This document shows positions 1 to 64,000 of a stretch of DNA of 64,000 bases, in pieces. The DNA is from Isoetes taiwanensis (Eukaryota; Streptophyta; Lycopodiopsida; Isoetales; Isoetaceae), in NCBI GenBank assembly GCA_021234155.1, contig JAJEKV010000018.1, positions 18,558,583 through 18,622,582 of the forward strand. Direction: 5' to 3'. Position 1 is the first letter of the stretch. Every line of letters starts with the position of its first letter. The notes below the pieces were generated by a model. That model was not told the DNA's origin and ran no database searches. It worked only from the letters and a program-made list of their open reading frames with translations. A program made the position numbers and the translations under genes.

Positions 1-1232
1 AGTGTATGTGCTGGAGTAAGCTCATGTAGTATTGGTAAGAGACAGTTGAGTGATAGAAAATATGAAGGCACATCTGATATAGACAACAAGAGAAGCACAA
101 AAGCAGATCAAGGTAAGCAAGGCGTACTATACACAGAAGGAGAACAAAGGTGAAGATACATAAATGGAAAAGATTGTATAACTTTAGAGGCCGTCATAGG
201 AGGAAAATGCCAGAATATTTTACCAGTGCATCATGGTTTCAAGAAACTAGCAGTATCTTCTAGAGGGATTGCTTCACTTCAGAGGTGACAAGTCATCCAA
301 ATGATGAATGTGACTGCATTGCCATATCAAAATGCTTTCTGAGAACCATAGAACACAGCACTTGCACATTCTTTGTTTCGTACCTGAAGAATAGTGTGAT
401 CAAATAAGTTGGGCACAGCCCAAAGGTGCAAGCATACACACCCTGTGCACAAGATAGATAGGACCAGCATGTAGGGCCAAGAACTAGCCCCATAGATAAC
501 TCCCAAATAAAGCATCCTTACATATTAGTCCGTCATATACTGCATTCCAAATGTAAATTAGCCACCCATGATAAATATGCCTACTGATTTAGTGCCGATT
601 TGTTTTGCAGTATATGCCACTGCAATATCTTCAAAAGAAAAAGATTTCTAGCAAATTACAATGTTGTTGAAGACAAAGCACATGAACTCATATCTGATCA
701 AAAGTAGCTTCAAAAGTAGCTATCTTAAGCATGGCCATAACCATGCCAGGGATCTTGATCTATTCTCATACTGCATTTGGTTCCCATTTGTCTAGATAAA
801 TATGAAAAGAGGAAGGGACAAGAGGAAGAAAATCAAGAAAAGATAGAGACCTGGAACAAATCACATGGGTCAACAAGAAAATAGTAGAAAAGAAGCAATG
901 GCTGTGAGATATGTGAGTAGGAAGGAACTAGACTAACAGAATGAGACAGAGAGTTGCTCCAACTAGAACATTCAGATGAGATCACAAATTAAGCCCAAAC
1001 AGTCTTTTTATGGAACTAGAGCCCAATGGCATTAGATGGAAACGAAAATACAAGAGCCAAAAGGCAGCAACGAATGGGTCATTTAACAATTTGATCAGAG
1101 CCTAACCGATGGAAATAGAGAAGGAGGGCGCCTCTTCCTCCATAGCCACAAGGAAAAGAGGAAGAATAAGAAGAAGAGCAGTTCAGCTTCAGATCCGGCG
1201 CCGCCCTTCATCATGGAGACGATTTCCTCCAT
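1..1232 (-). CDS. Possible 5' exons of an unidentified membrane-protein gene
   Basis: Three exon-like pieces read on the minus strand. The first (1232 to 1107) starts at an ATG, gives 42 codons with a hydrophobic stretch rich in L and F followed by RKRR (a signal-anchor pattern), and ends at a plausible GTTAGG donor. The second (516 to 384) follows an AG acceptor, encodes a mostly hydrophobic segment containing LYLGVIYGASSWPYMLVL, and ends at a good CAG|GTACGA donor. The third starts after TATATCAG at 73 and runs off the window. The phases of pieces one and two do not join directly, so either an exon lies between them or the model is partly wrong. I do not recognise the family. The rest of the gene would lie to the left of the window. 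Confidence 0.3.
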
Positions 1233-1800
1233 CTCTGCCGCTGCCGCCGTTGCACCAAAACATCAGAAAGAAAAACCCTAACCTAATACGAAAAAACGTT
1301 TTAACCTATTGGCAAAATCGAAAATTACCCTACTACCATAAATATTTCCGTCATTTCCCCCTGGCTCCAGCTAATTTTCCGTCCAAAAAAATTTCACCCG
1401 TTAGATTTCCGTGAAATCTAAAAATAAAAAAGGAAGGGGATCCGACTATTTTAATAATAAGGTGTTTTTTTTTAATATTTTAACGGATGCTTACAATGGT
1501 TCCTCGGAATTTCCCGAACCCTAGTCTGTATAAGTATTTTACTTTAGCGCCATAAATAAGACACTTGGGTTACCTGAAAAGCCATCTGAATCGCCAAGCT
1601 TCCTACAGTTTAAGTAGAACACCGAACAAAGCAAAAATTAGGGGTAAAAATGACCTGGGCTTGCCGGATGAATCTGAGAAAGATTGCCAGGATAGCATTG
1701 CGCCATAGCTACAGCTATTCTTGCAAATAAGGGGCCAGAAGAACTGGGTCTCGAGGAAGCCTCATATGCAGATAAGGAGAGGCATGCCTTCGTGCATCGA

Positions 1801-1894
1801 GCTTCCAAGTCGAATCTGGTTGAACAGGAAAATGCTTTACTTTAGGCGCTTCCAAGTCGAATCTGGTTGAACAGGAAAATGCTTTACTTTAGGC
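1801..1894. repeat. Perfect 47-bp tandem duplication
   Basis: The 47 bases at 1801-1847 are repeated without change at 1848-1894, starting gcttccaagtcgaatctgg. No coding sequence is recognised here. The lack of divergence means the duplication is recent or a local assembly or replication slip. Confidence 0.9.
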
Positions 1895-2252
1895 ACCATA
1901 GCTATGGTGCATCTGTTATCAAAAAAGTAAAAGACCGAAGCATTAACGTTGGAGCCATTTAAGGAGACAGGTGTGCACATTCGAAATTGCCTTGCCTCCG
2001 AGCAGGCCCACAGTTGCCGTTGCATAGCATTTCCCGTTTCAAAATTTTTTTCATCGTTGGAAAGATGTGTCATAGATAGCTTAGTGACTCAAACTGCAAT
2101 TTATCTGTAATAAACAATAGGTTGAAATTACAAAGGCTCTACAGAATGGAAGCCTATTTTACAGAGCCGGTGGATTTGTTCAAGTTTTCAAGCTATTCTT
2201 ATGGTTATTTATGTTGTTCAAGCATCATTAGTGTGATGAATTCTAGCCTACA

Positions 2253-2309
2253 CTAAGAGCCAGTTCACATGCTTGTAAAAGGGTTCACTGTATGTGAACC
2301 GGCTCTTAG
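2253..2309. repeat. Short hairpin, possible MITE remnant
   Basis: Arms of 18 bp (2253-2270, ctaagagccagttcacat, and 2292-2309, its reverse complement with one mismatch) flank a loop of about 21 bp. The left arm is preceded by CA, so the sequence reads CACTAAGAGCC, like a CACTA-type terminus, but there is no clear target-site duplication. It could equally be a stand-alone inverted repeat. Confidence 0.6.
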
Positions 2310-3031
2310 GTCTAAGTATTCTTTTTCATGTATTTAAAAGTTAATCATTAGATTATCAGTGAAATGTTAAATATACACAATAAGTACAGCAACATATATA
2401 AATACATGCCCGAACTGCAGTTGCGCCCCAGTGAAATCAATGCAAGCATAAACCCACCAACAACTACTTCTATAACATGCTATTCATAACTGTAAGTACA
2501 AAATTCTGGATATGTTTAAGATTCGTGATTGGCCAAAAACTCCTCGTGAAGTATGGCTGTAGTTGGTCTAATGGCCAAAGCACCCCTTCCAAGTGCCAGA
2601 AATTCTTCTCAAAGTATGGCCATACTTCTCAAAGTATGGCTATGGCCCTGCAGGAGATCTACTAACGGGAGGTTTGAACCCTGATGAGACCAAGGTAGCA
2701 TCTGCAAATAAACAGGCATTGAAATATTTGATTTGAAAATTTCTTAGTAGTCTTAGCATTTGTTGAAGGTTTGGCCTCTTAAATAGAATTGAATCGAACT
2801 GTATTGGTTTTATCATCCACGAAGACCAAATGGCCTATGGAACCCAAACAAAGGAAAACAGGCTTATTGATGTCCAAGATTAAAAACCCTTGTCTCGAAG
2901 GGCTTTCGAGGGAAACCCCTTAGCAGTAACAGGCTTGCTAACCAACTATACATTCGTAGATGATTGTGTGACGATCGTGTCTCCAACAAGAATCCAAGTG
3001 AAGCTATCTATGTTTGGCATGCTCCTATATT

Positions 3032-3843
3032 TTCGTTTTTTTGAAGGACGTGAGGCTCTTTTTATTGACAAGAACAAAGGCACAATACACAATGCACAGA
3101 CAGGAATAAAACCCTAGTGGATAGGCTGACCCAACTAGGCAAAAACACCGGTCTATGCATAAGAACACCGTAAATACGTCTGCCAAATTATCTCTTTTTT
3201 ATCATCATCTAGAGATGAGCAACGATAAGCTTTAGTGATCTTCTGCTGAGCACAATGGAGAAGCTGCTGATCAGAGATGTGTGCACCTTGGAAAATCCTG
3301 GGCGTACGCCCTCGCCGGATAGACCACAAAATCCAACTAGAAGCAAGATGAAATGCCCGCTTATGCAAGCTAGGCCAAACAGGGGGATAAAGTGCAAGTA
3401 GGATCTCCTGGCTAGTGAGAGACACACTGAAAAGAGTGAACAACCACTCCCAAGCAAGCCGTAGATGATCGCACAAGAAGAAGCAGTGTTCAATAGTTTC
3501 AACACGTTGGCCACAGAGAGGGCAACGATCTGAGACTCTAGGATTCATCTTGTGAACTAAGACATTCACTCGAACACATCTATGGAGAACTTGCCATCGC
3601 AACGCTGACACTTTAGGGTGGAGCAATTTATCCCATGTCCACATCCAAACACTTCTCCACTGTGGTTGAGGAACCTGAAGATGCCAGTTCTGGGATGGGG
3701 GAAGAGGCTCACAATCTAAAAGCAGCATGTACGTGGAAGAAACAAACTTTTCTGGCTTAAGACATGCATCACATATCAAATAGGCGATCGGCTTGGTTGG
3801 TTCTTTACACATTGGATGGCAAAAAATCAGCCACCCCCAGATT
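3032..3843 (-). mobile_element. 5'-truncated LINE insertion with 12-bp target-site duplication
   Basis: The perfect direct repeat tgctcctatatt lies at 3020-3031 and 3844-3855 and brackets 812 bp. On the minus strand the insert runs from a truncated ORF through a short 3' untranslated region with AATAAAAAG to a tail ending CTTCAAAAAAACG. A poly(A)-like tail, 5' truncation and a target-site duplication of this size are the hallmarks of target-primed reverse transcription. The ORF inside is the end of an L1-type ORF2. The open frame and perfect duplication imply a fairly recent insertion. Confidence 0.92.
3153..3812 (-). CDS. LINE ORF2 C-terminal fragment (zf-RVT domain)
   Basis: This 219-residue open frame is the C-terminus of a non-LTR retrotransposon ORF2, the region after the reverse transcriptase. 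The zf-RVT signature is clear: W-x-W-x-x-LLHPKVSALRWQVLHR, then CPLCGQRVETIEHCFFLC, giving a CxxC...HxxxxC zinc-binding arrangement around residues 95-115. No RT catalytic motif is present because the element is truncated at 3843. The first Met is only the first one inside the fragment. It is not expected to be functional by itself. A decayed relative lies at 24,346. Confidence 0.88.
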   Translation of the reverse strand: MCKEPTKPIAYLICDACLKPEKFVSSTYMLLLDCEPLPPSQNWHLQVPQPQWRSVWMWTWDKLLHPKVSALRWQVLHRCVRVNVLVHKMNPRVSDRCPLCGQRVETIEHCFFLCDHLRLAWEWLFTLFSVSLTSQEILLALYPPVWPSLHKRAFHLASSWILWSIRRGRTPRIFQGAHISDQQLLHCAQQKITKAYRCSSLDDDKKEIIWQTYLRCSYA

Positions 3844-3855
3844 TGCTCCTATATT

Positions 3856-4380
3856 GATATCAACATTAGAAAGCATCTATAGATAATTCTAAATATGAAA
3901 TTAGATGGATTGTATCTTGGAACCAAACTTGCTAAAGTGTATGAATGCACTAACATTCAACTTATTATCTGCAGGTGTAAATGGATCAACAAGGAAGGAA
4001 TCCAAGCTAGGGAACATATGCATCAAATGAAAATGTACTCGGATATTATATTTGACATTTTATAATGCATCAAGTATATGCATTAGGTTACACATAATTA
4101 CATTGAAAAACTAGTTGATTCTAATGTCTAAGCAATAAATGATCTTATATTAGTAAGTAGCGACTGTAGTTTTAGAACACTGATGGAAGATCATGATATA
4201 GACCTCAGCTAGTTAATGTAAGAAGTGTGAATGTAAAACCACATATAGTTCTAGAAGACCACTATTATATTGCTTTTCTAAATATGCAAAACAATTTACA
4301 AGAGACCAAAAAATAATAAATTACAACAGATATGTTTTGTGCTTATTTCATGATATTTGAATAAGGTCAAAGTATTTCAA
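3856..4380. other. AT-rich intergenic stretch, nothing recognised
   Basis: No open frame of note, no repeat family shared with the rest of the window and no motif I can support. Confidence 0.6.
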
Positions 4381-4990
4381 AAAATACAAAAAATACAAAA
4401 GACCATATCTATAGTGGTTTGGTGGTTAATTATGATAATTGTTTTTGGGTGCCTTATGAGTAATCACTATAGATAGCCAAGTCCTCTTAGGCGAATATCT
4501 ATGATTAATTACCATGACAATTAACGTGGTATTGAAATTATAAAATAAACCACAACCATTTTATAACACACCGTGATATAAAAAACTAGCATGAATAACC
4601 ACTATGGCATTTAAGTTGGTATAAAAAAGCACGCCATAAAGTACTCCAACTTTGTGATAGTAGAAAATCAACATAAAGAACCATTGCCACATTAAAGTTG
4701 TGTTGAAAAACCATGCTACACAACTCTGTCGATTTAATAAATCATGTGACATTAGAAAACCAACATGAATGACCACTGTTGGTGCTAGAAACTATATAAT
4801 AAAACAATATCGGTTTTAATAAACCATGCTATAATAAAAAAGCAACATAAATAACCACGCACTAGTTATAAAAACCACTATGTTATGTGATTTTTATTAG
4901 GAATAAAAATTTTGACATAAAAAACCACATCTATAGTGGTTTCCTAGTGATTTATTATAGTGGTTAAATTTTTGGGTGTCTTGTGAATTG
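4380..4990. repeat. Degenerate repeat block with AACCAC / GTGGTT words
   Basis: The phrase atctatagtggttt occurs near the left edge (about 4405) and again near the right edge (about 4929). Between them, variants of aaaaaaccac and aacatgaataaccac recur at irregular spacing. The right edge has a small perfect inverted repeat (AAACCAC at 4922-4928, GTGGTTT at 4936-4942). The block could be an old DNA transposon with subterminal repeats, but I could not define termini or a target-site duplication. Confidence 0.5.
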
Positions 4991-5629
4991 CTGCTCGAAT
5001 TCCCTTGTAAACTGAGTCTCTTCTAGGCCTTCGAGATTTTGGGACTGCACGTAAAAAAGGTCCGACGTGTTCTTAAATTTGAAATTAAGGACATATAATC
5101 ATTCAAGGCAAAAAAGCGAGCTAAGGGTACAGCACGGCCCACTTTAGCCCGCCCAAACACCAATTCGAAATTGATTCATTTACAGGGACTAAGTATAGTG
5201 AGTGGCGTAAGTGGAGATTTTTGAGCATAGTTTTACAAATGCGATGGAGACGATAGCAACCGGCCCGGAGATAGATTGTGAACGAAGTTTACGCGATGGC
5301 GCCACGACGGCCAGTAAGCCCCTAACGGCCGATTTACTCTGCCTAGTTCTAAGCGCATGTCTTCTTGAAACTAGTTGATTTGATCGATGTGCATGGGGCT
5401 TAACGAAGCAACGGAGATGAGCTGCGGGACACGGGCACTCTTCAGCGCAGACGCCATGGAGAAGGGATACACGAGAATCGCTTTGATACAAGTATTTGAT
5501 GCGGATGCATTGTTGATGAGGCCAACAAAATAAGTTTTAAGACTCGGAGAGGCTGCGGGATCTGTGATACAATGGCCCAAGAGTTCTTGCGAGAAGAGGT
5601 GAGTTTCAGAGATGCCTGTTTCATGTTTC

Positions 5630-6800
5630 ATTGCCAGATGTGTATAGAACATGGAACTGCTCGAAAGCTCGACCGATTTATTGTTTCCTTGTCGAGCATA
5701 TTTCAGCGTCAAGAGATGAAATATACTCTCTGGGTTGAGAGATGCTCGGCAAGGAAACAATAAATCGGAGTAACTCACGAACAGCTCCCTTGTGTTTAGA
5801 AGCAAAGGGCTCCACCCAGTCCGAGTATCTGTTAATCATGCTAGACCTGTCTAGATCATGGAGCTGTTCGAAAGCTCGCTCGATTTATGGTTTCCTTGTT
5901 GAGCATATTTCAGCGTCGAGATGCTCTCTGGGTTGAGAGATGCTCAGCAAGAAAACAATAAATCAGAGCAACTCGCGAACAGCTCGATGTGTCTATACTT
6001 TTGCTTGAAATGGATTCCCTTCTGTTTAGAAGCAAAGGGTTCTATCGAGTCCGAGTATCTGTTAGGCATGCTAGATGTGTATAGATCATTCTAATCTAGG
6101 GCCTCGAGGATGTCAAGACTCACGGGCCTTCTCGACTTGCGAAGTTGCGAGTCGAGAAAGCCCCTTGCACTCCTTAGTGATGGAGTTCAAATGCATTCCC
6201 CTGTGGTTAGTCGCAGAAGCCTCCACCCAGTCCGAGCCACTTCCCTTTGCAACGAGGAAGATGGTTGAAGGAGAGTGGCTCGGGCGGGCTAGAGGCACAG
6301 GACTAAAACAAAGAGAATGCACTCGACCTTTAAGTTAGTCGAGACTCGCGGGCCTTTCATTTCAGCGCGAGTCAATAAAGCCCCCAATTTCGTTAGGGAT
6401 CACGGTTCAAATGCATTCCCTTAGTGGTGATCCGAGAGGCCTCCACCCAGTCCGAGCCCCTCCCCTTCGCAATATTCGAGGAAGATGGTTCGAAGGAGAG
6501 TGGCTCTGGCTGGGTAGAGGCCATACTGACTCAAAACGAAAGAATGCACTCGAGATTGGCGGGTCAAGGGCGGACGTGGCATGTAAAGGTCCCCGCATTG
6601 CCGTGTGTGTGAGACTAAGCGGGTCTTCGACTCGCAGTCGAGAAAAGCGCCAAGCCTTTTGGGATCGGCCTTAAGGATGCATTTCCTTTGTAGTTGTTTA
6701 GAAGGCCCTCCACCGGTCGAGGCCCTCTCCCCTTCGCCAATATTCGAGGGAAGATGGTTCGAAGAAGAGTGGCTCGATCAATGAGGCACCGCGACTGCAA
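5630..6800. repeat. Diverged satellite of about five units, roughly 180-265 bp each
   Basis: The anchor ccacccagtccgag and its variants recur near 5812, 6043, 6221, 6441 and 6707. From the third unit on, each copy also carries a 'gcattcccttagtggt'-like lead and an 'attcgaggaagatggttcga'-like segment. The first two units each contain a long inverted repeat: an arm such as cgatttattgtttccttg near 5680 pairs with caaggaaacaataaatcg near 5750, and the same pair recurs near 5890 and 5950. No credible gene lies in the block; the short frames across it run through the repeats. Confidence 0.75.
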
Positions 6801-6819
6801 TTCTGAGGAGAATTGGTTG

Positions 6820-7260
6820 GCTAAGGCATTTCGACTTGGCGAAGTCGAGAATGCAACGGAAACGTAGTCGGCTATAGCATTCTCGACTCGAAAGAGAAAA
6901 AGGTGTTGCCTTTTGTCAGATTCGACTCGCGAAATGAGAATGCCTAAGCTAGCCAACATTCTATGAAGTACTCCAGGGACTACTTCCTGGAGTGTTGGCT
7001 GGTTTAGTCATTCTCGACGAGTCGAGAATGCACCAAACGCTACCAGATTTCTGCATTATCGGCGCTTGGTAGAGAAAAACGGTCGGATAGCCGGGGCATT
7101 TTCGATTTGGTGGCCTCGAATCCAACCAACACTCCAAGTAGTCACTCCCTGTTCTCGCCTCGCGAGTCGAGAAATTCTCGACTCGCGAGTCGAAAAGAGG
7201 GAGTGTGCTTCTTGGATTGTTGGCCGGCTGAGACCGCGAGTCGAGAATGTAGGGTGTAAT
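6820..7260. repeat. Cluster of CG-rich palindromes built on gagtcgagaatgc
   Basis: Forward and reverse copies of gagtcgagaatgc recur at least seven times. The strongest is a near-perfect palindrome at 7159-7189 with 15-bp arms (ctcgcgagtcgagaa) and a one-base loop. Another, near 7009-7030, reads cattctcgacgagtcgagaatg. The words also occur inside the satellite to the left, so this may be a further decayed extension of it. Confidence 0.7.
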
Positions 7261-7516
7261 CTGCACCTTTCCTGCAAGGGAGGATGTTCTGTGAGTTAGA
7301 ACAGAAGAACGCAATGCTTTAAGTCACTACAGCTGAAAGATTAAAATAGGAGTTAAAAATGCTCTGTGCAATGAAACATTCATAGTTATTTCTTTTGTTA
7401 TGGAATTTCTGTTATGAAACATTCATAGTTATGTTCTTTTGTTAGTGCTATGCATTTTTTTACATCCTATGACCTGTCTCTGGATGATTCCTAATTCGGT
7501 TGCTTGCTACTTATGC

Positions 7517-7690
7517 CTGTACAAAATCAAAACAAAATAAAAACAAAAACAGAAAACAAAACAAAAACAGAAATAGAAAACAAAAAAAAAAACAAAAACA
7601 AAAATAGAAAACAAAACAAAAGCAGAAAACAAGAACAGAAAACAAAACAAAAGCAGAGAATAGATATAGATTAGAACATGAAACAGTGAA
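7517..7690. repeat. Simple repeat of aaaacaaaaacag type
   Basis: A purine/A-rich array made of aaaacaaaaacagaaa-like words. It produces a long minus-strand phenylalanine-rich frame that is an artefact of composition and is not annotated as a gene. Confidence 0.9.
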
Positions 7691-8238
7691 AAAATGTGAA
7701 AAAGAGCAAAACAATGAAAAAACAGGGAAGATAAAGAAAGAAGGTATCTGGTAGATTTGCTGGATGAAGAGGCAGCTTCCATGTTTGATTTTTTGGTCGC
7801 ACAGGCGCTTGCAAAGCGAGAATAGGAATTTGTCGTGCTGGAAATTGTATCAAGGGATAGTAAGTCCTCTAAACACTACAAAGAAGTAATGGAAATAATG
7901 TAAATACTACAAAGGAACTAAAAACTGTAAGAAATTGAGCTAAAAACTTACAGAAAGGAACCTAACTTTCTTCTTAGGCAATAACGGCCGCTCGAGCACT
8001 CTAACTGCGCGAAAACCTCGGCGCTGGATGCATCGCGATCAGTCGACCAGGCTGTTGTCATAAGATCGCGCCGGAATTGAGCAGGTCAGTCGATCGCCTG
8101 ATGGGAACTCGAGAGTGAAAAGAGGAAGCAGAGAAAACAGGGGAGGAAGAATGGTCGGGGAGGAAGAGGAAGAGAGTGCAGTTATTTCTGGCTGCACCCG
8201 CGAACCTCGTAAAAGTGCCATAATTAATCTCTCTCTCT

Positions 8239-8326
8239 CTCACGTGTGGGCCATGCCTTCCGTGACGTGGCAGTGTGGAATGCTGACGTGGCCACGTCAT
8301 CAGTCGTTGACGAAGCGCCACGTGCC
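8239..8326. promoter_or_regulatory. Cluster of ACGT-core (bZIP/bHLH-type) motifs
   Basis: Within 88 bp there are two G-boxes (CACGTG at 8241-8246 and 8319-8324), a TGACGTGG at 8263-8270 and a perfect 16-bp palindrome TGACGTGGCCACGTCA at 8284-8299. Plant bZIP factors bind ACGT cores, and CCACGTCA/TGACGTGG resembles ABRE and unfolded-protein-response elements. A (CT)n stretch (8230-8240) sits just upstream. The cluster lies about 0.4 kb before the transposon-like gene at 8682 and may be its promoter. Only the motifs are observed; function is inferred. Confidence 0.5.
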
Positions 8327-8339
8327 CAGGACAAAATAT

Positions 8340-8655
8340 TGAAATGGTATAAATGGTTAATGTGATGGTTATATAATGGTATAAATGGTTAATGTGATGG
8401 TTATGTTAATTGAAACATGGTTATATGTTTATATATTTTATATTCAATATGGTTATATGGTTTTATATGGTTTTAATGGTTATACATGGTTTATATTTAA
8501 TATGGTTAGGTGGTTTTATATGATTTATATGGTTATATGGTTTTAATGGTTATATATGGTTATATGGTTTATATTTAATATGGTTGTATGGTTTTAAATG
8601 GTTTATATAGTTTTATATGGTTTATATTTAATATGGCTATATGGTTTTAATGTGT
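8340..8655. repeat. AT-rich minisatellite of atggttatatggtttt type
   Basis: Degenerate tandem words such as tggttatatggttttaatgg and tttatatttaatatgg fill the interval. A pyrimidine tract and CAG (tgtgctctttcattcag, ending at 8669) follow, resembling a splice acceptor, so the array could lie in an intron upstream of the coding region at 8682. Confidence 0.8.
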
Positions 8656-8681
8656 GCTCTTTCATTCAGGGAGCATGTGAA

Positions 8682-11583
8682 ATGAGCAAAATGGAGCCAA
8701 GGAAGCCCAGCACAGGACAATGCCCTAGGCTCCAATGGAGGAAGATGGCCTGCTTATTGTTGCACCCTTGCAACGAGACTGTATTTGCAGAGGGCATCAT
8801 AACTGCAGTTGATCCTTTTGATAGTGTGAATGATGAAAGGCTGGGAGATGATCATCTTGGAGTTGGCATTGGGAAGCTTCTTATCCAAGTTGATACAATC
8901 ATGTCCTAGGGAAGCTCTAGTGATTGCATTGTGTGCTCTGGGTTGTTGGAGTCCCAAACTCAGTTAAGATGGCCAATTAGATATATTACACACAAGAATG
9001 GTGAGAACCTTGAAGGCCCTACTGAACTACATACCCCAAGGCCCACCCCAGGCCATGTGGAAGATTTGGTGGTGGATGAGCATCCTTTGATCACAAGGAA
9101 GAGGCGCTATAGTTTTCATAAAAGGCAGCCAAGGGCGCCCAAGAGGGCTAGAAGTGACAAATATTTAGAAAGGATGGAAAGTATGGCCCCAACCAAAGAA
9201 AACTAGAGGAAATTAGGGGACAAGAGTGTTGCAACCTAGATTGCAGTCGATCCAAGATGTGTGGATGACCTCGATGGAGATAAGGTCCCAATACATTGGG
9301 CGACTTAAAGATAGGATTAATTTCATCTACTCCTTGTGTAGAAATTCCAGCTATGATGAAAACATAGGAAGGTTACTATATCAATTGAGGGGCCTAAAGG
9401 TATGTATGAGAGCATTGAGATGGATTCTTGGCGTGAGCAAGTCCTCATTTTACGTGATCTTTCGGGGCGGTAAAAAAAGGGCACTGAGGTTGTTCCAACA
9501 TGGCAATGCAACCGACTTTGAAACCTAAAAGCAAACACTTTGAGGGCCATTTGGAGTCTTGAGAGCTTTGTGAGATACATGTCTCAATCTATGCCCCACA
9601 AGTCGAAGGTGAACGAGCATGGTGTGCGAGTGGTCCAAGGGTGTTGCCACAACATTACGTCCAAAAAGAGTGCCTTAAAGAGGTCAACTCCATCCTAGAA
9701 ACTACTGGAGGTCGGCCTCTTTCTCAATCACATTTCAGCAAGTTATGGAGCACTCACTTCTCGGGACGCGGAGTGTCCCTGCAACACATGCTATTCTCAA
9801 AGTGCAACACTTGCATTCAACTCAAGGATACACTTGCATCAACTGCAATAGAGAAAGAAAGAATGGCAATTAGGGAGCAATTTGCAGATCACCAAAGGGA
9901 CCAAATATCATGTAGACAGTTGTATTGGCAGTGGAGAAATTTTCCCAGATGCAGCCTGACAGATTTTTGTGTATAATTTATGATAAGATGGACCAACACA
10001 AGACTTTCTTGCCAAAGCTAGATCCTTTGCCCAAGCGTTGTCAAAATGCTTTTCAGATGAAAGTAAGTCTAGCGGGTGTCTTAACACATGGGCATGGAAC
10101 TGGAACCTATGGTCATTTTGTGCTTGATCTATGGACGAATGATCCAAACTTCCATGTGAGCTCTATTTTCAAGTGTTTGAGAACACTAGAAAAAGGATCG
10201 ATAGAAGGAAGGAGGTATTCTCCATCAGCCCCCATTTTTGAGGCTTTGATGGATGATCAACCGCTTTGTTACCAAAGGCAGATAAAAGAGCTCATATCCA
10301 AGGTGTCCAAATAATCAAGGAGGACTTGGGATGATTTCCCCTTACTTGAGAAACAACTGCCAGAGAAGTTATGTGTTCAATTGGACAACTGTTGGAAAGA
10401 AAACAAGAATAGATGGATGTTTGGGGCAATGTTATACTTGACAGTAGTGGGAGTATTCAAAGTTGTGAAAGTGGGGTTCATGATGGTTGGGCATAGGCAT
10501 GATGATATAGATGCATTCTTTGGAACTTTCTCTACCAAGCTCAAGAGAGAAAACGTGACTAGTCTCCCTGAACTAATGGATGTGTTTGAGAGCTGCATTG
10601 ACCCCAACCCGATGGCTTTCTTGATGGATGAGGTTGCAGATTGGAAATCGTTTGTCGAGGGATACTTGCTAGATGGTAAGAATGGAGTTGACAGACACAC
10701 AAAGCCACTTCAGTTCAAGTTTTGGGTTAGGGATGGAATACCATCATGCAATATAAGTGGAGACTAGGTGACAAGTTGTGGATGCCCAGACAAGGAATCG
10801 AAAGTTGTGGAAACGGGGTGCTGTGTGAAGTTCTTATTCCTAAAGGGGCAGCCAAAACCACTACCTCCCTTCAAGATCAAGTTAAAGACTCTAGCCAACT
10901 AGTGAAGGGCATCAAGGATTATATAACTCATTGGGATGATGGAAATGGAAAGCACACCTCCACTCAAGAAAAATCACATGGACTCCTAGTCAATTACTGG
11001 GAGAAAGTTGTGACATGCTTAGAAAGTGAACAACCATGTGGGAGGGAGCTCAGAGACGGGTTCTTACCAGAGTCCAGATGGGAGGGTTCTCAAGGAGCAA
11101 GCACGCCTAAGAAAGTTCACTTGGGTCCCAACAATGGTTCCAAGTGGTTTGTGGGATGTAAGGCCTCAAAGTCAGTGGTTTGATCTTCCCGAGTGGGATC
11201 CCTTTGAGGACATCAAGGAAGGATACTTTGTGCTAATAAGGCCTGACAATGAGGATTGTCCAATATGGTTAGGGGTGGCACTCTCTGATGTAACCACCAC
11301 CATGGCCGATGGAGAGGAGTTGCGTCCTGGATTTCAAGTTCAATATTGGGAGCCCATTGAAAGACACAAGAAGGGCAACTTGAAGGAGCAATACACCGAC
11401 TGCTGGGAGAAGAAGTGGAGGGCAAATCATACTGATCCTCAAAGGAGGGAATTGGTGGAGTATGTGGTATGGTCATATCCAACTTGTCACATTGCAAAGG
11501 ACAAGACACACAAGATCCCAAAAAGGGAGATGGACAAAGCCATGAGCAACCTCCATGCTATATCATTGTATGAGGGTAGATAA
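8682..11583 (+). pseudogene. Transposon-like gene with DUF8039-like and DUF7869-like regions, broken
   Basis: The reading frame can be followed for about 2.9 kb but is interrupted by a TAG at 8907, a TAA at 10312 and several frame changes (about 9210, 9530-9640, 9920, 10740, 11030). The N-terminal part (VFAEGIITAVDPFD, then LG..H.GV.IGKLL) resembles DUF8039 of plant transposon proteins. A basic region follows (KRRYSFHKRQPRAPKRARSD). The centre has YDKMDQHKT near 9980, then VQLDNCWKENKN at 10375-10410 and VGHRHDDIDAFFG near 10490, the pattern of DUF7869, probably an RNase-H-fold transposase core with acidic residues. The C-terminus (KEGYFVLIRPDNEDCPIWLG...VQYWEP...W) looks like a BAH/chromo-type fold and is open from 11,026 to 11,583. 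The ATG at 8682 is the first in frame. Family names are from memory of motif patterns; the transposase role is inferred. Confidence 0.75.
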
Positions 11584-12658
11584 TATTGAGAAGCTTGAAA
11601 ACTTTCTCAACTAGTAGTTTGTAAAATTTATGAGGAAAATAATACACCCAATTCTTTGTGTGTGATGTGTAATTCTATTCAAGCATTCAATTCAGAAATT
11701 TTTTTTTTCTATAGTATGAGTCCCATTTTCAGTCTGAGTCCCAAAATTCGAGATTTGACCCACTTTAATTAAATGCGACTTATGAGTCTTCTACTGCTTC
11801 TGATCAAGAAAGCCCTGCCAATTATAAACCATTTCTCTATATTAAAAATGCTACAGTTTCCATATTTCAATCAGCACAATCATATCATTGTCTATCGCCA
11901 CAATCATATCACTGTGTATACATCGACTAAATGCTGCTAGCTAAGCTAAAATTGTAGCACAGATGGAGAAGTCAGATAAAATACTCTATTTGTAGTTTAA
12001 GACATAGAAGCAGATGAAATAGAAAGAGATTTGAGCTTCTAAAATGAGATGGTATCAGATATGAATTTGGATAATCATAAAGTACAATAATCTGTCATAC
12101 AATATATGTTCTTCCCTTGCTGCATTTATCGAAAAGAAGAACATGCAAGGATACCTCAAGAAGCCTGTTAAGAAACCCGGGCTTATGGGTTGTGTTTTGC
12201 CTATAAAGATATCTGCGTTTACTTGGTAGACATGATGGCTCGAAATACCTTAGAATGGAGAGAGTTTTCTATTCTCTTTGAAGGAAGACGTCCAAAAGCT
12301 TTAATCTTGTCGAACAACTACAGCAGTTGAGCAGCAACAGATATGCATTCTCATTGGATTTGTACTCACCTCAACCAAAATACACAATCCTCCGATAGAG
12401 CCCAGCTCAAGAAAACTGAGGCCAAAAAACCATGGGCCACAAAAATCTATAAAGCAGCGACAAATTCTGGAGGCACAAAATTCGTAGAGTGAGCAGAAAG
12501 TAGCATCGAAACTGTTGGCGGTGGCAACATTCAAACATCTCGGCCAGTTCAAAAACTGGCCATCAATTCTAGCAGCCCGCATCACGCAAGAGGAGCCGCA
12601 AGTGGGAAAGAAACGCCGCATGCGTCTGCATAGCGGCGTTCCAGGCACAAATACCAAT
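11584..12658. other. Noncoding interval after the DUF7869 gene
   Basis: AT-rich 3' flank. A minus-strand open frame at 12,301-12,663 (120 codons, cysteine-rich) has no recognisable domain and ends exactly in the retroposon target site, so I do not call it a gene. Confidence 0.5.
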
Positions 12659-12674
12659 GCCATCCCATTTTAAT

Positions 12675-13695
12675 TTAATTTTTTTTTTTTTGAAGGAATG
12701 AGAGGTTTATATTCATAATATAGAAAGTATTACATCAGGATCCCATCTGGATCAGATTTGAATTCAGCACAAAAGTACAAATATTTCAATACACAAAAAA
12801 GATTACTATAGGAGTGAACTCAACGTCTTCGTCTTTCTTGTGCAAAGAAATATTTAAAGCTCTAGAAGCAAGATATAACTGATTGCACAAAGAAACTCTT
12901 CAGAATAAAGATGATTAGAAAAGAATTCAAAGTAACGAGAAGTCGCCACTTGCTTTCGGGGAAGCAAACCATTGCTTCCAAGAAGTCCAAAACTGCAAGT
13001 AAATCAACAATCTGTGAGATTGCTTTAGATGCTGCATTGTCGAGATGTGAAACAGTCAGCCTGAGTTGGTTAGACACATAGCCCAACCGCCAAGACTCCT
13101 CCCTAAAGTCTGGTTTATGATGTAAAGGCTTCTTCCCCAGACACAAATAAATCTAGCTCGGCTCTCTAAATTAATTTCATTTCTTGTAGAAAGCATGTAA
13201 AAAATTGGATAATATACTGTTCTTTCCAAGAACCAGCTCTATACCTCTCCACCAAAGAAGAGAGAAGAAGAGAAAGGAAAGGGTTCTTCCATCCGGCCTT
13301 AAAATTTGGCTCCACCTTATAAGCTACTGTGCAATTTCGGTGTGATCTAAAATAATAATAGAGGAAACTGCTGTTGCCAAATCCTTCTAAAATTATAAAG
13401 AATCATAATGCTTCCACATTAGAGCAAAAAGACCACAATAGTGGTACTTGCAAGGACCAGAAAGACCGCCAAGAAGCAGCTCTAAGCACAAAGAAACCAG
13501 CAATTCTATTTACCGTAAATCTTGTGAAGACAAATGCGGATCCCCAATCGGCACCCAAGTTTCAATCTTGAATCTCTCCCTTGTTGTAGCAAAGATCTTT
13601 GGATCGGGGAGAGACAAGGACGGCCTCCTCTCTCCTGTATCCGCCCTAGCCGCGGACGACAGCGACAAGAAACGGCATCGGCAATCTCCTAACCC
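12675..13695 (-). mobile_element. Retroposon with perfect 16-bp target-site duplication
   Basis: gccatcccattttaat occurs at 12,659-12,674 and again at 13,696-13,711, bracketing 1,021 bp. On the minus strand the insert ends CCTCTCATTCCTTC followed by a run of 14 A and TTAAATTA, closely like the tail of the LINE at 3.0 kb (CCTCACGTCCTTC then A). The shared tail suggests the same retrotransposition machinery. I do not see zf-RVT or RT motifs in the body; a 94-codon minus frame at 13,146-12,862 is unrecognised. It may be a LINE 3' end of another family, or another RNA mobilised by a LINE. Confidence 0.85.
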
Positions 13696-13711
13696 GCCAT
13701 CCCATTTTAAT

Positions 13712-15299
13712 AAAGAAGATAAGATAGAAAACAAAATTGAAATAACGCCAAGCAATAAAAAGAAAATATACCGGACTAAAAGAAAGCCTTTGAAGAATGA
13801 CCACCTAACATACCTTGATCATTTCACTAAGCACATTTGCATAAAAGCCTCACATTACCATCATCATCATACGGTTTTTGCTTAATGCTCATGTCGGCAT
13901 TAACTGAATGTCTTTGGTATGGTCATATCACCGATAATTAAGTTAGCAAATGAAATAAATTCAATAAATAATAGAAGAAATAAACTAAAACAAAACTTTT
14001 TTTTTCATATGACTTCGATTTTCCTATGGCCTATGATAAGTTTCTCCATTTACGGGGAATGCCAAAGATCGGCGCTTGGGACACCACGGCCACTTTTATT
14101 GCGAGATATCAAAAGAAATAAACCGCCCATGGTTTTATCCATTTTGAAACCAAAAACTACATACTTACAGTATGTAGTTTCTGGACGATAATTTGCAATG
14201 GTCTGCGAGAACAGTATCCTTGGTGGAGCATTCTCCTTGGATGACAGATGATGAACAAGTTGCTTATATGTCAGAATGAAGGCATCATCATAACTCTAGT
14301 TTGCAAGCCAAAAGTGGCTTGGATCATACTTCGCCACTAAGGGTCTCCACGCGTGCATGTCCTTTCGTTATGAAGCAAGTATTCATACTTCCCATTAAAC
14401 TCAAGGGACAAATCTACGCCTTTCACATTAACTCACCAGCATCCCTGATCACAAACTTAGAAGAAAGGTAAACGAAAAGTCTCTTCTGTACACCTTTAGG
14501 AGTAGTAATGCAATAATCTAGTCGGCAAGCTAGTCAATCTCCGAGTCACAAGGGATTACACGCCTTCTTATGTGAAACTCCAACACTTGCCTTCATATAA
14601 TTATTCGTTACAGCAACAAACGCCAACCTAGCTCTAACAAATAGAGGGTCCCTCATGATATTAAATGCCTCTATTCTAACACCAGTGGTGGCCATTTGTT
14701 ATTCTTATCGCTTATGTACAATCCTGCCTAGGCTTTTAAAAGACAGTTTAAACTGCAACACAAAGACTATATATAAATTTCAATACTAAATAAAATGAAA
14801 CAAAAGCATAAATTAATGAAGAATTACCTATCAAAAGAAAAGAGCGATTCGTTGTTCCTCACCTGCAACAGGAACCTGACCACCATCTCATTTAATTCTA
14901 GATGTGATATTTCTTCAATCAGTATAGATGGATGAATAATGAATAGTAATCATAGGATCATCCTTCACACAAGATCTCTATGCCACTGTTGTATGTTTCT
15001 GCTCGGGTCACAGTGCTCTTCCATGGCGAGTCGCCAGAGATATATTCACTTGGTCATGGTATTCACCAGGGGTGACCTTTAGCACCACTACTTTTTATAA
15101 TTGTTGCAGAGACCTTGTCCCAGTTATTTACTGTAGCAACAATGGAGAGGATCCTTTAGAGTCTTACTTCGGAAGATGGTACTCAAGAAGTGTGCAATCA
15201 GTATGCAGTGGTAGAAACATACAACTCTATGGACGCTGGACACTCCAACTCTGGCATGTATTCACGATTATTCATGGAAGCTACTTGGTCATGGACGAA
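13712..15299. other. Intergenic, nothing recognised
   Basis: Short open frames only, none with a recognisable motif. A C-T rich pre-insertion flank continues the sequence left of 12,659. Confidence 0.5.
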
Positions 15300-15711
15300 C
15301 TATCAAGTTGCTTGGAATGCCAGTTGATATTCATGTCAGTAATAGAACCACGTGGGAAGAGATGTTTAAAGGTTTGGAGGAACACTTATTTTGGTGGTCT
15401 ACCGCAAAATTATCTTTGCTAGTTGCATTATAGTGGCCAAGTCAGTCCTTAGCAGTACCCGTGTAATATGACTTCATTATTGCTAGCCCCGCAGGTCAAA
15501 GTGCATAAATTCATTGCAATACTCTGAAACTCCATATGGGCTGGCACTGAGGAGGGGTTGTGGTTAAGGTGGATTTGTCAAAATGCATTCTTCCAAAATG
15601 GGCAGGTGCCCTTGGCTTGATAGACTTCTCGCTGCAGAGCAAAGTTTTCATCTCCAAATTCATTTGGAGGATCTTGAATGATGAACATGACTCTTTTGGT
15701 TTATATATACC
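15300..15711 (+). pseudogene. LINE ORF2 remnant (end of the reverse-transcriptase region)
   Basis: Reading the plus strand with a few stops and frame changes gives LLGMPVDIHVSNRTTWEEMF near 15,310-15,370, then WWSTAKLSLLVAL, and near 15,590-15,700 KWAGALGLIDFSLQSK followed by FISKFIWRIL. These correspond to the conserved stretch after the RT palm of plant L1-type ORF2 (xLG.P...W..., LS.....L, K..GGLGl.d...Qs.a...K.iWR). The catalytic YxDD motif is not seen. Target-site duplications were not found. It is an old fragment unrelated in position to the LINE at 3 kb. Confidence 0.72.
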
Positions 15712-15892
15712 TTGTTAACGTCACGACCATATGGGGCCAAATTCATTTGGAGGATCTTGAATGATGAACATGACTCTTTTGGTTTATACCTTGTTAACGT
15801 CATGACCATATGGGGCCAAATTCATTTGGAGGATCTTAATGATGAAGATTACTCTTTTGGTTTACACCTTGTCAATGTCATGACCATATGGG
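15654..15892. repeat. Three tandem copies of a 79-83 bp LINE-derived segment
   Basis: ccaaattcatttggaggatc starts at 15,654, 15,737 and 15,816. Each copy continues through 'gactcttttggttta' to 'gaccatatggg'. The unit is the FIWRIL end of the LINE remnant, so the triplication happened after that element inserted. Confidence 0.88.
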
Positions 15893-16455
15893 TATTATAC
15901 TCATATATATAAAAATATGGTCATCATACGAATGCAAAGGGTAGTTGCACAAAGTTAGGCTCAAACTCCAACCTTCTAGTTGCGAGTCGCGCACTTTTAC
16001 CAAGTAAACTACCAATGCTTGTTGAAGACAGTATCTTGCATTTTTCTTGTATCCGAACCAGTTTCTAAGAGGTTTTAGAACATTCCAAGACGTAAATGCA
16101 TATATCCCATATGCATTCGTATGGAAAAGAGGCCCCTTTTCCAGTATTTAAAGGACCTTTGACACTAACATGAATATTTTGGTTCAACACCAGTGTTTTT
16201 CTCGTATTCTTGCTTGCCTTCGAACCATTGTATTTTTTATTCTTATATTAAATTCTTTGTCGATCTTGATGTATTTATTTCATATTTCTCACATATTTTC
16301 CATTTTATTTTTCTTGTTGTTGAGTAGGTTTTGACACTCAAACAATCTCTTCGTCATTGTATTCCTCTAGGCAAGAAGGCCTTAAACAAGTTTTGCCTTG
16401 GGTATTGTATCCTTTGCAACCTTTTTTGAATGCTTCTCCATTTCTATGTAAATTA
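15893..16455. other. Intergenic, nothing recognised
   Basis: AT-rich with T-rich stretches near 16,230-16,330; no open frame or motif supported. Confidence 0.5.
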
Positions 16456-16615
16456 TTCTGGGAAAGGACTCGCGAGAGACACAAATAGGCTTGTCATTCA
16501 TCGGCAGGTAGATATACAATGTTTGAAGAGAGAGGGGTAGCCGACCATAGGAACAATATCGGACTACCCCATAAGAAAATATGCTAAGGCAAGATAGGAG
16601 GGCAATGGCGACAAC

Positions 16616-16671
16616 TTCTCATCCGGGATAAAACCCCCCTTTCGGGTTTTCGAGGAAAACCCTAATGAGAA
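16616..16671. repeat. Terminal-region hairpin of the YR element
   Basis: On the minus strand TTCTCAT (16,671-16,665) and ATGAGAA (16,622-16,616) flank a conserved core with AGGGTTTTCCTCGAAAACCC and a G-run. The two related copies at 30.65 and 53.57 kb keep the core but have a different stem (GCTTATCAC with GTGATAAGC), so the pairing is kept while the sequence changed. Confidence 0.6.
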
Positions 16672-16983
16672 ATAATTCGCCACCAACCTCGAATGTGTTG
16701 CTGGAGAAAGAGAGAAAGCGGGACGAAGCGAAGGCGAACATAGAACCGACCCGGACAATGGCGAAAAACCCGAAGGTAACGAAGAAGAGGACGAACGTAA
16801 ACGCAACAGTCCCCAAAGAATGGCGGAATACAAGAAAACCCGCAATATCAAAGAACTCCCAAAAACACCCGTGAACGGTTAGAAAAACAAAAAGGCATAG
16901 CCATAAAAGGAATTTGGATCAACAAAGGACCCGAAGAGGCGAGAAATAAAAATAGGGAGAAAAAGAACATAACAGGAAAGATA

Positions 16984-17155
16984 GCATCACCCGGAGGGTG
17001 GAAAAGCATCACCAGTGAAGGGTGGAAAATCATTATATCAAAATATGCCTCACCCTCAAGGTGGAAATAAATAGCATCACCCGCGGTGGAGAATAACGCA
17101 AAGAGGATGCCAAGGAAATAGCAACATGGGAAAAGCCACACCCACGGTGGAGAAA
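16984..17155 (-). repeat. Array of five TTCCACC..GGGTGATGC mini-hairpins
   Basis: Read on the minus strand, five units of the form TTCCACC, 2-6 variable bases, GGGTGATGC occur in 172 bp. Each can fold as CACC paired with GGTG. They lie downstream of the recombinase gene, in the part of the element also found as fragments at 30.46 and 53.38 kb, where two units remain. Confidence 0.7.
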
Positions 17156-17225
17156 CACAAAAGTGCATGAACAAATAAAAATATATAAATGAAAAGATGC
17201 ATCATACTTCACGCAAAGAGGGAGG

Positions 17226-17350
17226 GGAAGGGGGAAGCTATGAGAACGAAGAATGTCTTTGAGAAAACGCCGATAACCAAACGGAAAACGACAATGACCT
17301 AATATAGGCACTCGTCCTTTCAGGAATGGTGATCCATGGCTCGGACGATG
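17226..17350 (-). repeat. Internal repeat A2 of the YR element
   Basis: A 125-bp segment that aligns with gaps to 23,767-23,905. It holds a hairpin, cgtcctttcaggaat at 17,310 against attcaggaaaggac at 17,350-17,363, which overlaps the start of repeat B1. Confidence 0.6.
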
Positions 17351-17422
17351 GGATTCAGGAAAGGACTTCGCGAGACACAAAACCTACCGACTACCAAAGG
17401 ACTTCCTCCACTATAAGCCACC

Positions 17423-18349
17423 TCAAGTGTTGAGTCGGGTCGCTGGAAGCACATAGCGAGAGTGAAAAGAAGAAGAGCGCCGGACCGGGAGTACAGCATT
17501 AAAACATCATAATGGAACTCCCCGAAGGGTACCGCTGAAGCTCCTCCCATGACGGCCGGCCGATTGAGTACCATATTGGGATGGATTTGCCATAGCTAGA
17601 AGAAGACACCCCGCCACCACCTTCCGGAAAAAATCCGGATAGGATAAAGGACGCAAAGAACAAGGCGTAGGAACTTAAAAAAGAGGCTTCTGAGGGAGGA
17701 TCGAGGAGAGGATAAGAACCGGTAGAAATCAAAGTCAAGGATAGTGACAAGGTAAAAACGGGCAAGCAAGCTTAAAGAAATGGTATGACCACGGGCAAGT
17801 TGGTTGCGCTTTGGAGGTGAATAAGAACATCAACATGCGATAAGGAAAAGAAAGATCACGCCAATTGAGAGCAAGGGCCCAGGAGATGTGCAAAAAGCGG
17901 CAAAGGAGTACCACGAAAACGCCAAAGACGGGCCGTAGAGGAAAAGGAGCGCGGATGCGCCGGGCGAAGAACAATCGAATTTAACATCTTCGAGGCAAGA
18001 GAGGAAGAAAGGTACGAGGGGGGCGAGCCCGACGAAAGGTAGACTGACGAGCCAAAGAGGGTAAAGGTAAAATGGCGGGAGAGGGAAGGTTGAAGATTTG
18101 ATGAAAAAAAGAGATGGCCGCCGAGGCCGAAGAAATGGAGGAGGGGGACATCTGAGGATGATAAAGCGAGGCGAAAAAGGCCGCAACAACAAAAGGAGAA
18201 GCTGGAAGAGAAGGAACAGCATGGGAACGGCACCAAATAACAAAACGGCGGAACATAGCGAAGTAAGCCGAAAGAGTAGACGGGGCGCGGGAGGAAAAAA
18301 CTAAAGGTAGAGTCGAAAAAAACAAGGGAACCTCCTGGGGGGTGAGCAA
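17423..18349 (-). pseudogene. Tyrosine recombinase (phage-integrase family), frameshifted
   Basis: Following the minus strand through at least three frame changes gives a whole recombinase of about 310 residues. The N-terminal SAM-like core-binding domain (18,349-17,981) reads APSTLSAYFAMFRRFVIWC, then SPSSISSASAAISFFHQ. The catalytic domain follows: LLCRF..SWALALNWRDLSF near 17,900 (arginine I region), FTSKAQP near 17,812 (the beta-hairpin lysine), YGTQSAGRHGGASA near 17,555-17,580 (the H-x-x-R box, with Gln in place of the usual His), and RSSSFHSRYV near 17,455 with the candidate nucleophilic Tyr. A TGA at 17,425-17,423 closes it. Domain order and length fit the family; motif assignment is mine and unaligned. 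Most likely it mobilised the surrounding element. Confidence 0.7.
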
Positions 18350-18399
18350 GCGAGGGAACCTCCCGGGGTGACCGTCAAATGGACGCGGCTACTGGATGA

Positions 18400-19012
18400 A
18401 GTCCGTGAATGTGGCTATTATTCCTTCCGAACCTGTGGCCAATATCTAGACGGTGATAAATCAACAAAGGAACCCTGCATCATGGATCCCCAAAAAGAAT
18501 AAACAATAACGATAAATAATAAGGAAGAATAACAAATAACTGAGATAATAAGGCAAAGAGGAAAAAACTTACCCATGGGAATGTAAAAATGCATAGATAT
18601 AAAGAAGACAAAGTGCAACCCAACATATGTTGTCAAAAACAAAGTGCTGTCGTGCTGTGGCGGAACAAAAAAAAACACATCATAGACAATAACAAAAAAG
18701 GAAAATGAGACCACAGGAATGACAGGTATGCCAAAAACACAAGGAAACCCAATTTGGAAAGTGCGGAAAAACAACCGAAGTTAATGCGGTAGTGAATAAA
18801 AGGAAGCCCACGTGCATGCAAGCCCCCAAGTGATCAACAAGAATGATGAATAATGAGGAAAAATGATAAATAACCGCGGGAATAAGAGAAAGAGGAAAAC
18901 GTACCCATGGTAATGTGCAAAAATGGATGGACGTAAAAAAGACAAAGTGTAACCCAACATATGATGCCAATAAATCACAAAACGAGATAGGTAGCAGAAT
19001 CATAAACATGAT
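18400..19012. repeat. Diverged internal duplication in the YR element
   Basis: The stretch 18,480-18,650 (ending acccatgggaatgtaaaaatg ... gacaaagtgcaacccaacat) is repeated in diverged form at 18,840-18,970 (acccatggtaatgtgcaaaa ... gacaaagtgtaacccaacat). No coding sequence; minus-strand frames here are hydrophobic because of the pyrimidine bias. Confidence 0.6.
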
Positions 19013-19015
19013 ATA

Positions 19016-19170
19016 TGCAATAAAAGGCAATAAAACCATGATGAGGTAGCATATAAAATACGAAACAATGGCAACATCCAAATAGAAAACCCATGCAATA
19101 AAAGGAAATAAAACCATGATGAGGTAGCATATAAAATACGAAACAATGGCAACATCCAAATAGAAAACCC
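19016..19170. repeat. Two near-identical 78-bp tandem copies
   Basis: tgcaataaaagg starts at 19,016 and 19,094; the copies differ at only one or two positions and end in aatagaaaaccc. Confidence 0.9.
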
Positions 19171-20791
19171 CGCAGAGAAAAAAGAAATAGAATCACCCTA
19201 TTTAGGATCCAGAAAACATAAAAGAGACATAACACAGTAATCCGGCGAATAGCGCAGCAATCATAGAATAGTGCGAAGCATCGAAATCCCATAGAAACCA
19301 CAATTGCAAAGGAGAAAAGAATCCGAACCCACCATGGGAAAACAATTATAAGATCGTGCTATATATTAAGAAACCACATAGGCAACTCAAACGAAAAATG
19401 TAAAAAGAAACATAGGAAAAGAGATTCATAACCAAATGAAGCACCGTATGACAAATCCCCTAATTGCCTTGTACATGAGAACAACAATAAACCCATCACC
19501 CATGCTCAAGAACAAAGAATGCAACTTCGTGAAGTAACAAAATAATTGCGCTAATAAAGTGAACAAAGGAACCAACAAACACTAAAGCTCCCGGATGATC
19601 ATGCCAGAAAAGAAGAAAAAATCTTAAACACAACCCCAAATATTCGAATCCAAGTATAGGCCCAAACCAAATACATATAAGAAATTTAACCACAAAGGAC
19701 AAGAGGTGGAAAACATGTATGCATGTAAAAAGACTGTAATGGGACGAGAAAAGGACTCAAAACGACGACACAAATCCACTTCCCCATCTAGATGCAAAAA
19801 GTGACAATCCAATACTTATATATATGGAAAATTGGTGTAGAAATCCACTTGACATAGAGCCAATGGCCAAACCTATAGAAAATATATATATAAGAAGCAT
19901 GCAATGCAACATGAAAACATAAATATATATCATGGAAGAGAAGCAATATTAGACCCAGAATATCGAAAACAAAGAACTAGGCATGCAACGAACTAAGAAA
20001 ATATTTGATGAACAAAGATAAAAAGCGAAGACAATGAATCCATAACCGACCATATACATATGATATCGATATAGCATGATAAAAATCACTCTCAGAAAAA
20101 CCAATGTAAGACAGGAAAAGAATCACTCATAATCATGTCACACGTGTATAAGCACGTGTATAAGCCAAGGTTAAGGTCAAGGTCAAGATCGACTGCATAT
20201 AGGGAGATAGCCAGTAATTATCATGTCCAACAAAAAACAATAGCTCAAAATTGCAACTTACAACCCATGTCACTAGCAGCAAAATCCGTAACTACAAAAG
20301 AACATGAAAGACAAATTGCCCAAATGACATAATGAACGCAAAATGTAGTGTAACTTCCACCAAATGCATCATAATAACTTGAAGGCTAAGCATTCCTATA
20401 GCAAAAGAGAGCTAAAAAATACATGTCCCAAATGAAATAAACCCATGCAAATGCGCCCATAAGTTCAAAAAAAAACCAATGCTCGCCCGTCATCCTAAAG
20501 AACTTCCAAACCAACGGGATCCAACGAGCAAATGAAGTGGAGGAATATACAACTAGAAGCAAGGCGTGATTAAAAAGAAAGGCAGAGTCAAGGTTGTCGA
20601 AAGGGAGGTTGTGGCCAAGGGGTCTTTTGAAGACGGGTTGGAGAGGGCGAATGTCGAGATGGAAGGCAAGGAGTGTAGCAGATAACCAAGTGAGGAAATG
20701 GGCAAATGAAAAAACACAATGACACAAAGCGGGACATGGTTTGCGATAATAAAATAAAGGAGGTATATGCGAAATGAAAATGAAAATACAT

Positions 20792-21034
20792 TGACATATT
20801 GTCAATAGAGAAATCCATCAACAAAGCCAAATACAAATAAAATACTGCAAGAAGAAAAGAAGCTAGAAAGGCGAAGTGATGTCAACTGAGTTGAGCAAAC
20901 CAGACAATTGCAATGACATATTGCTAGTAGAGAAATCCGGCAACACACAAAGCCAAATGCAAAAAGAAAACGGCAACGTATGGATAAGAAAATTAGCCCG
21001 AAAACAGAAATGATGTCAACTGAGTTGAGCAAAT
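20792..21034. repeat. Two diverged 122-bp tandem copies
   Basis: tgacatattg starts at 20,792 and 20,914, both followed by agagaaatcc, and the copies end with gatgtcaactgagttgagca. Confidence 0.8.
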
Positions 21035-23195
21035 GGAGCGCTCTAGAAAAATAGGCATAAAAGCGGCACGTATGCAAGAGGAACCTAGTACACAAGCTGA
21101 AAAGATATCATAAAACCCTTTCATTGTAAAGGAAATCAATGCCCACAAAGCTATGCCCAAAAATAGGTCCGACTACAACATAGAAATTGAAAAATAATGA
21201 TGAGGTGCATTAGAGAAACAAGGAAGGCGTCAATACGATTGGGCAATGCAATGAAGCCAAAAAGAAAACCATACCCAAGACACGAACATCTTAGTAAATG
21301 CGTAATAAAGAGAATACGTAATAAAGAGATCGAATTGACTAAAGAGAAATGAGGAAATTCGTCAAATTGATACCAGATAACCCTAACTAGAGTAGTGTTC
21401 CAGCCATGTGGTAATAGCATAACTCGCCTTCTAAGGTATCTATGCCAGCTTACAACAACATTTTGTAACCCTTCAAAAACGATGAACGTCAAAATTAACA
21501 TCTGGCTCCTGCCAATTCCAATAGAATAAAAAACAGGAAATGTAAAGAAAAGAGGCATGTATCTAGACAAATAAGCGTAACCCCATATGATGCCAAAATT
21601 GTGTTCATTAATTTCATCCCAAGAGATGGTTAACAAGGGAAAATAAAGAGAATTGGAGGAGGAAAGTGCGAGGAAATATGGATGAGAAAATCAAACAGCA
21701 CACATGAAGAGCCAACATTCAAAGCCAGAACTTTTGGAAAACTACATACCCCATCCCGATGGGCTTGTCGAAATGTAAAACCATTGAGATGAAAACTAAC
21801 CAGCAAATAAATATAGCCAAACAAATGGCGAATCTCATTGAAAAACATAAAAGCCATGACTTACGAAGCAAAACCACATATGAATAAAAAACCTAGCACC
21901 TCATAGAAAAAACAAAATGTATAGAAGTGCAATGGCAGACATGGAGAAGGCATCATGCAAAAAATGCACCAAACAAATGTTAAAACATTAGAGAACATTT
22001 AAACCCAAATGAATAACCAACTAAAACATAAGAAGATCCGGCTGAGAAGACAGCTCCTGTGGAGTAAAAGATGGAGATCGAGCATTTGAAAGAGCCAATT
22101 GCAACAAAGATGGCAAATTTAAAGCGACTCGTAGAAAAGAAGGAGATAGACCGAATCACCGGCCCTATGGCGGCTATGAGATCTGTGGATCTAGTGATTG
22201 AGCAAGGTTGAAATAAAAACCAGCGGGGAGGCAGATCTACGAGGAGTCTTGCGGCGGCCATCATCTGAATAAATCGAGTGCAAGAGCCGATTGATTGAAC
22301 TACACCGGCGTGCAAAAAGTTAATGCGATCTATAAATGGGGACCAATCGAAACAAGGCAATGGTGAAACTTATTTGTCCTATGGCAGAGGGAAGGAGAGA
22401 ACAAGGAAACTTATAGATGGGTAAGAGGGCTTATGAGTTCTTGGTGAAGTATGAAAAATCAGAGGAGATGGATGAGAATCACAAACATATTCTAAGAACG
22501 GTTTCCGGAAAGCTCGAATTGGGCAAACATCAAAAAGCAGCCAAATCGCTATCCCTGAGGAGCTGGGGCTGTCGGATGGTCTCGATACTGCCCAGAATCC
22601 TACAGGTTCAGCAGTGAGTTGGAACTCAAGAGAAATTTGCCGCTCAATCACAAGAGAATTGGAGGAGGACTAGAATATCCCGCATGCAAATGAAAAGTCC
22701 GAAGCCAAAGGGAGCAAGGATCAATCACGAATGAATAGATCTAAAACTTAATGTGCATGGACTAGATCGGCTAACTAATGTAAACCTGATCGCCTTTAAG
22801 ATGCAGCCATGCAGCAGAAATTTCCTAGCGGATAGAGCAAGAATGATCCACAAACTTACAGATCCACCAATCCTCATGTGTTACTCTATACCTGTGAGAG
22901 AACTGGGAGAAACTTAAACAATCGATATAATCATTCGATCAGAACGAAAATGGCAAAAAATAGACCAATGATTCAACTGGAAACCAAACCTGTTCCATAG
23001 CAAATGTGGACCTGGATCTCTACCACAAAAGCCCAGCATGCTCACGAAGCCATACATCAAGAGAAATGAGGTGACAGACTGTCGAGGTTTGCCGTTGTGA
23101 GGTCCAGAAATCGTTGAGCTGTGGTGCAACAGAGCTCAAATGCGATGGCGGAGGCTGGGAGTGAAAAATTAAGAGCTCCCTGGGCTGACACGAAA

Positions 23196-23296
23196 ATCGA
23201 TGAGGCAGACGTTGCATGCAGCTCCAACCCCTCTCCATTCGAGCGCACAGATCGATGAGGCAGATGTTGCATGCAGTTCCAACCCTGCTCCGTTCT
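23196..23296. repeat. Two 55-bp tandem copies
   Basis: atcgatgaggcagacgttgc at 23,196 and atcgatgaggcagatgttgc at 23,251, each followed by atgcag and tccaaccc. Confidence 0.85.
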
Positions 23297-23766
23297 TGTG
23301 CACGCCCAGCCAGTCTGGCCGAACTCCAACCAAACAGATCAGAATGGAAAAATGAAGCTCAGATCTGGATTCAGGGAAAAAGGGTTGAAAGAGGAAGCTG
23401 AAAACAGAAAAAGATGCAACATGGAAAGATCCGCCTGAACATAGTCGCAGGCGATGGAGTACCGCCACCAAGATGCCAAATCCGAGTCTGCCTCCTCAAA
23501 AATGCAGCTCTAACCACTGCAACCAAACTCGAATCATGACGAAGACGTCCCGTAGAAGCGAGGATTCGTGAATGCCACTCTGCAAGAAGTTCTAGAGAAC
23601 AAAAAAACATTAAAAGGACAAGAGAGACACAGAGGGACTGAATGGAAATGGGTGGAGCAATCCCGGTGGAACCAGCCAACAAAGGCGATGTGAAACCAGC
23701 TAGGAAAGATGGTGGTAAAGATGAAGAAAATGCCAAAAGATGAAGAGGAGCAAGATGATGAGGAGG

Positions 23767-23905
23767 GAAGCTACGAGAACGAAGAATCTTTGCTTTGTGA
23801 GAAGACGTAGATAATAAGGCTTAAAAGGCGACAATGACCTAATATATTTCGTCCTTTCCCAGAATGGCGATCCGATGGCTCGGATCGATGGGATTGGAAG
23901 CATGG
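23767..23905 (-). repeat. Terminal repeat A1 of the YR element
   Basis: The diverged partner of 17,226-17,350 in the same orientation. On the minus strand it would be the 5' end of the element. Shared landmarks are agaacgaagaat, cgacaatgacctaatata, cgtcctttc and gatggctcgga. Confidence 0.6.
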
Positions 23906-24345
23906 GATGTAGTCAGACATCTGTTTTGGACACGCCCCTCCACTTGCGTTGTACTGCAAATTCCTTGGTGGTGGGCACCATTACCACCAAACCTCTCAAC
24001 ACCTCCACTTGCTGCATCTGTCCATTCCCTCACACAGAGATGATGGGTCCATGCAGGTGTTGTTTCTATTCAAGAATGGTATAGAGATGGTTGCCTACTA
24101 TCGTGGTATTGAGTTTCAGAAAAAAATTTCACTCTCCCATAAGGATGTATCCGTCTAGGAGAAAGTAGCAGAAAATATGCCACTTATAGTGGAGGGTGGT
24201 GCCATAGCAAGGCTGGCTTGGGGCTGCCACAAGATTATTCACAAAGGCAAGGACCTTTTCAGCTCCATATATTAAATCCTCTTAGCTCCTCGCCCCTCCC
24301 ACTGCCAAATGGGTGGCATTTGCAGATTCCAAAATCTAATTGACA
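23906..24345. other. Flank of LINE remnant, nothing firm
   Basis: Probably an older part of the LINE remnant that follows, but I could not align any RT motif to it. Confidence 0.35.
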
Positions 24346-24510
24346 TGGCGTTGGCTTTGGGATAAGTTGCTTCATCCCAAAGTGTATGTATTTTGATGAC
24401 AGGTTATCCTTAGGTGCCTGGATGTTAATGCCTTGAGGTATCGCTATGATCCTGGCACGTCTGCAGTATGCCCGCTCTGCGTTTCAGACATTGAGACTAT
24501 TGCATTGTCT
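24346..24510 (+). pseudogene. LINE zf-RVT fragment
   Basis: The plus strand reads WRWLWDKLLHPKVYVF, stop codons, then QVILRCLDVNALRYRYDPG, CPLCVSDIETIALS. It matches the zf-RVT region of the LINE at 3.2-3.8 kb almost motif for motif (W.W.WDKLLHPKV, CPLC...ETI). Two adjacent in-frame stops show decay. Confidence 0.75.
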
Positions 24511-25189
24511 TTTTCATTCAACGTGAGCATCTAAGGTGCATATCCAAAAGGAAGAATGCCAGTTCGTGGTCATATATTCGCGCCGTGGAGGAGCTCTGAG
24601 AGAGGCATAAGGACTGGGATGAGGCAATCTATGCATACGCTTATTCTGTGATTCAACACGTAATTCTTCTACCAGAGCGGGATCCAACTGTTTGCAGAGT
24701 GTCTCCCAGTCTTGAGGCGGGATCAAGGTCTCAAGAGGAAACGGTTCCCAGTCAAGTGGAATGACCTTATTCTCTAGATATGTGTGGAGAGTGTTTAGAG
24801 TACCAACATACTGGAAAAACAACTGCGCATAGCGAATGCCATAATCGCGCCGTAAATGGGCTTAGGCACTATGAAGAGTCTCTTGTGTGCAGAGTGTGAT
24901 GTGTGAGTGAAGCTTCGGCATATATTCTTTTTGCAGCATGGAGGTGGCAGTTGGATCAAGAGATATTTACTATCTTTCTGGAGTAGTAAGACAACAAACT
25001 AATTGCCCTTCAAGGCTTCAGGGTGGCCTTCAGAACATTTTGCTTAAGAGTGAGCAAGATAAAAATCATGGAGGACATATGCCATAGGTTGGACAGTTCG
25101 AAAAATAAAGAATTGAAGATCTTCGCAATGGAGTAGCTGGAAGTTAGCCAAGGCACACAAAACTCCTCTTTCTTCTATGGTAAGGCTGG

Positions 25190-26518
25190 GCTAAAGATGC
25201 GAAAAATCATTAACAGTGAGAACACATTCCATTGAGCCTGATGGCACGCTGTTGAGTTTGAAACTCAGTTTGAAAACTTGTATAAAGAGCCAGAGTATTC
25301 TAAAGAAGCTGATCCTTGGCCATGAGCTGGTCCGTGAGAATTTGAACTTGAGCCTGCAATGGAGTGTGGAGAGCTTCCAATTGAGTCGTGGCCCCATGAG
25401 CCTTATTTAATTCATTATGGGTGGCAAGGAATGCACTATGCTTTTGTTGGAGCTCATCTTCAAAGTTAGCTTTCTAAGAATGTAGGTCCTGGAGCTCCTT
25501 TTTTAGGGCGTCACAGGAGGCAAGATGGTCTTTGATACCATTCATAAGCTTATCTTGAAATTCATGCAACTAAAGAATACAACCAGCTACCTGTTGCTCA
25601 TATTTGTACAAAGCTTGCCGAGAAGATTGGGGAGCATGATAATGAACCTTATGAGGAGTAGAAGCTCTAGATTGTTGTTTCGGATCTGATAATGTAGCCT
25701 TGGCAGAATGATGAAAACAAGAGATGGAAATAATAGGAGAGGTCTTGTATGAAGAGGGAACCCGAACTTCTTCCTGAACAATATTAGGGTTCTGCGGATG
25801 TGAAGTCTCCTCTATAAACTCTCTGATAGCTATGATTTTAGAAGGGACCTTACTGGTAGCTTGAGAGAGTCATTGCCTGATATGTGGAGACTATACTTGG
25901 GACCGGAAGGCACTGGTTAATGAGGTCCTAAAAATGAGCACCCATTGACGGAGTTAGGGCCAGAACCCAGGGCTTTCTAAAGATGATCAAGTTCTTCGAA
26001 TATGCGCTGCATCAAAAGTTGAGGCCAGTCAATAGACTTATCAGAATGAATAGCGACAAATTGTAGTGTTGAAAATATATTTGTTGATATAGGTCTTCTT
26101 GACAAAATGGCCAAAAAACTTTCTCCACGGAAACTTGACAAAGGACTCGTGATTCTTAGCAAAGGTGATCAATTTTGTGGAGGTAGCAGAGTAGGAGATA
26201 TGCACATATAGTGTCACATCAAAGTCTTGCAAATCCGGCCACCCCAAATAATTTGGTGCTGACAAGCTGAAAAACCTTGGAGACGAGTGCCTGATTCATA
26301 AGAATGGGAGTTTTATCCGCAAAAGTTTAATAACCCATGGAAGTACTAACTAGATGGGCCACGAATTGACGCAGTCCCCTTGGTTTGGAAACTGGAAGTT
26401 CCTGATCTGCAAAATATTTAAGACCAGCCCTAATTGCAATGACATGATTGATATCTTGCAAAGGCACAGGAAGAGTGGCAGTGGAGAAACTCACCATGGA
26501 AAAAGTTGTAGCCTCCAT
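25190..26518 (-). pseudogene. Decayed ORF with C-terminal coiled coil, likely element-encoded
   Basis: The minus strand starts with MEATTFSMVSFS at 26,518, continues through LQDINHVIAIRAGLKYFADQ and, after frame changes, KSIDWPQLLMQRIFEELDHL near 26,035. From 25,860 to 25,200 one frame runs with few breaks: IAIREFIEETS, a Ser/Pro/His-rich linker, then a long coiled coil (RQALYKYEQQVAGCIL, FQDKLMNGIKDHLASCDALK, FEDELQQKHSAFLATHNELN, LEALHTPLQAQVQILTDQLM). The stops inside the coiled coil are all TAG where CAG (Gln) would fit. I do not recognise a family; plant retroelement or transposon gag-like proteins have this composition. The part above 25,796 is repeated at 48.7-49.5 kb. Confidence 0.5.
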
Positions 26519-27036
26519 TGGTGTAGTTGCATGCAGAGTGGTGAAACAGGAAGAGGTGGCTATGGCGACGAGAACGTTGAGGTGCTGAAGGGGACGATGA
26601 GGACAAAAAGGATTTGAAGAATAGGGTTATGGCGATTCATGGTGTAGTTTATATGAAGTGCCGGTATAGAAATCGGAGCTGTTGAATAAAACAAGTGACA
26701 GGCATCGGTGAGACTAGAAGAGGAGATGAAAATGTGGCTAAGTCCCAAGACGAGGAAATTGGAGAGCACAATATCTAACCGAATACGGCAAAGGTATGCT
26801 GCTGGACATAGGTATGAGGGGAGAGAAACATAATTAAGAGTGCGACTTGGAGAGGCATAGGCTGTAATAGCGCGCGTCCAGTCTGTGAAATAATGAAAGG
26901 GGGCGAGACTTGTTGCATGGTACGGAAATCTCCTAAGAGTGTCTGTTTTAATGAGGAGAAATACTTGAAGGGATGAGGATGGGACGTGTGGAATGATGGC
27001 TGTAATGTCAGCTTGGCAGGGCGTTAAGCCGGTGGC

Positions 27037-27348
27037 CTATATAAGAGTAGAGCTAGCAGAGCAAAAAAAATCATCAGTTGAGCACCGTGGAGATGAACAA
27101 CACGATGTCAAGTAGCTGCCTTGAATGGCTGACCTACCGGATGAATAATATGGACCTCTGGAAGCTGAAAACCCATGGAATCCCCATGGATAGATGGCTG
27201 GAAGGAAATGCAGAGATGCCCCAGGTGGATGCAGATTATTTGGATGTGGTGATACATCTACAATGGCATCTCGGACAGGGATATCATATCCTGCAGTTTG
27301 TTCTGCGAGTAATCCTCAATCTTGTATGTAACCCACTTTTTCAATAAA
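27037..27348 (+). promoter_or_regulatory. TATA box and polyadenylation signal 300 bp apart
   Basis: ctatataag at 27,037-27,045 is followed by AATAAA at 27,343-27,348 and the integrase stop just beyond. The arrangement resembles the U3/R/U5 signals of a plus-strand LTR or a short transcription unit, but no LTR partner or primer-binding site was found. A matching pair lies at about 49,960-50,262. Confidence 0.35.
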
Positions 27349-27359
27349 GTCATATGGCC

Positions 27360-28560
27360 TCAAGTTTTGGTGTTTGTTTCTGTTAATAGAATAGGATTAT
27401 CAGCTTGTTTGATTTCATAAGGTTCTAACCAAAGAAGTTTGAATTTTTCAGGATGGTGTCTGCACCTGGAGTCATAAAGTAGAACTAAATCTCCTTTCTT
27501 GAACTCTTTTGTTTTAATATTTTGATTATGCCATGACTTAACTGATGTCCATCCAGGACACAAAGATAAGCATCTTTGCGAATTTCATCAAGTTGTTGAA
27601 TTTGATAAACATGTTCTCGAGAACAACCCCAGAGGATTTGGGCTAAGCGATAGCTTTGGAATCTTAGTTCGGTAGAATATATTCGAAAGACATCAATTAA
27701 AATCACAACATCAAGGCTTCTTGACCATAGACAAGTTTGACTGGTGTTTGGGCCATAGCAACCTTGTAGGTAGTTTTTCATGCCAATCTTTTCTAGAAGC
27801 ATCACAAATTTTCTTGAGAATAGAGATCAAGGTTTTTTGTTGGTGCTTTCATAAGACCATTGTCTTGGGGATGGTAAGGCATACTTTTTTTGTGATGAAT
27901 ACGAAGATAATCCGTGAGCTCCTTGATTGTATGATTCACAAAATGAACACCACGACTAACAAGTTCCACGGGACATCCAAAGTGAGTGATAATGTGTGTG
28001 TATAGAACCTGGTCGTGCTAGCTGGCTACAATGTTATCTGGGAGGGCGCAAGCTTGCCCATTTAGTGGCATAGTCCGTGAAGACAAGAATATAGTGTTCG
28101 GCTATGTAATGCGTGGGAGGATCCATGGGACCAATAAAATTTATTTACCATTTACTAAGGAAAGTGGCATGGCTACCAAGGTTAGCGGTAAGGCATCACG
28201 GCGATTGGGTTGACCGGCGTTGATGATGTCACAAGTGCGTGCATGGCGTGAGCATCTTGGAAGAGCATGAGCGAAAACTACCAAGCAGGAGTATTTTCCT
28301 TGCCGTGGTATTGCCACTAAAATGTCTGCTCCCCAAGCCTTCATGGGCTTGTTGAATTATCGTGGAATTTTTGTGAGGAAGAACACACCTTCCGAGAATC
28401 ATATCTTTGCCTCTTTTGTATGGATGGTCGGCGACCATGGTATAGTCATCGCGCTTCACCGTGAACTGTTGGTCTTGAAGACGTTGGCTCGAGTGTTTAG
28501 TGAAGACTCTCGGCGATTATTCTGATGTTTAGCCATAATGTTTTTTGTTTGGTAGACTCA
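27360..28560 (-). pseudogene. Ty3/gypsy integrase region, unit 1 (RNase H end to integrase C-terminus)
   Basis: Read from high to low coordinates: DDYTMVADHPYKRGKD and HEGLGSRHFSGNTTARKILL (H of the HHCC zinc finger), ARTCD (its cysteines), then the catalytic core (better kept in unit 2), then SVKSWHNQNIKTKEFKKGDLVLLYDSR-type integrase C-terminus with W-x-x-PYEI. The order is that of a Ty3/gypsy polyprotein. Several frame changes are present. Long terminal repeats and the RT domain were not identified. Confidence 0.82.
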
Positions 28561-29062
28561 TAGCCTTTCTTTATCATAAAGGAAGGACGGGTCCCGAGAA
28601 TAGTCGCGCTTGAAATAGTAGCATCTCTTTGTGATAACTGTACAGAAATGGGAGGGTGGATCATGAGAGAATTCTTGTACAGAGATTGAGGTGCATGAAG
28701 AATTTATAAAGGCAAATGAGAATGTGATAGTTAAATGTTTGTTTGGCGCCTACTTTGAGAAGGGTAAGCAATATTTTCATTTGGCAAGGGAACTGCTCAG
28801 TGCTTCAAAATACCACGACTTCATCCCGAATTAAAATGGATTCTGAAAGTAATATTTCCATGTCGTTGTAGTTCTGTGCCTACAAAAATGAGCAAGATAT
28901 TGGGCCACATAGATAGGTAGCAGAATGCAAGGGAAACATAGCAAAGGGGTGGCAAGGCAATGAAATTTTGGGATCCATTTTGGAGGCAGGAAGTGAGAAT
29001 TGAGCTCAAGGGAGGTGATTGAGGAATGCAACGAACTCCTTATTGCTAGGTACGAGACAATA
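28560..29062. other. Interval between integrase and F-box fragment
   Basis: No supported gene. It probably contains upstream polyprotein remains of the gypsy element, too decayed to name. Confidence 0.35.
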
Positions 29063-29540
29063 TCACGACACCTGACAAGTGCCATCATCTTGCTTGGATT
29101 GTAGGATTGGCAGTTCAAGTATCTTCAAAGATCTGGAAGTGGCTAGTGCTTGCATGCACTTGTCATTAAAGAAGTATGCATGATCTAGTACAAGCACTTG
29201 CAATCTTGCACATCCTTCAAATAGGGCTAATAATCCTACAACTATGAATGCTGAAATAATTGGAAATTCGCAATCTGCAAAGGAAAAGGATATTTTTTGC
29301 AGTTTACTGCAGTGTATAGATATGGCTTGCAAACTTGTATCAGAAAGTTTTGGAGGATATATCGAGGGCACTAGCATGGAAAGGGACTTGAGATGTGATG
29401 TGAGCAGCATGTCATCTTACCTCAAACCAACACACATACGAATTTGAAATTCTTCCAGCATCTTACAGTTGAAAAGGACAAAAGACAACCCCTCTCCGGG
29501 AGTTGTAAGGCAATTGGTAAAGGTACCTTCGAGGTTTCGA
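29063..29540 (-). pseudogene. F-box/LRR protein fragment, unit 1
   Basis: The minus strand reads GLSFVLFNCKMLEEFQIRMC, VGLR, an in-frame TAA, then MLLTSHLKSLSMLVPS, KLSDTSLQAISIHCSKLQKI, LLALFEGCARLQVLVLDHAY, RSLKILEL. These are leucine-rich repeats of the cysteine-containing type found in plant F-box/LRR proteins (L.......C..L..L.L..C). The stop is present in both units. No F-box is visible. It ends near TTGTCAGGTGTCG, which could be a splice donor. A gene piece lying among transposons suggests capture or an old nested region. Confidence 0.65.
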
Positions 29541-29699
29541 CATCTTAAACATGGACACGTACATTGAAAAAGAAGACTATCACGAAGCAAAAGCCAAACA
29601 AAAGAGTACACGAAGGCATTCCTATCAAAATATAGAAAAAGCATAAAACTTACAAACTTGGATCGATGGATATATATGCGCGGATCCGTGGCATTCTTT

Positions 29700-31770
29700 A
29701 ATCAATCTTTTGCTGTTGCATCTCTTTGCTTTTTGGTACCACGGACGCATTGTTCCACAAACCTATTCCATACCTCTTTGCTCACCTTCAATGGACGGCA
29801 GTCCTTGCCATTTCGCACCTCATGCCGCAAGTTGTCCTTGCATTGATCATGGTTTTAAATATGTAAATAAAAGGAAAAGTTAAGCATCATTAAAACAATA
29901 CACCGTAATGCCTCCACCTCTTGGCCGTAGCTTCTTGAACTCAAATTCATTCAATCCATGCCCAAAATTATCAATGATATACCTTATGGCCCTTCGCGAT
30001 GGCGAGGTTTGACTGCCTTGAGTTTTTATCAACCTCGTGGCAATATGCTTTCATAGCATTTGTTGCCTGCTCAATAAACTCTTTTCTAGGAAGGGCATGC
30101 CTTTGTAATAGTACACCTATTTACAAAGCGGTAATATATATTTTGGAGTTTAACACTAGCAATATATTGATCATCGAATAGTTGAAAACACTATTGACTA
30201 TAAATTGGAGAATACTTCAAAGCACTAATGTAAATCGATTCGGCGTGGCGAATCGCCATTCTTAACTCAAGGCGAGCATGCATGCATTGCATGCATCGCA
30301 TCGTTTTGGGCGTTCTTCCAGGTTGGGCGTTTGCTACTTATTGCGGAGTTCTTCATCGGCGTTTCATCGGTAGCTTCCTCTTCTCAGCGGTACCTTATTC
30401 TCTTTGAACCCACCCTCCCCCTTCTTTATTTTTTTATTTTTGTACAAGTTCTGTTTATCATGTTTTCCACCGATTGGGTGATGCTTTTTTTCCACCTATT
30501 GGGTGATGCTATTCTTTGGTAGGTTTCTGGTTTGTTGTGTTGGTGATGTGCGGTGGGTTGGCGGCGCCATCAGTTTTGACTTCTCCCATGGGGTTTTTGG
30601 GGCGATTCTATGCCTTATGTTTGTCTAAGCCCCTTGCGAGGAAGGCTTATCACTAGGGTTTTTCCTCGAAAACCGAACCGAGGGTAATTTTTTAATCCGT
30701 TGATAAGCTTTCGGGCAGTACATCGACCACTCATCTATTAGCATTGTATTTGTTTTGGGGTCCAAATGATATAATTGGATTTTCCCTTTATTTTTAGTGG
30801 GTAGTTCCATGTGTGCGACTATCCCACATCCCTCATTGTAGAAATCTGCTGAGATGAATGAGAAGCCTATCTATGGCTTTGTTGGTTTCATGCGGTCGCC
30901 CGGTGCAAAGAATGAAACAAAAAGGCAGAAAGAAACACTATTACCTCAGACTTGGATAGTTTTTTGAACTGAACATTGTATAATAGGTTCATCTCTTCTG
31001 GATAGTCTCGATCGTGTTTTGCCTCATTCTCGCCCTCATCAGAAGAGTGGTCAGATTTTGAATCAGAGTCACTTTCCTGCTCGAAGACTGATCCACTTAA
31101 GATAACACGTCTTTTGGAGATGACTGGATCTTTCTTCTTATTAGCTCGCTTCTTGCCTTGTCTTGATGACTCTCCCACCCCTGACATACTTTCTGAAATA
31201 CTGCTCCTCCTACATGCTTTTAGGAGTTTTAGACTACAAAATAAAGGGGAGAATCAATGGATACACAAGCAACAGAAAATAAAAAAGACAAGAACGGGAA
31301 GATGTCTAAATCCTCTGTTACATGCATGGAAGATGTCAACCAAGTAGATGTTACGATGTCAACCAAGTAGATTTAAATATTGACCATGTTTATCTTGACA
31401 CCAAATCAACGCAACAACATTTTTTAAAAAGGCTTTTTAGTAAATCAAAGCAACAACATTTTTCAAAAAGGTTCTTTATGGCAAGCAGGAGCAACTAGAA
31501 ATGCATTTAGATAGCTCAGAACTTACTTGTCAACTGAATCGTCTCTTATTTGTTGTTCTTGGCTATTTCCCAATTCCTTTTCGTTGGTCTCAAGACTTCT
31601 TCTTACAACAAAATCCTGATACATTTCGCTTGATGGCAGCCATTCGGTCTTCTCTTACCACGATCGTCACTTTGATCCCCGGTCTAATGCCCTTACCTTT
31701 ATCTTGCCCACTAGCCACTGAAACAATCAAAATGAAATCTTAAAATGGAAACTTTCACGGGAAAATAATC
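29700..31770 (-). CDS. Multi-exon transposase-like gene, unit 1
   Basis: The clearest exon runs from 31,192 to 30,945 and encodes MSGVGESSRQGKKRANKKKD, an acidic Ser/Asp/Glu region and NLLYNVQFKKLSKSE. It is preceded by TTTCAG and ends at GAG|GTAATA. An upstream exon (about 31,740-31,545) encodes EWLPS(S)EMYQDFVVRRSLET in unit 2. Downstream exons (30,110-29,690) match the better unit 2 copies. The intron between 30,944 and about 30,110 contains a fragment of the YR element family. See the unit 2 entry for the family. Confidence 0.5.
30455..30895 (+). mobile_element. Fragment of the YR element 3' region, unit 1
   Basis: Two TTCCACC..GGGTGATGC hairpin units at 30,464-30,511, then the hairpin with the TCCTCGAAAACC core at 30,645-30,708, then gatgaatgagaagcctat near 30,853, which corresponds to the end of the element at about 16,490. 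It is on the plus strand, the opposite of the main element, and lies inside an intron of a minus-strand gene. No recombinase remains. Confidence 0.65.
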
Positions 31771-34700
31771 ATAGTGTAGGTGCAATAGAAACTTATTGGT
31801 TTGAAGAACATCTGGAAAGCAAAAGTAAAAGTAAAGCTAGATGGCCGACACAACACACAAGAGAAGAGAGGTCAAAAGCAGAGAGAGGTCGGGACTTAGA
31901 CTATAACAAATTTAGCGCCGGGTTTTGTTTCTAATCTTGGAATGCATTTCCATTTTTTCTTTTTCGATGGATAGGATGGCATCCTTCTTTTCCTCCAATC
32001 CAAATTGGTGGTGAACTTAGATGGCCATGGTATTGCGGGGAAGTCAATTGGAAGAAGCATTGGAAAAAAAATAAATTTATCTTGAGGGTTTCCTTTTCCT
32101 AAGTTTAATGACATTGTTTAGAAAAGTATTGTTTTGAAAACCATTGTTTAAGAACATTGTTTAAGATCATTGTTTAGAAACCATTATTTAAGAACATTGG
32201 GTTGGAATGGTTGGAATGGTTGGAATTATTGATTTCAAAAGAATCTTTACTAGAAAAATAGGGTAACCCTTGCTAGAAAAATATTAAAACATTAGGTTTA
32301 GAATGGTTCAATTGAATTATCTTGAGTTTTTCCAATGCTAATAACATTGCTAGGGTATTCATGAGAGTTCGTTGTCGAAGGATTACATATTAATATTAAA
32401 AAAAGAAATGGGATATGAAACTTAGCCAAAAGAATCATTGGCTAACTTTTGGACGATGTATATAAGATGTTATTGCATTATAAAATGGTCATTACATTCC
32501 TTGCTTGAGTTACAGGCATAAAGCCATTCATTCATTCATTACAATTTCAGATTTCTTGTTGTATATTAGCATCGATGCATTTTTCATAGTGTTTATAGCA
32601 TTTTTGGATTATAAACATGTTACTTGCAAGAATCAACACACTCATGTTCTTGTTGGCATTTTGGCGGTTCTTGTCTCACTATGGACAATAGTGGCACCAG
32701 CAACACTAGCTGTGGCGTTCGGCCGATATCACGGTCCCGGGGCGTATCTTGTCTTTGCCTAAATCGCAGCGTACCGCCCACCTCCGACTGGCGTGTATGC
32801 CCTTAGCGTGTAGCCAAGTGGGTAGCCCTATGGGGCAACTTGCTAGGTATGTGCATGTATTAATGTGCACATTTACCAATGTGCACATTTATTAAAGTGC
32901 ACACCTTTCCCAATGGGCACATTTGCCACCTAGGCCATTTAGATGGTGGACCAATTCCAATTATCCCACATGCTTAAAGGATAATTTGAACCCTAACTAA
33001 CCCCTTGTCTATTTAGGGAGAAACCCTAACTTTGCCATTTTAGGTCCCTAGGGTTCTAGAGCTCTGTTTTGGCTGCGGGAGCCAAAACCGCCTCGAACAT
33101 TGCCCAAGAGAATTGCACCATTAGTTTCCCTTGATTGGCGGTTCGATTGGGATGGTCGAACTCGAGGTCAGGAGCAACTCATGGATCAGGTATGTAGTCG
33201 ATTTAATGGTCTAAACCGTTTTCCGGTCATTGTATCGATGGGGTTTAGCCTATTAAATTGCCTTTAGCAACTATCTAGATCTCTAGATACCGGACTCTAA
33301 CTAAAGAACCTAACTCTATGATATAGATTAGATCTAGTTCTTTAGTTCTTACGTAATATTATTATGGATGATGTATCTCTGTGAACTCCTTGTATTGGGA
33401 AGGGTAGAGACCTCAAGCCTAGTAGTTGATGCTCCTAGTTAGCCTCTCTAGCACCGTAGATTGGAATTTATTTTTGCAAAGAACCACACTGGTTTGTGGG
33501 TGAAGGGCAGGCCCGGCTAGAAAAGGAGGTTCATGTTCGACTCTTGGCGATCCCTCTAGTGTGTAAGGCCTCTGGGGATCATTGTGACTAGGCCCAATAG
33601 CTTACCCAGCCTGAGTGCGGGTAAAAAGGTATGGGCACCGACACCGATGAAGTGGTGTTCACTTTCCATTGGGTTCGGTCGAGTGCGGGCGTTGGCCCTC
33701 TAGTCACCACGAGTCGGCATGTAGATCTGCGGAGGAGTGATCCTACGCCCCCATCCAGGCCAGGGAGATGAAACCGGGAATAGCCCTTTTTGGCTATGCA
33801 TCCGTGGGAGCTGCAGTCGAGTCCCAACACTTTTCAGCCCACTCGCAAAAGTGTTACGGGAGGGCGGATGGAGTGGACAACCCAATGCCATGTTCTTATA
33901 CCCGGCCAAATCCATTGCCATGAATTTTTAATGCGATGAACTCTGGAAGGCAACCGTCAGTCATCCCTTTAGTCGAGCCTTGGGTAGGATTCCCCATGTG
34001 ATGTCTTGATCTTTGTCTATGCGATATGTGGAGGACCATCCGCCGTGATGGTCATATGATGTTGATGTATGTACTCTTTGACATGTATGTTTCGCTTCCA
34101 TGACTAAGGTAGGCCACAGGGAGGGGTAAAAGGACCCCTTCATTCTTCCCCACTGGAACTCTTCAAGGGTTGCGGTGATGCGTGGAGGGGCCCTATATTA
34201 GCATGGATGGGTATGGGGATGAACTCCTGTTTGTATCACGGTGAGTGCAGGTATATATATGAGTGAGGGGCGTCACACTAGCGATTGGAAGCGATTTATT
34301 TACCAGGTCATGCGCCCTTGTATTCATCTATGTCTTCATCGCCGTCTTTATTATTTGCCCGTCGAAGACCACGGAAAAAGACCTAGAAATAACCCCTTTG
34401 GCATTGTACCTCCAATCGTGAAAGTTCTTCGATGCAATACGTGTCGTGGTGGTGCTACAAGTTATTATCATGTTCGTAAAGAACATGAGGGCAAATATGG
34501 CATGTGGTGAAAAGCGCCCAACAAAGTGATGAAGAATGTAGGCTCGGCGGGAAGTGGTGGGGTATCCTCATAACCCCTCCTCGAAACATATATAACATAT
34601 GAATAGATTTTGTTAGTTGGCACATATGCATTTGATAATTCTTTGCAGTTTATTATGTCGAAAAAGAAATAGTGCTGCGGAAATTTATAATAGACGATGA

Positions 34701-35269
34701 AGAACCTAGATGTAGTGGTAACAACTTAGAAAAGGTAGAACAAAATTCATAGCATTGAGGACTTTGCTTTGCATGGCCATAGTATAAGATCAAGTCAACG
34801 TGCCGCACTAGGTCTCTTTCACTGACAATGCAAATCAAAAATTGATTTGCTACTCTAAATTTGGACCATGATAATGAGACTAAAAAATGACCTTGTTATG
34901 TCAATGCGAAAAGCTTTGCTAGAAAAAGTCATGCCTTATAACGCTACAAGATGCATGGATGTTTGGAAGGAATCTTTGCCTCCAATGTTCAAGAGTTTAT
35001 TCGCGGGGCTTAAGTACATGATAACTCCATCCATTTTGAAAGCGATTGCAGAAGAAGCTTATACATAATGGAACGGTTAATGTGCCTAAAACAAAATAGA
35101 TACTGTCATATTGATGGCTTATGGAGGTCTTGCTTATGATTGAGGGGCGTGGATAAATTGTCTTCATGGGTGCCCTCATGTCAACGCATATGGGATCGCA
35201 TCAAATCATTGAGGGAGGTTGGGATCAAGTCTCAAGATGCCGGGGATATGTTTAAACTTTAAACTGGGA
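31771..35269. other. Long noncoding stretch, unit 1
   Basis: Includes an iterated acattgtttaaga / ttggaatgg block (32,110-32,230), a word repeat tgtgcacattta (32,860-32,905), a TATA-like ctatttagg before 33,020 and GC-richer sequence to 34,200. The tgtgcacattta and TATA features suggest an LTR, but no PBS (TGGTATCAGAGC) or second LTR is seen. Short frames are broken and unrecognised. Confidence 0.4.
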
Positions 35270-36176
35270 TTAGGGTCATTTTCCCACTTGCTATTAAGTT
35301 AAGTTAAGCAGGGGCAAATGCTTGGAACTTGCTTTCCCCGACCCTTAAGTTAATACCGGTTAAGTTAATTCAGATTAATTTTTAACCGTTCATTAACTTA
35401 GCGGGCATCCTTCTCACTAGAAAAAGTTAAGTTCTTTTAACCAAATTTAAAAAATATTTAACCAAAGTGACCTAAACCCAAAGGTCTACCGCCTTCTAAC
35501 TTTTGGTTTAAGCATTAAGCTAAACTAACTACAAGTGAAATGCTTCGGTGGAGGTTAGACTCTTAAATCGTAATTTTTCAAGGAGGCCAATTAGTTGACC
35601 AAGTGTCTTATTAGTTTGATAGATTGAATAAAAACATTAAAATAGGAGGTGGATTTTTTTAAGAATTTTTACGATAGATTGGTAGTCACGTAGTACTTGA
35701 CTAGAAAGTATTAAAATGTAGAGAGTTGACTACCGGTCAATTGATTGGTGAAAAGTGTAAGTTAACCAAAATTCAACTTATTGACTGAGAGCCAACCACT
35801 TTACTAGATTTTTACTAGGTAGTCAAACAATTCACAAAAGTAGTAACTTGACACAAAGTCATATCCTCCATTTAACCACCGTGTCTCTTAGCGAGAATTG
35901 AGAAACAAATTTATCTCTAACCTAACAAAACTTCTTAGCGCTGGTGTGAAGCACAATCTCATTATAAAGGTTAGGTTAAGTTAATTTCATGAGCTTACCT
36001 AAGTGGTCCATAATTGGTATAGTGTGAATGCATATCTTCACAATCCTTTAAGTTAGTCTTAACTTAACGACTTTAATGGAAATCACAACCTACTTTAAAG
36101 TTAAGTTAAGAGATAACCAGCTGGTTAAGTTAACTAACCTAATTGTGAGTCTTGAAACTACCCTAACAGTTCATAT
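35270..36176. mobile_element. Inverted-repeat element with TTAAGTTAA subterminal repeats, unit 1
   Basis: Starts TTAGGGTCATTTTCCCACTT and ends with the inverted form ACTACCCTAA. The inside is packed with TTAAGTTAA and TTAACTTAA words. See the unit 2 copy for the arm comparison. There is no coding capacity. Confidence 0.65.
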
Positions 36177-36207
36177 GGCATTTATAAGTGTGCTTTCATC
36201 TTGGGAA

Positions 36208-36417
36208 TTTGTGGAAGTAGATTGCATTGAACCTATTCCACAATACATGGAGGTCCCATAGTTGGGACCTATGTTACGATTGTTGTGCTACGTAGTTTAA
36301 AGCACAGTGACCAGTTGTTAATTCATTATAAGTGGAAGGCCTACTCGTCTTAGAAATGGGAGTCCTATTATGGTTCCTCGTGGAAGGCCTCATAAGGGCC
36401 GGAGAAAAAATGTGTAG
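36208..36417 (+). pseudogene. SET-like C-terminal exon, unit 1 (scrambled)
   Basis: Matches the unit 2 exon at 59,144-59,356 but has frame changes where the sequence is scrambled (for example near 36,255-36,310). EFVEVDCIEPIPQYMEVP is intact. Confidence 0.4.
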
Positions 36418-36616
36418 TTAGTAGACTTTGATATGATAAGGTTGGTTTTATTTTCGCCGACGTTACATGGTGTTATTTATTTATTATGTATATGTTTTTC
36501 ATATTGCTCACAATTGGAATGAATGTTGTACACAGGTGTTTTATAAAGATTTTATGATTTCATTTCTTATCTTCGTTCTATTGAATAATAGCACCTCTAA
36601 CATAAAAAGCAACTAC

Positions 36617-39108
36617 ATTTCATGATGTTATATATTCAATCCGTTGATGATGAATTATTGCATGGAGAACCATCGAATTGAATAGTTCTTTCATTGGTGG
36701 GGATGTGATACATGAGTCCATTACAAATTATTTTTTTCAATTGGTAAAGACGGGAAGATTATAATGGTGGAAATTACAAGGTTTGACAATGGATTTAGGG
36801 ATAAAGCGAAGAATTCCTACATAGCGAGGGCAACAACACCATTGTATCCAAATCTTTTGTGGCGTGTCTCGTCTTGCCACATGTTTGCTAATTTGAATCT
36901 TCAACATAAAGTTGGTTTGGAGCAACAATGATTGTCTCGAGCTTTTCAGTGCGTCGTACAACTTTTATAACTTGTGTTTTCTTAAGCACATAATTACTAA
37001 TACTCTTGACATTTGAAAATATTAATTTGTTTACTAGGCAAAATACTACCGAGATGGGCATTGTCTTCCAAAGTCAGAGAGCAAAGAGAGTTATTTCATT
37101 CATTGGGCCTAGAATAGAATTGTATACATCGTGCATCAATGGTTTGCATATTATTTCGCAACAATTATGCAAGAGACCAATCATATCAAAAGTGCAATGA
37201 GCTCGTTATGTTATGAGGGAGGCGGGAGGGTCGAAGGTGGCAAGAAAAACATTGCGACACATGCCTATCATTCCTAGTTTTCGTCATATGTTTTCGATCT
37301 CCATCCCTTGCCTCATTTATGGACTATCATGCAAGAAGAAATATTAATCTGGATGGGAAAATGAGGATACTGGATGGAGAGTCATGGAAAAATATCGAAG
37401 AAAAGTGCCACAATTTAAATTGGAATCTCGCAACATTAGACTTGGACTATGACTAGATGGAATATGCCCACGAGGAATCTATGTCATCAAAACATAGTGT
37501 GTGGCCAATAGGCATTTATGAACTATAATATACCCCAAATGGATGCCTACCAAACTGGTCATATCATGTTGATGTTGATTGTTCCGGTACTTATTTTACT
37601 TTTTTAGTCAATAGCTATTTATAAATATGAAGTGATTGAAATGACTTGAGCTTGAATTGAATGGAGAAGATCACGGGTTATTTGAAGCGTTCAAATCCAT
37701 TTACCAATAAATGTGTATGCATTTTGTAGGAAAATATCAAGTTAAAATATGGATGTCTATATGGAACCTTTGATGGAAGAATTGGAATTGTTATGGAAGA
37801 GGGATTCATATATATGATATTTCAAAGAGCCACATTATTTTCACGCTACATAGTATACTATGTTTCACTATTCGACCCACAAGGAGATGAAAGCGTTTAT
37901 CTATATTTTATTGATTAGAGTCTTTGGGCCAATTCGTGCATTCACGGGATCTATGCATATATTCAAGAACATTGCACCTCTTTTTGGAGGCATCTAAGCT
38001 GGTGAATGGCATTAGGGGCTAGAGAGGGACCTTAAGGAAAGAGGAATAAGAAGAGATTCATAGACAAGGGAGGGCTGGAGGAGGAACCACATGGAAAAAG
38101 GGACCTTGGGTGTTAGAAACAACAACTTGCAATAATGCATAAGAAAATCAAAGAACTTCGAACATCATTTGGGATATGGTGCATCCTAAGAAAAAAGGGG
38201 AAATTCGAAAGATGGAGATCTTAGTGGGTTGAAAACACATGATTGGCACAAATTTCTTGGGTAATTTATTCTTCAACTTTTAATGATTTGAACTATTATA
38301 CATTGTTGTAGCATATTCTTCCATCGTCATTGAAACTACTTAACACCAGCAATAAGGGTATCATGTATATCGATTAGGAAAATTATTGAGATGGGTATCC
38401 TCAAAAGGAAATTGATGTCATTTGAGATTACAAAAGATGGAGGAAGAAGCTATTTTACTATTGTGATATTGAAAAGGAATTTCTACTAGCTCATTAGATC
38501 TACAAGAAATACATGACATTATCCTTACATCCATTTTTTTTCCATGTTGGTATGCATATATTTCGCTAACTAACGAGATGAGATGATGACATTGAGTGTG
38601 GGTGCACCTATTGATACACACATTCAAATGAAAGTTAAATTAAAATTTTGGACACCTTATACGATGGATGTTCTTCTCAGGCGTTACATGAAAGTGCTCA
38701 AAGGATTTTTCGCCCAAATGCCTAAGCCCGGAAAGGTGTATTTCGAAGGTCATCTCTACCTACGAAACACTTTTTTCTTGAATGATGTGACCAAGCATAC
38801 AATCGAGAAGGCAAAATGTGGGAGGAGGAAAAAGAAGGATGAGATTATATACAAGTCTTACAAGGCAATGGTGCATTTGAGAATCTAAGCTGATGAAACC
38901 ATTTTATTTTCTATAAATGTCTTCATCATAAATAAACACAACCTTGCAACCTTAGCGAGACATGTATGAACTTGCAAGGGAAAAAGCGGCGAAGGAATGG
39001 TTCTACGGTGATGGGTTCAACAAATTTGAACTATGTGCTTTGGCGGACACCATGACCAATGATTGGTTATTAGCTTTCATTATGGATGAAGCAAGAGATA
39101 GTGGATAG
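36617..39108 (+). pseudogene. CACTA TNP2 transposase, unit 1 (scrambled)
   Basis: The same gene as 59,566-62,027, recognisable by PLIEELEL-like sequence near 37,770 and ERYMK-like RRYMKVLKGFFAQMPKPGK near 38,680, but broken by many small differences from the unit 2 copy, mostly at CAG/CTG positions. It is unclear whether the damage is real or consensus error. Confidence 0.7.
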
Positions 39109-40680
39109 TCGTTTCGGATGATGATTACGAGATTGCTATTGAATGCAATAAAAGGTATGAAATGAAAGTATATCTTTTCTTTCATGAAAATTAATAACAT
39201 ATGGGTTTCTTTGGAATTAGGAATTGGAAAATGTAATGGTTTAATTTTGATTTTCTTGATTCGCAGCTTTTGTCATTTGAGCACGATTTCATACATCTAT
39301 ATGGGCTTCACGGACAACACTTTCATATTAGTAATGTTGATAAACATAGAGTTGCTTTTGGACTCTTGAATCATGTCACACTTTGAGCAAAAAAAAGTCA
39401 AGCGACGATGTAAAATAGTAACCTTATTGATGATGCATTATGCTATGTTGGAACCATATTCAATCCGGGGGTTCACCTCTATGTAAAGGGATATGGCATA
39501 TGACGTTCGGTGGGAGAAACCCCTCAGTGTACAGCTCGCCCCCCATAGAAACCCCTATGTCTGATCACGGTGTTGATGAAAAATAATACTGATTCCATAT
39601 TTTCGCCCTAGTCCCATTAGCCCTACCCTTAGCATCCTTTTCACGTCGTCAGTTATATCACTAATGTAGCCTCTTACCTACCTTACATTTACATTCCAAC
39701 CTCAATTTTGCAAGCTCCACAAAGGTTTGGTTGCATACCAATGCCTAAATTCACATTAAGTTGAACTTGATTTCCATGAGTGCACATTTTAGGATTTCTT
39801 TTTGTGCTGTAGAGTGGTTGCATAGGACTAGAGAATTTGTAAGAGGCTCCTTGACATGAAGGAGTAGAACTATGAGCATATGTTCCATAAGATCAATGTT
39901 TTATGTTATCTACTCCCAATTAACTTCTAAGTATTCTATGCTTGCCCAAACATGCTTAAAATTCAAGGCAATAGTTTGCTCAAGGTTTAGGGTTCAATGG
40001 TTCAAATGGTCCCTCTTAGTTATTGGTCACATGATATGAACAATTTGTTGATTGGCAAAAGTTTGCCCTTTATTTTTCTATCAAATCACCCGAGAACTTT
40101 TATAAAACTTGCCTTTTATTTGGCCAATAGATTTTTCCCTTGTATTTATGATTTAGTTATTCATTCTCAAACTAGTGGCTTTGTAAACTATGAAACCAAA
40201 ATCCCTTAAGGACATACTTGAAAAATAAACATGGTGAGATCGGACATATGTGGTGAGGATCAATGACATGACTCAAATGAAAATCATAAACTTGGCGGAT
40301 ATGGTTCCACCACTATAGACATTTTATTTTGATTCCATATTAAAATCTACTGTGAGCATGCAGTTAGTTCAATCAAATCGATTTATCAAATGTGTCAATG
40401 GCGGGGAAATTGGGTTGGGCACATTGCATTTGCATTACCCATGTGAATGTAGTTAAGTGTCTAATTTTTTTTTTTTGAATAGATATGAAGCGGTATAAAT
40501 TTAGAATAAGAGTTGCTCAAACAGTCAATACCTAATAGGGTTAAACTTCATAAACCCCTACACAACATCCATTCTCAAGTTTAGAATTTAAAAAATTCAA
40601 ATAATAAAAAGTCGGGACATAAAAATTAGTTTGGCAATGGCCCTTCACCATAGTTTCCATGTATCATCTAGAGTCAATGA

Positions 40681-40972
40681 TTAAAATAACTGTGGTCTGG
40701 AAACCGGAGGGCCCATTTCTTCTAATGTATTCGGTCCTTTCTTTCTCTATATCAACTCCTTTTTCCTTCTTATCAATCTAAACAAAATTATAATCACCCG
40801 AGAACTTAAGTATAGCAAACTACCCACTGGAAAGCATCTTACCGCATTATCAATAATATTGGAAAGGAAGCGACTTACTTCGTCATAAATATCATCATTA
40901 TTTTTAAAATCCCAGTATTGGGAAGCACATGTATATGCACATGTGGAACTATAAAAGTAGCTTCCCTTCCAT
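40681..40972 (-). pseudogene. FHIT C-terminal exons, unit 1 (scrambled)
   Basis: Corresponds to 63,610-63,905. Only the end of the HIT motif ([10 protein letters not shown]) survives; the flanks are replaced by unrelated-looking bases exactly where unit 2 has CTGTCTGGCCAG and GAAGCTGCAG. The last-exon stop TAA (40,683-40,681) is kept. Confidence 0.7.
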
Positions 40973-41599
40973 CTGCATATAAAAGAACCACGGATAAAAT
41001 TTGTGCCAATGTTTATGACATGCCTTAATTTCATCTTTGAAATCCAAAACAAAAAGCGAGCTTCAAAGCGGGATATGGACCTTAGGTTTCAAATGCCGGG
41101 CAAATGGGAAAAACAAAAAACCATGAAAAACCTTTTTGAAACTGAAGTCTATTGGAGAATATGCACTTTCGGGAATTGGGCTTTGTACTTCACATAGCGT
41201 ACTTCTAGTAACTAAGTTTTTGAAGGCCCGGCGAGAAAAATACTAAATTAACTTGCCACTTGAATTGTAAAGGTGAGAGAAAGCATGTACATGTGTAGCT
41301 TCCGCGAGGGTTAAAAGAGCTCCTTATTTTTTGAGAAAAAGCAGCGGTTTTCTTTATTCCTCGGAGATATCAATGCCTAGTGCTTTAAAGAATTGTCACG
41401 TCTCCTCCATCCCCTCTCTACCATTAAAGTTTGACACGCAAGAAAAGAAATACATCTTTATATTCAAGAACATTGAATCGACATCCTTGCATCAAAACCA
41501 AATAATTAGCGCAATTTTGATTAATGTTGAACAATGCTAATAATAGCACTCATAATTAGTTTGCGCGAGAAAATGAATGGCAATATAGTATGCATAAGA

Positions 41600-44500
41600 A
41601 CTGAAGATTCATTTAAAGCACAGGTACAATATCAATGAGAAACCACGAATATAATTAGTGACAAGATTATCCAATATGGCGCACGCTCGTCGGCATAACC
41701 GATCAATTTTGCAATCGCGGTCGGGCCTGGCTTCGGTGGCTTTGGCACCGCTTACCAAAACCAATATTTGTTTTGCTCCATCACTGCGACCATGTAAACA
41801 AAGTAAAAACCTCAACATTCGGAGCTCATAAAATGCTTGATACTTAGCAGTTCGCCGTTGACCAAAACCTAATACTTGACGAATTGCCAGCGGTCCTCCT
41901 TCCTTGAATGCTAGGCGAAGTTTCCATAACTTCACACCTTGCGTAAAAAGTTATTAAACCTACTGCAAAGTATGCTACTAAGTACTCAAAATTAACATTG
42001 CTATACGTCTTGTCGGGAATGCGAATTTGCAAAATGGTGCATTCATAACAAATAAACAATCACTCAACCCACCATATGAACAAAATGAACATTATATATG
42101 ATTATTTACATACATTTGGTGCTTCCAAATTATATGTGATGGCACAAGCCCCCTTTTCCATGGCGTCTATGTTGAAGAGACTTTTAGATGCAGCGGATGT
42201 CAAATCCTTACTGCACCATCTTCAAGCTTGCCTTGACAAAAAATTATCAGGCATCTTCAAATGATTCTGCTCTTTAGGTCCTTCAAAGTACTTACAGAAA
42301 TAAATGGGACACATGTCGCTATGCTTTCGACATGCGTTATAGCGTTTGTAAAGTATAACATGGGCGTTGACATCCAGAATCGTTGAAATGGGACTGGCTT
42401 CCATACTACAAATGGATACATTTGCGTTGACATATCCGTATACATAAAAGCAATGGTGCCCTCATGTGAATCATCAGTTATGAATCATCATCTAGCATTT
42501 ATCTCGGAAAAAAAGGAAATCAAGTCATTACCAAAGCCCGCGGTATAGTCAAATCGGCCACTTAATAAAAGGCATTGGTTTCCTTCATGATTTCCCGCGT
42601 AGCGTGTACCTATATGCCCCATTTGATAGATATTTGGACCTTATAGTTGGATGCCATGGCCTGAAACACATTACCTTATCTTGTGAACGAACGCGTAGCG
42701 TGTGCTCGCACCTTTTGGACGATATCCCAAATCTTCCACCGGACTTGTGGGCCTTGCACTTCACCCGGGAGTTATTGGTACAATGATAGTTAAAGACTAT
42801 GTAACCATCGATAAAGGAACCAAAATAAGGTGAGACCTGGCAGCGAAACTCATTTGTTCCATGCAAAAACCAAGAAGCGGAATCCGTTGCCGAGCACCTT
42901 TTTGAACTTGGAGCCGATGATATGTGAGGCAGCATGCGGTACATATGAATATTCAAAGAAAGCGGTCTTGCAGCGAGCTTTCCTTCAAAGCGCCATGGGC
43001 TAAAATTATCTATAATACCTTCTTTTCTTCTTCTTGCCGGCCTTCACATTTTTTCTAGGCCTCTAAGACAACCAGGGTTCAACCAGGGGTAACATTAAGA
43101 AAACATAGAAAAAAGCAACTGCGGCACTTAAACACGATGCCACAATCACTTAAACTGAACCAACTTAGCCACGCGGTTTCTGAATCAACAAATATACATC
43201 ATTGGTGACGATGAGACAAAAACCAAAACATTCATACTACTCTTACCTTTCGCCTCCCGCAGGACCACAATCTAGCCAAGATGTGCAAAAGGAAATCTTG
43301 GCAACATAATATCATGAATTATTACATACATGTTTTTCACCATCATCATCTTCATAAATCGGGACCAACAATGCCTTATGTGTGTTTGAATAGGGCAGCA
43401 ACCATGGAAGTAATGAATCGCGGTTCTAGTACAATATCATAATGTATGACGTAATACGTATATGTTGGTATAGAAATCGATTAAACCGGCATGCATGGGA
43501 GAATACGGTCAAAATAACTTTGTTCGACCTTGTTCCGTAATACAATACCTGACAACAAGCTAGCGACTTTATAGCGACGGGAAGTTGTAGAGTAGAAATT
43601 TAGCAATGGACCATTGATGACGAACCATTTGCAACCAGAGCACCGTAATAAACATTCGCTTTGGGTTAAAGGCCGGTTAGAGATAAATGCGCTCTTCTCC
43701 TATTGATGGATATGCTACAGACGGCCCAGTTCAACAAGCACGCTTACGATACGAGTATTGGAACAGAATGTACCTGTCTTCTGAAGAGCCAATCCGTAAA
43801 GTAGGTAAACAAAGAACTGCATCAGCGGTACCGCACTAAAATGGCGGTCCTTTGCCATAATGCGATGTATCACGGCCTTGAACTTATCAATGAAGCGGTT
43901 ATCTCTATATATAGCGGCCAAGAGAATTAAAGAGACTGAATTGTCTTGTTAGAACCAGCACGCTCCTACGGTCTTCTTTATTGAGGGAATGATGTTGGCT
44001 TTAAAGAATAAGCACAACATTATATTCTCGTGAAATAGAGACGATCCCGATTGAACTTTGCTCTTTTTATTTAAATGCCTTATACCGACTTTAGCATAAA
44101 TATTTACCTTGCATTATGCTGGTGGTTTCAGATAGCAAGGTGATCGGGCAAAGAGCTTTTCGCGAGAAATCTGACCATGTATAAAATTCAGCTTAGCGGT
44201 GGTAGCATTGCCAACAGCTAGCAATCTCGAAATAAATTCATTTGGGTTGGCGGAAGTTTCTTAGGCTAGAATATAAACTAATAAATTGGTGCTAGCGAAG
44301 AGGATGTGCCAAAGGCGTGAGAAGCGGGTAATTTTTGAGATCTGGTCACAAATAAATGAAACTGCATAAGCGAAGGCGCAAGAACTTAAAATGGGTATCA
44401 TAGCAAGTGCATAGAGCTATCGAGATGGAAGAATACTGAGAGAAAATCCGCGATTCTGCGATGTCATATCTTTATCGGTTAAGGAGCTCTGCAGACGGAT

Positions 44501-45165
44501 ACCAAACACAACAAAATTAGCGTTGTCATTAGCAACAAAGATGCGGCTCCAAAAGATAAGCCTTAAAAAATACATGCGGGCTCCATCATATAAAACTACA
44601 GCTCCACATCCCTCAGCGTATTTCTAAGTGCAGTCTTGCAAGAAACCAGCGGAACCGTGAAAATACATCCACCTTGAAACCAAAGCGTAGAGATAAGAAG
44701 CGCTGGCTATATGCGATACTTGAAGTTTAGGAAAAAACCCTTCATAAGCCACGCACACATGTTTTGTCTGAAAAAAGGTGAACCCGGGGTATCAATATCA
44801 TTAGCAGTTAAAGTATGGATATTTTGGCGTAAATATCTGAAAACAAAGTGGTTCAGAATTGTTTTATAGGTCTTGGAAACGATAAACTTATGGAGATTGA
44901 CTCCGCGAAAGTGCTAGCGGATATGGATAGCCATTTGTTTTTCCAAATCCAAGTTGAGCAAGTCTTCTTTCATCCATCCTGACATTAATGATTGGTGGAT
45001 TGTTATACATTCGGCCCTAGATCTTCGTCGTGTGATTGGAAATCTTGCACGAAGACAACGATGAGCCGACATCGACGAAGATCGGCAATCCCGGTATAGC
45101 GAGGAGGACTTTACACGTAATAGAAAGGAAATTGATGTATCACACTTTGATACTATTGAAGGCAA
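41600..45165 (-). pseudogene. Unidentified multi-exon gene in a low-quality stretch
   Basis: Long minus-strand frames are interrupted by scattered stops. From about 44,650 to 44,108 one frame reads GSAGFLQDCT, KYAEGCGAVVLYDGARMYFL, FVVFGIRLQSSLTDKDM, ANPNEFISRLLAVGNATTAK, LNFIHGQISREKLFARSP and ends at AAG|GTAAAT. Further down, IYRDNRFIDKFKAVIHRIMA (43,921-43,715) and KLWKLRLAFKEGGPLAIRQV (41,935-41,750) also look coding. I do not recognise the protein. The stops may be sequence errors: the region is poor in CAG/CTG and rich in GCG/CGG words. Confidence 0.35.
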
Positions 45166-45199
45166 TATTACACCTATATGACATCATGAGAGGTACAAA

Positions 45200-48100
45200 C
45201 GTGAGTGATGCATTACTGCCAAGATGTTAATGATGATATCAATGAAGAATCGCGGTTTCATTTTCGCGATCTCAATGGGTCTCTCCTGCGTGAGATGAGA
45301 TTAGGTATAGTGGGCAACTAAGTGGCGATGGCATTAATGATGACTATATTGAAGATGAAGAAATTCCAAACATTGGTTCGTTTTACAATTTGCTTACAAA
45401 TTTAGCGCTTACGTTTGGATGATGATGAGTTGGGCGACATTGAGCATGATATTGAAGATCAATTCAATGCTTTATGACAATTACATTGAATATTTTATAA
45501 AAGTTTGCTCTAAAGTTGATTTTCGTACAATTTGATTAGCTATATAAGACCCTAGAACATACGTAAGCAGGCTTATATAAATATTGGTTATAATGTTTGT
45601 AATACTTCTAATGTTTAATTTATACATTTATCATTAAAACCATGCTAGTCTAATTAAAATACTATAAAAAATGTTTATTTACAGGTTTGTTCCCTCAGCA
45701 CTAACTAATGGCACTTTGTGTCAAACTTAGCCCTTTTGAAATCAAGACATCTATGTGACTTCTACTTAACAAGCGTCACTATATTGATACTTTTGACTAC
45801 GATACTGAAGACATAAAGGCTACCACAATCTATAACAAAACATTGGCGTAAATTGCGTTTATATTTGATACTATAAATGAGAAACAAGCGTTTTACACAA
45901 GGTGACAAGAAGCTATCATAAAAGTGACATAAATCGTAACAAAATCGACCAAAACTTTAAGAACTAATGAAATCTTATAGTGGAAACAAATCATTGCTAT
46001 GCACCCGGCTTAAATTTATATCACAATCTTATTGCAATAAATGATGTAGTCATCATTATACAAAATGTGAAAAGATTCAGAATTTTGACACGCATTAATA
46101 CCATAAGAATGGCGTTGCTATTTAGACACAAAGCGTATTGACACAAGTTTTGGCCTTATTAGAATTAATTTATCACTCAAGCTTAATTTCATCGACAAAT
46201 CCTAGAAGGTAATGGCGTGGGGTTGGCCTTAAAACCTATCACCTTGGTGACCCTAAAGAAATATTATGATGTTCATCCATCGTGAACATTGACTTCCATC
46301 TACTTTAAAATTTGGACAGAGTTGCATTTTACATTTTACACCTATTGACACATGATATGTGGGAACAGGATTCATACAATTCAATTAGGGAATAAAAGGG
46401 GTGGAAACATTATATTATTTTCTTATTTGACATAAATACTATAAATCCCACAAATTGAAAGTGGGTGGGTGCGATCTTTGTTTCTGATGTTGCTACGTGG
46501 TGCCTCCTATGATGCAAATAGAAATTAACAACAGACTACTTCATAAGTCTGGCGAGTGAAGCCCGAGGTAAAAGTTAGGGTTTGCTACTTCCTTTGTCTT
46601 GGTCAAGCGAGGAAAGAGTTGGCATTTCTTGTGCGTAGGGTTTGAAGGATTATATGGACGTGTTTGTCAGCCTTGGATTACATGTAGATAGTTTGAAGTG
46701 TTGGGTATTTCTTAGTGTCGGTTACTAACATCTGTGGGACGGTTGGAAGTGACATCGAGATGTTTTCTAAAACTCCCTGCTGTTTCATCTTCCAGCTTAT
46801 ATACTTGAGATTAAGCAATGATTGTACTTAAGAATAGAGGTTGTATGCAAGGAGGGTTCATACTATCTTGGCCCGCCTATGTTAGTGAGTGATCTTTAAA
46901 AGGGGTTTATTTTTATGAAAACACACATATACATATACACAAGTATGGTTTTTTGTGTATTTCATACCATACAAAGTGTCGTGAGGGGAAGTTGGCGGGA
47001 GAGGAATAAAGTATACATGTATGGAGGGCTTCCATGATCTCTAAATGCAAAGAAGGATTATTAAATTTGTTAGGTTCCTACACTGCTTGTTAGATCTATT
47101 TCCTAGTACATTTGAAATAGGTATTTATATGGGATGGGTATATTTTCCACTAACAAAAATGCTTGTACAAGTATGATATGGGTGCAAACTTTTTGCATCT
47201 ATAAGACCTTATGGAGAGGGTTTTCTACAAGGAAAAGTGTATATAAGGGATTTCTTCCTAACCCTATACCTTGTGGAATGATGTGTCCCCACTAGCTTAA
47301 TTTCCAGGATTATGTGAAGGATTTCCTCTTATTGATGGATAACAAAGACTACTTTGTTTTAAAAGTTTATGGCCATTACAAAAATTCTTTTAAAACAAAA
47401 AAGAAAGGGGAGAGTTACCAAAATAACCTTAAATATTGAGCTTATTTCTCCGAAAGCTCTTAGATCTTTTTTAGAAATTTCCAAAATGCTTATGAAGTTT
47501 TTAAAACCTTTTTCAAAATAGCCTTTTGCATTTTAAAAATCACCGAAATCACGTTTTTACAATAAAAGCAGTCATTATTTCTGAGGAGAATGTTTCTTCT
47601 ACCAGGATGATAATTGGAAAATGGGTTACGAGAATATCCCATATTATGATAGAAATATTCTGCTTGAAAATGTCAAATGGATTTACGCAGCTGCGTTCAT
47701 TATAGCCACCATTACCACAACATGTGCGTTTGTACCTGCAGCTTTTCTCTTGTCTTCTGTCCTCATTTTCAGCCTGCAGAGGCGTACGCAAGAGGAGGGA
47801 TGTGTTGCGAGAGTGCTTATTCATTATTTTCAAGAAGTTGCTGAATATTTGGTGATTAAATAGCTCCACTTAGGTATGAATAGCAAAATGAGCTCGACAA
47901 AGTGATGCGGATGGGTATAAAGCTCTAGGCGTTGGTCTTTTGGCTCGAAATCGAGGGTCCCAGCGGTCGGCAAGCGATTTTGGGCTGGAAAATAAACAAA
48001 GCGATTCCAGGCGAAAAGCATGGGAAAATGTCACCATAAAGAGAAGGAAATGCAAAGGCAAAAGCGATTTTAAAATTTTAGCGTCTTGTGAGGGGCCAGC

Positions 48101-48717
48101 ATGCCCTTGTAATTGCCAAAGCGATGACTGCTTATGACCTATACGAAGACCAAACGTGCTGCCGCCTGACCACAGGCGCCGAGGGGCTACGGCGCTGAAA
48201 TCTAGCAAGATTTTTGAGCTATATGACGCCTTATTGTATGGCGGTAGAAAAATAAACTAGCGATTTTCAAAATAAGCTTAAGCGATTTTTCAGGTTTAGA
48301 ATCGCTCATATTTGAGGTTTGATTGAAGCGATTTTGGTTTAGTCAGCTCATGTTAGGTTCAGGGCCCGCGATTTCCGCGCGTTTCCATAAGGTATTTAAT
48401 ATGTGCCCATTTGTATTTGTATTGTAGATTTTGTGCTTCAGATTTTGTAATTCTTTAATATGTACTGCATTTTGGTACAAGTTTTTAATATTCTAAATTT
48501 TGTATTCAGTTTTGTCTTGATACTCGTTGTCTTGATATACTACTTTGTTAGCCTTCACAAAACCATGGGCCGCGCGAGACCATTACCCAAAATTTCATAA
48601 CCATGGTCTTGAGTAGTTGAACATATTGACTTCGCTAACATACACCCTACGCTGCTTATGTTGTTTACTTCGTCTAATTAGATTTACTTTACTAACAACA
48701 CATTGTCGGCATATTAT
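45200..48717. other. AT-rich end of unit 1, nothing firm
   Basis: No supported gene. An acidic, frame-broken plus-strand stretch lies near 45,230-45,480. At 47,960-48,380 the word gcgatt recurs about eight times (aagcgattttgg, aaagcgattcc and so on). The junction with unit 2 is at 48,717/48,718. Confidence 0.4.
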
Positions 48718-49560
48718 CGGATGTGAAGTCTCCTCTATAAATCCTCCGAGTAGCTATGCGATTTTAGAAGGACTCACTGTAGCTTGAGAGAGTCATTGCT
48801 CGATATGTGGAGACTATACTTGGGACCGAAGGCACCGGTTACCGAGGTCCTAAAAAATGAGCAATCTATTGATTTAGAAAGTTAGGCCGTAACCCGGTGG
48901 CTTTTAAAAGATCAAGTTCTTCAATATGCGCCGCATCAAAAGTTGAGGCTACCAATAGACTTATCGTAATGAATAGCTACAAATTGTAAAAAGGAAAATA
49001 TATTTGTTGATATAGGTTCTGACAAATGGCTGAAAAAACTTTTCCACTAAACTTGACAAAGGACTCGTGGATTCTTAGCAAAGGTGATCAATTTTGTGGA
49101 GGAAAGTAGGAGATATGCACATATAGTGTCAGCATCAAAGTCTTGTAAACCGCCACCCCAAAAATAATTTGGTGTCGATAAGCTGAAAAACCTTGGAGAC
49201 GAAAATGCCTCGATCATCTATAAGAATGGGGAGTTTTATCCGCAAAAGTTTAATAACCCATAGAAGTACTCAACTAGATGGGCTACTTAATCGACGTAGC
49301 CCTTTGGTTTGGAAACTGAAGTTCCCGATCCAAAATATTTAAGACCAGCCCCTAATTGCAATGACATGATTGATATCTTGCAAAGGCACAGAAGAGGGAT
49401 AAAAGGAGAAACTCACCATGGAAAAGTTGTAGCCTCCATTGGTGTAGTTGCATGGCAAAGAGTGGTGAAACGGGGAAGAGGTGGCTATGGCGATGAGAAC
49501 GTTGAGTCTTTCAAGGGACGATGAGGACAAAAGATTTGAAGAATAGGGTTATGGCGATTC
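48718..49560 (-). pseudogene. Decayed coiled-coil ORF, unit 2 part
   Basis: Partner of 25,796-26,640. Only the N-terminal half of that ORF is inside the duplication; the coiled coil lies left of the breakpoint and is absent here. Badly scrambled. Confidence 0.4.
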
Positions 49561-50271
49561 ATGGTGTAGTTTATATGAAGTGCCAGATAGGAAATCTGAG
49601 TTTGTTGAATAAAACAAAGTGATGCATCGATTGAGACTAGAAGAGGGAGATGAAAATGTGGCTAAGTCCCAAGACTAGGAATTGGAGAGCACAATATCTA
49701 ACCAAATACAAGAAAGGTATGTCAGCCGGACATAGGTATGAGGTGAGAGAAACATAATAAGAGCGCGACTTGAGAGGCATAGGGTCAGAATAAGCGTAGC
49801 GTCAGTCAACAGGAAATAATGAAAGGGGCCGAGACTTGTTGCATGGAATGGAAATTCCTAAGAGTGTGCATTTTAATGAGAAATACTTGAAGGGATGAGG
49901 ATGGGGCGTGTGTGGAATGATGGCTGTAATGTCACCTTAGGCGTTAAGTCAGGTGGCCTATATAAGAGTAGAGCTGAGCAAAAAATCATCGGTTGAGCAA
50001 CGAGTGGAGATGAACAAACGATGTCAAGTAGTCGCCTTTGAATGGCTGACCCACTGGATGAATATGGACCTCACTGAAGTCGAAACCCATGGAATCCCCA
50101 TGGATAGATGGTTGGAAGGAAATGCGCAGATGCCCAGTGGATGCAGATTATTTGGACGTGGTGATACATCTACAATGGCATCTCGGACAGGGATATCATA
50201 TCCTGCAGTTTGTTCTGCGAGTAATCCTCAATCTTGTATGTAACCCACTTTTTCAATAAAGTCATATGGCC

Positions 50272-51480
50272 TCAAGTTTTGGTGTTTGTTTCTGTTAATA
50301 GAATAGGATTATCAGCTTGTTTGATTTCATAAGGTTCTAACCAAAGAAGTTTGAATTTTTCAGGATGGTGTCTGCACCTGGAGTCATAAAGTAGAACTAA
50401 ATCTCCTTTCTTGAACTCTTTTGTTTTAATATTTTGATTATGCCATGACTTAACTGATGTCCATCCAGGACACAAAGATAAGCATCTTTGCGAATTTCAT
50501 CAAGTTGTTGAATTTGATAAACATGTTCTCTGAGAACAGCCAGAGGATTTGGCGCAGTAGCTAACTGGAATCTTAGTGTCGGTAGAATATATTCGAAAGA
50601 CATCTGGTCGTCACAACATCAAGGCTTCTTGACCATAGACAAGTTTGACGGGTGTTTGGGCCATAGCAACCTTGTAGGTAGTTTTTCATGCCAATCTTTT
50701 CTAGAAGCATCACAAATTTTCTTGAGAATAGAGATCAAGGTTTTGTTGGTGCTTTCCGCAAGACCATTGTCTTGGGGATGGTAAGGCATACTTTTTTTGT
50801 GATGAATACGAAGATAATCCGTGAGCTCCTTGATTGTATGATTCACAAAATGAACACCACGACTAACAAGTTCCACGGGACATCCAAAGTGAGTGATAAT
50901 GTGTGTGTATAGAACCTGGTCGTGCTAGCTGGCTACAATGTTATCTGGGAGGGCGCAAGCTTGCCCATTTAGTGGCATAGTCCGTGAAGACAAGAATATA
51001 GTGTTCCCGGCTATGTGCCGTGGGAGGATCCATGGGACCAATAAAATTTATTTACCATTTACTAAGGGAAAGTGGCATGGCTACCAAGGTTAGCAGTAAG
51101 GCATCACGAGCAGTGGGTTGACCCAGGCGTTGACAGATGTCACAAGTGCGTGCATGAGCGTGAGCATCTTGGAAGAGCATGAGCCGAAAACTACCAAGCC
51201 AGGAGTATTTTCCTTGCCGTGGTATTGCCACTAAAATGTCTGCTCCCCAAGCCTTCATGGGCTTGTTGAATTATGCGTGGAATTTTGTGAGGAAGAACAC
51301 ACCTTCTGAGAATCATATCTTTGCCTCTTTTGTATGGATGGTCAGCGACCATGGTATAGTCATGCGCTTCACACAGGAACTGTTGGTCTTGAAGACGTTG
51401 GCGCTCGAGTGTTTAGTGAAGACTCTCTGACGATTATTCTGATGTTTAGCCATAATGTTTTTGTTTGGTAGACTCATAGC
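50272..51480 (-). pseudogene. Ty3/gypsy integrase region, unit 2
   Basis: Better copy of the integrase. High to low: RNase H tail (LERQRLQDQQF), zinc finger with ARTCDICQRLGQPTARDALL, GPMDPP and FTDYATKWA of the catalytic core, SRGVHFVNHTIKELTDYL (second Asp position shifted), MPYHPQDNGLAESTNKTLIS with the catalytic Glu, then SWHNQNIKTKEFKKGDLVLL of the C-terminal domain. The arrangement is standard for Ty3/gypsy. Frameshifts remain between pieces, so it is probably inactive. LTRs were not found. Confidence 0.88.
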
Positions 51481-51972
51481 CTTTCTTTATCATAAAGGAC
51501 GGGTCCTGAGAATAGTCTGCTTGAAATAGTAGCATCCTGCTGTGATAATCTGGTACAGAAATGGGAGGGGTGGATCGCAGAGAATTCTTGTACAGAGATT
51601 GAGGTGCATGAAGAATTTATAAAGGCAAATGAGAATGTGATAGTTAAATGTTTGTTTGCGCCTACTTTTGAGAAGGGTAAGCAATATTTTCATTTGGCAA
51701 GGGAATGCCCGGGTGCTTAAAAATACCACGACTTCATTGAATTAAAATGGATTCACGAAAGTAATATTTCCATGTCGTTGTAGTTACGTGCCTACAAAAA
51801 TGAGCAAGATATTGGGCCACATAGATAGGTAGTAGAATCTGGGAAACATAGCAAAGGGGTGGCAAGGCAATGAAATTTTGGGATCCATTTTGGAGGCAGG
51901 AAGTGAGAATTGAGCTCAAGGGAGGTGATTGAGGAATGCAACGAACTCCTTATTGCTAGGTACGAGACAATA
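51480..51972. other. Interval between integrase and F-box fragment, unit 2
   Basis: Partner of 28,560-29,062; here unit 1 seems the better copy. No supported gene. Confidence 0.35.
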
Positions 51973-52455
51973 TCACGACACCTGACAAGTGCCATCATCT
52001 TGCTTGGATTGTAGGATTGGCAGTTCAAGTATCTTCAAAGATCTGGAAGTGGCTAGTGCTTGCATGCACTTGTCATTAAAGAAGTATGCATGATCTAGTA
52101 CAAGCACTTGCAATCTTGCACATCCTTCAAATAGGGCTAATAATCCTACAACTATGAATGCTGAAATAATTGGAAATTCGCAATCTGCAAAGGAAAAGGA
52201 TATTTTTTGCAGTTTACTGCAGTGTATAGATATGGCTTGCAAACTTGTATCAGAAAGTTTCGGAGGGGATATATCTGAGGGCACTAGCATGGAAAGGGAC
52301 TTGAGATGTGATGTGAGCAGCATGTCATCTTACCTCAAACCAACACACATACGAATTTGAAATTCTTCCAGATTCACGGTTTGAAAAGGACAAAAAGACA
52401 ACCCCTCCCGGAGTTGTAAGGCAATTGGTAAGGTACCTTCAGGTTTCGACATCTT
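51973..52455 (-). pseudogene. F-box/LRR protein fragment, unit 2
   Basis: The main open frame (52,323-51,973, 116 codons) is intact and reads as in unit 1: KLSDTSLQAISIHCSKLQKI, then FADCEFPIISAF, LLALFEGCARLQVLVLDHAY. The piece above it (52,455-52,330) is frame-damaged relative to unit 1, and the TAA between the two pieces is kept. It represents a few cysteine-type leucine-rich repeats, the substrate-binding part of an SCF ubiquitin-ligase adaptor. No F-box or full-length gene is in the window. Confidence 0.65.
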
Positions 52456-52609
52456 AAACATGGACACGTATTACTGAAAAAAAGAAGACTATACGAAGCA
52501 AAGCCAAACAAAAGAGTACACGAAGGCATTCCTATCAAAATATAGAAAAAGCATAAAACTTACAAACTTGGATCTGATGGATATATGTCTGCCAGATCCT
52601 GTGCATTAC

Positions 52610-54652
52610 CTTGTCAATCTTTTTGCAGCTGCATCTCTTTGCTTTTGGTACACACGGCCGCATTGTTCCACAAACCTATTCCATACCTCTTTGCTCACCT
52701 TCAATGGACAGCAGTCCTTGCCAGCTCGCACCTCGCGCCGCAAGTTGTCCTTGCATTGATCATGGTTTTTAAATATGTAAATAAAAAGGAAAAGTTAAGC
52801 ATCGTAAAAACAATACCTGTAATGCCTCCACCTCTTGGCCAGTAGCTTCTTGAACTCAAATTCATTCAATCCATGCCCAAAATTATCAATGATATACCTT
52901 ATGGCCCTTTCGCGATGGCGAGGTTTGACTTGCCTTCAGTTTTTATCAACCTCGTGGCAATATGCTTTCATAGCATTTGTTGCCTGCTCAATAAACTCTT
53001 TTCTAGGAAGGGCATGCCTTTGTAATAGTACACCTATTTACAAACAGTAATATATATTTTGGAGTTTAACACTAGCAATATATTGATCATCGAATAGTTG
53101 AAAACACTATTGACTATAAATTGGAGAATACTTCAAAGCACTAATGTCGTCGATTCGCGTAGCGAATCGCCATTCTTGCTCAAGACGAGCATGCATGCAT
53201 TGCATGCATGCATCGCATGCGTTTTGGGCCGTTCTTCAGGTTGGGCGTTTGCTACTTATTGCGGAGTTCTTCATCGACGTTTCATCGGCGCTTCCTCTTC
53301 TCTCAGCAGTACCTTATTCTCTTTGAACCCACCCTCCCCCCCTTCTTTATTTTTTATATTTTGTACAAGTTCTGTTTATCATGTTTTTCCACCCGGTGGG
53401 TGATGCTTTTTTTCCACCTATTGGGTGATGCTATTCTTTGGTAGGTTTCTCGTTTGTTGTGTTGGTGATGTGCAGGTGCGAGTTGGCGGCGCCATCGGTT
53501 TGACTTCTCCATCGCGGGGTTTTTGGGAGCGATTCTATGCCTTATGTTTGTCTAAGCCCCTTGCGAAGGCTTATCACTAGGGTTTTTCCTCGAAAACCCG
53601 AAAGGGGGTTTTTTAATCCGGTGATAAGCTTTCGGCAGTACATCAACCACTCATCTATTAGCATTGTATTTGTTTTGGGGTCCAAATGATATAATTGGAT
53701 TTTCCCTTTATTTTTCGTGGGTAGTTTCGATGTGTGCGGCTATCTTTATCCTCATTGTAGAAATCTGTGAGATGAATGAGAAGCCTATCTATGGGCGCTT
53801 TGTTGGTTTCATGCGAGTCGCAGTGCAAGAATGAAACAAAGACAGAAAGAAACACTATTACCTCAGACTTGGATAGTTTTTTGAACTGAACATTGTATAA
53901 TAGGTTCATCTCTTCTGGATAGTCTCGATCGTGTTTTGCCTCATTCTAAGCCCTCATCGGAAAAAGTGGTGGATTTTGAATCGAGTCACTTTCACCTTTC
54001 AAGACTGATCCACTTAAGATAACACGTCTTTTGGAGATGACTGGATCTTTCTTCTTATTAGCTCGCTTCTTGCCTTGTCTTGATGACTCTCCCACCCCTG
54101 ACATACTTTCTGAAATACTGCTCCTCCTACATGCTTTTAGGAGTTTTAGACTACAAAATAAAGGGGAGAATCAATGGATACACAAGCAACAGAAAATAAA
54201 AAAGACAAGAACGGGAAGATGTCTAAATCCTCTGTTACATGCATGGAAGATGTCAACCAAGTAGATGTTACATACAGGAAGATGTCAACCAAGTAGATTT
54301 AAATATTGACCATGTTTATCTTGACACCAAATCAACGCAACAACATTTTTTAAAAAGGCTTTTTAGTAAATCAAAGCAACAACATTTTTCAAAAAGGTTC
54401 TTTATGGCAAGCAGGAGCAACTAGAAATGCATTTAGATAGCTCAGAACTTACTTGTCAACTGAATCGTCTCTTATTTGTTGTTCTTGGCTATTTCCCAAT
54501 TCCTTTTCGTTGGTCTCAAGACTTCTTCTTACAACAAAATCCTGATACATTTCGCTTGATGGCAGCCATTCGGTCTTCTCTTGCACGATCGTCACTTTGA
54601 TCCCCAGTCCTAATGCCCTTACCTTTATCTTGCCCACTAGCCACTGAAACAA
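52610..54652 (-). CDS. Multi-exon transposase-like gene (En/Spm-associated type), unit 2
   Basis: Minus-strand exons: 54,652-54,449 (EKTEWLPSSEMYQDFVVRRS, ending A|GTAAGT); 54,109-53,862 (preceded by TTTCAG, ending GAG|GTAATA, the basic then acidic N-terminal region); about 53,040-52,822 (PRKEFIEQATNAMKAYCHEV, RHRERAIRYIIDNFGHGLNE, FKKLLAKRWRHYR); and 52,770-52,610 (KDNLRREVRAGKDCCPLKVS, KEVWNRFVEQCGRVYQKQRD, AAAKRLTR). The last two resemble the Ptta/En/Spm 'Transposase_24' region, which has a conserved VxxxxWxxFV then basic pattern. The intron between 53,861 and 53,040 carries a YR-element fragment. It may be the second gene of the CACTA element whose TNP2 lies to the right, although it is on the opposite strand. 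Family assignment is tentative. Confidence 0.5.
53380..53815 (+). mobile_element. Fragment of the YR element 3' region, unit 2
   Basis: Two TTCCACC..GGGTGATGC hairpins (53,386-53,432), then the hairpin with arms GCTTATCAC (53,569-53,577) and GTGATAAGC (53,621-53,629) around the AGGGTTTTTCCTCGAAAACC core, then gatgaatgagaagcctat at about 53,773. Cleaner than the unit 1 copy. Confidence 0.68.
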
Positions 54653-54659
54653 TCAAAAT

Positions 54660-57573
54660 GAAATCTTAAAATGGAAACTTTCACAGGAAAATAATCATAG
54701 TGTAGGTGCAATAGAAACTTATTGGTTTGAAGAACATCCTGGAAAGCAAAGTAAAGGCGCTAGATGGCCGACACAACACAAGAGAAGAGAGGTCGAAACA
54801 GAGAGAGAGGTCGGACTTAGACTATAACAAATTTCGCGCCAGGTTTTGTTTCTAATCTTGGAATGCATTTCCATTTTTTCTTTTTCGATGGATAGATTCA
54901 GTAGCATCCTTCTTTTCCTCCAATCCAAATTGGTCGGTGAACTTCCGATGGCCATGGTATTGCGGGAAGTCAATTAGGTTGAAGCATTGGAAAAAAATAA
55001 ATTTATCTTGAGGTTTCCTTTTCCTAAGTTTAATGACATTGTTTAGAAAAGTATTGTTTTGAAAACCATTGTTTAAGAACATTGTTTAAGATCATTGTTT
55101 AGAAACCATTATTTAAGAACATTGGGTTGGAATGGTTGGAATGGTTGGAATTATTGATTTCAAAGAATCTTTACTAGAAAAATAGGGTAACCCTTGCTAG
55201 AAAAATATTAAAACATTAGGTTTAGAATGGTTCAATTGAATTATCTTGAGTTTTTCCAATGCTAATAACATTGCTAGGGTATTCATGAGAGTTCGTTGTC
55301 GAAGGATTACATATTAATATTAAAAAAGAAGAAATGGGATATGAAACTTAGCCAAAGAATCATTGGCTAACTTTTGGACGTGTATAAGATGTTATTGCAT
55401 TATAAAATGGTCATTACATTCCTTGCTTGAGTTACAGGCATAAAGCCATTCATTCATTCATTACAATTTCAGATTTCTTGTTGTATATTAGCATCGATGC
55501 ATTTTCATAGTGTTTATAGCATTTTGGATTATAAACATGTTACTTGCAAGTCAGCACACTCATGTTCTTGTTGGCATTTTGGCAGTTCTTGTCTCACTAT
55601 GGACAATAGTGGCACCAGCAACACTAGCTGTGACATTCCAGCACAGTATACGGTCCCAGGACGTATACTGTACTGCCTCGTCACGCGTGCACGCCACTCC
55701 GACTGACGTGTATGCCAACGTGTAGCCAAGTGGGTAGCCCCTATGGGGCAACTTGCTAGGTATGTGCATGTATTAATGTGCACATTTACCAATGTGCACA
55801 TTTATTAAGGTGCACACCTTTCCATGTGGGCACATTTTGCCACCTAGGCCATTTTAGATGAGTGGACCAATTCCAATTATCCCACATGCTTAAAGGGGAT
55901 AATTGGAAACCCTAGCCCCAACCCCTTGTCTATTTAAGGGGGAGAAACCCTAACTTGCCATTTTCGTCCCTAGGGTTCTAGAGCTCTGTTTTGGCTGCCC
56001 CAGGAGCCAAAACCGCCTCCCAGACATTGCCCAAGAGAATTGCACCATTAGTTTCCCTTGATTCGAGCAGTTCAGTAGGATGGTCGAACTCAGGTCAGGA
56101 GGAGCAACTCATGGATCAGGTATGTAGTCGATTTAATGGTCTAAACCGTTTTCCAGTCATTGTATCAGTAGGTTTAGCCTATTAAATTGCCTTTAGCAGC
56201 TATCTAGATCTCTAGATACCAGACTCTAACTAAAGAACCTAACTCTATGATATAGATTAGATCTAGTTCTTTAGTTCTTCTGTGATGTGTATGGATGATG
56301 TATCTCTGTGAACTCCTTGTATTGGGAAGGGGGGTAGAGACCTCAAGCCTAGTAGTTGATGCTCCTAGTTAGCCTCTCTAGCACTGCTTGTAGATTCGGC
56401 TGTGTACAAGAACCCACACTGGTTGTGGGTGAAGGGGCAGGCCCGGCTAAGAAGGAGGTTCATGTTCTGACTCTTGAGCGATCCCTCTAGTGTGTAAGGC
56501 CTACCGGGGATCATTGTGACTAGGCCCAATAGCTTACCACTGAGTGCGGGTAAGGTATGGGCTCGACACCCGTGAAGTGGTGTTCACTTTCCATTGGGTT
56601 CATCGAGTGCAGGCGGTGGCCCTCTAGTCACCCCCGAGTCGGCATGTAGATCTCCGGAGGAGTGATCCCTACCGCCCCATCGGGCCGGGAGATGAAACCC
56701 GGGGAATAGCCCTTTTGGCTATGCATCCCGGGCTCTGATCAGGTCCCAACACTTTTCAGCCCACTCTGCAAAGTGTGCACAGGAGGGGCGGATGGAGTGG
56801 ACAACCCAATGCCATGTTCTTATGCCAGCCAAATCCATTGCCATGAATTTTGTCTGCAATGAACTCTGGAGAGCCAAGCCGTCAGTCATCCCTTTGAGTC
56901 TGAGCCTTGGGTAGGATTCCCCATGTGATGTGCTGATCTTTGTCTATGCAGATATGTGGAGGACCATCCTTCGTGATGGTCATATGATGTTGATGTATGT
57001 ACTACTGACATGTATGTTTACGCTTCCGCAGCTAGGTAGGCCCTGAGGGAGACAGGGTAAAGGACCCCTTCATTCTTCCCACTGGAACTCTTCAAGGTTG
57101 CAGTGATACGTGGAGGGCCCTATATTAGCATGGAGCTGGTATGGGGGATGAACTCCTGTTTGTATACGGTGAGTGCACCGTATATGAGTAGGGGACGTCA
57201 CACTAGCAGTGGAAACGATTATTTACCAGGTCATGCATCCTTGTATTCATCTATGTCTTCATCTTCGTCTTTATTATTGCCCCGTCGAAGACACAGAAAA
57301 AAGACCTAGAAATAACCCCCTTGACGCATTGTACCTCAATCGTGAAAGTTGCTGATGCAATACATGTCGTGGTGGTGCTACAAGTTATTATCATGTTCGA
57401 CAAGAACATGAGGCAAGATATGGCATGTGGTGAAACAGGCCGCAACAAAGTGATGAAGAATGTCGGCTCGAGCAGGAAGTCAGTGAGGTATCCTACATAT
57501 ACTCCCCTCCTCGACATATATAACATATGAATAGATTTTGTTAGTTGGCACATATGCATTTGATAATTCTTTG
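54660..57573. other. Long noncoding stretch, unit 2
   Basis: Partner of 31.8-34.6 kb. Contains a possible exon on the minus strand (55,082-54,852, basic, unrecognised), the acattgtttaaga iteration (55,040-55,125), the tgtgcacattta words (55,775-55,805) and a TATA-like ctatttaagg at about 55,930. No supported gene. Confidence 0.4.
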
Positions 57574-57771
57574 CAGTTTATTATGTCGGAAAGAAATAGT
57601 GCACGGAAATTTATAATAGACGATGAAGAACCTAGATGTAGTGGTAACAACTTAGAAAAGGTAGAACAAAATTCTAGCATTGAGGACTTTGCTTTGCATG
57701 GCCATAGTATAAGATCAAGTACACGTGCCCGCACTAGGTCTAACACTGCAGCAATGCAAATAAAAAATTGA
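57574..57771 (+). CDS. Unrecognised exon-like ORF before the inverted-repeat element
   Basis: Encodes MSERNSARKFIIDDEEPRCS, then a Ser/Arg-rich tail (STRARTRSNT). A second open piece follows in the same region (57,800-58,005, MSMRKALLEKVMPYN). It could be the 5' part of the gene whose SET-like exon is at 59,144, split by the 0.9-kb element, but no splice path was proven. Confidence 0.3.
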   Translation, partial: QFIMSERNSARKFIIDDEEPRCSGNNLEKVEQNSSIEDFALHGHSIRSSTRARTRSNTAAMQIKN

Positions 57772-58195
57772 TTTGCTACTCTAAATTTGGACCATGATAA
57801 TGAGACTAAAAATGACCTTGTTATGTCAATGCGAAAAGCTTTGCTAGAAAAAGTCATGCCTTATAACTGCAAGATGCATGGATGTTTGGAAGGAATCTTG
57901 CCTCCAATGTTACAAGAGTTTTATTACTGGGGCCGCAAGTACATGATAGCTCCATCCATTTTGAAACGGTGCAAGAAGAAGCTTATACATAATGGAACCA
58001 GTTAATGTGCCTAAAACAAATAATTCTGTCATATTGATGGCTTATGGAGGTCTTGCTTATGATTGAGGGACGTGGATAAATTGTCTTCATGGGTGCCCTC
58101 ATGTCAACATATGGGATCGCATCAAATGCAGCATCATTGAGGGAGGTTGGGATCAAGTCTCAAGATGCCCGGATATATGTTTAAACTTTGCAGGA

Positions 58196-59103
58196 TTAGG
58201 GTCATTTCCCACTTGCTATTAAGTTAAGTTAAACAGGGCAAATAACTGGAACTTGCTTTCCCACTGACCCTTAAGTTAATATCAGTTAAGTTAATTCCAG
58301 TTAATTTTTAACCGTTCATTAACTTAACGGAGCATCCTTCTCACTAGAAAAAGTTAAGTTCTTTTTTTAACCAAATTTAAAAATATTTAACCAAAGTGAC
58401 CTAAGCAAGGTCTACTTAACTTCTAACTTTTTGGTTAAGCATTAAGCTAACTTAACTACAAGTGAGAAATGCTTCCAGTTCGGTTAGACTCTTAAATCGT
58501 AATTTTCACAAGGAGGCCAATTAGTTGACCAAGTGTCTTATTAGTTTGATAGATTGAATAAAAAACATTAAAATAGGAGGTGGATTTTAAGAATTTTACG
58601 ATAGATTGACTGGTCACGTAGTACTTGACTAGAAAGTATTAAAATGTAGAGAGTTGACTACCAGTCAATTGATTGGTGAGAAAGTGTAAGTTAACCAAAA
58701 TTCAACTTATTGACTAGAGAGCCAACCACTTTACTAGATTTTACTAGGTAGTCAAACAATTCACAAAAGTAGTAACTTGACACAAAAGTCATATCCTCCA
58801 TTTAACTTAACCGTATCTCTTAACTGAAGTGAGAAACAAACACATTTATCTCTAACCTAACAAAACTTCTTAACTGCTAGTGTGAAGCACAATCTCATTA
58901 TAAAGGTTAGGTTAAGTTAATTTCATGAGCTTAACCTAAGTGGTCCATAATTGGTATAGTGTGAATGCATATCTTCACAATCCTTTAAGTTAGTCTTAAC
59001 TTAACGACTTTAATGGGAAATCACAACCTACTTTCCGTTAAGTTAAGAGATAACCAACTGGTTAAGTTAACCTAACCTAATTGTGAGTGCGAAACTACCC
59101 TAA
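58196..59103. mobile_element. 908-bp inverted-repeat DNA element (MITE-like)
   Basis: The first 37 bases and the reverse complement of the last 37 match at 29 positions; both start TTAGGGT and end GTTAAGTTAA or GTTAGGTTAA. The interior is full of TTAAGTTAA/TTAACTTAA words in both orientations, like the subterminal arrays bound by CACTA or hAT transposases. It has no ORF. No clean target-site duplication is visible: the flanks are GCAGGA and CAGTTC. It sits between exon-like sequence on both sides and may be intronic. Confidence 0.7.
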
Positions 59104-59143
59104 CAGTTCATGTGGCATTTATAGTGTGCTTCCTAATGCAGAA

Positions 59144-59356
59144 TTTGTGGAAGTAGATTGCATTGAACCTATTCCACAATACATGGAGGGTCCCATAGTT
59201 GGGACCTATGTTGTTGTTTGTGCTACACGTAGTTTAAAGCCTGGTGACGAGTTGTTAATTCATTATAAGTGGAGAAGGCCTACTCCTCGTCTTAGAAATG
59301 GGAGTCCTATTATGGTTCCTCGTGGAAGGCCTCATAAGGACAGAAAAAATGTGTAG
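59144..59356 (+). CDS. SET-domain-like C-terminal exon
   Basis: After the acceptor TTCCTAATGCAG the frame reads FVEVDCIEPIPQYMEGP, IVGTYVVVCATRSLKPGDEL, LIHYKWRRPTPRL and a basic tail (RGRPHKDRKNV) to a TAG stop. The run V..ATR.LKPGDELLIHY matches the end of SET methyltransferase domains (I..G.EL..Y). The N-terminal SET motifs (GWG, NHS) were not found. It is 0.2 kb before the TNP2 gene on the same strand, so it could be element-encoded. Confidence 0.42.
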   Translation, partial: FVEVDCIEPIPQYMEGPIVGTYVVVCATRSLKPGDELLIHYKWRRPTPRLRNGSPIMVPRGRPHKDRKNV

Positions 59357-59565
59357 TTAGTAGACTTTGATATGATAAGGTTGGTTTTATTTTCCTTCGA
59401 CATTCTGCATGGTGTGTTGAACTGTTTATTATGTATATGTTTTCATATTGCTCACCATTGGAATGAATGTTGTACACAGGTGTTTTATAAGATTTTATGA
59501 TTTCATTCTTATCTTCGTTCTATTGAATAATAGCACCTCTAACATAAAAATGGCAACTACATTTC

Positions 59566-62027
59566 ATGATGTTATATATTCAATCCGTTGATGATGAATT
59601 ATTGCATGGAGAACCATCGAATTCGAATAGTTCTTTCATTGGTGGGGATGTGATACATGAGTCCATTACAAATTATTTTCCAATTGGTAAACAGACAGAA
59701 GATTATAATGGTGGAAATTACGAGTTTGACAATGGATTTAGGGATAAGGCAGAATTCCTACATAACGAGGCAACAACACCATTGTATCCAAATGCGCGCG
59801 TGTCTCGTCTTGCCACATGTTTGCTAATTTTGAATCTTCAACATAAAGTTGGTTGGAGCAACAACAGTGTCTCTGAGCTTTTCAGGTACGTGCGTACAAC
59901 TTTTATAACTTGTGTTTTCTTAAGCACATAATTACTAATAGCTACTGACATTTGAAAATATTAATTTAGTTTACTAGGCAAAATACTACCAGATGGGCAT
60001 TGTCTTCCAAAGTCAAGGAGAGAGGCAAGAGAGTTATTTCATTCATTGGGCCTAGAATAGAATTGTATACATGCGTGCATCAATGGTTGCATATTATTTC
60101 GCAACAATTATGCAAGAGACCAATCATATCCAAAGTGCAATGAGCTACGTTATGAGGAGGGCAGGAGGTCGAAGGTGGCAAGAAAAACATTGCGACACAT
60201 GCCTATCATTCCTCGTTTACGTCATATGTTTCGATCTCCATCCCTTGCCTCATTTATGGACTATCATGCAAAGAACCGTAGTACAGATGGGAAAATGAGG
60301 ATGCCTGCAGATGGAGAGTCATGGAAAAATATCGAAGAAAAGTGCCACAATTTAAATTGGAATCTCGCAACATTAGACTTGGACTATGACTAGATGGAAT
60401 ATGCCCCTGGGAATCTATGTCATCAAAACATAGTGTGTGGCCAATAGCTGTTATGAACTATAATATACCACCGTGGATGCCTACCAAACCTGGTCATATC
60501 ATGTTGATGTTGATTGTTCCAGGTACTTATTTTACTTTTTAGTCAATAGCTATTTATAAATATGAAGTGATTGAAATGACTTGACTTGAATTGAATGGAG
60601 AAGATGCAGTTGTTGAAGCCGTTCAAATCCATTTACCAATAAATGTGTATGCATTTTGTAGGAAAATATCAAGTTAAAAATATGGATGTCTATATGGAAC
60701 CTTTGATAGAGGAATTGGAATTGTTATGGAAGAGGATTCATATATATGATATTTCAAGAGAGCCACATTATTTCACGCTACATAGTATGCTATGTTTCAC
60801 TATTCACGACCCACCTGGAATGAAACGTTTATCTATATTTTATTGATTGGAGTACTGGGCAGACAGAAGTCGTGCATTTACGGGATCCTATGCATATATT
60901 CAAGAACATTGCACACTCTTTTTGGAGGCATCTAACTGGTGAATGGCATTAGGGGCTAGAGAGGACCTTAAGGAAAGAGGAATAAGAAGAGATTTACGGC
61001 CAACCGAGAGGGCTGGAGGAGGAACCACATGGAAAAAGGGACCTTGGGTGTTAGAGAAACAACAACTTGCAATAATGCATAAGAAAATCCAAAGAACTCG
61101 AACATCAACTGGATATGGTGCATCCTAAGAAAATTTACGAAAGATGGAGATCTTAGTGGGTTGAAAACACATGATTGGCACAAATTTCTTCCGGTAATTT
61201 ATTCTTCAACTTTTAATGATTTGAACTATTATCTGTTGTTGTAGCATATTCTTCCATACGTCATTGGAAACTACTTAACACCAGCAATAAGGAGTATCAT
61301 ATATCGATTAGGAAAATTCGTGAGATGGGTATCCTCAAAGGAAATTGATGTCGCTGAGATTACAAAGATGGAGGAAGAAGCTATTTTACTATTGTGATAT
61401 TGAAAAGGAATTTCCTACTAGCTCATTAGATCTACAAGTATGACATTATCCTTACATCCATTTTTTCACATGTTGGTATGCATATATTTCGCTAACTAAC
61501 GAGATGAGATGATGACATTGAGGTGGGTGCACCTATTGATACACATTCCAAATGAGATTAAATTAGCTGGACCTGCCTTAGCACGATGGATGTTCTTCCT
61601 CGAGCGTTACATGAAAGTGCTCAAAGGATTTTTACGCCAAATGCCTAAGCCAGAAAGGTGTATTTCCGAAGGTCATCTCATACACGAAACACTTTTTTTC
61701 TTGAATGATGTGACCATTGCATGCAATCCAGAAGGCCTTAAAATGTGGGAGGAAAAAGAGGCAGATGAGATTATATCACAAGTCTTACAAGGCAATGGTG
61801 TGGAGCAGAATCTAACTGATGAAATATTTCGTTCTATAAATGTCTTCATCATAAATAACACAACAACCTTGCAACCTTGGCGAGACATGTATGAACTTGC
61901 AAAGGAAAAAGTGCGAAGGAATGGTTCACACAGGCGTGGTTCAACAACTGAACTATGTGCTTTGGCAGACACCATGACCAATGATTGGTTATTAGCTCGT
62001 ATGGATGAAGCAAGAGATAGTGGATAA
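59566..62027 (+). CDS. CACTA (En/Spm) TNP2 transposase with DUF4218 region
   Basis: Exon pieces in order: to about 59,886, ATTPLYPNARVSRLATCLLI, GWSNNSVSELFR; 59,978-60,522, LPDGHCLPKSRREARELFHS, KTLRHMPIIPRLRHMFRSPS, DGKMRMPADGESWKNIEEKC, HSVWPIAVMNYNIPPWMP; 60,662-61,193, MDVYMEPLIEELELLWKRIH, DPMHIFKNIAHSFWRHLTGE, KDGDLSGLKTHDWHKFLP; 61,245-61,437, HILPYVIGNYLTPAIRSIIY; then 61,523-62,027, NEIKLAGPALARWMFFLERY, MKVLKGFLRQMPKPERCISE (DUF4218). This is the full TNP2 core order. Introns at 60,523-60,661 and 61,194-61,244 have GT-AG ends. Frames shift near 59,978, 60,840 and 61,130 and a TAG occurs near 60,066, so it is probably a recent pseudogene or carries sequence errors. CACTA termini were not located. 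Confidence 0.85.
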
Positions 62028-63609
62028 GTCGTTCCAGATGATGATTACGAGATTGCTATTGAATGCAATAAAAAGGTATGAAATGAAAGTATGTCTTTTC
62101 TTTCATGAAAAATTAATAACATATGGTTTCTTTGGAATTAAGAATTGGAAAATGTAATAAGTTCAATTTTGATTTTACTGATTACGCTTTTGTCATTTAG
62201 GCACGATTTCATACATCTATGTGGGCTTACGGACAACACTTTCATATTAGTAATGTTGATAAACATAGAGTTACTTTTGACTCTTGAATCATGTCACACT
62301 TTGAGCAAAAAAGTCAAGCGAGCAGTAGAAATAGTAACCTTATTGATGATGCATTATGCTATGTTGGAACCATATTCAATCCCGGGGGGTTCACCTCTAT
62401 GTAAAGGGGATATGGCATGTGCGTTCCAGGGGTCGGGAGAAACCCCTCCGTATACGGCTCGCCCCCCATAGAAACCCCTATGTATACAGTCTGGTGTTGA
62501 TGAAAAATAATACCTGATTCCATATTTTTACGCCTAGTCCAATCCCCATTGACCCTACCCTTAACCGTATTTTTACGTCAATTATATCACTAATGTAGCC
62601 TACCCTCTACCTTACATTTACATTCAACCTCCAAATTTTGCAAGCTCCACAAGGTTGGTTGCATACCAATGCTAAATTCACATTAGTTGAACTTGATTTC
62701 AGCCAAATTGCACATTTGGGATTTCTTTTGTGCCTGTAGAGTGGTTGCATAGGACTAGAGGACTGTAGAGCTCCTTGACATGAAGGGTAAGAACTATAGG
62801 CATATGTTCCATAAGATCAATGTTTTTATGTTATCTACTCCCAATTAACTTCTAAGTATTCTATGCTTGACCCAAACATGCTTAAAATTCAAGGCAATAG
62901 TTTAACTCAAGGTTTAGGGTTCAATGGTTCAATGGTCCCTCTTAGTTCAATGGTCACATGATATAGACAATTTGTTGATTGTGGCAAAAGTTGCCCTTTA
63001 TTTTCTATCAAATGCAGAACTTTTATAAAACTTGCCTTTTATTTGGCCAATAGATTTTTCCCTTGTATTTATGATTTAGTTATTCATTCTCCAAACTAGT
63101 GGCTTTGTAAACTATGATGACAAATCCCTTAAGGACATACTTGAGAAATAAACATGACTGAGATCGGACATATGTGGTCGAGATCAGTGACATGACTCAA
63201 ATGAAAATCGCAAACTTGGCAGCATGGTTCCCAGCCCTATATACAGCATTTTATTTTGATTCCCATATTAAAATCTACCTTGAGCATGCAGATTGATTCA
63301 ATCAAATCGATTGTCAAATGTGTCAACTAAACTGAGGAAATTGGGTTGGGCACATTGCATTGCATTACCCATGTGAATGTAGTTCGTGTCTAAATTTTTT
63401 TTGAATGAGATACATATGAGCAGTATAAATTTGGGAATCTGAGTTATCAGCAGTCAATGCCTATTAGGGTTCGCTTCATAAACCCCTACACAACATCCAT
63501 TCTCCAAGTTTCTGAAATTAAAATTCCAAATAATAAAAGTCTCGGACATAAAAAATTCGTTTGGCAATGGCCCCTTCTATAGTTTCCATGTATCATCTAG
63601 AGTCAATGA
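62028..63609. other. Intergenic between TNP2 and FHIT, unit 2
   Basis: AT-rich; partner of 39.1-40.68 kb. A run of T followed by gaatgagatac at about 63,397 (40,467 in unit 1) resembles the tail of a minus-strand retroposon. At 62,440-62,490 a CG-rich piece (gaaacccctccgtatacggc) is unexplained. Confidence 0.4.
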
Positions 63610-63905
63610 TTAAAATAACTTCCGTAATTCTGCAGCTTCAGAGGCCATTTCTTCTAATGTGCGGTCCTTTCTTTCTATATCAACTCCTTTTCCTTCTTAT
63701 CAATCTAAACAAAAATGCATAATCACCCAGAACTTAAGTATAGCAAACTACCCACTAGGAAAGCATCTTACACGTATCAATAATATTGGAAAAGGAAACA
63801 GCTTACTTCATCATAAATATCATCATTATTTTTAAAATCCCCAGCCCTTCTGGGAAGCACATGTATATGCACATGTGGAACTGTCTGGCCAGCTTCCCTT
63901 CCATC
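63610..63905 (-). CDS. FHIT: FHIT-type bis(5'-adenosyl)-triphosphatase, C-terminal exons
   Basis: The exon 63,905-63,807 starts after TATGCAG and encodes exactly 33 residues, including [20 protein letters not shown], with the histidine-triad motif H-x-H-x-H that carries the catalytic His of diadenosine-triphosphate hydrolases. It ends at GAA|GTAAGC. The last exon (63,704-63,610) starts after TTTGTTTAG with IDKKEKEL, then, in a shifted frame, [23 protein letters not shown] and a TAA stop. The usual basic linker between KEKEL and the ERKDR segment is short or missing, so there is a small deletion or a base error. The N-terminal exons lie beyond the window. The same exons in unit 1 are scrambled. 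FHIT is normally a single-copy housekeeping enzyme, so the better copy may be the real gene. Confidence 0.85.
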
Positions 63906-64000
63906 CTGCATATAAAAGACACAGATGCAAAATTTGTGCCAATGTTTATAGAGACGCATGCCTTAAGTTCATCTTTGGAAATCCAAACAAAAAAAGCGAG

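Follow-up and report, generated by a model that had tools for sequence, protein, structure and literature searches.

The window analysed here is a stretch of 64,000 nucleotides from the genome of Isoetes taiwanensis (contig JAJEKV010000018.1, positions 18,558,583 to 18,622,582). Its minus strand carries, in order, repeat A1, a long leader, a degraded tyrosine recombinase (YR) gene and repeats B1, A2 and B2 (Table 1). The initial annotation had described this split-direct-repeat layout, A1-YR-B1-A2-B2, and had placed B1, A2 and B2 correctly; comparison with other copies refines the ends of the element to 23895 (left) and 16455 (right). A1 and A2 are 78% identical over 134 columns (E = 3e-20). 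A1 also matches the A1 and A2 repeats of four other genomic copies (L007, L008, L010 and L011) at 81-84%, and window positions 16455-18354 align to the same copies at 82-84%. The strand skew noted earlier is likewise present, with an AT skew of +0.27 to +0.51 per kb at 17-24 kb, and autonomous copies are skewed in the same way. A DIRS1-like element in the strict sense, with inverted terminal repeats and an internal complementary region, was considered and rejected: the repeats are split direct repeats instead, and a repeat scan of 15500-25000 reported no inverted repeats at least 18 bases long.

Table 1. Parts of the element, in window coordinates.
Feature	Position	Strand	Remarks
Whole element, PAT-like YR retrotransposon derivative	16455..23895	-	7441 bp; ends common to independent copies with unrelated flanks
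A1, left split direct repeat	23762..23895	-	Matches window A2 and A1/A2 of other copies
Leader-like 5' region replacing gag-RT-RH-MT	18397..23761	-	5.4 kb; no recognised gene
Tyrosine recombinase (YR), broken frames	17447..18352	-	tblastn against L011 YR; SAM-like domain
B1, AAT at its end	17353..17383	-	Comparison with other copies
A2, AAT at its start	17232..17355	-	Repeat alignment and comparison with other copies
Spacer, A2 to B2	16486..17231	-	Inside stretch aligning to L007, L008, L010 and L011
B2, right end	16455..16485	-	31/31 identical to B1 of L006, L007, L010 and L011

The recombinase, called earlier as a frameshifted gene, is real. An open stretch of 135 aa (17981-18388) matches the integrase SAM-like domain in a profile search (E = 1.4e-4), although its 22.6 bits fall below the Pfam cut-off of 27, and the L011 YR, an open frame, matches the window over residues 15-315 at 59% identity (tblastn, E = 4e-78). 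The frameshifts, on the other hand, are perhaps partly assembly noise, as a comparison with L006 suggests. This locus is a second assembly or a duplicate of the window locus, flanks included. The two show zero substitutions in two 500-base bins, and differences are near zero in several; many substitutions and gaps are concentrated in the high-copy YR/A2 part and, again, around 22.2-23.5 kb. We take the clustering as a sign of probable mis-polishing, a reading that fits the A1/A2 divergence of 22% in the window versus 1.5% in L006. Neither the frameshifts of the window nor the apparent age of this copy is therefore reliable.

No RT is seen in the window copy, in its sequence or among its Pfam matches, in line with the initial annotation, which had found neither RT nor RNase H and had proposed a search for genomic copies that keep this order and these ends and also carry an RT. 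Such copies exist: gag, RT-RNase H and YR occur together, each open or partly broken, in L007, L008, L010, L011 and L031. Several sister copies have, ahead of B1-A2-B2, a zinc-knuckle Gag, RT and RNase H, followed by a putative Dam-like domain and an open YR. Open pol frames span 705 aa in L011, 659 in L010 and 658 in L031, and L005, L007, L008, L011 and L031 have an open YR frame; none of the copies read at length has gag, pol and YR all open. Visual inspection shows a CX2CX4HX4C knuckle in the gag ORFs of L007, L008 and L010; those of L008 and L010 had no Pfam zinc-knuckle match. Upstream of gag, family copies contain a conserved extra ORF of 111-112 aa.

The Pfam family RVT_1 is found in all eight pol members and RNase H families in six to seven of them (best E = 0.00039), and against PDB sequences the RT profile matches Ty3 Gag-Pol at 5e-21. 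Phage_integrase is found in all nine YR members. Among PDB sequences, the YR profile matches Cre-type recombinases along the greater part of its length, the best being Tre (2.2e-4). Of the R-K-HxxR-H/W-Y motif set, K, HxxR, H/W and Y are invariant in 9/9 members and the first R is present in 8/9. Between RNase H and YR lies a further conserved domain, which matches Dam in five of five members with a best E of 0.0028, below the Pfam cut-off; a search of the PDB by sequence gave no methylase match for it.

Because sister copies encode Gag, RT and RNase H, the window copy is a deletion or replacement derivative. They also bear out the earlier proposal that this is a YR element of a plant, Ngaro/DIRS-like in its split direct repeats. 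The other earlier proposal, a Crypton-like or new class, fails. A Crypton-like DNA transposon or a new YR-only class would move without reverse transcription, in keeping with a window copy that shows no RT, and the same genome does hold a separate YR protein family (L029 and L030). However, that family has no tblastn match to the YR of the window's family, A1-B1-A2-B2 repeats are a retroelement feature (PMC4157794), and Gag, RT and RNase H in sister copies with the same ends refute this very improbable explanation.

By the published definition, a YR retroelement counts as PAT when it has split direct repeats and a putative MT; Pat1-like elements add a Gag zinc finger (PMC4157794, PMC3783388, PMC3266345). 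The Isoetes family has the PAT-like features YR, RT and RNase H, split direct repeats in the order A1-B1-A2-B2, and a Gag zinc finger. In the echinoderm PAT-like form, the repeats are placed after YR. As in the PAT-like elements of partly available sources, A1 lies at the 5' end and B1-A2-B2 at the 3' end (PMC6681497), and RT-RH and YR, with a domain between them that may correspond to the putative MT, are accompanied by a Gag zinc finger as in the Pat1-like group (PMC4157794). The Isoetes elements differ in their land-plant host, in the 111-112-aa ORF before gag and in a nested inverted repeat at the B/A junction, for which the cited portions of the PAT-like literature hold no mention. We file them as PAT-like by genes, domains and repeats, rather than by an RT or YR tree against named reference elements.

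The only serious alternative is a Ngaro-type element. Ngaro shares the split direct repeats in the arrangement A-pol-B-A-B, and the Dam match is sub-threshold; yet Ngaro is without an MT domain by definition, according to excerpts of two sources (PMC4157794, PMC3783388), whereas here the domain conserved between RNase H and YR has a Dam match in every member compared (5/5). Sub-threshold as it is, the Dam-like match points to a PAT-like rather than a Ngaro affiliation, and we consider the latter unlikely. The Kangaroo and TOC elements of green algae also belong to the PAT group, have split direct repeats and come from the green lineage (PMC4157794, PMC3266345, in part). Kangaroo, however, has an inverted YR with internal repeats between MT and YR, whereas the Isoetes YR is in sense orientation and followed by the repeats (PMC4157794, in part). 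ALOG-type DIRS1 retroposons are YR retroelements linked to streptophyte evolution, and the available part of one source states that complete elements are unknown from streptophytes (PMC3537659); unlike these, the nine Isoetes YR members show no ALOG-domain family among their Pfam matches (E up to 1). Our reading, at a probability of about 0.9, is that the window holds a non-autonomous member of a PAT-like YR retrotransposon family, one with abundant copies and recent activity in a lycophyte genome.

The genome searched comprises 1,658,258,908 bases in 1,110 contigs. The window YR, as a DNA query, gave at least 42 matches (40 of 627 candidates scored). The L011 YR, as a protein query, gave at least 123 (122 of 3,158 scored), with a stop-free matched stretch in 23 of the first 40 rows, and a pol query gave at least 70 (63 of 9,533 scored). 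A second family, whose YR is about 50% identical, has the A1-YR-B1-A2-B2 layout too. Ownership of these elements by a contaminating alga or fungus is extremely unlikely, given that copies are spread over dozens of contigs, many of 10-53 Mb, and that three of them are inserted in repeats with other genomic copies. Searches for relatives found 46 and 27 pattern stretches in a viral contig collection, none confirmed, and 151 in a prokaryote contig collection, again with none confirmed, although a collection of this type says little about eukaryotic relatives.

Small letter changes aside, the window and 12 of the 17 fetched loci (L005-L021) have a common left end, with flanks that are unrelated except in L006. 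The five loci left out of this comparison were L013, which is without the first part of A1, and L005, L009, L012 and L014, which have a nested or rearranged structure or no clear A1. The region is rich in repeats, a point in favour of an unrelated set of A and B insertions around a stray YR, but the same order and terminal bases at independent loci refute such a coincidence, which is scarcely credible.

Unoccupied paralogous sites were found for all three copies tested. For L007, the joined flanks match 252/252 bases across the junction at two places; for L011, two empty sites match at 95% and 92% over 303; and for L008, one matches at 96% over query positions 121-303. In all three cases, a single AAT in the empty site stands against an AAT at both ends of the inserted copy, and no target duplication beyond AAT was seen. 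These alignments show precise insertion at a target AAT, without further target duplication. The left end reads GAT in L010, L021 and L031, TAT in L020 and TTT in L019, so the trinucleotide is not fixed.

In the 5' region of the element, positions 20000-23700 as a query gave at least 77 matches (40 of 482 candidates scored, window included), and parts of the region are common to L013-L021. Positions 18842-18981 and 18525-18647 resemble the stretch preceding gag in L007 (3308-3438 and 3543-3650) at 73-74%. L013, which has the window structure except for the first part of A1, is the only clearly independent locus that repeats it through the leader/YR junction, along with two partial copies on C1054. 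In L015-L021, blocks of the 5' region are set apart by about 60-110 extra bases at fixed points. A captured spliced transcript, with introns behind these gaps, was rejected: GT-AG is not consistently present at the junctions, one of which coincides with a short repeat, and we therefore read them as deletions.

As judged by dN/dS, purifying selection acts on both YR and pol. Among pairs with a computable dS, the ratio is 0.10-0.29 for YR and 0.05-0.16 for pol; it is 0.10-0.14 for YR among L005, L011 and L031, and the L011-L031 pair gives 0.05 for pol. In comparisons between families, synonymous sites are at or close to saturation, with a ratio of 0.07-0.26 where dS could be computed. A1 and A2 are identical over 126 bases in L007 and 127 in L011, as are B1 and B2 over 39 and 36 bases, respectively, indicating that some insertions are recent. 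Saturation between families together with this repeat identity implies old families with some recent insertions.

The kind of element is known, and its land-plant (lycophyte) host is unexpected. In the parts available, a 2011 survey describes green plants as devoid of DIRS1-like elements, and a 2022 review leaves DIRS-type elements out of land plants. Other partly available sources name DIRS in a 2024 scheme of major plant transposable elements (PMC11630846), use it as a category in PlantRep (PMC9035001), state that Dirs1-like elements are present in Viridiplantae (PMC4157794) and list 361 DIRS fragments totalling 45 kb in the C-fern repeat table (PMC6890710); the consulted portions of these four show no structured land-plant element. 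The main texts of the genome papers on I. taiwanensis (PMC8566536) and I. sinensis (PMC10541799) contain no occurrence of "DIRS", and the matches found for Isoetes and DIRS together, as titles and abstract starts, concern other subjects. Among the literature matches listed, which cover subscription journals poorly and lie apart from repeat databases, none describes a structured land-plant YR retrotransposon. Diverse PAT-like families in a lycophyte, with purifying selection, open YR and pol frames and very recent insertions, alter the land-plant picture.

The published split-direct-repeat model suggests how such elements would move. The element RNA would be reverse transcribed, the internal B1-A2 stretch would join both ends to give a circle with a B-A junction, and YR would recombine this junction with a chromosomal AAT. 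The window copy has lost gag-RT-RH-MT and kept its ends, its junction and a broken YR; it would consequently need proteins from sister copies. The B1/A2 junction is the presumed recombination site, degraded in the window, and offers an opening onto the recombination mechanism of the element. With empty sites and dozens of natural junction variants to draw on, the integration step, hitherto a model, becomes open to direct testing.

Unexpectedly, the B1/A2 junctions of L007, L011 and L031 form a nested inverted repeat, with perfect 15-base outer arms, a 27-base spacer and, within the spacer, an inner 8-bp hairpin. None of 1,000 shuffles reached the outer arms, and 16-23 reached the inner hairpin. 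L028, from the second family, has the same plan in different letters, with 0/1,000 shuffles for both arms and hairpin; the degraded window junction is reached by 17/1,000 (outer) and 855/1,000 (inner). Folding z-scores are -6.98 for L007, -7.02 for L028, -3.48 for L031 and -0.43 for the window. A larger set comprises 71 junctions, 66 adjoining YR matches and five from longer loci. The frame GAAT-N22-38-ATTC occurs in 54 of them, one of which (L047) stops at B1 and fits by chance only, and the spacer between GAAT and ATTC is 27-35 bases long, with the motif kept. The 17 junctions without the frame include at least four with a one-letter change (L052, L057, L060 and L071) and three that stop at B1 (L046, L081 and L102), the remainder being changed, degraded or truncated.

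At seven positions outside the motif in 23 distinct arm pairs, own arms pair at a mean of 5.1 and swapped arms at 4.0, and 0/10,000 arm-swap permutations reached the observed pairing sum, a count among related sequences that are not independent. For seven family types, the inner hairpin was reached by 0-116 of 20,000 shuffles. Covariation was counted on 12 of the 54 motif junctions, chosen outside the window's family, with the structure drawn from one of the 12. In these, 96.6% of cells pair and 8/28 pairs have changes in both partners; the covariation score reaches 0.279, versus at most 0.094 in slid versions. Two of five measures did not rise above 3'-shuffles, namely both-side changes (139/500 as high) and further pair types (500/500). 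Given the arm-swap, shuffle and covariation results, the inverted symmetry at the crossover looks maintained, with letters that differ between subfamilies while pairing is kept. The literature matches listed, as far as their text was available, contain no description of a covarying nested repeat at a YR-element junction.

The more conservative explanation is a double-stranded palindrome bound by recombinase protomers, which accounts for the pairing equally well. A doubtful but possible alternative is that the B-A junction might be an attC-like site, on which YR would act as a folded single cDNA strand, recognised by shape and recombined with a double-stranded AAT target. An equally tentative part of this attC-like reading is its predicted shape, an outer stem ending in GAAT/ATTC, asymmetric unpaired bases and an inner hairpin with a 3-5-base loop. 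The crossover lies at the edge of the unpaired stretch, off the centre of symmetry, and this position, the pairing kept with changed letters, the 27-35-base spacer and the asymmetry of the unpaired bases would favour a folded strand. The likeness to integron attC concerns working only: a YR site capable of folding on itself, in which letters vary while pairing is kept. In contrast to attC, the Isoetes site sits in a eukaryotic retroelement and its folded active form is only putative.

A circle with two B-A junctions would predict insertions that stop at B1. In four of the 71 junction loci (L046, L047, L081 and L102), the element ends at the AAT of B1 and unrelated DNA follows; L063 stops at the same place with AAC. 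Five 2.2-kb stretches at the distance expected for the 5' ends of these loci gave no match to the L011 element. These loci, a lead only, may represent small circles, permuted insertions or 5'-truncated copies. The flank of L046 is itself a repeat, and its other copies start to match exactly at the AAT (ten places, query positions 64-149 or 64-150).

In three of the loci from the same genome that carry gag, RT-RNase H and YR, an additional open reading frame of 111-112 aa, beginning with ATG, lies between the direct repeat A1 and gag. The L011 and L031 versions are 70% identical, and in the single pair compared the ORF's own frame gave a dN/dS of 0.10, whereas the alternative frames gave 1.44 and 2.4. 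A Pfam search with this ORF returned no match, and the version in a further such locus, L008, has an internal stop. The ORF is a putative conserved additional protein.

Position of the additional ORF
Feature	Locus	Coordinates	Location
Extra ORF	L007	2472-2804	A1 to gag interval
Extra ORF	L011	2701-3033	A1 to gag interval
Extra ORF	L031	2898-3230 (element sense)	A1 to gag interval

Autonomous and non-autonomous copies share a strongly T-rich, A-poor sense strand (T 36-41%, A 13-17%), as measured on the whole elements of L007, L008, L011, L031, the second-family member L028 and the window (16455-23895). Four copies (L046, L047, L081 and L102) terminate exactly at the AAT of B1 and lack A2-spacer-B2.

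A separate set of YR proteins, unrelated to the PAT-like family, is found in L029 (C1038) and L030 (C1019). Their stop-to-stop frames span 417-420 aa and match Phage_integrase (PF00589; E about 1e-7), and presumably they resemble Crypton-derived YRs. Neither 9.9-kb locus matched Gag, RT or YR of the PAT-like family.

The window locus is present twice in the assembly, the second version being L006 (C1033). The differences between the two are concentrated in particular regions, for the most part high-copy ones, which suggests mis-polishing. Immediately outside the window element, an approximately 80-base unit occurs in three tandem copies (15654-15892). Elsewhere, L045 (C165:75300-83900) is a tandem array whose approximately 2.5-kb units consist partly of PAT-like family sequence.
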